64,000 nt of DNA from Favolaschia claudopus (lineage: Eukaryota > Basidiomycota > Agaricomycetes > Agaricales > Mycenaceae): assembly GCA_037176885.1 (NCBI GenBank), contig JAWWNJ010000100.1, forward strand, positions 496,001-560,000, written 5' to 3'. Shown here in pieces: positions 1-64,000 of this stretch. A program made the position numbers and the translations under genes. Each line of letters opens with the position of its first letter. The first letter of the stretch is position 1. A model generated the notes under the pieces. It did no database searches. It worked only from the letters and a program-made list of their open reading frames with translations, and was not told where the DNA came from.

Positions 1-481
1 TTCATGCACGGTATTCCCCATATTCAGCCGCAATCCCAGACAAAAGTCCATTCGCTCTAGTCGCAGAGCGGCCAAGTGTCCATCAAGCTCAGATCCTAGC
101 CTCAGAACGGCAGGGTGAATCTTTTCGTTAAAATCTTTTCACAGTATTGGCACAGAATCCCGTACCCATCGCGAACCGCTCGTATATTCATCTAACTTTG
201 GTTACTAATCGCTTTGCCGCCGGTCATGCCCTGCTCAAAACGCGACCATCGAATGATACAACCAACTGCAATGCAAACTCCGGCCCGCCCGCCCTTCATT
301 CCTCGCATACATACATCATCCCCAACGAAGAAAGCACACTGCTGACTCGGAATCGCACGCCGCAGTGTAAAGACACAAAGTCCCGCTCACCAGAATCCCA
401 CTCTCACTCATCTACGCAAAATCCAAAGTAAACCTCACAAACTTCGGGGGAAAAAAAGCACTACACACCAGGCTCCATACT
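1..481. other. Left edge, no gene recognised
   Basis: I see no protein family, B box or terminal repeat here. An A7 run at 451-457 reads as T7 on the minus strand, 25 nt beyond the 3' end of the first tRNA-like unit, and fits a Pol III terminator. Confidence 0.5.
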
Positions 482-574
482 CGGGTTAGTGGGAATCGAA
501 CCCATTTGTTTAGCCAATATTCCGGGAGCACAACACATAATTGTCTGCTGACCGTCCACCAGAACTATACCCCG
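482..574 (-). ncRNA. tRNA-like unit A
   Basis: Acceptor-like stem CGGGGTA/TAACCCG (6 of 7 pairs), spacer TA, D-like arm GTTC-TGGT-GGAC, central stem TCAGC/GCTAA (one mismatch) closing a loop of over 25 nt, and T loop TTCGATT. T7 lies 25 nt downstream on the minus strand (451-457). No U33 or anticodon can be assigned. Confidence 0.45.
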
Positions 575-809
575 TCGAATACAATGATTCCGGTGCGTAG
601 TTTCATCCAACTCACTTTGATTTTATATGACCGCAAAGTTCAGACCACCCTTCCTCGCATCGCAGAACCTTCACATCCACGGAGAAAAAAAATCCCAGGT
701 GTGTAACACAAACTTCCGCTCATCCCAATCTTACCCGTTCACGCAAAAAAACGAGACAAACTCCAAGCTTTCGCAGAAGAACAAAAATTGACATGCCATC
801 CCAGATCGA

Positions 810-896
810 TCAGGTGAGCAGGAATCGAACCCATTCTTCATTTAGCCAATGATGGAAGACATTTGTCTGCTAACCGTCCACCAGGACTACACCCCA
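810..896 (-). ncRNA. tRNA-like unit B
   Basis: Close relative of unit A. D-like arm GTCC-TGGT-GGAC, central stem TTAGC/GCTAA around a 22-nt loop, T loop TTCGATT, acceptor-like stem TGGGGTG/CACCTGA (6 of 7, one G-U). T5 at 783-787 is 22 nt downstream. Confidence 0.45.
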
Positions 897-1123
897 TTGA
901 ATACAACGATTTCGGTGCATAGCGACACCCAAATTGCTCTGCGGACTCTGACTACTCGTCCAGAATCATTCACGCTTTGTAACCTGCTCCTCAGGCCCCA
1001 CCTTTCGTGACGCGCGCGAAAATTCAAGTTGGCCCAATTCGGTCGTGATGATGCGCTCGAATACAGAGGCAAAACAGCACTAGCTCAGCTTCGCAGAGCA
1101 AAATTCATATTTCTATTGCAAAT

Positions 1124-1219
1124 TCGGATGAGTGGGAATCAAACCCACATTCATTTAGCTGACGAACCAACTGGGATTCATTGCGAATCGTGGCTAACGT
1201 CCACGAGGACCACACCCGA
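1124..1219 (-). ncRNA. tRNA-like unit C
   Basis: Acceptor-like stem TCGGGTG/CATCCGA (7 pairs, one G-U), D-like arm GTCC-TCGT-GGAC, central stem TTAGC/GCTAA with a long loop, and a perfect T stem GTGGG/CCCAC around TTTGATT. One extra T sits between T stem and acceptor strand. A T4 run lies at about 1100-1103. Confidence 0.45.
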
Positions 1220-1466
1220 TTGCTTGGCTGACCGTAACAGCTTATGACCATGCAACCAACGCTGAATTATTAACACAGAATCACTCTCGAAATTCCAACC
1301 CAAAAAATTAGGTTTAACCATTTTCCCAGTACTTACTAGTTCAACATTAATCCATTTCGCACTCATCCTGATTAATAAGGCCTCAGTCCCATTGGGACAA
1401 AATCCGATTCCGAATCGGTTCAAATACAACAACTAACAGCGCAAAAAACTGTCTGCAAGACGTTGA

Positions 1467-1550
1467 CACAGGTGTGGGGAATCGAACCCCAGCTTGCAGT
1501 AACCTTCAGGGCAATATCCATAAGAGTTACCACAGTGCACCTCACACCCC
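1467..1550 (-). ncRNA. tRNA-like unit D
   Basis: Perfect T stem TGGGG/CCCCA around TTCGATT; central stem GTAAC/GTTAC closing a 22-nt loop; A-box-like GTGCACTGTGGTAAC. The acceptor-like pairing is ambiguous: GGGTGT/ACACCT competes with a register starting nearer 1544. T6 at 1443-1448 is 19 nt downstream. Confidence 0.45.
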
Positions 1551-1727
1551 ACCCGTTTTCATGTAAGTTCAGTCTCTTTGGTTGCATAGATGTACTGTAC
1601 TTGACCGAAGCAAAACCAACATCAGTTGGAAATGTTGAGCGACAATCATGCCTTGAAGTGATCAAAATTCAACCGTGAGAATGTTGGATCAACCAAAAAG
1701 TCAATTTCTTCATTTTGCCATATGCAT

Positions 1728-1825
1728 TCGGGCACTGGGAATTGAACCCAACTTATTTTCGGCCTTCAGCTTCAACGGGTCTGTGCAGAGCTCCACCCTT
1801 CGCATGCTTCACAGGCTACACCCGT
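1728..1825 (-). ncRNA. tRNA-like unit E
   Basis: Acceptor-like stem ACGGGTG/TGCCCGA (6 of 7, two G-U), then TAGCC, and T loop TTCAATT between TTGGG and CCCAG. The middle part is long and its stem is unclear. T5 at 1695-1699. Confidence 0.35.
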
Positions 1826-2047
1826 CGGGTGAAGATTTGTTCCAACTCGTCCAAAGAAACCCCAGCCTTGGGCCTTGGCTCTTCGACGTCGATTTGGATC
1901 GTGTTCATAAATGAAGGTCGTAGCTGAGGTCTTTGGCTGGATAGCTGAGTCCCAGAATGTATTATAGACCAGCGTATATGAATTCGATTGAAAGAAAGAA
2001 CGAACACTGAGACAAGAAAAAATTGATATGCTACGAGCCCACCTCAT

Positions 2048-2129
2048 TCGGGTGTTGGGAATCGAACCCAAATTGCAGTAAACAGTCAAGACAGCAAGGC
2101 AAATGTATGTTGCCTGGGTCTACACCCGA
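2048..2129 (-). ncRNA. tRNA-like unit F
   Basis: Perfect acceptor-like stem TCGGGTG/CACCCGA and perfect T stem TTGGG/CCCAA around TTCGATT. A hairpin GGCAA-CATACAT-TTGCC lies in the D/anticodon region, and TTGC/GCAA closes a 17-nt loop. T6 at 2017-2022 is 25 nt downstream. Confidence 0.45.
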
Positions 2130-2403
2130 GTAGTTAGTTGTAAATTCTATCGCAGATATGATTCAGATTCAGAGGCTGAATCAGATTTACTTAAATCACT
2201 TACGCGTAAATTCACAAGTGGCTTGAGGCCAACGCATTTGAAATGTCAAAGGCAAAAACTGCCCTTGAAGCCATGAAGCCCAACTCAACTTGAACATAAA
2301 ACCAACACGTATCAATACGACTCGGACATTTTGAACTGGACTAAGGTCGGCATTGACAAAAATAATAATAAAAGATTGGAAAACCAGCGGTGTGCCATGC
2401 TCC

Positions 2404-2500
2404 GATCGCGGGCAGCAGGGGTCGAACCTGAATTTGAGACGGTTGGGGCTCCAGAAAAAGCCTGAGAGCCGTGAACTCCAGCCAACCAAGTTGGTTGCAT
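2404..2500 (-). ncRNA. Degenerate tRNA-like unit G
   Basis: Clear T arm (CAGG-TTCGACC-CCTG), but the acceptor-like strands no longer pair. Related to unit I through the shared CTCCGATC sequence beside the T arm and a shared AGAGCCGT segment. Probably a decayed copy. Confidence 0.25.
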
Positions 2501-2706
2501 GACGCAACTAAATAAGTAAGTATCAAGGCGGAGAATCTAGAGGTCAAGCGCCCAAATCCTTTCATCAATCAATTCTGAAGCTCGTTGGCTTGCACAGAGC
2601 CGCATTTGTTGAATTTCGAGCGAGCGAAGCGCTTGACTCTCCTTTAAATGAACGCGAGTCCAAAGAAGTAAAGCGAAACCGTCAAAAAATCGTTTCATTT
2701 TCTCAT

Positions 2707-2804
2707 TCGAGTGCCAGGAGTCGAACCTGGATGTGTGCATCATAAATCAAGGTTATACAGAACAATCGAATTGAGAGACACAACCCACCGAGGGCTACAC
2801 CCGA
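2707..2804 (-). ncRNA. tRNA-like unit H
   Basis: Acceptor-like stem TCGGGTG/CACTCGA (7 pairs, one G-U), spacer TA, D-like arm GCCC-TCGGT-GGGT, central stem TGTGT/ACACA around a loop of about 40 nt, and perfect T stem CCAGG/CCTGG around TTCGACT. T6 at 2684-2689 is 18 nt downstream. CAA in the loop could be read as a Leu anticodon, but nothing else resembles tRNA-Leu. Confidence 0.5.
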
Positions 2805-3133
2805 GTTAAACGGTCTTTCGAGCCGGCTGGTGTGTAACTGTGTTGGAATATTTTGATCTGCTTCACCACCTGTCTTTGGATGGGAATGACCTTAAGTGAA
2901 TTTACGGTAATTCAGTAAATATTCCTCAGCTCCGAGTACCAGACCGCCTACGTTGAAGAATATGAGCTCCTACTAGGATTGATAAAAGCATTGAATGTGT
3001 CGCCAGGGCGTGGAAATTCGGAAAATAAAACCAGCAAGACGCGGACAGACAGACTGCTGAACGTTCTATGTGAATTGGACTCTGGTCAGCAAAAGAAAAC
3101 TGAAAAATGAATCGTAGAAGACGTATGCTCCGA

Positions 3134-3238
3134 TCTCGGAGAGCAGGAGTCGAACCTGGATTTGCGACGGTTATCAATGTTTGAGGAGTCAATCACACAT
3201 CGGAGACCCAAGAGCCGTTGTCTGCGATGGACTACACA
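3134..3238 (-). ncRNA. Degenerate tRNA-like unit I
   Basis: T arm CCAGG-TTCGACT-CCTGC is intact, and TGTAGTCCATCGCAGAC resembles the A-box side, but acceptor pairing is lost. Partner of unit G. Confidence 0.25.
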
Positions 3239-3475
3239 CATCTGAATTGGTCGCAGCTACACAAGTATTAAAGTGAAGGATTAAATTTAAATTCGAGGCC
3301 AACCACACAAGTTACAACTCTGTTTCTCAATGGCCGATGATCAAGTTCATTGTGCAGAGCCGCATTTGTTTACTAATTTGGGACTGGCGAGGCGTTCAAC
3401 AAGCGTTGACTCTTGACGAGAGGGAGTAGGCCAAAGAGTGAAACCGTCAAAAAAGGGCGAGTACTGAGAAGAATT

Positions 3476-3574
3476 TCGAGTGCCAGGAATTGAACCTGGA
3501 TAAGTGTCTGGTATAGATCGATTTTGAGCAGAACAAATTATTGAAAGACACTACCCACCGAGGGATACACCCGA
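3476..3574 (-). ncRNA. tRNA-like unit J
   Basis: Acceptor-like stem TCGGGTG/CACTCGA; central stem AGTGTCT/AGACACT, seven perfect pairs whose sequence differs from every other unit except K; perfect T stem CCAGG/CCTGG around TTCAATT. The D-like arm TCCC-TCGGT-GGGT keeps three pairs. T6 at 3449-3454 is 21 nt downstream. Confidence 0.5.
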
Positions 3575-3829
3575 GTGGAACTGTTTAATTGTCGGCCGAG
3601 TTAGTTCCATCCAAATTTAAACAAGTAAGGTGGAGAATTGGACTAGTACTTGAGGCGAAGTACGACATTCCTTCTGTCGATTCCGTAGTTCATTATGCAG
3701 AGCCGCATTTGGTCGATGTCAGACGAGTGAAGCGTTCAAGATACGAGATAAGGATTAGCCTCGTAGAGGCGAGGAGGTAGGTCGAAGAGTGAAACCTCAA
3801 AAAATTTGCTTTCTCGCCGACTTTTCAGT

Positions 3830-4718
3830 TCAAGTGCCAGGAGTCGACTCACCTGGATCAATGTCCGCTAAAATTCACACATTCATTTTATCGAATGCAG
3901 AGACACTGCCCACTGATATGGCGGTCAATGTGTCGTTTTAATCAAATCGGTGGAAAATGTGTATTTAGTGAGATTTGGTGCTTGAAATGTACAGAGTCAA
4001 GAAAAAGACTAGGAAATCCGTGGTCTATGTTTCTTTGAGTCAAAGTACAAAACTAAGGAGCATGAGGGTAAAAACTTTTTGCTTTCAAATGTGAAAAGTT
4101 TGCGGTGGGCTGCCCAAGGGTGGCTGTGCATCTGATGATGAATTGATCCATCCTTCGGCATGGGAACTTCCACAAAGCTTTGCTCTACACCCGTTGTTGA
4201 CATATTTTCAGTTGTTGCCTGCTGGCTCATACTAGTTGTGAGTACTCATGAGAGGCCCACATTTTTAGCTAAGCTGGGCTAGAATGACGCTCTAAAGTCT
4301 TGATTTGAACTATGTTCTGCGTGCTTGCCTGCTGCTTTGAGCTAACCATCACCTCTTTCTACAAAACAGCCGAGAACAGAGCTATTCTATGTACTCCTAC
4401 CTTTGGAGAGCTATAGTAGTAATCTACGCTGCCCGGTCTTCGTTGGTTTCAACAGGTTGAATATCTCGATGTCTCGGCCATCACCTCGCATCAATCACAC
4501 AGCCACCGGTCTTCGGACCGAGACAAACATTTTACACCTACAGTGTCCTACACCCAAAAACTTTCTATTCTACATGAGAGAAAGTTTTTACACTCGGAAA
4601 GTAAAGTTCAGTTTTGAAGCTTCTTGCACTTTTCTTCTACTTTGACTCAAAATGGAGTTTTTATACGCATTTGATTAAAACGACAGATTGACCGCCATAC
4701 ACTGAGGGCTACACTCGA
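3830..4718 (-). ncRNA. tRNA-like unit K, split by an insertion
   Basis: The 3' part (3830-3916) and 5' part (4706-4718, plus one copy of the target duplication) flank a 783-bp element. Read across it, the unit has acceptor-like stem TCGAGTG/CACTTGA, D-like arm GCCC-TCAGT-GGGC and central stem AGTGTC/GACATT. The acceptor differs from unit H by paired changes. The T loop has gained about three bases. T6 at 3799-3804. Confidence 0.4.
3917..4699. mobile_element. 783-bp inverted-repeat element (MITE-like)
   Basis: Both ends read TATGGCGGTCAAT inward, continue as TGTCGTTTTAATCAAAT after one mismatch, and share further patches (TTGAGTCAAAGTA, GTAAAAACTTT). The element is flanked by CACTGA at 3911-3916 and 4700-4705, a 6-bp target duplication, and splits tRNA-like unit K. 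No transposase is seen inside, so it is probably non-autonomous. Superfamily not assigned. Confidence 0.75.
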
Positions 4719-5291
4719 GTTGAATTGCTGCTCGAGCCGGCTGGTGTGTTGAAGTACTTTGTTTAATTGTGCTGTAATATTGAACCGAAGCTCCCAATCA
4801 TCAGTGGAATACTTAATTTTGGGTAGGCAAACAACTTTCCTGCTCGCCTAAACCGCCTACGTTTTGGGATATCCCAAGTTGAAGCTAAGTTGAAGGCTTC
4901 CCTTCGCGGTCCAAACCAAGTACTTCAAGTTGGAAAGTTGGATCAGTAACCGGGAACGTGAGGCTTTGATTCGCAGAAAAGAGTAAACGCTCGGGTCGAG
5001 TGTAGGAATGTGGACTCCAGGTAGTGCAGAGAATGACGACGCATGCAGACGTGCGATATGTGAACGTCGAGTGGTGAAATGAGGCGTATGAGGTGAGCTG
5101 TGGCTTTAACCACGAATTGGCGAATCTCATGCAAATAGGCTTCACTCAAACCGTTGATGCTTCGAGGAAGGAAAATTGCGTCGTCGAAGCTTTGACGATC
5201 TAGTTTCAATGCGGATTCAAGAAGGAGGGGTATTTATTCGTCTCTGATTTTCCAAGCCAGTCAACATCTACAATACCTGTCTTTCATCTCA
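4719..5291. other. Intergenic
   Basis: The left part repeats the 5' flank of tRNA-like unit H (CGAGCCGGCTGGTGTG). The rest is the 3' flank of the pectin lyase gene. Minus-strand reading frames of about 88 codons at 4885-5209 match no family I recognise and are not called. Confidence 0.5.
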
Positions 5292-6664
5292 CTAATTTAC
5301 AATTCCAACCCCCGCATGAGACTGCACGTAGTTCGCAGCATCCTGCGCTGACATAACAGTCGCACCCGCCGAGTACGCGGCCGTGATGCCGTTTAAGACG
5401 CCAGTGTCCGAGGCATCCACGAGGGCACCGGATCCGTTGAGTGTGTTGGCAACACACGAGCGGCCAAGCGCGGACTGGCATGCTGTGGACGATGAAGTGG
5501 GGACGTACAACTGCCCATCACCCGCGAGGTCAGGAGACGTGACGGTGTTGAAATAGTTGCCCTCCAGCAGAATCTTGGAGCCAACGTCGGGTTCGATGGC
5601 GTGCCCGTCGATATGATCGTAATAACTGAGATCATACAAGTATTTTCAGTATAAACGGCCTAAAGTCAAACGAAGAGCATACGAACTTGTTGAATACGTG
5701 GACGTTCTGGAAAAACCCAGATGTTCCACCGACATGTGGGCCGCGACCGCTCGTATGATAGACGTGGTTCAGAGCGAACGTAAGCTGATCTCCCGCACCA
5801 GTGAAGATGAAAGCCCAGTACGCTTGGCCGTTGCAATTGGGACTCCATGTAGTATCGCCATCGAAAACGTTGTTTGATATTGTCGTTTTCGACACTGCAC
5901 CATAGCCTGTTGCGATAAACTGCCGACCGATATTCTGAATGAAATTCTGCAAGATAAAGGTCTGAGTTTACGATTAGATGCGTACTCTGGCCATGACTTA
6001 CATGATCTATCCAGATATTGGATCCACCATCGATCTGTTGTGCGCCATTATGAGATGCAGTGAGAAACCATTTTCATGTTGTGTACCGCAATAGCGTCCC
6101 CGCCCCATACGAACTGAGGATTAATGTTTACTGAAAGTCATTTTCAACGACCATTCGCAATCAAAGGATAGACGGAAACGCACCAATCTTGATATTTTGA
6201 ATGATCACATTATTCGAACGGTTCAAGTAAAGTCCCTTGCCCTGTATACCAGAGCCGGAGCCTTTCCCGAGCAGCGTCTTGTTGTTTCCGACCCTCAATG
6301 GATTCAGGCCGGCGTTGTCGTACGTGACCGTAGTTTTCGCCGCGTTTGGCTGGAAGTTCTCGCACCAACTGTCTTTGTCAATGGCGATTTGAGGATTAGG
6401 TGAGCAGGTCCAGGGCTTGCAACCCGAGCCGGTGGTGGTCCCCTCAATTCCCGTAAAATCCCAAAGTCTATCGAGAACAATCGTACGGGCCGTGCTGTCT
6501 GACAGCCAAGTAGTGAGCTGGGATAGAGAAGTGGGTGTCGCTGCTGCGGCAGAGCCGCCGCCTGTGGTTGCAGAGCCCAGTCCAAAGGGTGTCCCGACCG
6601 CGAGAACGGAGGGTAACAAGGCCACGGTAGCCAACAAGGAAGCAAAATTCGGACGGAGTTGCAT
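5292..6664 (-). CDS. Secreted pectin/pectate lyase (PL1)
   Basis: Cleaves pectic polysaccharide by beta-elimination outside the cell. Five exons (6664-6184, 6130-6087, 6034-6002, 5946-5687, 5625-5292) give 383 aa, normal for fungal PL1. The N-terminus is a signal peptide (LATVALLPSVLAVG). Core family motifs run through the splice junctions: GIQGKGLYL, NPQFVWGGDAIAIDGGSNIW, IDHNFIQNIGRQF, then HVFNNYYDHIDGHAIEP and GSKILLEGNYF. WGGDAI with IDGGSNIWIDH is the parallel beta-helix active-site region. The exon sum is exactly 384 codons including stop, which supports the splice sites. Pectin and pectate specificity cannot be separated by eye; the fungal pectin lyase branch seems closer. Confidence 0.9.
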
Positions 6665-6731
6665 GGCAGTGGATTTCGATTGACCGTACTTTGAGTTTTT
6701 GGGTAAACGAGGGGCCTTGAACGAGGGGACC

Positions 6732-6737
6732 TTTATA
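6732..6737 (-). promoter_or_regulatory. TATA box of the pectin lyase gene
   Basis: TATAAA on the minus strand, 68 nt upstream of the lyase ATG. The 501-bp gap 6665-7165 is a shared divergent promoter with the next gene; I see no other element in it that I can support. Confidence 0.5.
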
Positions 6738-7165
6738 CTCTGGTCTATCCTCCGTCGCGGTTATGCGAGAAATATTCCGATAAATACGCCATGAGACTGG
6801 TCGGCGGATAAACCAGTGGCAACTTTACATGGATACAGACGCACGCGCCCTGGTCTCCTCGGTCCGAACAATCTTCGCAAGTTTTGTGCGCCGGGCCGGT
6901 TCTCATACGAGGTATGTAGGCCCGCTCCAGCGCGCGTAAACAACACTCACAATGGTGGACTCGTGGCCAGGGGAAGAGTTTAGATTTTCAGAATGCCGGT
7001 ACCCTTGTTTGGCGTTATTTGTTCTTGGGTAAACGGGCCCCTCGGCTAATAAAGAAATATCGTGGCGTCGTCGCGTTTGCAGCGTGTTTCTCGCGCGGAC
7101 TGCTGCTATCTGGCTTCAAGCTTTCGTGGATGGTGCATTATTCTTTATTGTAACCAACGACGACG

Positions 7166-10100
7166 ATGCCGGCCCTCCCATCGTCCCTCCTCCCCTTCCT
7201 CCCCCTCGGCCTCTCCCCATCCCCCTCCCTCATCGGCGTCCTGGCGCTCCTCCCATGGCTGCTCGCCCTCCTCGCCCTCCTCGCCTTCCTCACCCGCCGC
7301 TCCCTCTCCACCCTCCTCTCCTCCCTCCGCCTCCGCCTCCCCTTCTTGGGTACCCCACTCAACACCACCGCGCACCCCGTCCTCCCCACACACACGACGG
7401 CGCACTCAACCGCCCCCGCCCCGCCGCCCCCGAACACCCTCCGCGGCCGCGGCAGAGCCCGCTACACCAAACCGTCCCGCAGATTCGCTAACGGGCTCGC
7501 GGCGCTGGGCTTACGCCGCGCACGGAGCCTCGGGCCCGTCCTGCCCAGATTCTACCAGCCCACGCATGACCACGACCACGACCCCAACGACGAACACGAA
7601 CAACACGACGCATTAATGACAACACACCACGCGCCCTCCGCGCCCGCCTCGCCCGGCTTCCGGCCCCCCGACCTCCAAGGCCCCGACGCCGTTCCCCTCC
7701 TCGACTTCGGCTTCGACGGTGACTCTAGAGACACCAATACCTTCCATCACAACGCAAGCTGGGCCTCCCTCTCCTCCTCTTTCACCACTTTCTCCCGCGC
7801 CAACACCAACACCAACAAATCCCGCTCCACCCTCGACCTACCTCGCGTTTCCTCCTCCTCTGACCGCGAAGTCCTCTTCTCCACCGAAGACGAGGACGGC
7901 CAACTAATCGACATCCACCCCGCGCACGACGAGCTCATCGACACCTCCATCCCGCCCTCCCCCGCCTTCTGGGCTTCCACCTCTTCCTCTTCGACCGCGC
8001 ACATCCCCCTCGAACCCACGCGCTCGCAGCCCCACACGCCCGGTGCGACTACCACCGCGTTCCCCATCCCCATATCCACTCCAATCTCTTCGTTCTCAAC
8101 ACCCACCCCCACCGCGCCCCTCATCGACGTCTCCATAATCGAAACCAAACGCCCCACAACCCCACCCCCAAGACAACCCCAACCGCAATCCCCAACACAA
8201 ACCCACCTCCCCTCCCCGCCACTCTCCCCGCCCCCTCCCCTCCCCCGCGTCTCCGTCGACATCCCTGTTGCGCGGCTGCCGACGCTGTCGTTATTGCCTC
8301 TGGAGCCGAAGACGAGGGCGATCGAGGTGAGTTTCTTCGTTTGTCTGTCTGTTATTGTTATTTCTTCCTCCGTTTTTATTTTATTTTACTGTCCTTTCTT
8401 TTATTCCTATCTTACCTCTATTTCTTCCTCTCCCTCTCTCTCTCTCTCCTCACCATCACACTACCTAACTAACCCCCTCCCTAGGTAACCCGATACTCAG
8501 ACCCAGACCCCGACGCCGATGCGCCCGACGCCGATGCCCTCCCCACCCTCATACCCGCGCCCCCGCCCGAGGCGCGCCTCGTCGACGTCGACGGCGACGA
8601 GGACGGTGTGGTGGATTTCGCGAATGCGGTTATGGATGTCGAGTTGGAGGAGGAGAAGGAGGAGGATTTGGTGGACGAGGATTCAGAGCAGGATTTGGTG
8701 GTGGAGGATCCAGAGGAGGAAAACGCATCCCTGCCCGACGCAAAGACGGTCGATATCTTGGTTGATGGGATTGGGATGCGGGGGTTGGGTGCCGAGGACT
8801 CGCTTGCGGCCGCAGACGTTGCGGAAGACGTCGAAATCGAACCCGAAGTCAACGACACCCTCCCCTCCCTCCGCGGGCGCCTTCCGGCTCTTGGTCTTAC
8901 TCCAGCAGCTTGGGGGGACGCAGACGATGCACGAGGGGAAGACAACGAAGAGGATTTACCTTCAGCACGCGCCATCGACGTTATCGTCGATGGGATGCGT
9001 GGTTTGAGGGACGGCATGGCAGAGGAACAAGATGGAGACGAGGAGGAGGATGAGCTCCCCTCGGCGCGTGCGATCGATGCGTTGGTTGGTGGGATGCGGG
9101 GGTTGGCTGAGGTGGAAGTTGGTGGTGAGGGAGAGGAGGAAGAGGAAGCGGCGCCGGCGTACAGTGTTGATGCTGAGCCCGTCGGCGTTGACGTTGGCGT
9201 CGACGCTGAAGTTGAGGTCGAAGCTGTTGATGAGGAAGTTGTCGAGGGAGTAGTTGAGGTTGCAGGGGAATATGAGTACGAGGAGCGGGCGGTGGAATCG
9301 GCGTTCGAGGCGTTCCAGTCGGAGGCGGGTCGGAGGGAGGCGCGGGTCGAGGAAGAAGATGTGGATGAGGAAGTGGAAGAGGTTGAATTGGAAGAGGAAG
9401 CCGAGGAGCAAGACGACCCGGAAGAGTTGCCTCTTCCCGACATCTCAATCTGTCGACCAATCGAGGAAGAGCTCGAGGAAGATAGAGACGACGAAGATGA
9501 GGAGGAAGACCCAGCGGAGCTGCCGCTGCCTTACATTCCTCTGCCTCCCTCGTCCGGCTTGGCTTCCTCGTCCGCGCCTCCCTCGCCTCTGCCTGCGAAC
9601 GTCGACAACGCAGACGGGGAGGCGTTGGTGTTGGACGAGGCCGTCGCGAGCGAGGAAGCCGCCATTGCGGGTATCCCAGAGCTGCGTCTCGACACGGGCT
9701 CGCCTTCGCCGCCGCTTTCCCCCGTCGGTGCTGGGATCGAGAGTGGTGAGAAAGAGGAGGAGCTGGAGCTGGGTATGGAGGCGCTAACACCGACGCCGAG
9801 CGAGCGGGATCTGGCGTCCGCTTCTACTTCCACTTCGGCTTCGCCTTTGACGCCTGTCAAGACTCTCGCCGGCGACGAATCCTCCTCCGATGAAGAGGAC
9901 GACAAAGAAGAAAACGAAGAGGAAGAGACGGAGCAAGACATCGTCGACGCAGACGCAGACGCGGCCAAACCCGCCTGGTCGCGCCGCGCCGCCGCGGCGC
10001 CTGCGCTCGGGCTTCCTGCGTCTGCGTCGGTTTCGTCTTCGTCGTTGGTTAGACGTAAAGGCAAGGAGCAGAACGAAGACAAGGAAAGGGAGCGGAAAGA

Positions 10101-10365
10101 CAAGGAGAAAGACAAGGAAACCGAGCACGCTGTCCCCGGCGCCTTCCCTTCCCCCTCCCCAACACCCACACCCACCTCCACCGCCCTCGAAAAGAAATCA
10201 AAGCCCAAATCCTCCACCCCGCGATACCGCTCCCCGCTCGACGCGGCGCTGGCGATGCAATTACGGCCGGGGCTCGGCGTCGGCGCGGACGGGGCGTGGC
10301 TGGTGCGGTTCTTGATGAGCTTTTTTGGGTGGTTTGCGGTGTTGGTTGCGCGGACGAGTGACTAG
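7166..10365 (+). CDS. Large proline-rich/acidic membrane protein, unknown
   Basis: Two exons (7166-8326, 8485-10365), 1013 aa. A strongly hydrophobic segment lies near the N-terminus (about residues 12-44, SLIGVLALLPWLLALLALLA) and another at the very C-terminus (AWLVRFLMSFFGWFAVLVA), so both ends may sit in a membrane. Between them are Ser/Pro/Thr-rich sequence (exon 1) and long Glu/Asp-rich stretches (exon 2). Exon 2 holds three degenerate repeats of the type LPSARAIDVIVDGMRGL. The intron is GT-AG, starts after GAG and keeps the frame. Composition is extreme: exon 1 is C-rich, exon 2 GA-rich on the coding strand, which creates many long antisense frames that I treat as shadows. I recognise no known domain. 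The hydrophobic ends suggest an endomembrane or nuclear-envelope location (inference). Confidence 0.75.
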
Positions 10366-11292
10366 TGAGTTGGGGGATTCTTCCGCGTTTGGAGGAGGGA
10401 GGGAGGAAGGTTTTTTCCGCTTTTGTTGTTGGGGGAAGGGAGGTTACCTTTCTTTGAATCGTCTCGCTATGCGTTCGTTCGTTCGTCCCTTTTTATCATG
10501 CATGCATACCTTTCTTCGTCTTCCTTTCTATTTTCTTTGCATATTTACGATCTCGGTCAGGATTCGATACCATGCATCTCATCTCATCCCTACGCACGCA
10601 CGCACATCATCATTTCGCACTCGCACTCGCACTATCGCATCCACATACATACCTCCGCACGCACGCACTTTCCGTACCGCATCGCTCTCTGCATACTCGC
10701 ATAGCTCGCATCTCATTTCACGACGACTCTTTCTACGAAAAACGATCCGATTACTCTCAATCTCGGTTCTTCACGATTGCATACATACGACTGAGACGAT
10801 TACCTACCTATTCTGCGTTACTAGTAAGTGGTGTGTATAGTATAGTATTTAATTTTAATGATTTTGTGGTGTACGATCGCGAGCAGGCTGAGGTGAGGTG
10901 AGATTGATGTTTGTTTGTGTCGCGCTCTTCGTTCTCGACTAAGTATCATCTCCCTTGCCTTGCTGCGGCCTTGGACATTGAACTCGAACTTGATTGCTGC
11001 TTGAACTGCTTGTCAAAGAACATGCTTCAACGTGAATCCTAATTCTGCCACTCGGCAGATCCGGAAGCGCAGCGCGCGCGCTGATTCTTTGTATGCCGCC
11101 ATCCAACCACCATCTCGACACACCACCCTCAATCGGTTTTGTATACCGATAAGCACATATGTTCCGGAATTCACTCACCTTGAGGCGACTCCTGACAAAA
11201 ATAAAACACCTACGAGTCGGCGGAGTCTGATAACCTTTTTACAGACCACGACACAACCGTGACCATCGGGCGTCTTTGGAATCGTACCTCCC
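10366..11292. other. Intergenic 3' flank and P450 promoter region
   Basis: Contains simple-sequence stretches (repeated CATGCATGCATACC, TTCGTTCGTTCG, CGCACGCACG near 10470-10680) and the upstream region of the P450 gene. No gene is supported. Confidence 0.5.
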
Positions 11293-13538
11293 ATGCTCGC
11301 CCTTATACTGCTCGCTGGCACTCTTGTCGTCTTCATTCTACGAAAATACGGGGCCAGGGAGAAAGGGCTGCCGCCTGGTCCACCGATGGTTCCTCTCCTG
11401 GGGAACGCACACTCGTTCCCCACTGAATTCCCGCAGCTCAAGTACGTGTCTCTCGCTTCTCTGCACGTCGGACGCTCCGTATTAATGACTACGCCGCGAC
11501 AGATTCACGCAATGGGCGAGAAAGTACGGTGGCCTGTATTCTGTAAGTAAATTCACGAACTATCTGATTTTGGCGCTAAGTACGAACTATCTTTCTCTTT
11601 CTTTCTTTCAGTTGAAAATTGGAGCCGGCACCGTGGTCATCATCACAGATGCGGTTATAGCTAAAGAGCTGTTGGACAAACGCGGTGCGGCTACAGCAGA
11701 CCGTCCTTCGACCCACATTGGGGACCTCACGACGGGTGGAAAACTGATCACTGTAGCTCGTTATGGTGCGTCTTGACTCGACCGAGTAGTATCCGAAGAG
11801 AATACATACTGACATGGGATCTGGAGGTGAAACATATAAAACTCTACGCAAATCTGCGAACGTCATCTTAACGGCTCAAGCCACGAAGCAGCATCTTCCG
11901 ATTCAGCAAGCCGAAGCCGTGCAGCTGCTTCACGACTTTATTCAATCGCCTGAGGTAATTATGATTTTCGTCCTAGTAATGACAACAACCTGAGCTCTCG
12001 ACAGTCGTTCTTTACCGCCATCTCACGCTACTCATATTCCGTCATTCATTCCGTGCTCTATGGAAAGCGCGTCCCTCGATACGATAACGAAGAAATGAAG
12101 CAGTTCAACCACATTGTGCGGAGTTTCAATATCTTAATGGCACCTGGTGGTGCACCGCCCGTCGACCTCATTCCCGTGCTGAAGTACATTCCCGAGCGTT
12201 TCGCTCCATGGAAGACAGAGGCTAGACGAATCAAGAATCTGCAACACAAGCATTACTGGACGATGCTCAATGATGCTAAAGACCGGATGCTTCGCGGTGA
12301 AGGACATGGGTGCTGCATGGAACAGGTGTTCAAACATCAAGAGGAATTGGGGATGTCGGACGAACTGACAAAGTAACGGCTCTGTTTCGCCGTAGAGAAA
12401 CTCAATCTTGACTCATCGACATATGTTTTCAGATATCTTGGTAGCTCCCTTCAAGAGACCGGTGCGGAAACGACCTCGTCGTTCCTGCAAGGACTGGTGT
12501 TAGCGCTAGTGGCGCATCCAGAGGCACAGAAGAAAGCGCAGGAGGAGATCGACAGTATCGTGGGCGCTCAGAGGATGCCTACCTTAGACGATTTAAACAG
12601 CTTGCCATATGTCCGGGCGTTAATCTTAGAGGTCAGACAAGCCCATATCGTGTTCGACACATTAGCAACCTTTCATTCAGGCACATCGTTTCCGCCCCGT
12701 TGTCCCGTTGGGGTTGCCGCATGCTGCGATATCCGCGCTGGAGTACGAAGGCTACATCATTCCGGAAGGCGCCACTATCTTCGTGAACGTTTGTGAGTTC
12801 CAAGAACTTTGCCTATCGGTGCCTTCTTCACAATTCTGTTTCAGGGGGAATTTTCCATGATCCAGGTAGATCATTAGCGTCTGTATCCTCTTTCCACTCA
12901 GGCTGGCCAACACCCCTTGTAGATCTATTTGAAGAACCAGAGAAATTCCGACCGGAACGATATGTCTTGACCGAGAACGGCACCAAGCCCGGCGTCGACG
13001 GAAGTGCTTTGAGGCACACTCTGCCTTTTGGCTTCGGTCGCGTGAGTATTGCTACTAGTACGCTCCAATGAGCCTGCTACTTACTTGATTTCCTTGCTAG
13101 AGAATATGTCCTGGAATGTATCTGGCGTTCGATTCCATCGTAAGTGGGTCCTCTCAAGATCCACTCCCCCGCTGAAAAACCTTCCTCAGAACATCAACAC
13201 AATGAATCTCCTCTGGGCGTTTAAATTCCTGCCCGCGGTCGATTCAAACGGAATTCCGATTCCCGTAGACACCTGGGCATACTCAAAGGTGCTTCGTTCG
13301 ACTCGTTTCATCACTTAAGTTTGCTTCAATACTGACTGTAATTAATAATCTCAAGGGCATCGCGAGCGCACCTCTTCCCTTCCGCTGCCGCGTCGTTCCC
13401 CGTTCAGAAGGAAAGATCAAGATAATCCAGAGGGAATTTGTGGAAGCTGCGGCGACGTTGTCGAAATTTGAGGTGGACCTCAGCGAGGCGGATAAGGAGT
13501 ACCTCAGGAAAGCCCGGGGAAATGAGCCCAAATCGTGA
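11293..13538 (+). CDS. Cytochrome P450 monooxygenase 1
   Basis: Membrane-anchored heme-thiolate oxygenase, 536 aa from twelve exons: 11293-11441, 11503-11542, 11612-11765, 11827-11954, 12005-12372, 12433-12631, 12681-12792, 12845-12865, 12923-13041, 13101-13139, 13190-13288, 13356-13538; the sum is a whole number of codons. Visible signatures: N-terminal helix followed by KGLPPGPP, I-helix TGAETTS, K-helix EAHR, FRPERY, and heme loop FGFGRRICPG split by an intron before RICPG. One exon is only 21 nt. All motifs are intact, so the gene is probably functional. Substrate unknown. A close paralogue lies inverted at 34.9-37.2 kb. Acyltransferase, dehydratase and dehydrogenase-like neighbours raise, but do not prove, a metabolic cluster. 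Confidence 0.93.
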
Positions 13539-13776
13539 TCCTCCAACATACTCCGTATCTAGAATGTATGGTCCTCGTATCTGCAGCGTTACATGAAATG
13601 CTCCCCAAATGCCTCCTGCGCTGGTCGTTGAACTGGTTCAATCGATATGAAAATTTATTCCGACTCTCTGAGACTCGAGTCGTCTCAGGCTCTGAGTCAA
13701 GACTCAACACTGAGTAATCACTTACAGTATCGTAGCAATATATTAGCCATAGTAGCTAGGCTTTTCCCTACGACTA

Positions 13777-14030
13777 CTGTACTATTCCGACCGGTTGTTC
13801 ACTGGGCGTTACGCGTTAGCCTAATTGTTCACTGGAAATATTGTTCACCGGCCGGCAATCAAGCAAAAATTACCATATATGGGGCTCCGGCAAATGCCGG
13901 AGCAGAAATTTTGACATTTTCTTGCCTTTTTGGGCCGAAAAAGTCGCTGTTATGCGTTACGGAGACCAAAATTGTTCAGTTCACAGCCGGCCGTTACCCG
14001 TTACGTGAACAACTGGTCGGAATAGTACAG
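13777..14030. mobile_element. 254-bp MITE with TA target
   Basis: Ends read CTGTACTATTCCGACC inward on both sides, then RGTTGTTCAC: about 26 bp inverted with one mismatch. TA flanks both ends (13775-13776, 14031-14032), as in Tc1/mariner/pogo insertions. Inside are a CTCCGGC-AAAT-GCCGGAG hairpin and subterminal GTTACGCGTTA-type motifs also present in the large transposon at 50.4-57.5 kb. No coding capacity. Confidence 0.85.
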
Positions 14031-14790
14031 TATTGCTTCCAGCAGCAAAATTGGGTCGGTGACCGCTGGAAATGAGCATGTTGGACGCGGTTCCGCAGGG
14101 CAAGTGAAGTGATTTTGTTGATACTTGGCAAATACTTGGTCTTGTTTATGCGGGATCAACACTTTGCTTTTCTCCAACTCTCAAGTTGTAGCTCACTCTC
14201 GGCCGAACGGATCAGCGCATTCAATCTTTGGAATACTGGACTTCTCGCAGCTACATAGGATCGGAGCGCAGGGCAGAATTGCCAGTGCCACCGCCACAGA
14301 CCCAGGAAAAGTTTTTTTTTCATTGACGACAGCCTCTTGATTGACGACTCGGACACATCGCTGAATCTCGGATTATCGGTTGAGGTTCTTATCCACTACC
14401 CTGGACTGTCGCAATATTCTTGGAATGACCCGAGTCCGTTAAAATCCCACCTAATACAAAGCATCAAATCAATATTTCGACTTCCGCGCCGGTCTTCGAA
14501 ATTCGGGTGCCGGCGAGTGGTTCGTGGCGCTTCCTACTAGTAACGACGAGCGGAGGTGTTTCTATTCAAGGGGTCGAATATTCACTACATATGGCCGCAC
14601 CGAAAGACGGGGAACTGACTGTAGTCGGCGGATTTCCATCGGTCCCCATCAAATGCCCCATTCTCTAGACGCCGGTGTAGGTCCATTTTGCCCTGCTGTA
14701 CCCACAACATATGTTTTCTCGCCCACTTCCATCTTCCACAGCACGACTTCTCCCATCCCTCTTGCCAACCTACGCAAAACCTACGACACC
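14031..14790. other. Intergenic
   Basis: Between the MITE and the acyltransferase remnant. An open frame continues upstream of 14791 but shows no family similarity, so ATG 14791 is preferred as the start of the next gene. Nothing else recognised. Confidence 0.45.
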
Positions 14791-15847
14791 ATGACCGCCG
14801 AGATTCTCTTAACTCGTTATGACTTCGACAAATTCCTCTGGAAGGCTGTCAGTGCATGCGATGGAAAACAGCTCCACTCCCGCCCACTAGCGGGTGCTGA
14901 ACTGATCCAAGAGCTCTACAACCGGTTCGAGAAGGGGAATCAGACCATGTTCTTTGCCGTTTATCTCGACCTCGCAGAGACCAAAACGAGCTCAGATATT
15001 TTTGTGGCCGCCCACGCAACGTGGATCTGGCTCCGCTCCCAAGTTCCTATCATTGCGACGGCGCTCGAGGTCAATGAAGACGACATACCGATGCTCCAGT
15101 ATCGGGTTCCTCACGCTGAGCAAGTTGAGGCATGGGCAGCTCGCACGCTCGTGCTTCACGACGACCCCTCACTTGATCTCAACCACTTACGCGAAGCTTT
15201 GGGGGAGAGAAAGGTTCCCTCTCTCGCTGGGGACCAGACGTGGATGCATCTTGTCGTCGAATCATCGGACTCCTATGCCGTGTCGTCGCGGGTTGGTTTC
15301 GTTTTCCACACTCACCATGCAGTCACGGATGGAAACGGCACGAAAATCATCATCAACCAATATCTCACTGAGCTTGCATTGCGACTTGCCAACCCTGCTT
15401 CACTCCCAGGAGTCCTCGATCTCCCTTGGGGAGATGAGGTTAAAGAACTGACACCCGCTATTTTCAACGTACTTTGCCCGTCGGAGCCGATTCCTATTCC
15501 ACTCGCCTCCGATGAGGAACCAACCTTTTCTCATCCCGTTTATGCCACACTTGCCACCGAGATGCAGGCCATCGCAGATTCTCTGAAGGTGAGATGATTC
15601 TCCTCTGCGAACCACAATTCGCTGACGAGCTGAGCGGTTCACGACATCAGCACCAACACGGCTTGCAGTTCAATTAAATCCTTACGCTCATGATAATCAC
15701 CTAATTCCCAGATTCTTCCGTTTATCATCCTGGAAGGGCGTTATCGAGCTATCAGCGGACTTCAATGGAAACTTGATCTCGGGGGAACAAGTCAACACGT
15801 ACTTGGCGAAATGGAAAGAATTCATATTCCTCATTGTCAACGAGTAG
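14791..15847 (+). pseudogene. Acyltransferase-like (condensation fold) remnant
   Basis: The first part (14791-15588) reads as a CoA-dependent alcohol/phenol acyltransferase-like protein: RPLAGAELIQELYNRF near the start and the catalytic HHAVTDG (HxxxDG) near 15315. The reading stops just after a possible donor at 15589. A second block, 15714-15847, encodes a typical family C-terminus (WKGVIELSADFNGNL, YLAKWKEF). Only about 125 bp separates the two, so the central part of the family (well over 100 residues) is missing, and the phase across the candidate intron does not match. I read this as an internally deleted gene; an unusual short family member is possible. Start chosen at MTAEILL; earlier in-frame ATGs exist. 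Confidence 0.6.
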
Positions 15848-15896
15848 GCACACGATCTTTCGTTTGTTCTATTAGATTTCTATTGGGCTCAGAGAG

Positions 15897-17193
15897 TTAC
15901 TTCGGTATTTTGATCGCCTCCCCATCGCAATAAACCTCTAAGGTGTCTTCGCACGCCTCAAATTGGGAACGATATTCCACCATATCGCTCAAAAACACTT
16001 TGAAGCCCCCACAGACAATGAAAAGCACCGATCGCTTCGTACCTGTCGGCGGCACAAGACGATCGAGTAACTCTTGTCGATATGCAGGCACCAATGTCGT
16101 GCTACACGACAACTCAACCAAAATTTTATGGTCGTCTGACGAAACCTAATCAGCGGATAATATCGAGAGATACGAAATGAGATAAATACCTGCGAACGAA
16201 TAGGCCGCATGCATGCTGAGCTCGTCTGGTACGGTCACGCAAGTCACCGGTCCTTTTCTATCCAGAGCTTTTCTAACGACCCCAGCAACAGGTTCAGAGG
16301 CGCCGAGCGATCCTGAGGCTTTCGACGAAAAGAAGCTGAAGTGAGCTAATTTGAGGTCGTTGGCCTCGTCGCGGATGGCTGAGACACCTGGAGGCAATTT
16401 CACTGAATCTCCCCGTCTGTTGAGGGCCATGGAATGATAGAAGCAGTCGGATCCGATGGTTTCGAGAGTTACGATGGGGACCGAATCCCATCCAACCGCA
16501 TCGCAGCCTGGACTCGTGCATAGTGAGTACGGTTCAAAAGGGTATTTTAGTACACATACCAAGAATTATACCTCCCAAAAGACCTGCCCCACCGACAGAG
16601 CAAAATATAGCGTCAGGTTTATGATCCATTTGCTTCGAAGCTTCAAGAATTATAGACGAATGACCCTCCCATATAATTGGATCTTCGTAGGCGGGAACCA
16701 TCACTCTATTCTTTTCAGCAACCTGATTCAAAATCGCACAATGCCGGGAACGAAAACCTACGCTTTTTCTTCTGACGCAACCCTTTCCCTGGCGGCGATG
16801 ACAGCGTCCGCATAATGCTTCCCACCGACCACAACTTCCACATTCTCGCGCTTGAGACGATCCACCGTACTCTGTGCGGCACCTGCGGGAATGTACACCG
16901 TGCATCGGACATTTAAAGCACGCGCAGCGCAAGCGGCAGCCAAGGCAGCGTTGCCTCCGGAAGCAATGACGGCGTGTACAGAAGGGCCATGGGCTTCCTT
17001 GGCTCGCTGCACAAAGTGCGAGATTCCCCGAGACTTAAAGGACATGCCTGGTTGTACCGTCTGCAAACAAAATCATATTAGAAGCGGGTATTCGCAAATC
17101 TTTCCACCATTGACAAACTTCCAGCTTGAGGAATACGGAGACATCGCCCCGAGAAAGAGGACTTGAGGCTATCAGCGGCGTTTCCTGCGCCAT
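15897..17193 (-). CDS. L-serine dehydratase (PLP enzyme)
   Basis: Deaminates L-serine (and probably L-threonine) to the 2-oxo acid. Five exons (17193-17119, 17060-16782, 16722-16560, 16507-16190, 16135-15897) give 357 aa, normal for the family. The PLP lysine lies in MSFKSRG, followed by the family motif ASGGNAALA; VGGAGLLGG is the PLP phosphate-binding glycine loop; DDHKILVELSC is the conserved C-terminal segment. The second intron uses GTTGCG inside an apparently open exon; with that choice the frame and the family sequence (ARERVAEKNRVMVPAYEDP) are continuous. Divergent from the ZZ-finger gene across 590 bp. Confidence 0.9.
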
Positions 17194-17783
17194 TCCAAGG
17201 ATTCGATTGAAATCGCGATGGGGGGAAAGAGAGAGTCAACGGACCTTGACTCGATTTCCGGTAAATACTGGCTTTGGCCGCGGCGGCCCGGCAACTACCA
17301 GGCCATGCGATTGGCGGATCAGAATTGTTCCATCCGTTCCGGCCGTCCGTTTCCTTCAACCACCATGTCACCAAGGCAGTCTATGTTAGTATGTACGTCC
17401 TTGGACGATTGGACGACTAGCGAACTCACCGAGTTATCGTTATACTCGCAAGCTTGGCCAGCATATCAATTTCCGATAAATCAATCCTACCAAAATCCTA
17501 CGGTCCTCGATGTCACTGTACTGTCTCTGCCGATCTTCAAAAGACATTCAGAGTATTTAGGCTGCTTCAGCTAGCGAGTCTCCTCAATTTCATGATTGAA
17601 TACCCGGATGGCCATGCATTTATCGCATTTCTGTCCTCATTGACATAATTTACGCTCCGGGGGCTGTTCTCGATCAGGCACAACTTCAACGTTTGACAAG
17701 AGACATTAACACGTCGGTACAGGTCGGTACTTGGCATAAAATGCGGATCCTTACATCCTGAATCGATCCTTCCCGTCTCTCCA
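17194..17783. other. Divergent promoter region
   Basis: 590 bp between the starts of the serine dehydratase and ZZ-finger genes. No clear TATA box, repeat or third gene is visible. Confidence 0.5.
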
Positions 17784-19420
17784 ATGGCCCCGGGATACTT
17801 TGGCTGCAATGCTTGCCTGCGTGCAATACCATCTACGGAGCCGCGCGTTCATTGCCTCGAATGTGACGGATTCGACTTGTGCTCCGTTTGTGCTTTGGGG
17901 GTGGAGGAATTTGTCGGCGAGCATCGTCTCACACACCGCACGCAGGTATTCCGACAGAGCGGCGGCGGAGTACATCCAGCTGTCTCGTCTTCGCGCACGA
18001 TGGTCGTGTATCGTGCCTTGGAGGAATTGCAGACTTCACAGGTGTTCTCACCTTTGCCTCCTCTCCGTGAAGTACCAGCGGATACACCGCTTCCAGCTCT
18101 ACCTCCCCTCCCCCCGTCAACCCCTTCGATCTCACAACTCGTGTCCTCGCCACCACAAACCGGGGGAATCCCTGTACCTCCGGTTCTGCCTCCACGCCAA
18201 AGCACAGTCCTGTCGCCGCAACCCACTTCCGTTTTGGCGGCCTCTTTTGTTGGGCAAGGATCTATTGATGGAGCGGCCGCTCATACGATGCCTGCACGCG
18301 ATGCTCCCCAAGATCCAGAGCTGCCTCAGCTCAGCAGCGTCTCTTCGCGAAGACTCGGACGATCAAGCCTATCGATCAGCAGTCTACCGCAATCAAAATT
18401 CAAAACAGGTACACCACCGCCTCCTCAAGCAGCTACTGTAGCACAGGAGATGCCGCCGCCTCGCAGTGACTCGCCTCAAGCTCCGAGTATGGTAGCCCGA
18501 AGTGCCGCCGCACTGAGAGCGTCTACTTCTACACCGCCTCCACCGCCTCCGCCTCCCCCAACGGGCTGGGGTCCTTTCTTCAACCCCGATATGAGCCCAA
18601 CACCAGTTTTTCTGACCCTCGTAGATGCGATCTTCAATTATCTTGACATCCGGCGCACAGGCAATCTCACGCCCGAGGTTTACTCCAGCTTCTTGACAAA
18701 CCAGGGATATGTGGGCAACCAGAATATTTGTGAGTTCTGTTCGATTCGTCGATTTGAATCGCAATATCGAGTTCAATTCGAACCGCAGGGCACTCAAACC
18801 TAGTTGCGTCTATGGGAAAGTCCAAGGAAGAATGCGCAGACGCAGCCCTCAAACGCGCTTTCGATTTTTTCGGCATCCAATACCTCCTCCGATCGCGCGC
18901 CCGTGAACCTGCCAGCCCACCTGCCGACGTCAAACGCCAACTCCAATCCTTCGGCGCGTCCTTCGCGCGTGCCCTCACACCTACTACCCCCGCCGCAGGA
19001 ACAATGCCCCTCCTCACACGCGCAGGCTTCCTCAACATCACTGCTATCGAGGTCCTTTGCGATCCATCCCGCCACCACACCGGTCTCGCCCGCATCGTAC
19101 AGATGTACGATCTCGGCCCTGTACGCGCGTGGGGCGTCCTCCCGCGGGAGGTGCTGGCGAACGAGCCCGATCCACGGATGCTGGAACGGATAGCTCGAGT
19201 TCAAGCAGCTGCAAGGGAAAGACAGTCGACGCATGCGAGGTCGGAGAGTGTTGGTGCAGCCGCTGCAACCGGTCTTCGTTCGGCAGCATCGTTGGCTCGG
19301 ACTGCAGTGGATGGAGTGGGCAGGATTGACCCTCGAGACGCGGTGAATGTGATCCAGACAGTCGGGGAGACGGCATACTTGGTTAATCGTGTCTCTGATC
19401 AACTTCAACAGGACTATTAG
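17784..19420 (+). CDS. ZZ-type zinc finger protein with a C-terminal fungal domain
   Basis: Two exons (17784-18729, 18804-19420), 520 aa. Residues about 7-50 form a ZZ finger: CNAC, CLEC, DLCSVC and a later H-x3-H pair, a fold that binds protein partners. A long Pro/Ser-rich linker follows, with a run of nine prolines near residue 255. The C-terminal half (from NPDMSPTPVFLTLVDAIF to FLNITAIEVLCDP) matches my memory of the basidiomycete DUF7514 domain; that name is from memory. The intron is phase 1 and joins NQNI to FASMGKSKEE. The 3' end converges on the sugar transporter gene with 134 bp between stops. Confidence 0.85.
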
Positions 19421-19554
19421 ATGATTTTACAAATTGTAACTGAATACTTTTCTGGTACATATTACTTTGTGTAAGAGAATGAAGGTAACCGAGAAGGATG
19501 ATCTAATAAAAACTTTCGATACAGTATAAGTAAGTTGTGGAGTGATACTGTAGC

Positions 19555-21790
19555 TCATAACTCCCGTACCATTCTGCGGCAGATGGCGAACGCAACAAAT
19601 GACCATATTGCCCCGAATCTGACCACGAGTTCGTGAGTTGAAGACATCAAGCTCATGAGAAGACGCACCGGAACGCATAAACAACCGAATTCGGTTTGTT
19701 TCTTGACCCATCTTCGTTCTCGAACACCGCAAAAATCACGGCACAGAAAATTGTAACCAGAAATTGCGGGATCACAATACAAACATTGTGAATGCCCTGC
19801 CCCGTAAATGTAATCAGCATCGACTTCAGGCTATAATGACTTCGAAAAGAAAAAACAAACCAGAATCACTCCAGCCTGCGCACTGAGACCTATTTCCAAG
19901 CTCACAGCACGATTGTCATCGGGATGCATCTCAAGTCGATCCAGATCATCTTCCGTGCTCACTGGTTCTGAATTCGCCGGGGTCGCGTCCTCATCAATCT
20001 CGCTCATTAAGCCATCTACCTCAGTTGGGCGGAGAGCGGTTGGCAGTTCTGATTTTGTAGAGCTCGTTAATATCGCTTCCGCAAGCTGTTACAAAGTTTG
20101 TTCATTGGAAGACCGAATATTCGGAAGGCTGTGAAAAGACTTACCAGAGCAAACGGTGCCCACTGCGCTATACCCCACGCCACACCGGTGATAGCAAGAA
20201 CCAGTGTCGCGCCTTGTATAGTCGAAACGGCGCTAATTTCCACATGATAAGCTTCTCAATCCTCAAAGTTGAATCGACTCACAAAGTCGCAAGCATGCAG
20301 AAGCAGAATAACAAGTGGCTCATCATCCAAACTGTGGGCAATGGTACGCTCGGGACGCAACCCTTCATCGTTGTCTTCGAAGACGATGTTGTTGAAGTAA
20401 AAATGGGCAAGAGCAAATTTGTGAGCAACGTCAAGGTTGCGGAGAAGAACAGTGCCCGCGACCCAAGACGTGTTCCCTCGTCCAGATCTCCAACAGATGG
20501 GCCACGTTCCTCAATCCGCGCCGAGCGCACGTATAGGTCGGATACGTACATAGTTGTGTATACAAGGACGGGGAACCAACCGAGCCAAGCACTAGTGAGC
20601 TTCAGAGAGAAAAATACGTTCAACAATAGATAACGTACAAGAACTGTATCATGCACTGTAGGTTTATTCATTGAGCTAAGATTCGGCCGAAAGGAAAAGT
20701 TTTTGAACATACAATTTGTCGTATCGTCCTTGGTAGCGTCCACATACTAACCCAGATTTGTTTCAGCTCCGTGAAAAGCGACGGGTTGTGATGTCTGCTC
20801 CATTATTAGCAGACGCAAAGAGAGAATAACGTAGCTGAAACTCACTCAGGTCGCACAAGCACAGTTTCTCTTACTAAAATAGCAGTGACGAGGTGGCCGA
20901 TTACGATTAACAGAACTACGAGAACGGAAAGGATTTGGAGCTCGGTCGAGCCAAAGAATGGTAGATATGTTGGAAGATTTAGATTCCCGCTGTGCGTCGT
21001 GTTGAATTAGTTTCGGTTGAACGTCAACAGGGCGAGACAAACATGAAGAAGCCGATAAGACTCCCGAGGCCGAGCATTGAGGCAGCCCATGCGTTGCCAG
21101 AGGCCTGCAATGAAGGGGGGAGAATGTCGACGAGAAGTGCACGATCGACTGCTTGCACTTCACGCAGACATTAGTCAAAGGGAAAATGAGACTCAAACAA
21201 ATGCATACCAGCATTAACGGAAAAGTCAACAAGATAAATGGCGACAACCGCCAGCCACACCGTCGCCTGATCAGTCTAAACGGAAGAATTAGAGCATACA
21301 AAAACAAAATTGTCTCTGGTATACCATCGAATTTGTACCGCCGGTCAATACTGTAGCTACTTCGCGGGTATAACCCAATAACAGCATACTCAGCGCGCAG
21401 ACGGCGCATCCAAACAACATATATGGTCGTCTCCGGCCCCAACGCGACGTCGAGTTATCTGCGAGAGCGCCAATGATGGGCTGCATAACGAATCCAGAAA
21501 GCGGACCTGCGAGAAAGACCATAGCCACCCCGGGCTTCGTCAATCCGAGGGATAGAAGATACGGGGGCGCTATCCACTATCAATGAACAAAAAAGTCTGA
21601 AGATGATGGATTTGCTTCCGCGGAAGCACTTACCATAAGATAACTCAACCGACCACAGAATTTGAACTCCAAGCAAGCCGATCGTAAGAGTCGGTAGATG
21701 TGCCCACCGTGGCCCCCGGATACGAGCCGTACCCAAAGCCGCCTGAGTGTGATCCTCCGCGAGTGGAAGCGACCCAAATCCTGCTGTCAT
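19555..21790 (-). CDS. Sugar/proton symporter, GPH (sucrose transporter-like) family
   Basis: Twelve exons give 546 aa: 21790-21634, 21569-21325, 21275-21209, 21157-21043, 20989-20846, 20794-20713, 20655-20639, 20591-20283, 20232-20145, 20085-19861, 19796-19669, 19618-19555. Exon 7 is a 17-nt microexon, yet phase is kept throughout. About twelve membrane helices with the family signature GALADNSTSRWGRRRPYMLF between helices 2 and 3 and QFFAWLGWFPVL at helix 7. A large cytoplasmic acidic loop (DEDATPANSEPVSTEDD) lies before the last helices. Expected role: uptake of sucrose or alpha-glucosides at the plasma membrane, as for yeast Sut1-like proteins; the substrate is inferred from family only. 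Confidence 0.9.
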
Positions 21791-22226
21791 ATTGTCGACG
21801 CCGCGACTCGGACGTGCTTCTGGTCCAAGCGTTAGATTTTCAAGATTTTCGAGCTAAAATTTGAAGCTCGATTCGTTGGGTGGTGGTTCGGAGAGAGGTT
21901 GTTGGTGCCATAACGGGGCGGGAGAACCAACACGTTGCGTGGTGGTCAGCGCTAACCGCGGCAGTGGCAGTGGCAGTGTGCTCGGTAACGCGAGATCGTC
22001 GCTTTCGGGCCGATCACCCGACAACGCTTTTCAGACCAAAACTGAACAAGAGGAAAATATTTGCAGCTACAGGATCGGCGCAGTTACACTGCCAGACAGC
22101 AAGGTAAAATGCTGCTTGCTCGACCCATTCAAAGATTCACCAGTTTCGTTGTGTGTCCGATTTGATACATAATGTTGTACAACTAGAAGTACAGGTTCCG
22201 AATATTCGTACAAGTGTATGCAATCT
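21791..22226. other. Intergenic
   Basis: Upstream region of the transporter and 3' flank of the next minus-strand gene. No feature recognised. Confidence 0.45.
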
Positions 22227-23969
22227 CTAAACAATTGAGGGGCTGCTCAACTTCTGATCCCAGAAGTCCAAGCCGTCCACCTCAGCACGAATGTCCAATA
22301 CTTCACCCTGTTCAAATTCGCTTGGACTTATTGCACAGAAACTCTCTACACTCTCAACAGCATTTCCCATTCCGACGCGTACAACAATGATTGTTGGAGC
22401 TATACCCTAGATATATCAATGAGTTCAACTTACATTCGTTGATCAAAAGATCTCACCACTATCTGTGCGAGCGAAGCAAATATCACTTGCTAGAGATGGA
22501 GTTCAGAATTGGAATACTACGGAATTGCTTCAAGATATGCTTCACTTACCGTCGCAGACGGCCGTATGGCAAAGAGAATCAGATACAGCAACCCTGGAGT
22601 ACAATATAACGCTCCAGACTCTAGGCTGTTCAGAGAGATGCGATCAGCTCGCGAGCCACAGAAATAGAACTCTGTTTCCAACCCTGGTGGATGGGACTCA
22701 CATCATGGCAATTACCATCCGATACTGCTTTACAACAACGGGTCCCATAATAGCGCGCGCTCCCCGTGCGATCCACCAAATGCGGCCAGCTGTGGAAAAG
22801 TCGATATGAGTAAGGAAGGATATAGAACTGAGAATTTAGCTTGAACTGGACATACCTGCTAAGGCCATCAAAACAACGTTGGTCGAGACCGAGAAAATGA
22901 CAGCGAGTGGGAAGAGCAAGTTGATGAAAAGGAATTCGGAATACCCCTCGCGACCGCAGGCGATGATACTTGCATATCCGAGAACTTTGAATTAAAATTA
23001 GCGTTTCAACTTGTAGACATCGGGCGACGCTTACAGCCCGAGGAAAACAGAAGAACAACGGGGACTGCAACAATTCGTTTGCGGAAGCACCAAATACAAT
23101 AACAACGCCAGATCTGTTGCATTAAGACTTGGTTTAATTGATTTAGAAATAGAGAAAATACGACAGAAAACGCACGAAGATAGCGTCCGCAATCAAACTT
23201 GCATGCTTTAGTAGAAAACTTGGGCAGACGTTCTGAAGGTCTCACTTGCTCGTCACGTACACCGCTCCCATTACGATGTTAATTCGGTTATATTCGTCCA
23301 TCAGCTCAGGCCGCTGGCTCTTGACATTATATTCCTCCTTAGCCTCCTTAGCATGGGCGAGCTTTTCGAGAAACATCAACAGTTCCCCGGCATTGACGAG
23401 TTGCAACATCCAATGCAGCGTGCAAAGGGTAAAGATGACCACAATAGCCACGAAAAGCACAAGTCGATGTCGGTGCCGAGAACGTCCCAGTGTCTTGACA
23501 CAAAAGCAGAACAGAACAACATACATCCCTACGCGAGCCACGTTGAACAGGGAACATAGCACCGGAGGATATCAGCGCACCATATAAGAACCATTCCGCC
23601 TAGAAATAAGTTGTTACATATTATAATTGCGCTCTGCCTATAACGAATGGTTCTCACCGCCACGCAGTATAGAAAGAGCTCTCGGCTCCAATCGATGTCT
23701 TTGCTGTTCGCGCCGCGAGCCAAGATGTCCATGTGAGCTAGCCAGGCCTGCCGGCGGACTCAAGAAGAGGCAGAACCGTGGCGCGTAGCGCACAAGCAAA
23801 GCTGCAGGAGGGGACAGATCAACTTGTCGTGTCCATATACATCGCAACCCCCTAGCCTATATACCACCGAAAATGATCTCCCCAACAGTGGACACGAAAG
23901 CATGTTGTGAGTCACGAAGGCAACAATGCTGAGTAGCGTCGCATTCGTAAGGGCAATATCCGGCCGCAC
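22227..23969 (-). CDS. Seven-helix membrane protein of an agaricomycete family
   Basis: Minus-strand exons, several joined only approximately, read as a multi-pass protein of the large uncharacterised agaricomycete family: RPDIALTNATLLSIVAF at the N-terminus (near 23960), helices MYVVLFCFCVKTLGR and LVLFVAIVVIFTLCTLHW (23560-23420), IWRCYCIW (about 23100), GYSEFLFINLLFPLAV (about 22940), IWWIARGARAIMG (about 22780), YLILFAIRPSAT (about 22560), then IAPTIIVVRVGMG and an acidic tail ending at the TAG at 22229-22227. The true start is probably a little above 23969; I could not fix exon 1 or all splice sites, and frames between 23890 and 23560 are hard to join, so damage there is possible. Function unknown; receptor-like topology. 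Confidence 0.65.
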
Positions 23970-24300
23970 ACCAGCGGGTTGCAGCCTACAATTAATTGAT
24001 CAGTGGGAAAGATCAGGACACGGCGAAGAACATGAATGGCAGAAGGAGACTGAGACGCCAGTCGCCGCCTTCACAGCCGTGTGCCTATTTTCACCTCGAC
24101 TGCGGACTATTCCCGTGTAGATCGTCTGCATCTATTTTGACGAAACAACGGGTTGTTTTGGGTTAGAATACGGCAGTCAACATCCGAACGAGAACGGGGA
24201 GTTCTACCTTGGCTCACTGTCTTCAGGCGCGGACACGTACATATTAACAAGCATCAAGCGCCGCGACGTACCCAACTCTATGATAGCGCAGAAGGAGACG

Positions 24301-27300
24301 TCCGTCAATCTGGTCGTGTCCCGATCTCGTTTTAGACAGCTGTGATGAAGGTACACATGAACTTTGATCCTCGATAGCGAAAGCGATTCGAGGCAATTCA
24401 GCGATCGCGCGGAAATCAAGCGAATCAAGGCAGAGTCGAGTCGAGGCGAATGAAGTGGCAGTGGCCAGTGGCTGGCAGAGGTGCTGTTTGAAGTGAACAG
24501 GTGATTGGTAATTACACCAGATTGCACCCCAGATTCAGTTTCCAGGACGAAAAGACTCATGAAGGCACGAAGAAGGCGCCAAGAAGAATTCAAAGGCGGG
24601 AGCCTCGAGGAAAGACGCCAAGACTCGAGCTGGTCCGCGGGAGAAAGGCCCGAGACCTGACCAAGTCCCGCCCAACCCCCGCCCTAAATTATCTTGGTAG
24701 ATTTAAATTGAGTGAGACCGACTTGTGCCAGGCCTGCCAGCCTCTTCCTTCACATCCGACTCATGGGATCGATCTCTGCCCCATCCCTCGCCGTCCTAGC
24801 CCCTGGCACCATGGGCGCCGCCATCGCCGCACGTCTCTCAGTCTCCGGGGCAGGCACCATCCTCACCAACCTCGAAGGCCGCTCCGAATCCACCATCTGC
24901 CGCGCCCACTCCTCCAACATGCAGCACGCCTCCTACGAAGACATTGTCCAACGTGCCTCATACATATTCAGCATCGTCCCACCTTCAGAGGCTCTGAATC
25001 TTGCCGAGACAATCGTCTCCACCCATAAAGTCTCAGGCAGACAGCGTCCGCTCGTCTTCATCGACTGTAATGCTGTGAACCCCGAATCCATGAAGCGCAT
25101 GCAGACCCTTTTTGACGGGACCGGCATCACTCTCCTCGACGGCGTCATCATGGGTACCCTGCCCACGGACAGCTTCAATCCCGGCATATACGTCTCCGCC
25201 GACCCGAAAGACACTGCTGCCCTAGATGACTTCACCCAAATGGCGAATGGTCTTGGGTTGAATGTGATCTCGCTCAAAGGCGAAGGGGCGGGGATTGGGG
25301 ATGCGAGTGCTGTGAAGATGGTGCATTCCGTGGGTATTTCCGTCCGTCCGCAATCTCCCGGCGCGAGGTTCCTGACAAGACAGCAGGGCATCGTCAAAGG
25401 CACAGTCGGCCTCTTCATGATCATGATCCTAGGTTTGCGTCGCGCTAAATAACTTCTTTTCCCGAGATCGACATGTGTTCTGTCTGTTTCAGCTGCAAAC
25501 GCTGCCTCGCCTTCGACCGCTAAAGGCCTTGCGCACGCTTTGAATCTCTCGCACCCAACGCTCGCTGACAGTGAGTAATCACCCCCGCCAACCCATTCGT
25601 TTTCTCTCCTTAGTCCTATTGACGCTCGTATAGTCCTTATCCGCCTCGTCCCTATCTGTATACCCAAAGCGTATCGTTTTGTCTTCGAGATGGGCGAAAT
25701 GAGCAGCTTCACGGGCGGTGATGGCGCAGAGGTATTCGACACATTGTCGAAGACCTATGGGCGGGTGGCGACCGATGATCGAGGTGACGTTGCTGACACC
25801 TTACTCAGGTTTGTCGAGCAGGCGAAGGAGGTCCGCGAAAGAAGCCATACGGTTTGATACCTTCGCGTCGATCACAGATATCTGTCGTCTTTGCAGAGTC
25901 TATAAAGGTGTTTCTGAATATAATGGAGCAAGGAGCACAAGAGTAATGCTCTTACCGATACAGCAGAAGACCGTATGAGGCGTTGCGCAGCGACGTAGAA
26001 GAATGGAAGAGGTGTACCGCACCTGTCCATAACGGCATCGTGTATCTTGTGCAAGCAAGGCGGGATGTGGCAGGGCGACCGGATGAATCCAGTCGAGTGC
26101 AGAAGGAGCAATGTACGAGCTATAACGCTCAAAAAGCCCAACGAGGCGGAGCCTCGAGACAAATTCATCTCCTCGACCCCAAACTCGCTACGAATACCCC
26201 TGTTCCCTTCTTCTTCGACGCCTATTAGAGTACGCGGATGAGCAGGGGTTTGCGAATCGCTACGCGTGAATTGAAGAGGCGGGGACGGCACAACCTCAAC
26301 GCATAGGGACACTCAGGCGCAAACGCGGCCACGAACTTGGGGTGGTGGGAAGTAGTTCTAGTACGACAAGTTGGCGCAAAGCCAAACTGCTTGTTAGTAC
26401 ACGCGGACCCGGGCTTGCGTTGCTGTTTCCTCGAATGTACAGAAAGTAACCGCCACTCCCAGCATCGAGGTGAAGGGCAGCCGTCTCCTTAATGCTCAAA
26501 CGAAAGATTTCGAAGGGGCAACGCGTATGCGCCTCCTTGAGTCAATGTAGGCGCTGATTTCAGTCGACGACTCGAAGATGACAAAAGTGGCGCGGACGTC
26601 GAGTGAGAACGAGTGACGGGGAACGGCGCTGCGAAGTGGAGGTGGACGCGAGAGGCGTCAAGAGGCAACACTCTCGGATTACTGCGCAACGGTAGGGCAT
26701 TCCGCTAGTATCATACTGGCACGGAGCAAACGTCGCGTTCGTGCCGAAGTACTTGCAGTGGGTGCATACTTTTGCGAAGAAATCACCAGCTGCCTCGACG
26801 GAAATGGTGGCTCGTCACTGCAGAGGAGGTCGATTGCCAGTGGAAGGGGGGTAAAGCGGCGAGGTACAGACTGCTTGATTGAGTAGGACGCGGTGTGCCA
26901 GGACGTAGTTCTTGGGTGAATGAAAAGTCGTGACTGCCTATGATAGTTCTTCAGTGCACTTTTAGACCGACGCAGCGAAGAGTACACACCAGGAGCAACG
27001 ACAAGGCCCTCCTTCGCCGCTATTCAGAAAACCGAAATCTCAGTCACGGTTACCCTCGTCCCCCCTGTCCCAACACAATCGCCGTCCGCCACTCTCCCGG
27101 TCTCCGTCATCAATCCTGCCGGTTCGAGACATTACTCGAGAACGGAATCGACCGACAGTATACACCATCCCGCGCCACAAGGGAAAATGGCGAAGGTTGG
27201 GCGAGCACACACGGAGCATCGAAAGGTGGAAGTGATTGTCGGTGCGAAATACGCCCGACGAGTCCGTCAATCCCTCGAAGAAAGACGCGTCAGAGATTGA

Positions 27301-27520
27301 GATACTGTAGACGTTGGTTATGCAATTGTGGCGCAAGGAAGAGGAAGAGTGATGCGGCAACTTACAAAGACAGCGCGGAGGTTTAGGGAGATGGTGCCAC
27401 AGTACGTGTGTAATCTCGGTGGACTGTACCCTTTGGCTGCAGGAGGTGCGGATGAGCGAACTGCGTCCACGAGCGACGCGAATGAACCTATTGGTCTCAC
27501 GGAAACAGAGACGTAGTGCC
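24301..27520. repeat. Tandem duplication, unit 1
   Basis: This segment and the next (about 27530-30720) are diverged tandem copies, with the gene starts 3162 bp apart. Both contain a dehydrogenase-like gene, an upstream block (GTCCGTCAATCTG, TTCGAGGCAATT) and a downstream block (AAGTCGTGACTGC, CGGCGAGG). The coding parts stay highly similar while the flanks decay. The downstream 2 kb of each copy (25.9-27.5 and 29.0-30.7 kb) shows no family I recognise. Confidence 0.75.
24763..25857 (+). CDS. 6-phosphogluconate dehydrogenase-like protein, copy 1
   Basis: NAD(P)-dependent beta-hydroxyacid dehydrogenase-like protein, 304 aa in four exons (24763-25329, 25387-25432, 25493-25570, 25634-25857). 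N-terminal Rossmann fold with LAPGTMGAAIAARL (GxMGxxI/A glycine motif), then FIDCNAVNPESM and LDGVIMG. GEGAGIGDASAVKMVHSG carries the lysine expected at the catalytic position of the superfamily. The all-helical C-terminal part resembles the DUF1932 type. Substrate unknown. Intron 1 (25330-25386) lies in sequence that happens to be open, so an unspliced protein would also read through; splicing restores the family spacing. Confidence 0.85.
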
Positions 27521-27924
27521 AACTTCATCGAAGGCGTCCGTCAATCTGCTGTGATTTTCGATTTCGAGGCAATTGAGCGACTCGGATCGCGTGAACTTGA
27601 AGATCGAGCGAATCTCAGTACTAACCGTTGACTGCAATAGATCCCGTGAAACAGGTGATTCCACCCCAGATTCCTTTCCCAAGACGAGTAGATTCTCGAG
27701 CCGCATATGTACCCGCCGATCTTTTACGACCGAAACATGGACCAGGAAGAACCCAACAAGGTGGGAGGAAAGGGAGGAGCTAAAGAGGCCGAAAACCCAC
27801 CGGTCCGAAAAGGAAAATCGGCCGAAAACCCGAGGCCACACCAAATCTCCCAGCGAGTCGGCGACATATTATGATATAACATGAGCGGGTGATTTATGCC
27901 AGCCTCTTCCTTCACATCCGACCA
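25858..27924. other. Decayed flank between the duplicated genes
   Basis: Short open frames on both strands, none with recognisable motifs. The right part (26780-27060) matches 30190-30475 in the second copy. If a gene existed here it is broken or belongs to a family I cannot see. Confidence 0.4.
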
Positions 27925-30720
27925 ATGGGGTCAATCTCTACCCCCACCCTCGCAGTCCTAGTCCCCGGCGCCATGGGAGCCGCCATCGCCGCACGTCTCT
28001 CAGTCTCCGGGGCAGGCACCATCCTCACCAACCTCGACGGCCGCTCCGAGTCCACTATCCACCGCGCACAGACCTCCAACATGCAGCACGGCTCCTACGA
28101 AGACATCGTCCAACGGGCCTCATACATATTCAGCATCGTCCCGCCTCAAGAGGCTCTGAATCTTGCCGAAACGATCGTCTCCGCATACAAATCCTCAGGC
28201 AGCCAGCGCCCGCTCGTGTTCATCGACTGCAATGCCGTCAACCCCGAATCCATGAAGGGCATGCAAGCCCTGTTCGACGGAATTGGAATCACTCTCCTCG
28301 ACGGCGTCATCATCGGTACCCCGCCCTCGGACAGCTTCAATCCTGGCATATACGTCTCCGCCGACCCGAAAGACATTGCTGCCCTGGACGACTTCACCCG
28401 AATGGCCAGCGGTCTTGGATTGAACGTGATACCGCTCAAAGGCGAAGGGGCGGGGATTGGAGACGCCAGTGCCGTGAAGATGGCGCATTCCGTGAGCATT
28501 GCATTCGCAGCATTCGCAATCTTCCGCGCACCTCCTGACGAGACAGCAGGGCATCGTTAAGGGCACGATCGGCCTCTTCACCACCATGATCCTAGGTTTG
28601 CGTTGCGCGAAATAACTTGTTTTGCCGGCATCGTCGTGTAATCTGTCTGTCTCAGCTGCAAACGCGGCCTCGCCTTCGACCGCTGAAGGCCTTGCGCACG
28701 CTTTAAATCTCTCCCAGCCAACGCTCGCCGATCGTGAGCACTCACTTCCTTCATTCGCTCTCTCACTGACTCCCCTTCCAGTGCTCATTCGTTTCGTCCC
28801 TATGTCCATACCCAAAGCGTATCGGTTTGTCTCCGAGATGGACGAAGTTAGCAGCTTCACGGGCGGTGATGGCGCAGAAATCTTCGATAGATTGTCGAAG
28901 ATCTTTGGGCGGGTGGCGAACGATGATCGAGGAGACATTGCTGACACCTTACTCAAGTTTGTCGAGCAGGCGAAGGAGGTACGCGGAAGAAGCGATGCTG
29001 TTTGATACACTTCTTTGCGTCGCACAGATATATAGCTGCCCGAGTCGTCTCTGAAGCATAGAAGTAAGAAAGATCTTCTTAGGGGTGTTTGCCAATATAT
29101 TCGACGTTGATAGAGTATGGAGAACCAGGTCGAGCACCGGCTGAGATAGCAGGAAGACCGAGACGCAGCAAGCGCCACGGCAGAGGAAAGTAGAGGCGTA
29201 CGCATATCCGGGTCTAGATGCGGGCTGGCAGGGGAGCTATGGCGTCTGCGGAGTGGTAGCGTGGATAAGCATGAGCCCAGCGACGCTTGCTATGCTCCAG
29301 GTGCAGGATGGACGGGGAAGCAAACACCATACGAGTTTCTGGGCGACCCTCGAAGACGAAGACGGCGCGATCCAGACGCACGAGGACACCCGTTCGCAAA
29401 CGCATACGCGGGCTTGGGTGGGGTGATGTGAGAAAGTGAAATGTCGAAGAGGCCGATCGAACCTGAAGCGGGCTGTCCATGCGCAGCGGCCAGCTCCCGC
29501 CTACAGCGACCGGACGTAGATCCAGTGGAATATGAGGATGAATTTCCTCTTGCAATTATGCGCCGTCGCGCGCGACGATGAGACGGAATGCCGGGGAAGG
29601 TACGTGGACGTAGACGTAGAGGCGGAGGACGGTCCAAGAGGCGAGACTCGAATTGTAGTGATAGGGCAGCCGCATTCCCCTAGTATCATATCACCCAGAG
29701 TAGGCGCGTCCACGTCGTGCTTGGAGGGCTCAGCTCGTGGCGAGCAAGGCGCTGATGAACACCAGCTCGCCAGCACAAGGACACCTCAGGGTGCGGATAT
29801 GTGCGTTGGCGACAATGACCGGGCTAGCGGCTTGGCTGTCGGATTCGTCCGTTGCGGCATCTACGTGATGGATGGCAAGGCGGTCATGGTGCGCTCTGGC
29901 GAATAGGTCACGGTGCACAGCGCGCTCCATGCACCCCTCCTGAATGAGAGAAGTCGTGCCTGTATACCGATGAAGAACACTTGAGCGGAGCTTTGGGCTA
30001 ACATAGCAAAGGCACTCACCGAAAGTCAGTGACGAGATGCGTCAGCGCCCTGCAGTATACGCCAGGAAGACGAATCTTCGACACGATGACCGTCGTCCGT
30101 ACGATCCCAATGAAAACCGCGAGGGCTACTCTCTCCGCCTTTCTTCATCAATTCTGTCGTTCCAATGAACTTTGCGCCGGGCGCGTACATCTGTGCGAAA
30201 GAATCGCCACCTGCGTCGACGGAAACGCTGGCTCATGACTGCAGCACTGACATGGAGGTAGATGGGCGGTCAAGCGGCGAGGCACAGAGTGCGCTATTGA
30301 AGGAAAAGGCGCGGTGCGCCAGTATGGTCCTTCTTGATTGAACGAAAAGTCGTGACTGCGCATAGGAAAGCTCCTCGGTGAAGGTTCAGACTGAAACAGC
30401 AAAAAGGGCGCACCAGAAGCAACCACGAGGCTCTCCCTCGTTATCCAAAGACCGAAATCCTCGACCCAATGGCCCTCATCCCACGACATCGCGACGCCGC
30501 ACGCCGCACTCCCGGGATCCTTATTCGACGATTCCGGTTCGATCTACCGCCAAAGGAACTGCCGTTTGTTCTCTTCACAGACGAAAATGGCGTTGGTCGG
30601 GTAGGAAAAGAGGAAGGCGGTCACAAGAAATTGGTGTTGGAGAATGCATCTCAAGCGGCAACCTTGCAGGTGGAGGCGTTCGAGAGCCAGTATGTATGCA
30701 AGCTGGCTAGTTTATCCCAG
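27530..30720. repeat. Tandem duplication, unit 2
   Basis: Second diverged copy of the segment at 24.3-27.5 kb. The match runs from the AGGCGTCCGTCAATCTG block upstream of the gene through the gene to the AAGTCGTGACTGCGCAT block near 30350. Boundaries are by eye. Confidence 0.7.
27925..29005 (+). CDS. 6-phosphogluconate dehydrogenase-like protein, copy 2
   Basis: Tandem paralogue of the gene at 24.76 kb, with the same four-exon structure and identical exon lengths (27925-28491, 28550-28595, 28656-28733, 28782-29005; 304 aa). Glycine motif VPGAMGAAIAARL, FIDCNAVNPESM and GEGAGIGDASAVKMAHSG are kept. Differences from copy 1 are mostly conservative (LEG/LDG, GTLPTDS/GTPPSDS, ICIPKAY/MSIPKAY), suggesting both copies were selected. 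Intron 1 uses a clean GTGAGC donor here, supporting the homologous intron in copy 1. Substrate unknown. Confidence 0.85.
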
Positions 30721-33050
30721 TGCTGTCCTAACTCAGGGATGAGCACCATTCTTGCCCACGAGCGAGGCAAGTAAACGTACCGGAGTCACGAAAACAGACA
30801 CACCGAAGCCAGATAAAAGAGGCCTCGGGAGTCTTGAGGCAAACGTCAACGAGAAAACGAGAAAGCTTCTAACGGGCGTTGAACTTCGCAGAGCTCGAGA
30901 TTGACCGGGAAGAGCAAGCGAAGGAAGAGTGGCATTGGAACCAAATTGGAACGGTAGTCCGCGTTTCGACACCAATCTCCGGAGTATATCGACAAGCCTT
31001 CCAGTATCTATATGATGTCGAGCAAAATGTCGAGGGCAAGTTGTGGTAAGTGATGCCATCAAACTGCGATTCACACACCTCGCCTCAACGTTGACATTCG
31101 TATTGAAGACTACTAGGCAAGGGTGCTGAAGCAGGCAGAATAAACTCTGCTTCTGATCTGGCCATAAAGTGAACCAGCTACTCGGATTACACGATTTGTG
31201 AAAAGATGACGGTGGCCAGTGCCCCCATCGAATAATAAGTATTCGAAATCGAAACGAAAAAATTCGTTGAATTTGCATCGGATGGTCAATAGTACTTAGC
31301 ACTAAGTCTAAGTCACCCCGAAATCATGTCACGGTTTTTTTGAGGCTTTTCGAAGCGTCTGAACATTAATGGATTCCCAAGTCTCAGGCATGAGCGAACA
31401 ACAGAGTGACAATAATAATGAAATATGTGGCACCCCAGACGCAGATTTCGCGCAACCCTATAATCGCATCCCCTGGCAGCTGATTCACAAGCCCGTGTTC
31501 ACATTTCCCCCTTAAGGACATGACAGCAACACACCAAGTCCAGTCAGCCGCCCATATACTACGCAGCTTCTTTTCAGATACTTAAGGAATTCATCCGCCC
31601 CATGACTTCAATTTCATAGCGAGGGTCGAGATAAAGCGTAAGTAGGCGTATGTACTGGTCTGCCTCGGGCCCGGGATATTTGAATAGTCAAAACAGAACA
31701 AGGCCTCCTTCCTTCCTTCCGACCACATGAACGACTCGCATTCAATTCACTCAATGAACGATCTGTTCCCGAAATCAAAGACCTCGGGCGAGTGTAGGAA
31801 GTTGTATGTAAGACGGTCTTTTTGAGCCGGGAACAACAGGCCGAAAAGCGAACTATTCGAACTATGCACGTCGATTCCGAGGCAGCGTTGCTGAAATCAG
31901 ATTCGAATTGATTCTTGGGCAAATCAGCACCTTCATTGAAACGCCAAGACTATATGTTACGTACTTGGTTCAACCGTGAGAACCTCGATGGTTCAAATTG
32001 AACTACTAGACTTGTGAGAATGTGGAATAATGCCGAGGCAATTCAATTTCGAGAACAGTTCGACGACGCCTCAGACAAATATATTATTAAGGCTCCCTGT
32101 GAGCGTAAGAATTCTTTTTGATGCTGAGCTTAGCAGTGGTGACAAACTTCAACTTCAACTCAGTCAGACAAAGTGGTGAACGGAAACTCCCAGGTGATCC
32201 GTGATGCATCGGCGATCAAACAACTCGGAGACTTTTCGTCTTCGTCTTGTCTTTGTCGGACGTTAGTTCGTCCGTCCGACACCGCCAACTTCTCATCATC
32301 CTGCAATCTTCATTACTTCAAAACCAATTGACCAGGCAACCACCAAATTACTAGGAGTATAACATTACCGACAGGTTTGCTTCGAGTTCATTGGTAGCCC
32401 CGTCTCTCTCCGAGTCAGCATCCTCCGAGTCGCGGACTGTCACCGAGTCCGATGACTCTGGACAAACAAAGTCGATCTAATTTTTTCTGCTTGGCGCTGG
32501 GTCATGGCTTTCTTTGTCTTCTGCACTTGTTATCGCAAATCAGAAGCTTCTCGGTGCTATCTACGGTTGCGAGCATCTGCTGAAAGTCCGCTGGAGTCCT
32601 TCCACTGCTCTCGCTACATTTCAAACAGCCACGTTCGCCACTGTCGACACCTCAAGATAGCCGAAGACCGCAAATTCTGGGGCGAAGAAAGGTCTATTCA
32701 ACAAGTTATCACATGAAGCTAACTCGCAATACAACGCCGGTGACCTACATCAAATGCATCGAAGGATGACTGCGTCTCGTGAGGTCGTGTGCAACGCGAG
32801 TCAACCACTTCCATCTTGGTCTGCTGCAGAATACTTGCTGATTGACGAGATGAATCAGATTAAACATACCGACAAATTTCCTTGAAGCGGGGACATGCTC
32901 TTAGCGGGTCCGGTAGGCAGGTAGGGAATCTGAACGGAACAATTTCCGAGACTCATCTGCGATTTGTTTTGAGTTCTCCGGCGTCGAATAAAAAGGACTC
33001 GCTAAAGTGTCTCTTTTGTTCGGCGAGTGCTCATTTTCTCCCGCAGCAAA
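29006..33050. other. 4-kb stretch without a recognised gene
   Basis: The first part is the decayed flank of duplication unit 2. From 30.8 to 33.0 kb I see no family, tRNA or terminal repeat. Plus-strand frames at 30469-30774 and 32504-32716 are short and unmatched. An ATAAAAAGG TATA-like sequence at 32988-32996 probably serves the next gene. Confidence 0.4.
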
Positions 33051-34722
33051 ATGCTCTCTTCGTCGTTTCTCGCGCTCGTCTCCCTCCTTGGCTCTGCAGG
33101 TGTTGCCAACGCATGGTTCAGAGTTGCCTGCACGGACCCGCTGGTGCAGGAAAGGCATGTCGTCGTATCCGTGTCGTTTGCGCTTGCTAACAATCCATGC
33201 TAGAATTGACCCCATCGTCGCGCCAGGTGGTGTTCCCTCTCAGCACGTCCACACTGTCCACGGCGCCTCCAGTTGAGTAATTCACTTATTTCGCATTCAG
33301 TACCTTACCTTCTTATTGCAGATTTCGGCCCCAACTATACATATGCCTTGCTCCGCTCATCCAGCTGCACCAGCTGTTTGGTAGCGCAGGCGAGTCAAAT
33401 CCCTCAGTTTCTGCTCACATAAACTCACACGATAATCAGGACCTTTCGAACTACTGGTTCCCCAAGCTTTACTTCCAGGACCCGAAGACCAAGCTGTTCG
33501 AGCCCGTTAGCAACGGCGGGCTGCTGGTATACTACCAGAACCGTGGCAACGGAGACAAATCCAACGGCGGAGCAGGTCTCAAGGTCAATTTCCTTGATTT
33601 TCGGGTCGTTGACTGTGCCATCTAAGTCCTTTTGCTGTATAGGCTTTCCCAGAGGGCTTCAAAATGCTCACTGGAAACCCTACCCGGCGCACAAAGAAGT
33701 TCCCTGTCGGACAAGGCTCTCAGGGAGAGCTCGCGGAGCGCGCCATTCAGTGGTCGTGCCTGCGCTACACCGCTGGTCTCCCCGGATACGGTCCGTGAAT
33801 GAACCTCTCCGTTCTTGCTCGCGCTCAAGTTTTGATAGATGACAACGGCACTGGTTTCCCGACGACTGACTGTGAATCAGGGTTGAACGCCCGTCTTCAC
33901 AGTATGTCTAACAATGCCGTCGATGTTCCAGACAATCTGACATTGTACCAGTGCCCGCCTGCTGGGATGGAAAGAACCTCGACTCCCCCGACCACGTCTC
34001 TCACGTACGTTTCCAGCTGAATTTTCAACGATCCACTCTAACTGTGTTGGATAGACTGCCTACCTCTCTGGCCTCGACAACGGCGCGTGCCCCTCTACGC
34101 ACCCCGTTTATCTCATGAAGGTAAGTATGTTGAGCCACACCGCTTGCAATTATTCTCATGGATTTCGATGCAGCTGTTCTACGAAATTACTTGGAACGTT
34201 CACGACTTTACTGGCCGCTGGAACCCCAGCACCGACAAGTGGCCTTTCGTCTACGCCCCTGGGTAAGACATAAATCAATTCTTTCTCGTCTCTTTCTCTC
34301 AATCGTTTCTGATAATTCAGCGACCCCACTGGCTTCGGATGGCACGGTGACTTCTCGAATGGCTGGGATACCAACGCTCTCCAGAACGCTATCGACAAAT
34401 GCAACAACCCCAATGATCAGACTGGCAATGGTTCGTCTTGTACAAAGGTCCCGTATCTCCCGCGTCTAATATACCTTTGACACAATAGGTGTCGCCGAGG
34501 CTTGCTCCTTCCTAACCGTCAAATCTGCTGCATCTTCGAACCAATGCAAAATCAATGCTGTCGTGAAGGTCAGTCCCTCTCGAAACTCTTGTTGTTTAAT
34601 TTTAATTATTTTGTTCGGGTTTCTAGGAGACAATCGACGGCAAGCTCTCTGCTTTACCAGGATGCAACCCCCTTCAGTACGGCCCTGGTGATGCTACTCT
34701 CACGAACTGCGCCCCGAAGTAA
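33051..34722 (+). CDS. Secreted DUF1996 protein
   Basis: 362 aa in twelve exons (33051-33154, 33204-33271, 33322-33389, 33440-33583, 33643-33790, 33839-33901, 33952-34004, 34055-34120, 34174-34262, 34321-34430, 34489-34568, 34627-34722). Signal peptide SFLALVSLLGSAGVANA, then the family hallmark WFRVACTDPLVQERIDPIV and HVHTVHGASNFG. Later conserved blocks are PACWDGKNLDSPDHVSH and LYFQDPKTKLFEPV. The first two introns start with GC (AG|GCATGT, CAG|GCGAGT) instead of GT; using them is the only way to keep the family sequence in frame. DUF1996 proteins are secreted or cell-wall proteins of unsettled biochemical role in basidiomycetes and ascomycetes. The gene appears intact. Confidence 0.9.
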
Positions 34723-34911
34723 GACTTCTTTTTTGTGTATTTTTTGGTGTAAATTTCTTGTTGTACTTGGGATTGAATCTTTCGTTGTATATATTGCATG
34801 AAACCGATACTGAATATGACCTCTGTTGTCTGCCAACCAGACAGTCGTGGATCAATCTCTCACTTGGTACAGCGCAATTATCGACGAGGCTTTTCTACTA
34901 CTTGATGCAAT

Positions 34912-37150
34912 TCACATGGAAGTTTGTTGGCGCAAATTCGCAACATACTCCTTATCCGCCGCGCTGAGTCCGGCCTCAAACTTCGAAAAGGTTTCCGAAG
35001 CTTCCAGAAATTGGCTCTGAATTATCTTGGCCTTTTCTGCTGAACGAGGAGTGATTCGGCAACGGAAAGGGAGTGGCGCACTTGCGATGCCCTCGAGTCA
35101 AACCACTATCAGTATGGAAACAAATTTCATCATAACAACTTGAATTACCTTTGAGAACGCAAATGTGTCCACGGGAATCGGATTCCCTTCGGGATCAACT
35201 TCCGGAAGGAAGTCGAATGCCCAGAGAAGATTCATTGCGTTGATATTCTAAAGAGACAATTTCCGTATTGGCACTTATAAGCACAATTTGAGGACGTACG
35301 ATGGAATCAAAGGCCAGATACATTCCGGGGCAAATTCTCTACCAATACAGAAGAACAAAAAGGATTCAGAATAATGGAGTAGTTGAGAAGTAGATTAGAA
35401 ACACTCACACGACCCCAACCAAAGGGCAACGTATGCCTCAAAGCGCTTCCATCAACACCGCGTTTGGTACCGTTCTCAGTCAACAGATATCGTTCGGGTT
35501 TGAATTCCTCCGGGTTTTCGAAGAGATCTGCAGTGCAGTGTAAGCCAAAGAAAGCAGAGGAATAGAAATGCTGAACAACTTACCTGGATCATGGAAAATG
35601 CCCCCTGGATAATGACATGAGAACAGCATGGCGAAGAAAGTCGTACGAAACTTACAAACATTCACAAAAATAGTGGCGCCTTCTGGTATCACGTATCCCT
35701 GATATTCCTGCGCAGATACAGTAGCGTGAGGAATTCCCAACGGAGCAGTGGGACGGAAGCGATGCGCCTATGATATTCAGAGTTTGAATAACAAACTGGG
35801 AGCGGAGAAATCGAACTCACCTCTAAAATCATTGCCCGAACATACGGCAAATTCTCCAAGTCGTCTAAAATAGGCACCCGTTGCGTTCCAATGACTCTAT
35901 CGATTTCTTCTTGGGCGGTCTTCTGTATTCCGGGATGGGCTACTAATGCTAAAACCAGCCCTTGCAAAAACGACGACGTAGTTTCGGCGCCGGTCTCTTG
36001 AAGTGAGCTACCGAAATATCTGCAATGCGTACATACGTCAGTTCGACTTCGTGCAGCAGAATAGCAAGCACGTTACTTAGTCAGTTCATCCGACATCCCC
36101 AATTCCTCCTGCTGCTTGAACACTTGTTCCATATAGCTCCCATTCCCTTCGCCGCGAAGCATCCGGTCTTTGGCCTCATTAAGCATGGTGAAATAATGTT
36201 TGTGTTGAAGATTTCTGATTCTTCTACACTCCTTCTTCCATGTTGCGAAGCATTCGGGGACATACTGCAAGATCGGAATGAGATCTACGGGTGGTGCGCC
36301 GCCGGGTGCGACAAGGACGCTAAAATCGTGAGTGATTCTCTCGAACTGCTTCATATCTTCGTTGTCGTATCGAGGAACACGCTTTCCGTAGAGCACGCAA
36401 TGAATGACTGAATATGAGTAGCGGGTGATAGCAGTCAAAAATGACTGTGTCAAGGGCTTATATTTCTCTTTCAAGACAGAAGAACACCATAACTTACCTC
36501 CGGCGAATGAAGGAAGTCGTATAATAGCTGTACCGCTTCGGCTTGTTGGATTGGAAGATGTTGCCCCGTAGCTTGAGGCGTCAAGATCGTCGCAGCCGCT
36601 TTCCGTAAAGTTTTATATGTTTCGTCTGGAAAAGCAATTCACTTCACTACTCGGTCAACAAAAACCGAATACGCACTATAACGTGCGAGAACAAGTTGCA
36701 TTCCACCCATCGTTCTTTCAGCGATGTGAATTGGAGGTCTGTCTGCTGTCGCTGCGCCTCGTTTATCCATCAACTCTTTCGCAATGGCCGCATCTGTGAT
36801 GACCACCACGGTGCCTGTTCCAACCTTCAACTGCGAACAGGGGACGGTCGGTAATCACACAATCTGCGGCAATTCATTGACTAACAGAATACAAACCACC
36901 ATATTTTCGCGCCCATTCGGTGAATCTAGCCGAGTAATAGTGCGTGAATGCGAAACGCAAGGTAAGGAGCGAAAATTGGTACCACGCACTTGAAATGGGG
37001 GAACTCAGTGGGAAATAAATGCGCGTTTCCGAGAATAGGCACGGTCGGTGGACCGGGTGGGAGCCCCTTTTCCCTGGCCCCGTATTTTTGTAGTGTGAAG
37101 ACAATGAAGCCGGCGGCGAGGAGGATGAGAGAAGTCAAGATGAGAGACAT
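34912..37150 (-). CDS. Cytochrome P450 monooxygenase 2
   Basis: Inverted paralogue of the P450 at 11.3 kb with a similar many-exon structure; exon ends were checked at several points, not all. N-terminal anchor LTSLILLAAGFIVFTLQKYG, then KGLPPGPPTVPILGNAH; second exon FTEWARKYGGLYS. I-helix ETGAETTSSF, K-helix EAHR after intron removal, FKPERY, and heme loop FGWGR/RICPGMYLAF split by the same intron. The C-terminus differs (ends with RQQTSM before the TGA at 34914-34912). Stop codons in the displayed frames fall only in introns, so it is probably functional. The two P450s flank 21 kb containing acyltransferase, dehydratase and dehydrogenase-like genes. Substrate unknown. Confidence 0.9.
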
Positions 37151-37985
37151 GATCTAGCAGAAGGTGGGAAGTGTGCTTGCGAGTGACTCACTTGGCGACT
37201 TGCTTTAAATGTATTCGGCCAGCGCTGAACGGACGTTATCTGAAGACCGGTCTCGGTCATTGATTCTGAAGCACGGCGATTCGGTCAACCCAGGCAATGA
37301 AGCCAAGACTTGGATACGGCGGGGAAAGTACAAGCTATACTCATGATCGACTTCGGGTCTTGTACAAATCATGGCCACCGGCACTGGCACGAAAAACTAG
37401 AATGTCGACTTTGAGTTGAGGGAGCCTACAGCCGAGGGAGCTCGGGAGTGAGATCAAAGGTTGGTCCGCCAAGAAACCGTGAGCTTGCAAGGAACAGAAG
37501 CAGAACAGAAGGATGAGTAAGGCGACCAAAAGGCGACCAAGTAGCGACTCGAAAGTACTTCCTGGTTGTCGTTTGCGAAATGCAAGGGGTGAGTGAAAAC
37601 CTAGCCGAAGACAATGACTACCCCCCGGACCCCGTGAACCAGACAGACCACCACCCCGAATTGCGAAGTGATCCATTGCCTAAAACGGAAGTTGGCCCGT
37701 CATCTCAATGACACCTCAGCTTTCGACATGTTCAACTGCCTGCCACAATACTCGCTGCGAGTCTCCAAGATTGAGACTGCATTTTTTTTAATTCCTGGAA
37801 CCACGAATAGTTGTTACTGACTGAATTCTCCAATCTGATGTTGCATTTTACCCACTATAAAGGAAAGTTACGAAGAGTTAGTAGTTACATGAATATTCTC
37901 ACAAACCAAAAGTTTAATAGTGAAATTATTGCTTGTGAGTCTCGAGACTTCATTGCTCCAGATCTAGGACCTTGTCCAATGCTCA
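37151..37985. other. Intergenic, P450 promoter side
   Basis: Upstream of the second P450 and left flank of the retrotransposon. No gene recognised; the last bases before the LTR (37986-37990) are the target duplication CTAGG. Confidence 0.45.
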
Positions 37986-37990
37986 CTAGG

Positions 37991-38203
37991 TATCAAACAA
38001 ATATATATTTGGTCTGGTACGAAGAGAGAACCGTTAGGTTAACACATAGACAAGAGAAATATACGAGTCATACCTGGTACGAAGAGAGAACCGTTAGGGG
38101 TCCATCTCTTCGTCCAGGATCAATATGTTACAGAGTGATCGAGTAAGTAGATTGATTAGGAAATGTTTAGGTCAGCGACCAAGCACTGCGTCAATGTCCA
38201 ACA
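37991..38203 (-). repeat. 3' LTR of the copia element
   Basis: 213 bp, identical by eye to the copy at 43374-43586. Contains an internal direct repeat of CTGGTACGAAGAGAGAACCG about 70 bp apart. Confidence 0.95.
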
Positions 38204-40229
38204 CCCCCCCTTGACGCACGTCGAGGTTGAGCATCTTGACCCAGCGGGTATGAATAGTACGATGTAGGGGTTTAGTGAAAAGGTCGGCGACGTTGCTGTT
38301 ACCGGCAACGTGCATGACATCGATGAGGCGCTTCAAGACGCAGTCACGGATGAAATGCTCGCGAATAGCAATGTGTTTCATTTTGGAGTGAGCCTGTGGG
38401 TCGTGGGTGCAGGCGACTGTTCCTTGATTGTCGCAGAACATTGTCGTAGGTTGATCCTGAGGAAACCCGAGTTCCGCGAAGATGTTGCGGAACCAGAGGA
38501 CGTCTTTGGCGCAATGAGTGGTTGCGAGATATTCAGCCTCGCAAGATGAGAGCGCAACGACGGCTTGCTGCTTGGAGCTCCATGACAAGGGCGAGTTCCC
38601 CATGAGAATCACGAATCCCGAAACGGATTTACGCGTGTCGCCCATTCCCCAGTCGGAGTCACTGAGCGCAGTGAGGATTGGTGTTCCTGAGTCTCGACCT
38701 CCAAGCGTGATGCCGTGTGCTGTGGTTCCGCGAAGATAACGCAGTAGGTGCTTGGCAGCGGTGATGTGGGCTGGACCATAGCTTGCCATGAAACGAGCGA
38801 GTTCACGTACAGCGTACGCGATGTCGGGACGCGTGCAGGTCGCCAAGTACATGCATTTCCCAACGATCGCGGTGTATGGGTAGTCCTTGGCCTTTGCGAT
38901 GTCTTCGGCGGCAGCAGGCGTCAAGCGGGCGCTTGGGTCCATTGGGGTCAGCACCGTGTTGCTCTTGTCAAACCCAAAGTCGCGGAGAATGGACTCCGTG
39001 TACGACTTCTGGTGAAGGCGAATGGTGCGTTGTTCCCTGTCGCGTTCGATGGTACAGCCAAGATGTAGCTGCGGCTCGCCGTTATCGGTGATTTCGAATT
39101 GAGCGGCCAGTGCTGCAACCACGGCGTCGGATTCAGCTTGCGAAGATGAGGCTATCAGCATGTCGTCGACGCTTGTAGTGATGATGGAGTACTCGTTACC
39201 GAGTCTCCGTTGGTATACACTCCAGTCGGACTCGATTCGTTTAAATCCGATGGTTTCGAGTCGCGAATTTAGCTCCAGGTACCACTGCCGGCCTGCCTGC
39301 TTGAGTCCGTAGAGACCCTTCAGGAGCCTCCAGTAACCCGGTCCCGCAATGGCAGGTTTCCGCATGTAAATCTCCTCCTCGAGGGGACCGTTGAGGAAAG
39401 CGGTTTTGACGTCGACTTGTCGTAGCGTCATGTCTTGGGCAGCTGCGAGTGCGAGTACAAAGCGAATCGATTCCCAGCGAGCGACGGGTGCGAAAGTAAA
39501 GTTGTAATCTTGTCCGGGGATCTGAGTGAAGCCCTTTGCGACGAGTCTGGCTTTGAATCGTGATATCAGCCCATCGCGGTCGCGTTTAATGTGAAGAACC
39601 CATTTAGACGCAACGGCTTTACGGCCAGGTGGTAGATCCTCGACTTCTTCGTAGACGCCCTTCGCCTTCAGCGACTCGAGCTCTTCATGAATGGCGACCA
39701 ACCACTGCGGCCAGTACATAGACGACTCTGCCTCGTGAACAGTCGCTGGGTCTTTAGCGTCTGGGTCATCAATGGGGTCGGAGAGAGCTGCAAAAGCGGT
39801 CTCTGTTTGCTCAAACGCCTGCGCGAGATCCACGAACTCCTCCGCTTCGCATTCAATCTCCAGCTCGTCACCCGACACTAGGACGGACATGAGGTAGTCC
39901 TCAGAGATGAGGAAATCGTTCCCCCCCTCGTCCAGTGTCGCGTGGTCGATGATGTATTTCGCTGGGACTTGGCGAACACGGGGTACACGGCGGTCAGCAA
40001 TTGACCTGTCGTCGAGTTGGGCGTCAGGTTGTCTGTTAATGGACATTAGGCTTCGTTTACAAGCCGTGTTTGCGTTAACGCACGGAGTGACTGCTCGAGG
40101 CTGTATGCTCTGCGAGATCTCGTCTAGAATCCGTTGTACAGCCCTGGTTAAACAGGTTAGATGGACGTTAACATCCAGACGCGTTAACACGTACTCAGGA
40201 GACGCGTCAGCACGCTCCGAGGTTTGCAT
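38172..40229 (-). CDS. Copia reverse transcriptase and RNase H
   Basis: 685 codons from ATG 40229; the same frame continues upstream to the TAA at 40277-40275. RT domain with ASKWVLHIKRDRDG, QVDVKTAFLNGPL, LYGLKQAGRQWY and the active site SVDDML (usual copia YVDDM). RNase H with SDSDWG and SSCEAEYLA, ending near FTKPLH. The stop lies inside the 3' LTR. No internal damage seen. It probably forms one polyprotein with the integrase frame if the 51-nt intron-like segment at 40302-40252 is spliced or the stop is read through. Confidence 0.92.
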   Translation of the reverse strand: MQTSERADASPEYVLTRLDVNVHLTCLTRAVQRILDEISQSIQPRAVTPCVNANTACKRSLMSINRQPDAQLDDRSIADRRVPRVRQVPAKYIIDHATLDEGGNDFLISEDYLMSVLVSGDELEIECEAEEFVDLAQAFEQTETAFAALSDPIDDPDAKDPATVHEAESSMYWPQWLVAIHEELESLKAKGVYEEVEDLPPGRKAVASKWVLHIKRDRDGLISRFKARLVAKGFTQIPGQDYNFTFAPVARWESIRFVLALAAAQDMTLRQVDVKTAFLNGPLEEEIYMRKPAIAGPGYWRLLKGLYGLKQAGRQWYLELNSRLETIGFKRIESDWSVYQRRLGNEYSIITTSVDDMLIASSSQAESDAVVAALAAQFEITDNGEPQLHLGCTIERDREQRTIRLHQKSYTESILRDFGFDKSNTVLTPMDPSARLTPAAAEDIAKAKDYPYTAIVGKCMYLATCTRPDIAYAVRELARFMASYGPAHITAAKHLLRYLRGTTAHGITLGGRDSGTPILTALSDSDWGMGDTRKSVSGFVILMGNSPLSWSSKQQAVVALSSCEAEYLATTHCAKDVLWFRNIFAELGFPQDQPTTMFCDNQGTVACTHDPQAHSKMKHIAIREHFIRDCVLKRLIDVMHVAGNSNVADLFTKPLHRTIHTRWVKMLNLDVRQGGVLDIDAVLGR

Positions 40230-40251
40230 TTCAATGTCCTCAGAGGGACGC

Positions 40252-40302
40252 CTGGTTAAACAGGTGAGTACGATTTACGCTATCGTTAACGATAGAACGT
40301 AC
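40252..40302 (-). other. 51-nt intron-like segment between integrase and RT
   Basis: Starts GTACGTTC and ends TTTAACCAG on the minus strand, length 51 (17 codons), and contains the single in-frame TAA (40277-40275). Removing it leaves integrase and RT in one open frame. Splicing is inference; a simple nonsense mutation is the alternative. Confidence 0.4.
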
Positions 40303-41339
40303 GGGTTTCGCTCAATGGCAGGGTTTGGCTCAATGGCCGGGTTTCGCTCAATGGCAGGGTTTGGCTCAATGGCCGGGTTTGGCTCGGTGGCCGGGCGCGC
40401 GGAGGTGGGGCCGACGGGCGCGCGATCTCTGAAATGTTCCTCGAGATCACACGGCACGTCTTCCCATAGAATGTCGGAGAGTGGAGGTGATGGAAGGAAG
40501 TCAGGAAAACCATGGAATTGGACGTCGCGCCGCGAGCGGATAGATCTGGCCTCTGTAAGCCAGATCAAATATCCCTTGGAGTCGCGCGCGTATCCAACAA
40601 AACGGCCTTCTTCCCCTCGCGGTGTCAATTTCGGTTGCTCCGTCGAGTTGGTTTTCCGCGCCGTGACGAGGGCACCAAAGGGGCGCAGGTGCGAGAGGTC
40701 AGGTTTGCGCTTGAACCAGCTCTCGAAAGGTGTCGAGCCGTCCTCGTTTGCTGAATGCGGCACTCGATTCTTAATATGGATCGAGGCTTGGGCGGCAAGC
40801 GGCCAAAACCAGAACGTGAGCGAGGCGTCGACCAGCATCGCCCTGATCATATGCTCAATCGTCTGGTTCAGCCGCTCCGCAACGCCGTTCTGAGGAGACG
40901 CGTCTGGCACCGTTTTCTCGTAGATGATGCCGTTCTCGGTGCAGTAGTCCTTGAATTGACCGTACACGAGTTCAGGCGCATTGTCGATTCGTAGGTAGAC
41001 AATCTTGGCACCCAGGAGATTTTCAGCTGAAGCGCGGAATTCGCGGAAGCACGCGAGGGAGTCGGATTTGGATTTCAGGAAGTAGATTGTAGTGAAACGC
41101 CGAAAATCGTCGGTAAAAGTGATGAAGTGTCTGTAGCCCCCATACCCCAGAGGTAGAGGACCACAGATGTCGGTGTGGATACGAAACAAGACGCGGTCGG
41201 CGCGGTTTAGAGCTTTGTTGGGGAACGGTAGTCGTTTGATATTGGCAAGAGCGCAAATGCGGCAGTTCTTGATGTTGACTGAGTCCACCGGAAAGCCGAG
41301 GGTGGCGCTATTGAGCCCTTTAACGTCTAGATGGCCCAT
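40275..41339 (-). CDS. Copia integrase
   Basis: 354 codons, starting at the ATG overlapping the gag-protease stop (TAATG). The upstream frame HRLMGHLDVKGL and the later CRICALANIKRLPF fit the zinc-binding HHCC region. The catalytic core has IHTDICGPLP (D), LRIDNAPELV (D) and SPQNGVAERLNQTI (E). The C-terminal GKR-like part includes RPFGALV and EGRFVGYARDSKGYL. The end carries five 18-bp tandem repeats (40303-40395) coding E(P/R)NPAI units. The frame is -1 relative to gag-protease. Confidence 0.9.
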   Translation of the reverse strand: MGHLDVKGLNSATLGFPVDSVNIKNCRICALANIKRLPFPNKALNRADRVLFRIHTDICGPLPLGYGGYRHFITFTDDFRRFTTIYFLKSKSDSLACFREFRASAENLLGAKIVYLRIDNAPELVYGQFKDYCTENGIIYEKTVPDASPQNGVAERLNQTIEHMIRAMLVDASLTFWFWPLAAQASIHIKNRVPHSANEDGSTPFESWFKRKPDLSHLRPFGALVTARKTNSTEQPKLTPRGEEGRFVGYARDSKGYLIWLTEARSIRSRRDVQFHGFPDFLPSPPLSDILWEDVPCDLEEHFRDRAPVGPTSARPATEPNPAIEPNPAIERNPAIEPNPAIERNPYVLSLTIA

Positions 41340-43222
41340 TAGACGGTGGTAAAAACCAAGTCCTTGTTGGTATCGGCGTCGGCATCGGGTCCAAGGAGAG
41401 CAAGAACAGAGGGAGTTGTCGCGTTGATGAGGTCGGTAGCCGAAAGCGGAAGCAAATTTGCTTCCGCGGGAGTTCCCACGATCCTCACGCCCATCTTGTA
41501 AAGTCCCCCAACTATCTCCCCAGACGCAAACTCGATACCATCCGCGTTGTAGTAGCGGATCTTGCCCCCCCCAGTTTCAGTCTGGACTCCTTTGACATCC
41601 AACTGCGTGCCGGAGACAAGATTACAGCGTGCGCTCGGTATGTGGAGGACATTGCTGAGGGAAAATTTGGGAGCGCCGTGGTGAGTACCTTCCAAAAGAA
41701 CTTGTCCCTTCCCTAAAGCTTGCGTGGTTAGATTTGTTCCAAATCCATGAACACTCAACGGCTGGCTGAAGGTCTTGTATTCCTTGAAGGACGCTTTGTT
41801 GTTGAAGACATGGCGCGACGCGCCTGTATCGTGGTAGATATTCTCTGTTTGCTCCACCGCCTCTGCGTTCAGCACAACATCCACCGCATTCACCCACACT
41901 TCCTCCATTTCGTCCTCATCTTCTCCGTCTATCTCAAGTCTCCCAACCATGAACACGAAGTTCGCATCTACCGTTTCGTTCCCCAGCGCATCCTGAATAT
42001 CTTCTTCACTGTCTTCTGTGGCATCCACCATCCCAGCAAAACGGTCTCCTGCGCTCTGAAGCGCCTGGCGCCGCCTCTCCGTTACACGCTCGGCCGGCGG
42101 CAGGTGAATGTCCCGCTGTCCTCGGTAGCTATCGGGATACTGACCCGCTTTTCCTCCCCCGTAAGAGAAGCAATCCGCCTTTACATGACCGTATGGTGTC
42201 ATGCAGAAATCGTTGTTGCAGATTATGCGTTCGCGCTGCGGCCTGTTGTCGCGATTATCGCGATTGTCGCGATTGTCGCGATTGTCTCGATTGTCTCGAT
42301 TGTTGGAAGATGCTGAAGTTCGGTGGTCGTAAGGGCCTGCGCGACGGTCGTTCCGTTGGTGGGTACGTTCCATCTTTCTCCCTCCTGGTGTACCGGGCTG
42401 AACGAACGACGCGCTTGCTACAGCATCACCATCGTCGTTGCGTGCTCGAGCCTTCGAAGACGAGGAGGAGGAGGAGGTAGCAGCGGTGAACAGACCTTTG
42501 GAGAACTCCTCCCGTTGGAGGCGAGCAAGCACGAATGCCGATTTCAGTGGTTCTCCTCCCTGTTCGCTCTTCGTCATCTCTTCAAGCAGAATATCGCGGC
42601 AATACTGCCACTTGTCGCTCTGGGACATGTTCGTGATGAGGCACTTCGCAAATTCGTGGTCTGGCAGCATCCCGGCGTCGGCACGACGCAGCCTCTGGTA
42701 CTTCTCCATCATCTCGACCCTCCATGCGACAGGATTGGCGCCACACATAAAAGATGATATGTGGCTCTTGAGGGTAATGGCCATAAGCGCATTTGTAGGT
42801 TCGTACGTCTCCTTGAGAGCTTCCCAAGCATCATGCGCTGACTTGCAATCTTCGACAACGTAGAGCTTCGGTCCAGGGACAGCTTCGACGAGAATAGCGA
42901 GCGCCCTTTTGTCTTGTGCAAGCCACGCCTCTGCGCTCTTCTTCGCAACGTTCACCTCCACCTCGTTACCGCGAGTTGTTATCGTTATTTCATTGCCCTC
43001 GCCGTCAAAGCCAGTGTGAGTCTGACTTTCCACCAGTTTCGGAATAATCGGCGGCTTGTACTCATCGCCCGCAACGTATTTCCAGTACCCCGCAGCGTCG
43101 AGTTTGCGCTTCGCCTTGGATTGGAACTCAGCGTAGTTGTTGCTGCCGTCGCTGTTCTCGACAATAGGGGTGAGTGTAATTCCCCGCCATTCTTTGCCAT
43201 CGCCTGGGTTGACTGACGCCAT
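41339..43222 (-). CDS. Copia gag-protease
   Basis: 627 codons. The gag part starts MASVNPGDGKEWRG and includes a run of NRD repeats (near 42240-42300) and a zinc-knuckle-like CNNDFCMTPYGHVKADC. The protease active site is HDTGASRHV. It ends with TAA at 41341-41339, overlapping the integrase ATG. No internal stops. Expression of integrase and RT needs a -1 shift, reinitiation at TAATG, or another bypass; the sequence near the end reads CTTGGTTTTTACC. Confidence 0.9.
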   Translation of the reverse strand: MASVNPGDGKEWRGITLTPIVENSDGSNNYAEFQSKAKRKLDAAGYWKYVAGDEYKPPIIPKLVESQTHTGFDGEGNEITITTRGNEVEVNVAKKSAEAWLAQDKRALAILVEAVPGPKLYVVEDCKSAHDAWEALKETYEPTNALMAITLKSHISSFMCGANPVAWRVEMMEKYQRLRRADAGMLPDHEFAKCLITNMSQSDKWQYCRDILLEEMTKSEQGGEPLKSAFVLARLQREEFSKGLFTAATSSSSSSSKARARNDDGDAVASASFVQPGTPGGRKMERTHQRNDRRAGPYDHRTSASSNNRDNRDNRDNRDNRDNRDNRPQRERIICNNDFCMTPYGHVKADCFSYGGGKAGQYPDSYRGQRDIHLPPAERVTERRRQALQSAGDRFAGMVDATEDSEEDIQDALGNETVDANFVFMVGRLEIDGEDEDEMEEVWVNAVDVVLNAEAVEQTENIYHDTGASRHVFNNKASFKEYKTFSQPLSVHGFGTNLTTQALGKGQVLLEGTHHGAPKFSLSNVLHIPSARCNLVSGTQLDVKGVQTETGGGKIRYYNADGIEFASGEIVGGLYKMGVRIVGTPAEANLLPLSATDLINATTPSVLALLGPDADADTNKDLVFTTV

Positions 43223-43373
43223 TGTGAGGTACTGATATGGGAACGTGGTGTTGGTTGGGAGAGTAGGGAGAGTAGGGTGATTGGTTGGGTTGGACGGCCA
43301 AGAGCACTATGAGTTCCAGGGATCTTGTAGAGCAGTATTGGCGCAGATAGTTCACAAACGGAGGCCCATAACC

Positions 43374-43586
43374 TATCAAACAAATATATATTTGGTCTGG
43401 TACGAAGAGAGAACCGTTAGGTTAACACATAGACAAGAGAAATATACGAGTCATACCTGGTACGAAGAGAGAACCGTTAGGGGTCCATCTCTTCGTCCAG
43501 GATCAATATGTTACAGAGTGATCGAGTAAGTAGATTGATTAGGAAATGTTTAGGTCAGCGACCAAGCACTGCGTCAATGTCCAACA
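43374..43586 (-). repeat. 5' LTR of the copia element
   Basis: 213 bp, identical by eye to 37991-38203; the retrotransposon promoter lies here. Confidence 0.95.
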
Positions 43587-43991
43587 CTAGGATGTTTTTA
43601 AGCTACCAGAGCAAACACTCTGTCTGTCGACAATTGTTGCGGTTATGTCATGTACCCAAAAAGGCACTAGGACCCCGAACGCACCCATCACACACAGTAT
43701 GGAGGTCTATGTCCGGGATTCCACGGACCGCGACCCCTTGGCGAAATGGGTGCGGATCAAACGGCGAGGCCCACGAAACACGATCACGGGATCTTCCTCG
43801 TCTCCTCCTCAAGACGCGTCACGTCCCAACTCCTCGACTTTTGTCTGGAGGTCAACAAGTATGCGAGTCTCCAGTGCCGATCAGCTTCCAGAAAAAGGAG
43901 CCAAGCCCGCAAGATCACGGCAGAAGAATTGAAAACTGAAATCTACACTCGACGAGAGGCTATATACACACATGAAGCATAGTACACATAT
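43587..43991. other. Intergenic
   Basis: Begins with the CTAGG target duplication. A plus-strand frame at 43699-43932 (MEVYVRDSTDRDPLAKW) matches no family I know and is not called. Confidence 0.4.
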
Positions 43992-45464
43992 TTAATAATA
44001 ATCAGCCATAGGTAAAGTAAAATAAAGCATATGAAGCCTCAGAGGCAATGGGTCATGCCTGATGACCACCATATTATCCCCCTCCATATCATCCACCTCC
44101 AGCTGTTTCAAATCGACACACAGGCCGGGAAACATCTCCAACGTATCCATCAAATCGTCCCAAGTTCCCCCAATGTCCTTGAAACAGTCTTTGACCACCA
44201 ATCGCCGAAGGCGCGGGAAAGCCGCCAGAAAACGGCGTATATTGCCATAAGAGTACCCGTCGAAATTCTGCCTTCGAATCAACAACTCCTCAAGACACGG
44301 AAACTTGGGCGTGCTTCCTATCATCGTAGACCGAACGAAATCGCCCCAAGCGCGACTGTCGCAATCAAATGTATCGAGCCCGAGGGTGCGCAAGCGCGAG
44401 GTGTCAAGCGCAGAAAAGAAGGGGGTGCAGTCAAATTCGATTGTGTTTTCCGGTGTCGTGGTCGCGGAAATATTTTTCAGATAGAGATGCTGCAATTTCG
44501 GTGGGGCGGGCACGTCGTCTGGTCCCATTATGATGTTGATGGAATCCTCGACTACGGGGCAACACACGCCGGAGATGAGCAGCGATGCCACCCAAGTGTA
44601 GAGCCAGGGATTGAGCTCATACCCGAGTTGATGATATTGAGCAGGATCATCGTCCAAGCGTATGTCTGGTAGGTGGCGCTGGATTTGAAAGCGGTACAGG
44701 TTCGGGAGACGCGCCGAACCGAGGCAAACCCCCTGCACCTCCCCGGCCTCTAACATATGGTCGTGGGGGAGGGGAAACACCAAGCTCGGAGGGGGTACGA
44801 CTACTTCGAGGCCCTCCCCACTATCAGCCGCGTAAGGAAGTTGCCAATGCTCCCAGATGTCGACAGCTTTGAAATCGATGATCCGCATTTTGGGGAAAGT
44901 CTGCCCCTGGAAGACATGGATGACGATCTTCCAGATCCAGGTAGGTGCGTGGATGGTCAACCACACGACGCGGTCGAGGTGTCGGGAGATAATCTTGAGG
45001 AAACAGTGTATCCTGAACATGGTTTGGGCGTTTCGACGGCATTCGTCAAACATGAGTCTGAGGTCAAGGTCTCCACCTTTCCCCCGTTCCAGAACGAGCC
45101 GCACCATGTCTGAACGCCTGAGATCAGAGTTGCAAAATTCGAGGTCCTCCCAGAAGGGCTGATGGCCCGCCACAGCGCTATGCCACCCCCGACACACGGA
45201 GGCGGCGCGGTAAAGAGATAGAAAGTCCAGCTCTCCGAAAATCTCGGTGAGGATCTCCGTAGGGAAGCTCTGGATAAGAGGCATGTGGGAATAGGAAGAG
45301 AAGTAGAAACCAGCTTGCATGGTGGTGGTGGCAGGGACCAAATTGTATGTTGTTTGGTTTGGTCGAAGGTTTTTAAAACTCACGTGTTCGCGTACGGTGG
45401 TTTCCTTGGCCGCTGCAGCCAATGCCGCCTCTTGTCGCACCGAATTCACGCGAGTAGAACACAT
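43992..45464 (-). CDS. F-box protein
   Basis: 490 aa in one open frame. The F-box lies at about residues 65-110: LIQSFPTEILTEIFGELDFL, then YRAASVCRGWHSAV and PFWEDLEF. The rest is a leucine-rich, repeat-like C-terminal region typical of agaricomycete F-box proteins (LRTLGLDTFDCD, FPCLEELLIRRQ, FPRLRRLVVKD). Expected role: substrate adaptor of an SCF ubiquitin ligase through Skp1; target unknown. The N-terminus is uncertain: a GTGAGT donor inside the first 30 codons and a later ATG (MQAGFYF) suggest either a short 5' intron or a start near 45318. Confidence 0.85.
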   Translation of the reverse strand: MCSTRVNSVRQEAALAAAAKETTVREHVSFKNLRPNQTTYNLVPATTTMQAGFYFSSYSHMPLIQSFPTEILTEIFGELDFLSLYRAASVCRGWHSAVAGHQPFWEDLEFCNSDLRRSDMVRLVLERGKGGDLDLRLMFDECRRNAQTMFRIHCFLKIISRHLDRVVWLTIHAPTWIWKIVIHVFQGQTFPKMRIIDFKAVDIWEHWQLPYAADSGEGLEVVVPPPSLVFPLPHDHMLEAGEVQGVCLGSARLPNLYRFQIQRHLPDIRLDDDPAQYHQLGYELNPWLYTWVASLLISGVCCPVVEDSINIIMGPDDVPAPPKLQHLYLKNISATTTPENTIEFDCTPFFSALDTSRLRTLGLDTFDCDSRAWGDFVRSTMIGSTPKFPCLEELLIRRQNFDGYSYGNIRRFLAAFPRLRRLVVKDCFKDIGGTWDDLMDTLEMFPGLCVDLKQLEVDDMEGDNMVVIRHDPLPLRLHMLYFTLPMADYY

Positions 45465-45586
45465 TCCTGATAGTCGACCGACAGCGACTGGCTCAATTCA
45501 GCACAGGGAAATTGAAGGAACGGCATTGAATTGAAGATACAAAAATCCACTACTTAACATGGAAAGACGGTCTGTGTAACTGTATT

Positions 45587-46366
45587 TCAAGCTACAGCTT
45601 TGGAAGCCTTGCCTTTGTTCTTCACATCGAGAGCAATGTTCTTGGTGAGTTTCGTCCTGCGAGGTGTCAAATCATCAGCGGCGTCGAGCTAGGATTATGC
45701 GAGCCACGTACTGCTCTGCGTCGAGGCTGGTTTGGAGCTTAGCAGTGTCCTTGCCGGCAGCAGCAGCCTGTGCAAGCTTGATCTTGATCTGCTGAACCTC
45801 TCCGGTGAGCTTCAAGACCTTGTTTTTGGTTTTTCCGACGCTCAGAGCGTCAGCTGAAGAAGCCATGAGTATTTTTGATTCACGATCACGCAACGACGAA
45901 AGCCGTACCTGCAGCTCCCGATGCAGCATCGATTTGAGGGTTGAAGAGACTGGTCTCCGCATCCTCAGCTGCCTCACGCATAGTGCCGAGGTTTTTCTGA
46001 ATGACGAACGAATCGAACAGGGTACTCATTCGGAAAGTGTATACATACGAGGGAGGTAGCATCGACCTGGGTCAGATCGGCAGGGAAAGGAGCTATGAAA
46101 AGTCAGTGTCCATAGCTGAGACAGCAAGAGCGAGGGTCAACGTACTAACGAAGACGGCGTTTGCCTCCGCCGCAGCGTTCCCACCAACACCATCAGAGAT
46201 CTGGAACTGAGAATAGCTGGAGAGAATGTATCAATACAACAAAGGACGGTGACACAAGCACGAGGGCTCACTCCTGCACAGCGAAAGAAAAGGCACGCTT
46301 CCCGGGGACGGGAGCGGCGACGGCGACGAGAGCCGGAACAAGGAGAGCGAGGACGGAGAAACGCAT
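45587..46366 (-). CDS. Small secreted protein
   Basis: 169 aa from six exons (46366-46272, 46216-46146, 46092-46049, 45996-45909, 45853-45712, 45656-45587). N-terminal signal peptide RFSVLALLVPALVAVAAPV with a possible KR processing site just after. The body is small-residue and Lys/Gln-rich, with heptad-like helices (LKLTGEVQQIKIKLAQAAAA). No cysteines are evident, unlike many effectors. Related small secreted proteins with LSVGKTKNKVLKLT are, from memory, widespread in Agaricomycetes and of unknown function. A clear TATA box lies 165 nt upstream. Confidence 0.85.
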
Positions 46367-46530
46367 GTTGATTGCTTGACAAAGGACGCGAAGAGAGAGT
46401 CGACTCGAGAGAATGTAGGCAAGGGTGTAGACCGTAGAAAAGAAAGTGAATTCGCCGTCAAGACGAGGAAAGAAAGACTTTCAAAGGGGGCGCAAGTTGA
46501 AGCTGGGGATCACAAAGAAAATTGCACGCC

Positions 46531-46537
46531 TTTTATA
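46531..46537 (-). promoter_or_regulatory. TATA box of the small secreted protein gene
   Basis: TATAAAA on the minus strand within CGTATAAAAGGCG, 165 nt upstream of the ATG, implying a 5' leader of roughly 130 nt. Confidence 0.55.
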
Positions 46538-46682
46538 CGTTGCAGGTCTCGGGGCCAGTATTCGCGTGGTCATCGCGACAACATGGCGGTCCGATTCGGA
46601 CCCGAGGCCCGCTAGGGGAGGCGGCGCCCGAGACGTACATTCCATCAGAAAGCAGTTACGAGGCGATCGGTGGAACAAGCCA

Positions 46683-49600
46683 TTAATCAACGTGTTGTCC
46701 CTGGAAACGACGATGCATGTAAGCTACAGTGACAATGGAAGTCAGCGAAAGTAACCTTGAGCTTGCCTTGAGCAGCCTTGAGCTCGGAATACAAAAAGTG
46801 AACGACAAATGAACTACAGTTACGCTACGAATTTTTTCCTTCCCCCGATGCATAAATTCCCAACAAGCCTTCCCTGGCTCGATCCCCAAAATCCCCTGAA
46901 CCTCAACCAAACTCATCTCACATAACTCCTGTACGTTCTTGATCTTCCCCGTCACAAACTTCACATTCTTCGCCGTAATCCCAGGCAAACACCGCAACAG
47001 CTCCTCAGCCGCTGCGTTGACGCCTGCACCCGCGTCAGGGTCCTCCTCGGCCCCGATGGCAATCGCCTTGCGGGGGTCAGGCTCAGGCATGTTGGCCTTC
47101 AGATCCGCGAACATCTCGGCTGTTGCGTGCGGTGAAGAAGCCCAGATGATACGCAACCGCGGGAAGGATAGCATGAGGAGAACGATTTTGGATTGCAGCA
47201 TTGGGGAGGAGTATTCCGACTCGCCGGGTCCACCATTCTTCTTGGGTGGATATTTTCCTGTGGGTTTTGCGTGCGACTTGATTTCGGACACAATCTTTCA
47301 ACGATGATTAGTAGGATCAGAGATGGACAATGAGCGCGGCACACCTCCAATGAAAACGCTTTGTCTTCTTCGAACTCGATGAGCAGTATGGGATGTTTAT
47401 AATGCACCGACATCAACTCGCACTGAGTATACCTGAAATCCAAATCAGCGTTAAAAACCTTCATATCCACCTGACACTCACAACCGTCCACTGTTGAAAC
47501 TCGATATTAAATCCGGTAAACTTTTCCTCTCCACGCATATATCCGGCGTTAAAATATAATCTCCAACGGTCAATGTGGCGGGAATAACCAAGACACTACT
47601 GGCATGTAGAAGAGATGGTAAAGTGGATCGGAACTCTCTCATGTCGACAATCACCTAGATGAATTCAATATGGAACAAATTTCCTCTGGGATATTGATAT
47701 TCGACTTACTTGCGCTGGCTCGGTGGTCACTTCGCGACGCCCACCAGCTATTCGAGTGCTGATTGTCTTGATAATGGCTTCGCCTCTACTGTTGGCCGCT
47801 CTCTCCTCGAAGATCGGCAGCACCATTGTCTAGCGAACCCAAGTTGGGAACATCAGATCTAGGGAGAAAGACCGACGACTCACCGCTCGCTCTTTGATCA
47901 AACGCTGGAACGAATCCTTCTCCTTTCGTATACCAGCAAGATACTTATGCTCTTCGCACGAGTTCCCATATATCATATGATAAACACGAAGACTCAATCC
48001 AGGATTTGAGCTGCGATAGACCTGTCGCAAAACCGTCATCAAAAGATCCGCGACCCAAAAGAAAGGAACACACCTCTATGCGTCGGATGAAATCCATATT
48101 AGGTTCATACATGACGATAAACCGCGGCTGCAACTCTGCCAGCATGCGATCGTCCGAATCGTTCGAATACGGTCGAACAAGTACCGTCTGCTGAGGCACC
48201 AGCAAGCCATAATTCGAGTCAAACTCACTCTCGAATTCCATGGACTCGAAATTCACTAGGGTTTTGTCTTCGAGAGCGAGGGCAAGCGCTGCATCGAGGT
48301 CATCAGTACTCTGCGCCGCCCAGCTAAAATCAAACTCAGTGAACATCACAAGACACAAGATAAACAAAGAAACAGATCCCACTTACAAATCCGCAATACT
48401 ATTCGCCTCCGACCGTATGGTCCCCAAAGCAGTGGTAGCTTGCACCGGCGTCGGCCTCTTAGACGACTCGGCCGCCGCCGGCGCACCACCCCTCACCCTC
48501 CTCCGACTCGCCGCCCTCTCCGCCTTCTCCTTGTCCTTCCTCTGCAACGCCGCACTAATCCCCTCCTTCCCCCCATACATCCTCTCATACCCCTGATTCG
48601 GGCCCCCATGCCCCGACGAATCCGGCAACGCAAACCCGGGAAGACCATCCTGCTTTCTTTCCGACAGCTTGCGCTTCCACCAGAGGTAGAGGCGGAGCTT
48701 GTGCATCATCATGGGACGGCCTTGTGAACCTTTTGGTGCGGAGGCGTCTCGGGTGGAGAGGAATTCGGATATGAGGGTACAGGTGCGGGTGGAGGAGGCC
48801 ATGACAAGGACGACGTTGGAGCCGGGGGAGGCTGGAAAGACAATCAGCCTTGAGAATTTGTATGTATAAGAGAATGACAATAGGGGGCGTACCGGGCGGC
48901 TTTCGAAGCGACTCCATCTGAAGAATATCCGCCTCAGCTTCCTCCAAAATATCCGCAAGCAAATTCCACTTTGGCAACTCCTCCAACACAGGCTCCACCC
49001 CCTGCGGCAACCACTTCGGCCTCGTCTCACCCACCTCGCCCGTAATCTCATCCACCGTATTCCACAACTCATCATCATCGTCCTCTTCCTCAACCTGCGC
49101 AGCACGCATCGTAGAACTAACCACATAACACCTGCGCTTCGCCACCTCGAATATAACATGCGCCGCATCGCTGATCATCCACGGCGACCGATTCTGCTTG
49201 ACGCCCATCACCGTCACGGTGTTTGTGGCGATCAGCGTCTCGAGGTAGGCGTGAAACTGGAAGGGGTCGTAGGTGAGGAGGTAGAGGAGCAGACGGCGCA
49301 AGATTCCGAGGTCGGTGACGAGCTGTTTGGTTTTGGGACCGGTTTTGTGCCAGACCGAGTCGAGCTGCCGGCGGACGACGACGTCGAACGAGCGGAAGTA
49401 GGCGTTTTCGACGCTGAAGTCGTCGACGTCGAGCGTGGAGTTGGAGCGCTTCAGCTCGCCCAGAGTCGCTGTCATGCACTGGATGATCGCATGGTGTATG
49501 TCTGCCATCGATTCTGACATGTTTTGAGAAAGCTCGATTACGTCTGCTCTCCGTCGCTCGAGGGTTTTCTTGATGTCTTCTTGGAAGCGGGGATATATAT

Positions 49601-50244
49601 GGACTGTGCGAAGGTGGAGCTCTTTCATGATGTTTTTCAACGGCGACATTCCACTAGTAATGTGCTCGGGCTCGTCGGTGAAGGCTTTGAGGAATCCGAT
49701 GGTGTTTTTCTCGCGATATAATCGCACTATGAACGCTTCCAAAACCAAGGGAGTGACTCTGCATATGATGATCGGCGAAAATCAACGAGAAAATACAGAA
49801 GCTACCTTTCAGCATGAAGAACCAGCATTCCGGTTATTCGATCAGTAGGAATGTCCCCTTGCAGCATATCCACTACCAGGATACGGGAGGTTACCGAGAA
49901 CAGTCCCCCAGCCAAATACATAGATTGTCTTGAAGTAATTTGAGATATAATAAGCAAGAAGATACTTCATCTTCCTACCTCTCCTTGCTTCCAATTTCGT
50001 GCCCTACCACGCGAAGTCCTGGCTTGCGACAGCCCATGATGCCGAGTTCTTCGCCAATCTCAGATTCCTCTTCCGGAGTAGCGTTGACGAGCAGTACAGT
50101 GCTTCCTGGCGTGTCATAGACCTTCATCATAGTACAGATTATCCGCCTCAGTCCAAGTCCTCTAGCAAGAATGAGAAGATCGCTCGTTGTAGGGTCATGA
50201 ATTCGTTCGAGAATGGCGCGGTGGAAGGGGAGTAGAGAAGACAT
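46683..50244 (-). CDS. XPF: DNA repair endonuclease XPF/Rad1
   Basis: Structure-specific nuclease subunit (partner ERCC1/Rad10) that cuts 5' of lesions in nucleotide excision repair. The N-terminus [17 protein letters not shown] and [26 protein letters not shown] belong to the helicase-like part. A long acidic/basic linker follows ([30 protein letters not shown]). The ERCC4 nuclease core shows [32 protein letters not shown] and [20 protein letters not shown]. The C-terminal HhH2 has [12 protein letters not shown] and LVEVQGILG. Several short introns interrupt it. ATG 50244 is preferred over an upstream non-ATG frame. After HRGKEKIR the frame runs on about 44 codons (to 46683) without family similarity; a last intron or natural tail is unresolved. 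Confidence 0.92.
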
Positions 50245-50697
50245 TGCAGAAGAGTCTATCAAGATAAAATTCCCCCCTTATCATCGAGCAAGACGACAAA
50301 CGCGGTAGCCGCCAGTGGGAGTCAGAACGAGGACGCGATTGGGAAGCGATGGTCATGGTGACAGTGACAGTGACTGTCACATTCGCAAGCGCCAATCCAT
50401 CACGTCAAGCTGCTTACTGTAGCACTTTGTATGGGTGAAACAGACCCTCGAGCGTGACTGGAAACGCTACGCAGGGAAACCAGAAACGGCCTCGGCGTTA
50501 TGCGTGACATCATAGAATTTTTGAAACGGGCGGGCAAACACCGATAAAATCTATTTTCAAAGATTGGACGGATTCTGGGCAATTTTTAGCTCTCGTTTAT
50601 GCTTTGTTTGTAACCATAGCCCTTTGTGATTGCATTTCTCCTGTTACTGGCTCCGTAATACAACCTAGCTTTTCTTTTTTTCTTGAACACTGCGCCA

Positions 50698-52114
50698 TGC
50701 CGCACACTCAGACACCTAAACCAGCGACGGGTCCACCACAGGCCCTCATCGAGCGACTAAACTACCTTGGCCAGCTTCTGGTACACCTTCCCAACACTTT
50801 GCCCGTGGTCTCCGATGCAGCGTACCGGTTCTATCTCGACGAAGATCGTGTCGTGTTTGCTGGGTCAGTTGCTCCTGAACTCGAGCGCGCTTTAGATGCT
50901 TCCTTCGGCACTTGGGAAAATCAGCACTTGCCTGTCCGTTTTCGTGAGCGCGGCCCACGGGTGCAGGCGCTCGTCTCTTTCTTGAAAGCAGCAGTGAAGA
51001 GAATGGCTCCTACTGAAAGGAAAGCTTTCGAGACACGCTGGCTTGACAAACTTGTCCAGGGTGCTAAGGATAGCGGCGCCACAATCCCATCGCGGCATAG
51101 AGCAAGCGAGAGCAGTGATCCAGTGAAGGAGCAAAATAAAAGACGCGTAGAGTCTGAACACGGGAGCGACGAGTCAGACAGTGCTCAACCGCTGAGGAAA
51201 AAGAGCAAGAAAGTGTTACGCACCGTGGTTGACTCCGACAGCGACACAGATCTCCCCGAACCATCCTCTCTTCTAACCGCAGCCCCACGACAGACCCTTG
51301 TCCCCAATGCTGTTCTCCCGCCCACTGCAGATGTGGATTTGATGCACAATCAGCAAGCAACCCTTGCGCGGATGGGATGGCAGGAATGGGCTCCCGGTGC
51401 AAAAGAAGCTCACCAAAAGGAGGCGAGCGAGCTTTATCGCGCTGGTATGGAAGAGGCACAGCGAAAGCGGGAGCAAGACAAGGCCAATCAGGAGGAGAAG
51501 AAGCGCTTGCAGGGGGCTGAGAGACAGCGGAGACATCGTGCCAAGAAGCGGGCTGAGAGAGAAGAAGAGGAGGGTCTTTCCGATGGCCACAATGCGCATG
51601 TAGTTTTGCTTCGAGGTGCCGATGCACAAGCCCGCGAGAATGTCGTTGATGTTGCAGACACATCACGGCCCAAAACCCAGGCCTGGCGCTTGAAGCGAAA
51701 CGGGACTCGCGGAGGGGCTGTAGTGCAAAAAACAGCCGCCTCCGTGAACTACTTCCATCCATTTCTTTTCATGCACATCGATAAAGCTATGCGGCGGGTG
51801 GGGTGGAGCCCTACTGAGGCAGTGAAGGTTCTGAAGCGCGAGCATGGTGCTCTCTTCAAGACAATCGCAAAGGGCACCATTTCAAAATGGCGGGTCACAG
51901 GAAAACAGGAATGGACGGCCGCCACGTTGAAGAAAGTCACTGCCGGCAGAGCCATCGCCGCGTCTGGGCGGACCGGAATTCTTGCCCCGTACCCTGATAT
52001 CACAGAAAGCGTGAAAGTCACATTGAAAGGTCTTCGTGAAGCAGGTGCTATGATCAATGTATCCATCGTTCGAGGGCTTTTATTAGCGGAAATTACAGAA
52101 CAACAGCCCCAACT
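50698..52114 (+). pseudogene. Transposase, 5' part (interrupted)
   Basis: From ATG 50698 (MPHTQTPKP). The N-terminal region has no clear match. A highly charged coiled part follows (QRKREQDKANQEEKKRLQ, ERQRRHRAKKR), then a helix-turn-helix-like DNA-binding segment AMRRVGWSPTEAVKVLK ... TISKWRVTG. The frame breaks at 52115, where the nested element begins; a short read-through ends at 52148. The AACT at 52111-52114 is the target duplication of the nested element. Confidence 0.85.
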
Positions 52115-55100
52115 CACTATGGGGAGGGAATCTACTCAGGCCAAGTAGGTAGACCCACTTGGCTTGAGTAGGTAATGCACTTGGCGTGAGTGGGTACCGA
52201 CTCAGACGGAGTAGGTGACCTACTTGCGAGGAGTGGGTTTCCCTACTCACCATGAGTAGATTTTGGCAATTTTTCAGTTCGGATCGAGTGGGTCACCCAC
52301 TCGAGCTGAGTGGGTTTACCTACTCAATGGCAGTGTGCCAACCTACTTGAGCTGAGCGGGTTTTCACTCAATACAAGTAGCTCAATCAAGTATATTCCGG
52401 CTACATATCTACACCTGTATACACATTGATCCTATGTCCATCCCCCTTCGTAGTTGCCGTCCGTTTGGCTCGGTCCCTGTATTCCATTGGACTGAGTTGC
52501 CAGTACACAAATATAGATCGACCCACATTCACCTCGTATGCTGCGCGAAGTTCAGCCAGAACAGCTCAAGAGAACACCGATTCTTGTGGATGATATGAGT
52601 TCGGAATTAAGAGAAGAACGTTGCAACATACCCGATCAAAGCATTTGCAGCATCACGAACAAAGCCAGCGGAACATGCACTGAGGACAGAGTCGCAATCT
52701 GTGTGGAAACAATCGAAGGAGGATGATACTGACATAGCTGTGACTTATAGAAAGTTTGCCGGGTTAGCGGGAAGCGTGAACAACAGGAATACGTATGGAG
52801 ACTTGTATCTGGAACAAAATGAGCCAAACGAAGCGGGGGATTATTAGACTCCAACGTACCGGCGTTCCTTGAACAGTTCGATCGAGTGAAACTGAAATCT
52901 GGTTGAGTTTCAAAGATGAGAATATCGAAGACAAGATCCCGCACCGGTGAGTGCATTCAACTCCAACTTCTAGCCTCGAAAATGGGTGAGTAATTCGTGG
53001 TTAGAAATTTAGTCTCACCGGAATATGCGCCGAACTCAGTGTCAAACCGAAGCGAGGAAACAATCTGAGTGGCAGAAGAACAAACCAATTCCAGATATTC
53101 AAATAACAACTCATCTATGAAAGGTATCCAGGGTGCTGCATGGGACAATGATTGAAGGCGGGGTAGCGTTGCTCGGAGATGATGACCAGACACTAAGATT
53201 GACACGAATAAGCCCATCATCGTAGTACTCAGAAAATATACAGACTTAGTAAAAGGTGAACGACCGTGTGGTGTCCATACTAGCAGCTAGGCGGGCAAGT
53301 ATATACGTATGCGAGCGCTAGGAAGCCGGAGGGGTCAGTGACGTTATTAGCAGAGGAATTGCAAACGCAGCTTAGTTGGTGATGAACGAACCCAGCCGAC
53401 CTAGATAAGTAGCAGTCATACTGAACGGCAGTCATAAAGAGCATCTGTGACGGAACCTACTACTCACCGATCAAATCTTGTTATCGCGTCGCATGTCTGA
53501 CAGCGACTACGCTGGGTGAAGCACTATCGCAATTAAGTCGAGGGTTAACAGGAGAATCAATGCTTACACTAGGGATGGGCAACAGACAAGACTTATTGTT
53601 GAAAGAGAGTCGGCTTCCGAAGACCTCGGTGCGTAATCCGTTAGTCAAAAGAGCGGTCAGTGGATTGGAATATACCTGGGGAACAGTCACAAACAAGTTA
53701 GCACATTGGACGGCGAAGGAAAAGCTCTGCTCGACAGCATGAGCATATTCAGAGATAGAGCATCGAAGGTCACTGTTGGTTTATGTAGAGTGAGCAAAAC
53801 GAAGTCCGAAAGGCAAAGTAAAAATCTGGACGGCATGGAATAAAATGATACCCGAGAATGCAGTTATGAGGAGCACGATTGTGCCAGCGTATCGTGTTGC
53901 GAGGTGAGAGGGAGGTCGAGGGAGTGTAGGATGAAACATGTAAACGGGCAGGGCGGGGACCCAGCGTTGATGGTGGGAGGTGATGGAGGTGAGCGGCGCA
54001 GGCGGTGTGGTCGAGGCAGAGGGTGAGGGAATTGCGTAAAAGGAGCTCGTCAGCACAGACACCAACAGGGAAGGGAGAGCGACGCACTTTCGTCGACGGC
54101 GTGGATAGACCCCGTGATGGGAAATGAAGGAGCGCATAATGTGGCGTGCGGTCGTAGTCAAAACGGCGGGGCAGCGGATATCGAAGGTAGAAGAGGTGGC
54201 GAAAGCGACACGAGGTAGTTGGCGTTGAGAACGGGTAATTGGCGTCAGCGCGAATTAGGGACCGCTGGCGGCGGCGGCGGGACAGCCAGTCGGTGGGTGC
54301 AGGTTGCTGAGTTGGTGGGAAGGAAAGGGTTGCGGAGGGCGAAAAGCATATTAATTACGTTAGCGCACGTACAAAAGGAAGAAGCGGAACCACACGCACA
54401 TTCGTCGCCGTCTGAGCTCGTCGCCGAGGCATCGGGGCATGGTGGTGGGCAGGTGGAGGAGGAGACAGGTGTGCGGGCGGAATTGACTGTAGCAGAGGGG
54501 GGAAAGGTGATAAGGGGGGCAGACGTGTTGTCGGCGTTGAGCCGTATGGTGCGCAGATGAAGCTGAAGTGAGGTGGGTTACAGATCTGGGAGGAAGAGAA
54601 GAAACACGCACCTCCAGTCGGGATATATGATTCATCTCAAGCGTAGGGCAAGCCAAACTCGTTTCTACGAATTAAGTAGCATCAGTCATCGACGTTCTTT
54701 GTGCAAAGCTCGAAGAAACGGCTTACGACCATACCATGTCCCTCGTCCGAGTCGAAGAGAGGCGTGAGGGAGTAGCTGGCAAAGTTAAGCGGAGTAAGAA
54801 AGGGTCCATAGTCCTGAGAGCACTTGCAGAAGACTATAGAACGCGTCTAACGCGTCTAACGCGGCGATTTTGGTCGGAGACGTATTCAGCCTGAGAGGCC
54901 GATATTTGGGCATCATCCAAGATTTTCGACGGCGTAGGACGTGTTAATAGCCCTCAGGAGTTGTCCCGTATCGTATGCGGGGGCATGGAGGCACGGGACG
55001 GCGCGGGACAAGCGAGAAGATGAAGGAAGAGGGAAAGGAGCGATGTGTTACATGTCACATAGTAACACATCACATGACTGACGCGTCGCGTTTTTTCCGC

Positions 55101-55870
55101 TAAGTCCGAAAGTCGCGTTTCAAACGACTCGGCCGAAAATTCTCAAAAATTCAGATAAATTCCAAAATTATTTGTCCGCTGGGCTGATAGGTCATGATCA
55201 GTTATGTCTGCCAGCAATGAGTATGCACCGTACTCTGTCTCGCAACTCAGTCTTGACTTGGTCAAATTTCAGGTCTCAACAAATCGAAATGGTGCCCAAA
55301 GCGAAGCAAGTGGCAAACCCAATACGCTGACAGTGTGAGCTAGGCCTGGATCATTCACTGAGTTCATACATGAGCAAATTGTTCAGTCCGAAGGGAAGCT
55401 TCAACGAGCAAGCTGCGAGTTGAACCTCCGAGTCGATTGCCGATACGGCACGAAGTTACTCCGACACATGCTTCGCCACTTATAATTGAAGTATAAACAG
55501 TGGGCGGCGTGCGCTGACTCGGATATAATCTAATCAAGGTGTGTACAACACAAGGCCTGAGTTTAAGCCGGACGCTCATATGATCATCAACTTCCACAAT
55601 AACTTGCCATACATGTGCCCGAACCGGCACAACATTGCCGCATCACATCTGATCGCTTGAATAGGGCCGAATACGCGAGCATCAGTTCGGAGGCCATGCC
55701 GGCTGATTTTGAAAATCCACTCATGGTGAGTAGATTGTGCCGAGTAGGTTCGGCATACTCAAGTTGAGTAGGCCAAAACCTACTCGGACGCGGACCCACT
55801 CATTCCGAGTAGGGAATTCTCGGACTGAGTGGGTCCCTACTCAGAACAAGTGGGTTTTCTTCCCACAGTG
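52115..55870. mobile_element. Nested 3.76-kb CACTA-like element
   Basis: Ends read CACTATGGGGAG and, from the other side, CACTGTGGGAAG; flanked by AACT at 52111-52114 and 55871-55874 (4-bp duplication). About 150-280 bp inside each end is packed with short palindromic units mixing GAGTAGG/GAGTGGG with CCTACTC/CCCACTT, ending in a shared CTACTCACCATGAGT. Such subterminal repeats are typical of CACTA-type transposons; family assignment is inference. No transposase was recognised inside. A hydrophobic minus-strand frame near 53770-54161 and other short frames remain unexplained. Confidence 0.8.
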
Positions 55871-57343
55871 AACTTCTCCTACACCGAAAATTCAAAGTTT
55901 CCGAATATTATGTGCGCAGCTTCCTATCCAGTGTGATGGACTGGACCCCGCGCAAGGGTACACGCGCAGCTCGCCATATCCCAGCAGATGCACCCGAGCT
56001 TTTAAAAAGAACATTCTTTCGGATTCGCTACGCAATCTTAACCGGCCGAGTGCCTCCAGATGTAAGCCATTAATTTATTACTTCGTGACTTCTTTTTCAT
56101 TCTCTCGCAGCTTATAGTCAACGCCGACCAGGCAGGAAATTATCTGCTCCCTGCGAGTGGACATACATTTCACGACCGTGGTGCGAAACAGGTTGATCTC
56201 GTGGGGAAAGACGAGAAGCGAGCGTACACCATGATGGTTTCTTCCACTCCAAATGGCAGCATGCTGGCAACGCAAGCCGTCTGGGCCGGTAAAGGTGCTG
56301 GTTCACTTCCGACGAGTGATGCCGAGCAGATGCAGGAAGCACTCAATCGTGGCTTCATCTTCTCCTCCGCTAAAAGTCCGAAGAAGGGCAGCCATTTCTC
56401 GACTTTCTACACAATGAAAGAGTGGATTTTGAAAGTTATAATCCCTTGGCGTCTGTTTATCATTGAGCGGGACAATCTCGATGAAGATCAGCAAATGATT
56501 CTGTTTCTTGACGTTTATCCCGTCCATATTGGGCAAGAGTTCCGCGAATTCATTTTTGACGACTGCCCATTCATCATTTTGATTTTTGTGCCCGGGGGAT
56601 GCACTGGTCTCTTTCAACCAGCAGATGTTGGTCTCCAACGTGTTGCTAAACATATTCTCAAGCAAGATTCCCTTGACTACCTGGTCGAGATCTTCCAGAG
56701 CCAGCGCAAGGAGGGAGTCCCCCCCAATGAGATCAAATTCCCCAACTCACTTCCTATCCTCCGCAATGCCACAGTTCGAGGGCTCGTTAAGATGTACGAC
56801 TTTTTCCAGTCAGCCGAAGGCCGTCAAATTGTTCAACAGGTCAGTGTTGATTGATTCTCGTCACTGCTCTGTGATCATTCAACTCATCGGTTGCAGGCTT
56901 GGCGCAAATGTGAGGTTCCCGGCACGGCATGGAATCTCTCCATCGACTGCTTGTACGGGAAGGACTCGGAGAAAGCTCTACGTGAATATCTCCGTGAAGA
57001 TCAGACCCTTGCCGTAGAAATTGCCAACCGCTGTGGCACTGCAAGGCTTTCTGCCTTCCTCGCTGAGAATCCCACTGCTCTCACCGAGGAAGAAGAAGGC
57101 AATTTTCACACTAACGATGATTCCGATGTAGGCCTTGCAATCTTGATCAAAGATGCTCTTGGCGTCGAAGTTGCTGCAGTTGAAGGCTCATTTTCTTGCA
57201 ACGCGCCTACAACTAATCTCGCTGCACTTTGTGATTCAAACGATGGATTAGTTGCTGCGGATGAGGGTGAGAACATGTGGTTCTACACGGAGAGTGGTCA
57301 ACGTTGGTGCGATGTTACGGAGTTTGATGTAGAGAGTGATTGA
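55871..57343 (+). pseudogene. Transposase, 3' part with DDE domain
   Basis: Continues the interrupted gene in frame: 55871-56061, intron, 56111-56839, intron, 56897-57343. HRKFKVSEYYVRSFL and DWTPRKGTRAARHIP are the region before the catalytic domain. The DDE_1 core has VNADQ (first D), LFLDVYPVH (second D) and LFQPADVG (third D). Introns are GT-AG and keep the frame. All three acidic residues are present, so the copy was probably active until the nested insertion. It matches the pogo/Fot1-like superfamily by the spacing I remember. Confidence 0.88.
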
Positions 57344-57542
57344 GTGCAGTGAGGAGGAGGAGGATTAAAGCAGTAGATTCAGCTAGATTTTACGGACATT
57401 TTACAGTCACAAACATAATAATTCGATGCCTTTGTATGTCACGCAGTCCTCAGGGAAACCACCCGACCGTTATGCGTTACCGTTGAAACGAAACAGGGCG
57501 GGCGTTACGCGTTACGTTTCACCCATACAAAGTGCTACAGTA

Positions 57543-59000
57543 CTCTTCTACTTGGTGGACGCTTTTTGCAGCACCAAACTATTTCCTCCGAGTGCTGCAG
57601 CCATGATCACCCTAGGCCTTCAAGCTTCAGGTCGCGTATTCCCGAAATTCTTCTCATCTCCACTTGGCTTCGCCACTGCATACTATGGGCCATGGAGCAA
57701 CTCGGGACTGTTAGTCACTGTTGGCAATGACTCACTCGAGCCTTACAATATCTTTTCGCATCCAAATCTGCATCGCAAGGCAAAGCTGCAAGACAAGTCT
57801 TGGATGAGGCCATAGGCCCTTACCTCCGGAGTTCAAAGCCCTTTCCAATGCGCCAGGTCCTTGTCACTGTTGTCAAACCCAAGCGTGCTCTGAAATGGAG
57901 CCTGAGAGCCGGATAAGTAGCGTGAGCCTTTCCTGCAGCTGCTGCGGAGAGAGATTTTCGACACTGCCCTGTCCAGATTGCCAATCAGGTTCTTTCGGGT
58001 GGCTTTGAGATCATCGGTACGTCTAGAGTACCGACGACCAAAACCTGCCTACTCCCAGTCTGCTGTTTCTCTGTGGCTGGGATTCAGATGCTGCTCTTCC
58101 AAAACTTCGGGGCATTTTCAATCGGAAAAAGGCGCCTAGTTGACGTGTTTGATGAGAAAAGGTCTGCTGGGATAGACGGGTCTTAGTCTCATGCCCCAGA
58201 TTGCAACACCGTGGACTGTTCTTCGAACAGATCGTACAGTGTTGCACTGTTTTTATTTTACCACCACTTTTTCGAACCGACGAGGTATTTACTTGTATTT
58301 ACCTGAGCTTTTGTAAGCGTAGTCGGCCGTATACATCGTATCTTCGTATCCTCCCTGGCGGGTGCTACCCTACGGCGAGGTCGGCACGACGGCAAGTCAA
58401 TAGAAAGGAAGGAAGGAAGGATACACGGCACGGACCCCTTAGGAACGCCGGGGGCTCAGGGAGTAACTGAGCATACATGGATGGCACTAAATGGCACTAC
58501 TGTATGCTACGGTCCCTGGACTTGTCCACCACCCCGGGTCGTAGAATAGAAGTTTCAGTTTTCATAGCAACCACGAGTGACTGACCCACAGCTGTACGCG
58601 GCATGAATCCGCCGAAGAATCGTAGGGATGGATCTATATTTTCAGGTCGGACGAAAGCCCATCGACTAGAACGCACTGCAAATTAGACGTACTACCTTCC
58701 AAGTTGCGTTACTTTTTCCCTGTAAGAAATGCCTTGTGATTCTTGGAATATTCAGCTCGCCCCAAATGCATTGACCGGTGTTCACAAGTCGGGATTTTCT
58801 CGCCGTATGTTGGTCAACTTTCGTGACGGTATCCCCTTCTTGTATCAGAAATTCAGGATTTTGCTCTAGGAGCCGACTCCACAAAAACTCAAGGTCCTGG
58901 CATCAAATCCCTACTCTTCGATTCCTCACCTTGAACCATTTTCGATCGCCGTCCCCTCATTATGCCCACCGTAAAACCACACCATTGAAGATACCAGTCC
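57543..59000. other. Intergenic
   Basis: No family recognised. Small plus-strand frames (57603-57815; ATG 58729 to TAG 58869) and a minus-strand frame at 58666-58884 look protein-like in composition but match nothing I know. A CCCACTT-free, ordinary sequence otherwise. Confidence 0.4.
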
Positions 59001-60479
59001 TTTAATTCAGTACACTCCTGTCGGAGCATGGTCGGCAGGAAGCAAAAGCAATGATTCCTTCACTTCGAAGTGAGTGATTCTGACTGCTCGAAAATTGCGA
59101 CTGGCACCAAACCCGCTCTGCGCTGAAGATATTCTGACGGATCCTTCACACTCTCTACGACCAAAGACAGCTCTGCCTCTTTTACCTTCACTGGGAACCG
59201 CGTCTGGATATTTGGCGCCAAGCGAAGTACTCATGGTGCGGCCCATTCAAGATACGATTACGGTCACATTTAGACTAATCATCATTGTGAAGGTCCATAT
59301 AGCGCGACGCTGGACAAAAACACGAGTCAGCACGATGGATTCTCTGCGACGGACACTCTCGCCAACCTCTTCGACTCCGGCTCGTTGCCACAAGGCCAAC
59401 ACAGTATTGTCATCACGAACCAGCCAAAACGATACAAAGAAACAAATTTTGGACATTGACTACGTATTGCCCGTTCAAACGCTGTTGTCTCGAGAGCACT
59501 GACCTCAATTATTACCCAGATAACATGGTCGACCGACTCGCCGACAGAGCCTCAGAAAATCATTCAGATAGACGATGACGCATCGCAATTCTCATACCAG
59601 CCTAAAGATTCATGGAAGACAGATCTACCAAGCGACATGTCTGGCTTTCAGGGGGACAGCGGCCAGTACGTGGCAGCTGCTATTCTTTCAGACTTTTATT
59701 CAAGCCGACCATTTTTAGTGTAAGTCAGAGCAAAGACTCCTCGGCAATCTTATCCTTCTCCGTGCGTCATATCTCATGGACTGTCTTTTCCCGCCCGAAT
59801 CTAATCCAACTCGCAAAAATGCAGGGCGACACTGTGGCTCTCTTCGGTGCAATTGGCCCTAATTTTGGCCCTTACGCGGTCAAGATTGACGGGAATTCTG
59901 TGGGCACGTTCAACGCAACGAAGCAGGACTATACAGCGCAGGCCGCACTCTACCGTGGTGATGGACTTGGTTCCGGAGATCACACACTCGAAATTATCAA
60001 TCAACCGTCGTCTCAAGCCAATTTCTCGCTATCGATTTCGCGCAGTTCGCAGCATTTCCAACATCAAGTCCGAGCGCCAGCCCGTCATCCACTTCCGCGG
60101 CACCCAGTCCAAGCGCTAGCGCCGGGGGCAGACAATTGAAGTCACTATCTATCTGCTTCACAATCGCTATCTAGCTGACAGAATTTTTCATAGTATGGCG
60201 GAAATTGGGCAAGCATTGATTTTTTGGGCTCAACCACGAACTAATTGGAACCTTTGCAGCGGTCTCATAGCTGGTGGAATCGCCGCAGTCTGCCTCGCCT
60301 TCACGATCGTCGCAATGGTTATTCAGCAGATTCATCGCCGGAAGAGGCGGCGAGCAGCCCTCAGCGCTACTTCGAACGTGGCTGCTTTCACGGACGCGGA
60401 GGACACGATCAGTCTCAACACCTTCACCACACAGAATGACCCTGAAACGAAACGCCTGCTTGACGCGCAAAAGCTCTGA
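58971..60479 (+). pseudogene. Single-pass membrane protein with two extracellular jelly-roll-like domains, frameshifted
   Basis: A basidiomycete family with two repeated beta-rich extracellular domains, a Ser/Pro/Thr stalk, one helix and a short cytoplasmic tail. Seen: QYTPVGAWSAGSKSNDSF, SASFTFTGNRVWIFGAKRS, SIVITNQP (domain 1); SSAILSFSGDTVALFGAIGP, HTLEIINQPS, AIDFAQFAAF (domain 2); PSASPSSTSAAPSPSASAGG stalk; helix GGIAAVCLAFTIVAMVI then RRKRRRAA. Introns can be placed, for example 59240-59297. In both domains the reading frame slips by one base soon after the TNQP/INQP motif (near 59425 and 60010). These are either real indels or assembly errors in an otherwise normal gene. The first exon with the signal peptide was not found. 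Confidence 0.7.
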
Positions 60480-60674
60480 AGCAATTTGATCAGCCCACCT
60501 TTATAATAAATCAATGCTTTCCGTTGACAGCGTACCAGTAGCACATTTATCATTTATCGGACTTGTTGTTTTCCGGTTTGTTTCGTTCAATATGTGGGCA
60601 ATCCGTTATATACGTATATTTATGCACACATGATATAAAATGGTAAGAAAGCGACAAGTGATCTCTCTTCGGTG

Positions 60675-63600
60675 CTAACTCTTCGTGGGACGAAGTACCC
60701 GATACTCCATCCCTAAGGTCTGGTGGAAATTCTTCCGGTGAGTGGTTTGTGATGGTAGAGGTTCCGCTCGGTCAGAAGGTGGTGCCTTTCCGATCTTGAA
60801 CAATATTGCTGTGATTCGTCGTGTGGTGGCTGGAAATTGCCCAGGGGGAAGCGTCGTTGCGTAGCGTTTCAGAGCAGCGATTAAAGTGCTCCGAGCCTCA
60901 GGATCGTCCAGGAATTCTGTGAATATCGGCGATGTAAAATTTGTCTGCCTGTCGGCGTTGAAAGAAGGATTGGAGGCGATGGACGATGTTTGGCGGGGAT
61001 ATGTGTCGAATATGCTCGAGAGTAGAACTGTGTTGATGATCACAGCGTGCGCTGGTGTTCTGTTATCCCGTATGACAGCAGATATACAAGATACAAAACG
61101 CCGTTGCAAAGATGCATCCAATTTGGCGCGCGGAATGAAGTTTGCAATGTATTCGATGGTTTCCGCACTATGAAGCGGTAGAATCTCTGCTTCACAATGG
61201 TCCAAAAAATCGCTCAAGATTGTGAAAGCGGCCTCCGTGTGCCGCATATCCATAGTAAAATTGGTGTCGGTAGACAATGTCTGAGTGGGAAGCGGCGAGT
61301 CAATGTTTCCAACCTCTGAAGATGGCATCGGGAAGATTGGGCTACTCAATGTGGCCATGAGCAGAGCTTTATCTTCGTGAGATCCTTCAGTGAGAGAGAT
61401 GAGGATGTCCCATTGTACGAGAGCATTGACGGCAGGAGAACAGAGTGAAAACTCCGCACTCTGGACAGCAAGGAGGGTAGCCTGATCAAATCCGCTATAC
61501 GGCACCTGGGATTTAGTTTCTGGGTCGATAACTCGACGAGCATGCATGCAAAGTCGCCAAATCGCTTCCAAAACATGTTCCAGAGAGATTTCAGGATCGT
61601 GGATGTGGACATAAAGCCTTGAGGCTCAACCGCAATGCGGCTAAGCAGTCGCTCCTGCAACCAAGCAGCGCCTCAGAGAGAGCCTCAGGCGAATCTCGGC
61701 AATTGAGATACTGCACGATCCATGGGGCGGAGTCAAAGCTAGGAGACTTTGGTTTCCAGTGAGAAAGTAACAATCTCACGATTGAATCGATATGATGCAC
61801 GCCAGGATTTAACTTCAGCCGTGCAGCATGAGTGGATATCATGCGCTCCAACGATCGTTCAACACTGGCAGGAGGAATGGTCTTGATAGGAAGACTCGAA
61901 TATGTTGTGAAGAATTCATACGGCATCGAATCTGCCGAAGCTGAATCCTCGAGGAACCTGAGGAAGATACAACTCGGGGCATCCTCCAAGAAGCGAAGGT
62001 GGTTGGAAACTCCACGGATGAACCACAAGCGGGAGGATTCGTCGATGGTCTCGTTGGCAATGAAGGTTTCCGAGGGCAATTCACCATGGAAGTAGTCGAT
62101 ATTTTCAGGGTTGAGAAGCCACACGGACGGGCGAAGTCGAGTCATCTGGCGCTGAACTCGTTTTAGGACAGAGTTGAGTCGCTGACTTGACGATCCCGCT
62201 TCAGCGTTATGCTTGGAATCAGAACATGTCCCAATGAGCTCTCGAAGCCCAACTGTGACAGAGCAATATGCACTGTACTGCATTAACGCATATGTCGGAA
62301 TAACGTGTTGTTGAACCGCGGCGGAGGATGATCGTGACAGGACTTGTAATAGCGAAAGATCTAAGAGATCCACAAGCTGTTTACTGTCCGGTTTCTCGAT
62401 CGACATACGAGCGATGGCCCACAGCGCCTTCAAGGAAGAGATCTGGCGACGAATTTCTACACCGACAGGGAGTTGGCCACCGCTGCAGTCCTTCAAGAAA
62501 ATTTCGATGCGGGAAACGAGTGAGACCTCCGGGTCGCAAATCAGCGATTTGATGTGTTCATCATATGTATTGCGCCTTCCTTTGGCGCCCCAAAGCACGG
62601 ATGATACACCCTCAACAAAGGGTTCGAGTTCATCATCATCTGTCAACGATTTGACTGTCCACACCAAAGCTTGTTTATCGCGGGCTTCACGTTCCTCCGA
62701 TGCCCGAGTAGCGGAGTGCGTCATCATCTCTAGCATACTGCTTTTGTCCAGGGAAGGCTGGTAGCAGGATGTAACGGTCAATTCTTCGTCAGGGTGAGAT
62801 TCGCCCTGAGGAAAAACCCATTTTGCCAAGATTATCAGGATGCCTTGACGAACGCGCCAAAGTAATGGAGAAAGCGCAGTTCGATACGGACAGTCATAGT
62901 AGATCATGGGAAGAATGGTCAACGTGCAATAGATGACCAATACGGCGCAGAGAAGGGTGGCGGCCATATTGGTGATCACGGTGTTGATTGGAAAGAGGAA
63001 GGCTACAAGTCCCCCCAAGAAACAAGAGGAGCGAGGCATGCAGAAGTAGAGGTATAACCTCAACGACGGAGTGCATACTGAATTTCTTGACGCCGTAATA
63101 GAGATACGAGAATATGCGAGCGCGAATGATGGGAGAAGGGTCGCATTTCTGTTGCTTGAATAAAATCTCGAGCCCCATTGCTCGACCATGGTAGCCATAA
63201 AAGCGCACAATAATGCCAGAAAAAGGCTAGTGAACCACATGATGTTGCAGGCGAGAGCCGCAGTCGTAGGACCTGTCGGGCGAGTATTCATAGTCGGTAA
63301 TTCGAAGGTGGTACCATTTATGCCTGCAGCTAGCTGGGCTGAAATCTGAGTTAAAATGTCGACTGTGAGCTGGCCGGAGTCAGGGCCTAGGCTTTTGTAA
63401 CTTTCCACCAGAAAGGCCGTCAAACAAGTGGAAAATAGACCTGCCCTGAACGAAGAGTAAGCATGCTGAACAAGCAATTGCAAGGTTTGTCTCATACGAA
63501 AATCAACAGGCCTTCCATATCACTTCTCCACCGGTCGACCAGAGCCTTGTCCGTATTTTTCTGCCTCGGATATATAGACACTCCATATTTTCGCACCAGC

Positions 63601-63683
63601 CATGTCATCACTAGCTGCGCCAGTCAGCAAAGAAGGTATGTAAAACCGATCCGTGGCTTACTGGCGCTGGCTGTTTCCTTCAT
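60675..63683 (-). pseudogene. DUF6535-type membrane protein, several apparent frameshifts
   Basis: Likely start 63683 (MKETASA). The DUF6535 part reads WSVYISEAEK, VDRWRSDMEGLLIF, AGLFSTCLTAFLVESYKSL, CNIMWFTSLFLALLCAFMAT, SPIIRARIFSYLYYGVKKF and GGLVAFLFPIN. A long helical region without known motifs runs to the stop at 60675. To follow the family sequence one must change frame near 63560 (AAAAA), near 63185, near 63005 (six C on the plus strand) and near 61610, and the intron at about 63510-63460 has mismatched phase. Four or more 1-nt slips suggest a decaying gene or base-calling errors. Function unknown; family is agaricomycete-specific as far as I know. Confidence 0.7.
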
Positions 63684-64000
63684 AGCAGACGCAAAACCTA
63701 TAGGGAAGTGAGGCGCGGGGAGAGGAATGGATTCTGTGTCGGTCGCTGAGAGTGGAGTTTGAGCGGCTGAATCGAAGCCAAAGCTGAAGCTATGCCAGGC
63801 TGTGTGCCACGTCTTTCGCGAGACAGGTTCCCACCACAGACTCGGGAGGCGCGGCACCACTTCCCTTGGTGCTACGCAGTTGGCCACTGATTCCAAATTT
63901 GAATCTTGCTTCGCCGGGAATCGGGAAATATTATATACTAGTAGGACCACCCTTTTTCGGTACAAGAGGTCCCCTGTCAAGCCTTGTTACACAGCTCAGT
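63684..64000. other. Upstream region of the DUF6535 gene, right edge
   Basis: A minus-strand frame continues upstream of 63683 without similarity. No other feature is supported before the window ends. Confidence 0.4.

Follow-up and report, generated by a model that had tools for sequence, protein, structure and literature searches.

A tandem array of tRNA-derived units with Pol III-type signals in Favolaschia claudopus

What is a row of tRNA-like units with an unusual anticodon domain doing at one end of a 64,000-nucleotide stretch of the Favolaschia claudopus genome (hereafter, the window)? An earlier note, made from the sequence alone, had proposed a family of tRNA-derived Pol III transcripts that no longer decode or, alternatively, a set of intron-bearing tRNA relics. 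The answer that we prefer, and to which we give about an even chance, is an old array of tandem Pol III genes that derive from an intron-bearing Glu-like tRNA, are mostly non-decoding and have ends that are still under selection.

Extent, layout and Pol III-type signals of the array

Eleven units were counted in the array at 480-4719, all on the minus strand (Table 1), in agreement with the original estimate of about eleven on one strand. A scan of both strands of the window with GGTTCRANTCC, allowing at most one mismatch, returned 17 matches, 10 of them at the T arms of units A-J. Unit K, whose B box carries a 3-nt insertion, was identified by homology and not by the pattern scan. The units are now spaced 260-430 bp apart, and a B-box scan of the adjoining 20 kb found no further units to the left of the array. 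Near 4718 the array ends in the 5′ portion of unit K, severed by a terminal-inverted-repeat insert that has a longest open stretch of 99 codons and a flanking duplication (CAGTG/TCAGTG).

Table 1 Units of the array and the insert that interrupts it, with positions in the window; the last column gives the result of the layout test against shuffled sequence
Feature	Position	Strand	Structure	Terminator	Anticodon loop	Layout test
Unit A	480..575	-	acceptor-like ends; D-like arm of 4 bp closing a 4-nt loop; central stem TCAGC; T arm with B box	T7, 451-457	no U33	7/200
Unit B, A-type	809..897	-	central stem TTAGC/GCTAA, AGA bulge, inner CAA/TTG	T5, 783-787	no U33	23/200
Unit C	1122..1220	-	minimum-energy fold is the cloverleaf, z -1.73	T4, 1100-1103	no U33	2/200
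Unit D	1467..1557	-	5-nt insert by ARAGORN	T6, 1443-1448	C-U-CUU-A (Lys-like)	0/200
Unit E	1726..1826	-	acceptor pairing, T arm, terminator; no recognisable D/central layout	T5, 1695-1699		
Unit F	2046..2130	-	7-bp acceptor fully paired, T arm present; central domain folds differently, z -2.98	T6, 2017-2022		
Unit G	2405..2500	-	only T arm and acceptor 3′ strand; 5′ end undefined	T4, 2380-2383		40/200
Unit H	2705..2805	-	full cloverleaf; intron-like insert of ~32 nt after the loop	T6, 2684-2689	C-U-CUC-A (Glu-type)	1/200
Unit I	3134..3245	-	T arm and acceptor 3′ strand; 5′ half degenerate, 5′ end undefined	T5, 3103-3107		
Unit J	3474..3575	-	full cloverleaf, z -2.80; intron-like insert after the loop	T6, 3449-3454	C-U-UUC-A (Glu-type)	0/200
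Unit K, 3′ part	3828..3916	-	3-nt insertion in T loop	T6, 3799-3804		
Insert	3917..4699	.	783 bp, terminal inverted repeats; splits the D-like loop of unit K			
Unit K, 5′ part	4700..4719	-	acceptor 5′ strand and part of D-like arm			

The T arm with its B box is common to all 11 window units. In all of them a T-run lies 17-28 nt beyond the acceptor, with at least four T in units A-J, whereas none of the other 7 B-box matches in the window has a T-run within 60 nt. The first T-run lies 17-32 nt beyond the acceptor in 24 of 24 units found in the genome, compared with 182 of 2127 spacer positions (8.6%), the 24 units being mutually related and hence not independent. A GTGTAG-like string, a candidate A box, was found upstream in 15 of the 24 using a loose pattern, which could not reach the split-off 5′ part of K; three of the 15 have a second string further upstream. 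A B box followed by a T-run is the arrangement of a Pol III type 2 gene. Descent of the units from a tRNA is supported, as are their Pol III-type signals; transcription is a prediction.

To assess the layout, the T arm was fixed and an acceptor paired at 5 or more of its 7 positions, a 2-nt linker, a D-like arm and a central stem were sought, in comparison with dinucleotide-shuffled upstream sequence; K, being split, was left out. The full layout beats the shuffles at 10/200 or better in five of the ten window units tested (A, C, D, H and J), is weaker in B and G, and was not found in E, F and I. Based on unrestrained folding, the cloverleaf is the minimum-energy structure in 6 of 18 folded units (C, H, J and three L011 units). 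Units D and F also fold well, though not into this cloverleaf; for units A, B, E, G and I, shuffled sequence does just as well. The array is genuine, but its units vary more than in the first description, which gave one shared layout to all of them.

Anticodon loops and tRNA identity

The earlier note had seen no credible anticodon with U33. This is wrong for units D, H, J and K, in which C32 and U33 come directly after a 5-bp stem, and in H and J the insert follows position 37 directly, at the intron site. Units A, B and C have no U33; in E, F, G and I no central stem from which to read an anticodon was recognised. Loss of decoding is supported for A, B and C, but H, J, D and K have a Glu- or Lys-like loop followed by an insert, and for H, J, D and the interrupted K the alternative of intron-bearing tRNA relics fits better. 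Assignment of ordinary intron-bearing isotypes had been named as evidence against a non-decoding family; with introns allowed and the default cut-off, ARAGORN made such calls for 2 of the 11 window units, Glu(CUC) for H and Lys(CUU) for D, so that this evidence applies to those two alone.

A second tRNA finder returned 0 tRNAs in the window, the metazoan mitochondrial scan (ARAGORN -mtx) found nothing in the array, and RF00005 had no match in the window at its gathering score, the best sub-threshold hit being unit H at 18.4 bits (cut-off 29). Selenocysteine tRNA and tmRNA were rejected as candidates, with sub-threshold Rfam scores only (23.4 and 14.9 bits, against cut-offs of 47 and 47).

The array resembles intron-containing nuclear tRNA genes of the Glu/Gln type in its internal B box and A-box-like string, in the 7-bp acceptor and 5-bp T stem of the H-type units, and in the insert after position 37 of H and J. 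Unlike those genes, it has D loops of 4-5 nt, mostly no U33, an enlarged central arm and terminators 17-32 nt away. Could H, J and perhaps D nevertheless be working intron-bearing tRNAs (Glu, Glu and Lys) with an unusually short D loop, the rest being relics? The C-U-CUC-A and C-U-UUC-A loops, the 7-bp acceptor and 5-bp T stems and the ARAGORN calls are consistent with this, as are the introns carried by many ordinary tRNAs of the genome. We nonetheless consider it quite unlikely, given the short D loops, a variable region of ~3 nt (as read from the alignment), a paralog of J with C33 in place of U33, and ordinary tRNAs with T-runs mostly within 13 nt (34 of 43 examined).

A fungal Glu D-arm pattern matched 12 places in the genome with 0-1 mismatch, none of them in the arrays; these are pattern matches only, and with up to 2 mismatches there were 29 matches against 10 in the reversed control. 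With these 12 matches outside the arrays, Glu decoding probably does not depend on the array, and the idea that it holds the only Glu tRNAs of the genome is unsupported. Of the other Glu tRNA patterns used in the genome search, one gave no match and another gave one match with 3 mismatches (control 2). A further tRNA pattern search returned Gln and Ala tRNAs and a repeat, not Glu. In another search one D-arm-like string was present in 34 of 40 matches, and adding the Glu loop behind it left none. The RF00005 genome search, in which 63 of 8616 candidates were scored, listed at least 58 tRNAs. In a Neurospora study, a tRNA-Glu primer contains, in reverse complement, the CTCTCAA of unit H (PMC3547838).

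Copies in the genome and conservation between them

Hundreds of dispersed copies, as for a SINE, had been named as a second finding that would weigh against the original proposal. A DNA search with the array found related pieces at three other places in the 264.6-Mb genome, making four loci in all; the paralogous pieces partly adjoin a myosin-head chitin synthase gene. By contig and position, the array itself falls within C100:496440-500720 and the other three within C42:1038000-1039960, C42:1177500-1179200 and C13:392600-393550. Unit H as query gave four matches only, all in arrays. Matches in arrays also make up 5 of 5 for the H-type 5′ end, 7 of 8 for the A-type 3′ end and 6 of 7 for the A-type 5′ pattern with 0-2 mismatches, the only range used, as 3 mismatches gave noise (26 matches versus 25 in the reversed control). 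These DNA searches score the best candidates only and may overlook copies that have diverged strongly. With five H-type units as its basis, a model recovered nine further units, their E values running from 7e-7 to 0.19; in 114 kb it had no hit outside the arrays even when E was allowed to reach 10. Below ~25 bits, its scores do not tell array units apart from ordinary tRNAs for Gln or Leu. The promoter boxes are tRNA-like, as a SINE or other dispersed tRNA-derived repeat would have, but with copies found at four loci rather than hundreds such a repeat is extremely improbable, and the non-SINE view stands.

In two of three comparisons between paralogs, the T-arm/acceptor ends are 0.936 and 0.907 identical and the 5′ ends 0.955 and 0.909, against 0.73 for spacers and 0.67 (130/195) for four-fold sites in the adjacent chitin synthase copies. 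The third comparison, B and C versus L012, showed no excess for the ends (T arm 0.84, 5′ ends 0.864, spacers 0.844; 11569 of 20000 for the T arm and 9437 of 20000 for the 5′ ends). Based on model-fitted alignments, both sides have changed in 15 of the 22 pairs when 14 units are aligned and in 18 of the 23 when 19 are, counts equalled by 0 of 500 shuffles, and slid partners perform far worse. Before fitting, units of the H group covary weakly (27/500 and 39/500). Within the A/B group covariation is absent (255/500), and two outer acceptor pairs are unpaired in four of five.

These patterns bear on two further explanations. The likeness of the units may simply reflect common origin in a decaying cluster of tRNA pseudogenes, formed by local duplication of an intron-bearing tRNA gene and followed by neutral loss. 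The interruption and altered T loop of K, the missing conserved 5′ half of G and I, the partly unpaired acceptors of the A/B group without covariation, the several units that fold no better than shuffles and the comparison of B and C with L012 all agree with decay. Neutral loss is harder to reconcile with terminators retained in every one of the 24 units, with ends that, in two of the three comparisons, are better kept than either spacers or four-fold sites, and with stems that still pair through sequence change on the fitted alignments. We regard such a cluster as somewhat unlikely.

Alternatively, the units may be kept as B-box/A-box sites binding TFIIIC at a chromatin boundary, and not for an RNA. 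A B box is present in all units, even in G and I, which have no cloverleaf, and the units are clustered on one strand. In a fission yeast study, five B boxes of S. pombe IR-L add to its boundary function, in redundancy with Epe1, and the array shares such a B-box cluster with the IR-L/IR-R and centromeric tRNA boundaries (PMC4502379). Unlike these, the array also keeps terminators and acceptor stems, and acceptor and central stems pair on the fitted alignments. DNA binding alone would need neither terminators nor stem pairing, and we judge this explanation unlikely.

Proposed origin and significance

Under the preferred reading of a Glu-derived Pol III array, the ancestor would be one intron-bearing tRNA gene, probably Glu-like, from which the array was built by tandem duplication; segmental duplication would later have taken pieces to the three other places. 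Transcription of each unit would start from an internal promoter of A box and B box and terminate at the T-run 17-32 nt beyond the acceptor. The product would be an RNA of about 110-150 nt that has an enlarged anticodon arm and tRNA-like ends, the latter presumably cut by RNase P and RNase Z. Decoding would have been lost in most units. Selection would retain the ends (A box, acceptor, T arm/B box and terminator) and, in H-type units and C, also the cloverleaf, while the central arm would mostly drift.

We consider it possible, though doubtful, that the units form a family, so far undescribed, of Pol III RNAs that do not decode and in which a freely varying hairpin replaces the anticodon arm within a constant tRNA-like frame. 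The frame would consist of acceptor, short D arm, T arm and terminator, and tandem multiplication would yield many central hairpins. A search of open-licence full texts found no description of such arrays. In tmRNA and the MALAT1 mascRNA, a tRNA-like acceptor and T arm likewise occur without a decoding anticodon; unlike these, the array has no covariance-model membership (the Rfam tmRNA score being sub-threshold), and its Pol III layout is eukaryotic and nuclear. In fungi, the freeing of a small RNA by RNase Z has a precedent in the tRNA-linked Pol III precursor of Neurospora milR-4, to which the tRNA-derived miRNAs of murine gammaherpesvirus 68 are likened in that study (PMC3547838). Both, like the predicted array RNAs, are Pol III transcripts joining a tRNA moiety to extra sequence, but in contrast to the milR-4 precursors described there, the trailer in the array is only 17-32 nt.

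The four loci are ready targets for knock-out and small-RNA experiments. If the array is transcribed, it would present a tRNA gene in the course of becoming a multigene family whose RNAs do not decode. Intermediates would stand side by side (the Glu-like H and J, the altered A-C, and the broken G, I and K) and be preserved as well in segmental duplications whose age can be measured. It would then be testable what selection retains of a tRNA gene after the loss of decoding.

Unit ends, terminators and layout

Across the window, 17 B-box-like sites (GGTTCRANTCC with at most one mismatch) were listed. Ten, which lie between 502 and 3496 on the minus strand, form the T arms of units A-J; unit K was recognised separately, by homology. 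A T-run (at least 4 T) begins 17-28 nt past the acceptor end in all 10 of these units and within 60 nt of none of the seven remaining sites. When all array loci are taken together (the window, L011 and L012 on contig C42, and L013 on contig C13), the first T-run lies at 17-32 nt in 24/24 units, compared with 182/2127 positions in ten spacers, but the units are mutually related and thus not independent observations. Among 43 rows of ordinary tRNAs sampled from the best-scoring matches in this genome (one place, L001 and L045, is counted twice), the first T-run falls within 13 nt in 34 and at 17-20 nt in seven that read as Ser and Leu types (ARAGORN labels two of the seven Gly and SeC); two have none within the stretch inspected. 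The ordinary tRNAs examined mostly terminate nearer the acceptor than the array units.

Uniformity of layout was evaluated with the T arm fixed and with at least 5/7 acceptor pairs, a 2-nt linker, a D-like arm and a central stem required, against 200 dinucleotide shuffles of the upstream 95 nt per unit. Among the 23 units covered (K, being split, was omitted), the layout reaches 10/200 or better in 11: five of the window (A, C, D, H, J), three of L011 (q4091, q4453, q5159), one of L012 (p4791) and two of L013 (r5004, r5523). It is weaker in five (B, 23; G, 40; p5106, 78; r4691, 43; r5177, 21 of 200 shuffles) and absent in seven (E, F, I, q4765, q5457, q5810, p3623). The cloverleaf is the minimum-energy structure, with z -1.73 to -2.80, of six of 18 freely folded units (C, H, J, q4091, q4453, q5159). 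Another six (A, B, E, G, I and r5523) lie at the shuffle mean within rounding, or above, and the remaining six adopt different shapes; among these, D, F and r5004 have z < -2. Thus T arm, B box and terminator are shared throughout the array units; the cloverleaf belongs to about half of them at best.

Base pairing and models

Covariation is weak among five H-type units (27/500 and 39/500 shuffles) and none was found among five A/B-type units (255/500 shuffles), four of which have the two outer acceptor pairs unpaired. In model-fitted alignments, 94.0% of cells are paired for 14 units (80.9% shuffled; 15/22 pairs changed on both sides) and 91.9% for 19 units (78.2% shuffled; 18/23 pairs), pairing values matched by 0/500 shuffles. 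In the 14-unit alignment, 11/500 shuffles equal the number of additional pair types, and sliding the pairing partners 1-3 columns gives 27-52% paired. Since these alignments are biased towards structure and the counts include kinship among units, such covariation can be read as support, short of proof.

In a search of 114 kb, the covariance model R1, from the five H-type units, recovers nine more units at E between 7e-7 and 0.19; of a tenth it finds the T arm, at E 3.5, and no match falls outside the arrays. R2 matches are likewise all in arrays. Ordinary tRNAs nevertheless score as well, up to 23 bits for Gln with R1 and up to 25 bits for Leu with R2, so that low scores indicate tRNA kinship only.

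The units could be kept as mere TFIIIC sites, and B-box boundaries have a fungal precedent (PMC4502379); kept terminators and stem pairing speak instead for a putative RNA product. That alternative, too, has a precedent in fungi: a milRNA precursor linked to a tRNA, from which RNase Z frees it (PMC3547838).

Copies, neighbouring genes and conservation

In the 264.6-Mb genome (460 contigs), where the window occupies C100:496001-560000, a DNA search with window positions 440-3900 gave the matches in the table, and unit H alone gave four, all inside arrays. F-K have copies in L011, and A-C in L012 and L013. All 5/5 occurrences of H-type 5' ends and 7/8 of A-type 3' ends are in arrays (reversed controls, 0), in searches that may overlook strongly diverged copies. 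Of the matches to a separate tRNA pattern, 10/38 belong to a dispersed family sharing TAGTCTAGTGGTTATCAC (L104, L107, L109, L112, L115, L117, L119 and three more places); the seven copies read have a tRNA-like start, then a common body and T-runs, and look like a tRNA-derived SINE. An identical D-arm-like string, TGTTTCAGCGGTTAGGAT, occurs at 34 places on many contigs of this genome (34/40 matches).

Features with coordinates in the window and at the other array loci
Feature	Position	Strand	Remarks
Terminal-inverted-repeat element, 783-bp	window 3917-4699		in D-like loop of unit K; flanked by CAGTG/TCAGTG duplication
DNA match, 74%	C42:1038047-1039955
DNA match, 80%	C42:1178764-1179195
DNA match, 68-74%	C13:392620-393544
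Spacer blocks	window 3646-3810, 2596-2690, 2971-3045		mostly 83-100% identical to L011; adjoining blocks down to 10-13%
Motif CAGAGCCGCATTTG	window 2595, 3355, 3698		repeated
B-type T-arm/trailer segment	L012 3601-3643, 4769-4811		same segment twice, about 1.17 kb apart; outer copy without 5' half
Myosin-head ORF	L012 604-1851; L013 7314-8561		protein 415/415 identical
ORFs of 685, 354, 627 aa	window 38172-43222	minus	look like a Copia-type retrotransposon, by eye
Two similar ORFs	window 24712-25452, 27889-28560		NAD-binding dehydrogenase-like, by eye; suggest local gene duplication

Myosin-like head ORFs occur in L012, L013 and L003, the last being the C100 stretch to the left of the window; in L003, the only locus checked for it, a chitin synthase domain lies downstream. 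No such gene was found in the 10 kb of L011 examined. Proteins of Marasmius, Mycena, Pisolithus and Boletus are among the closest relatives of this chitin synthase, which points to a mushroom-forming basidiomycete. With myosin-like head ORFs at three of the loci, segmental duplication is a likely route of spread. The genes flanking the array are ordered and oriented differently on C100 and C13. Four-fold sites of the tabulated myosin-head ORF are 0.87 identical (177/203, C42 vs C13), as would be expected from strong purifying selection after duplication.

Between F-J and L011, the 25-nt T-arm/acceptor ends have a mean identity of 0.936, against 0.73 in spacer windows (63/20000 random sets, a rough fraction here and below because these windows overlap); for F, H and J only, the 22-nt 5' ends reach 0.955 against 0.73 (130/20000). 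A-C against L013 give 0.907 (311/20000) and 0.909 (159/20000), respectively, with spacers at 0.734. B and C against L012 show no difference (0.84, 11569/20000; 0.864, 9437/20000; spacers 0.844), and this negative third comparison, together with the broken units, speaks for a decaying array. In the chitin synthase copies, identity at four-fold third sites is 0.67 between C100 and C13 (130/195) and 0.69 between C100 and C42 (133/194). Central domain identity is 0.59 (F), 0.92 (H) and 0.83 (J) against L011, 0.62 (A), 0.63 (B) and 0.48 (C) against L013, and 0.73 (B) and 0.50 (C) against L012. On these values the domain changes at an about neutral rate, H and J excepted.

Anticodon loop and origin

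The loop behind the central 5-bp stem is C-U-CUC-A in H, C-U-UUC-A in J, C-U-CUU-A in D and C-U-CUG-C in K, so that the earlier statement that U33 is missing from every unit fails in these four. Position 33 is G or A in A, B and C. The q4091 loop is C-U-CUC-C as read from the sequence, the automatic reading having picked the wrong stem; p5106 and r4691, read behind the central stem like the window units, have U at position 33, in a loop dissimilar to the Glu loop. Unit H carries CTCTCAA, identical to a string in the reverse complement of a Neurospora tRNA-Glu primer given in PMC3547838. With introns allowed, ARAGORN at default calls D as Lys (insert 5 nt), H as Glu (insert 32 nt) and two L011 units, with labels that change with options; the relaxed level calls further units, but also makes 4 calls outside the array in the window.

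The element within K has 50-nt arms, 82% complementary, and no open stretch >99 codons, and is probably non-autonomous. With the flanks of the element rejoined, K aligns with q4091; its T loop has 3 nt inserted, and its central loop differs at several places. K is probably dead.

A limited literature collection yielded no description of such an array. The simplest history would start from one intron-bearing, Glu-like tRNA gene, which may have been duplicated in tandem and then have progressively lost decoding while its Pol III ends were retained.
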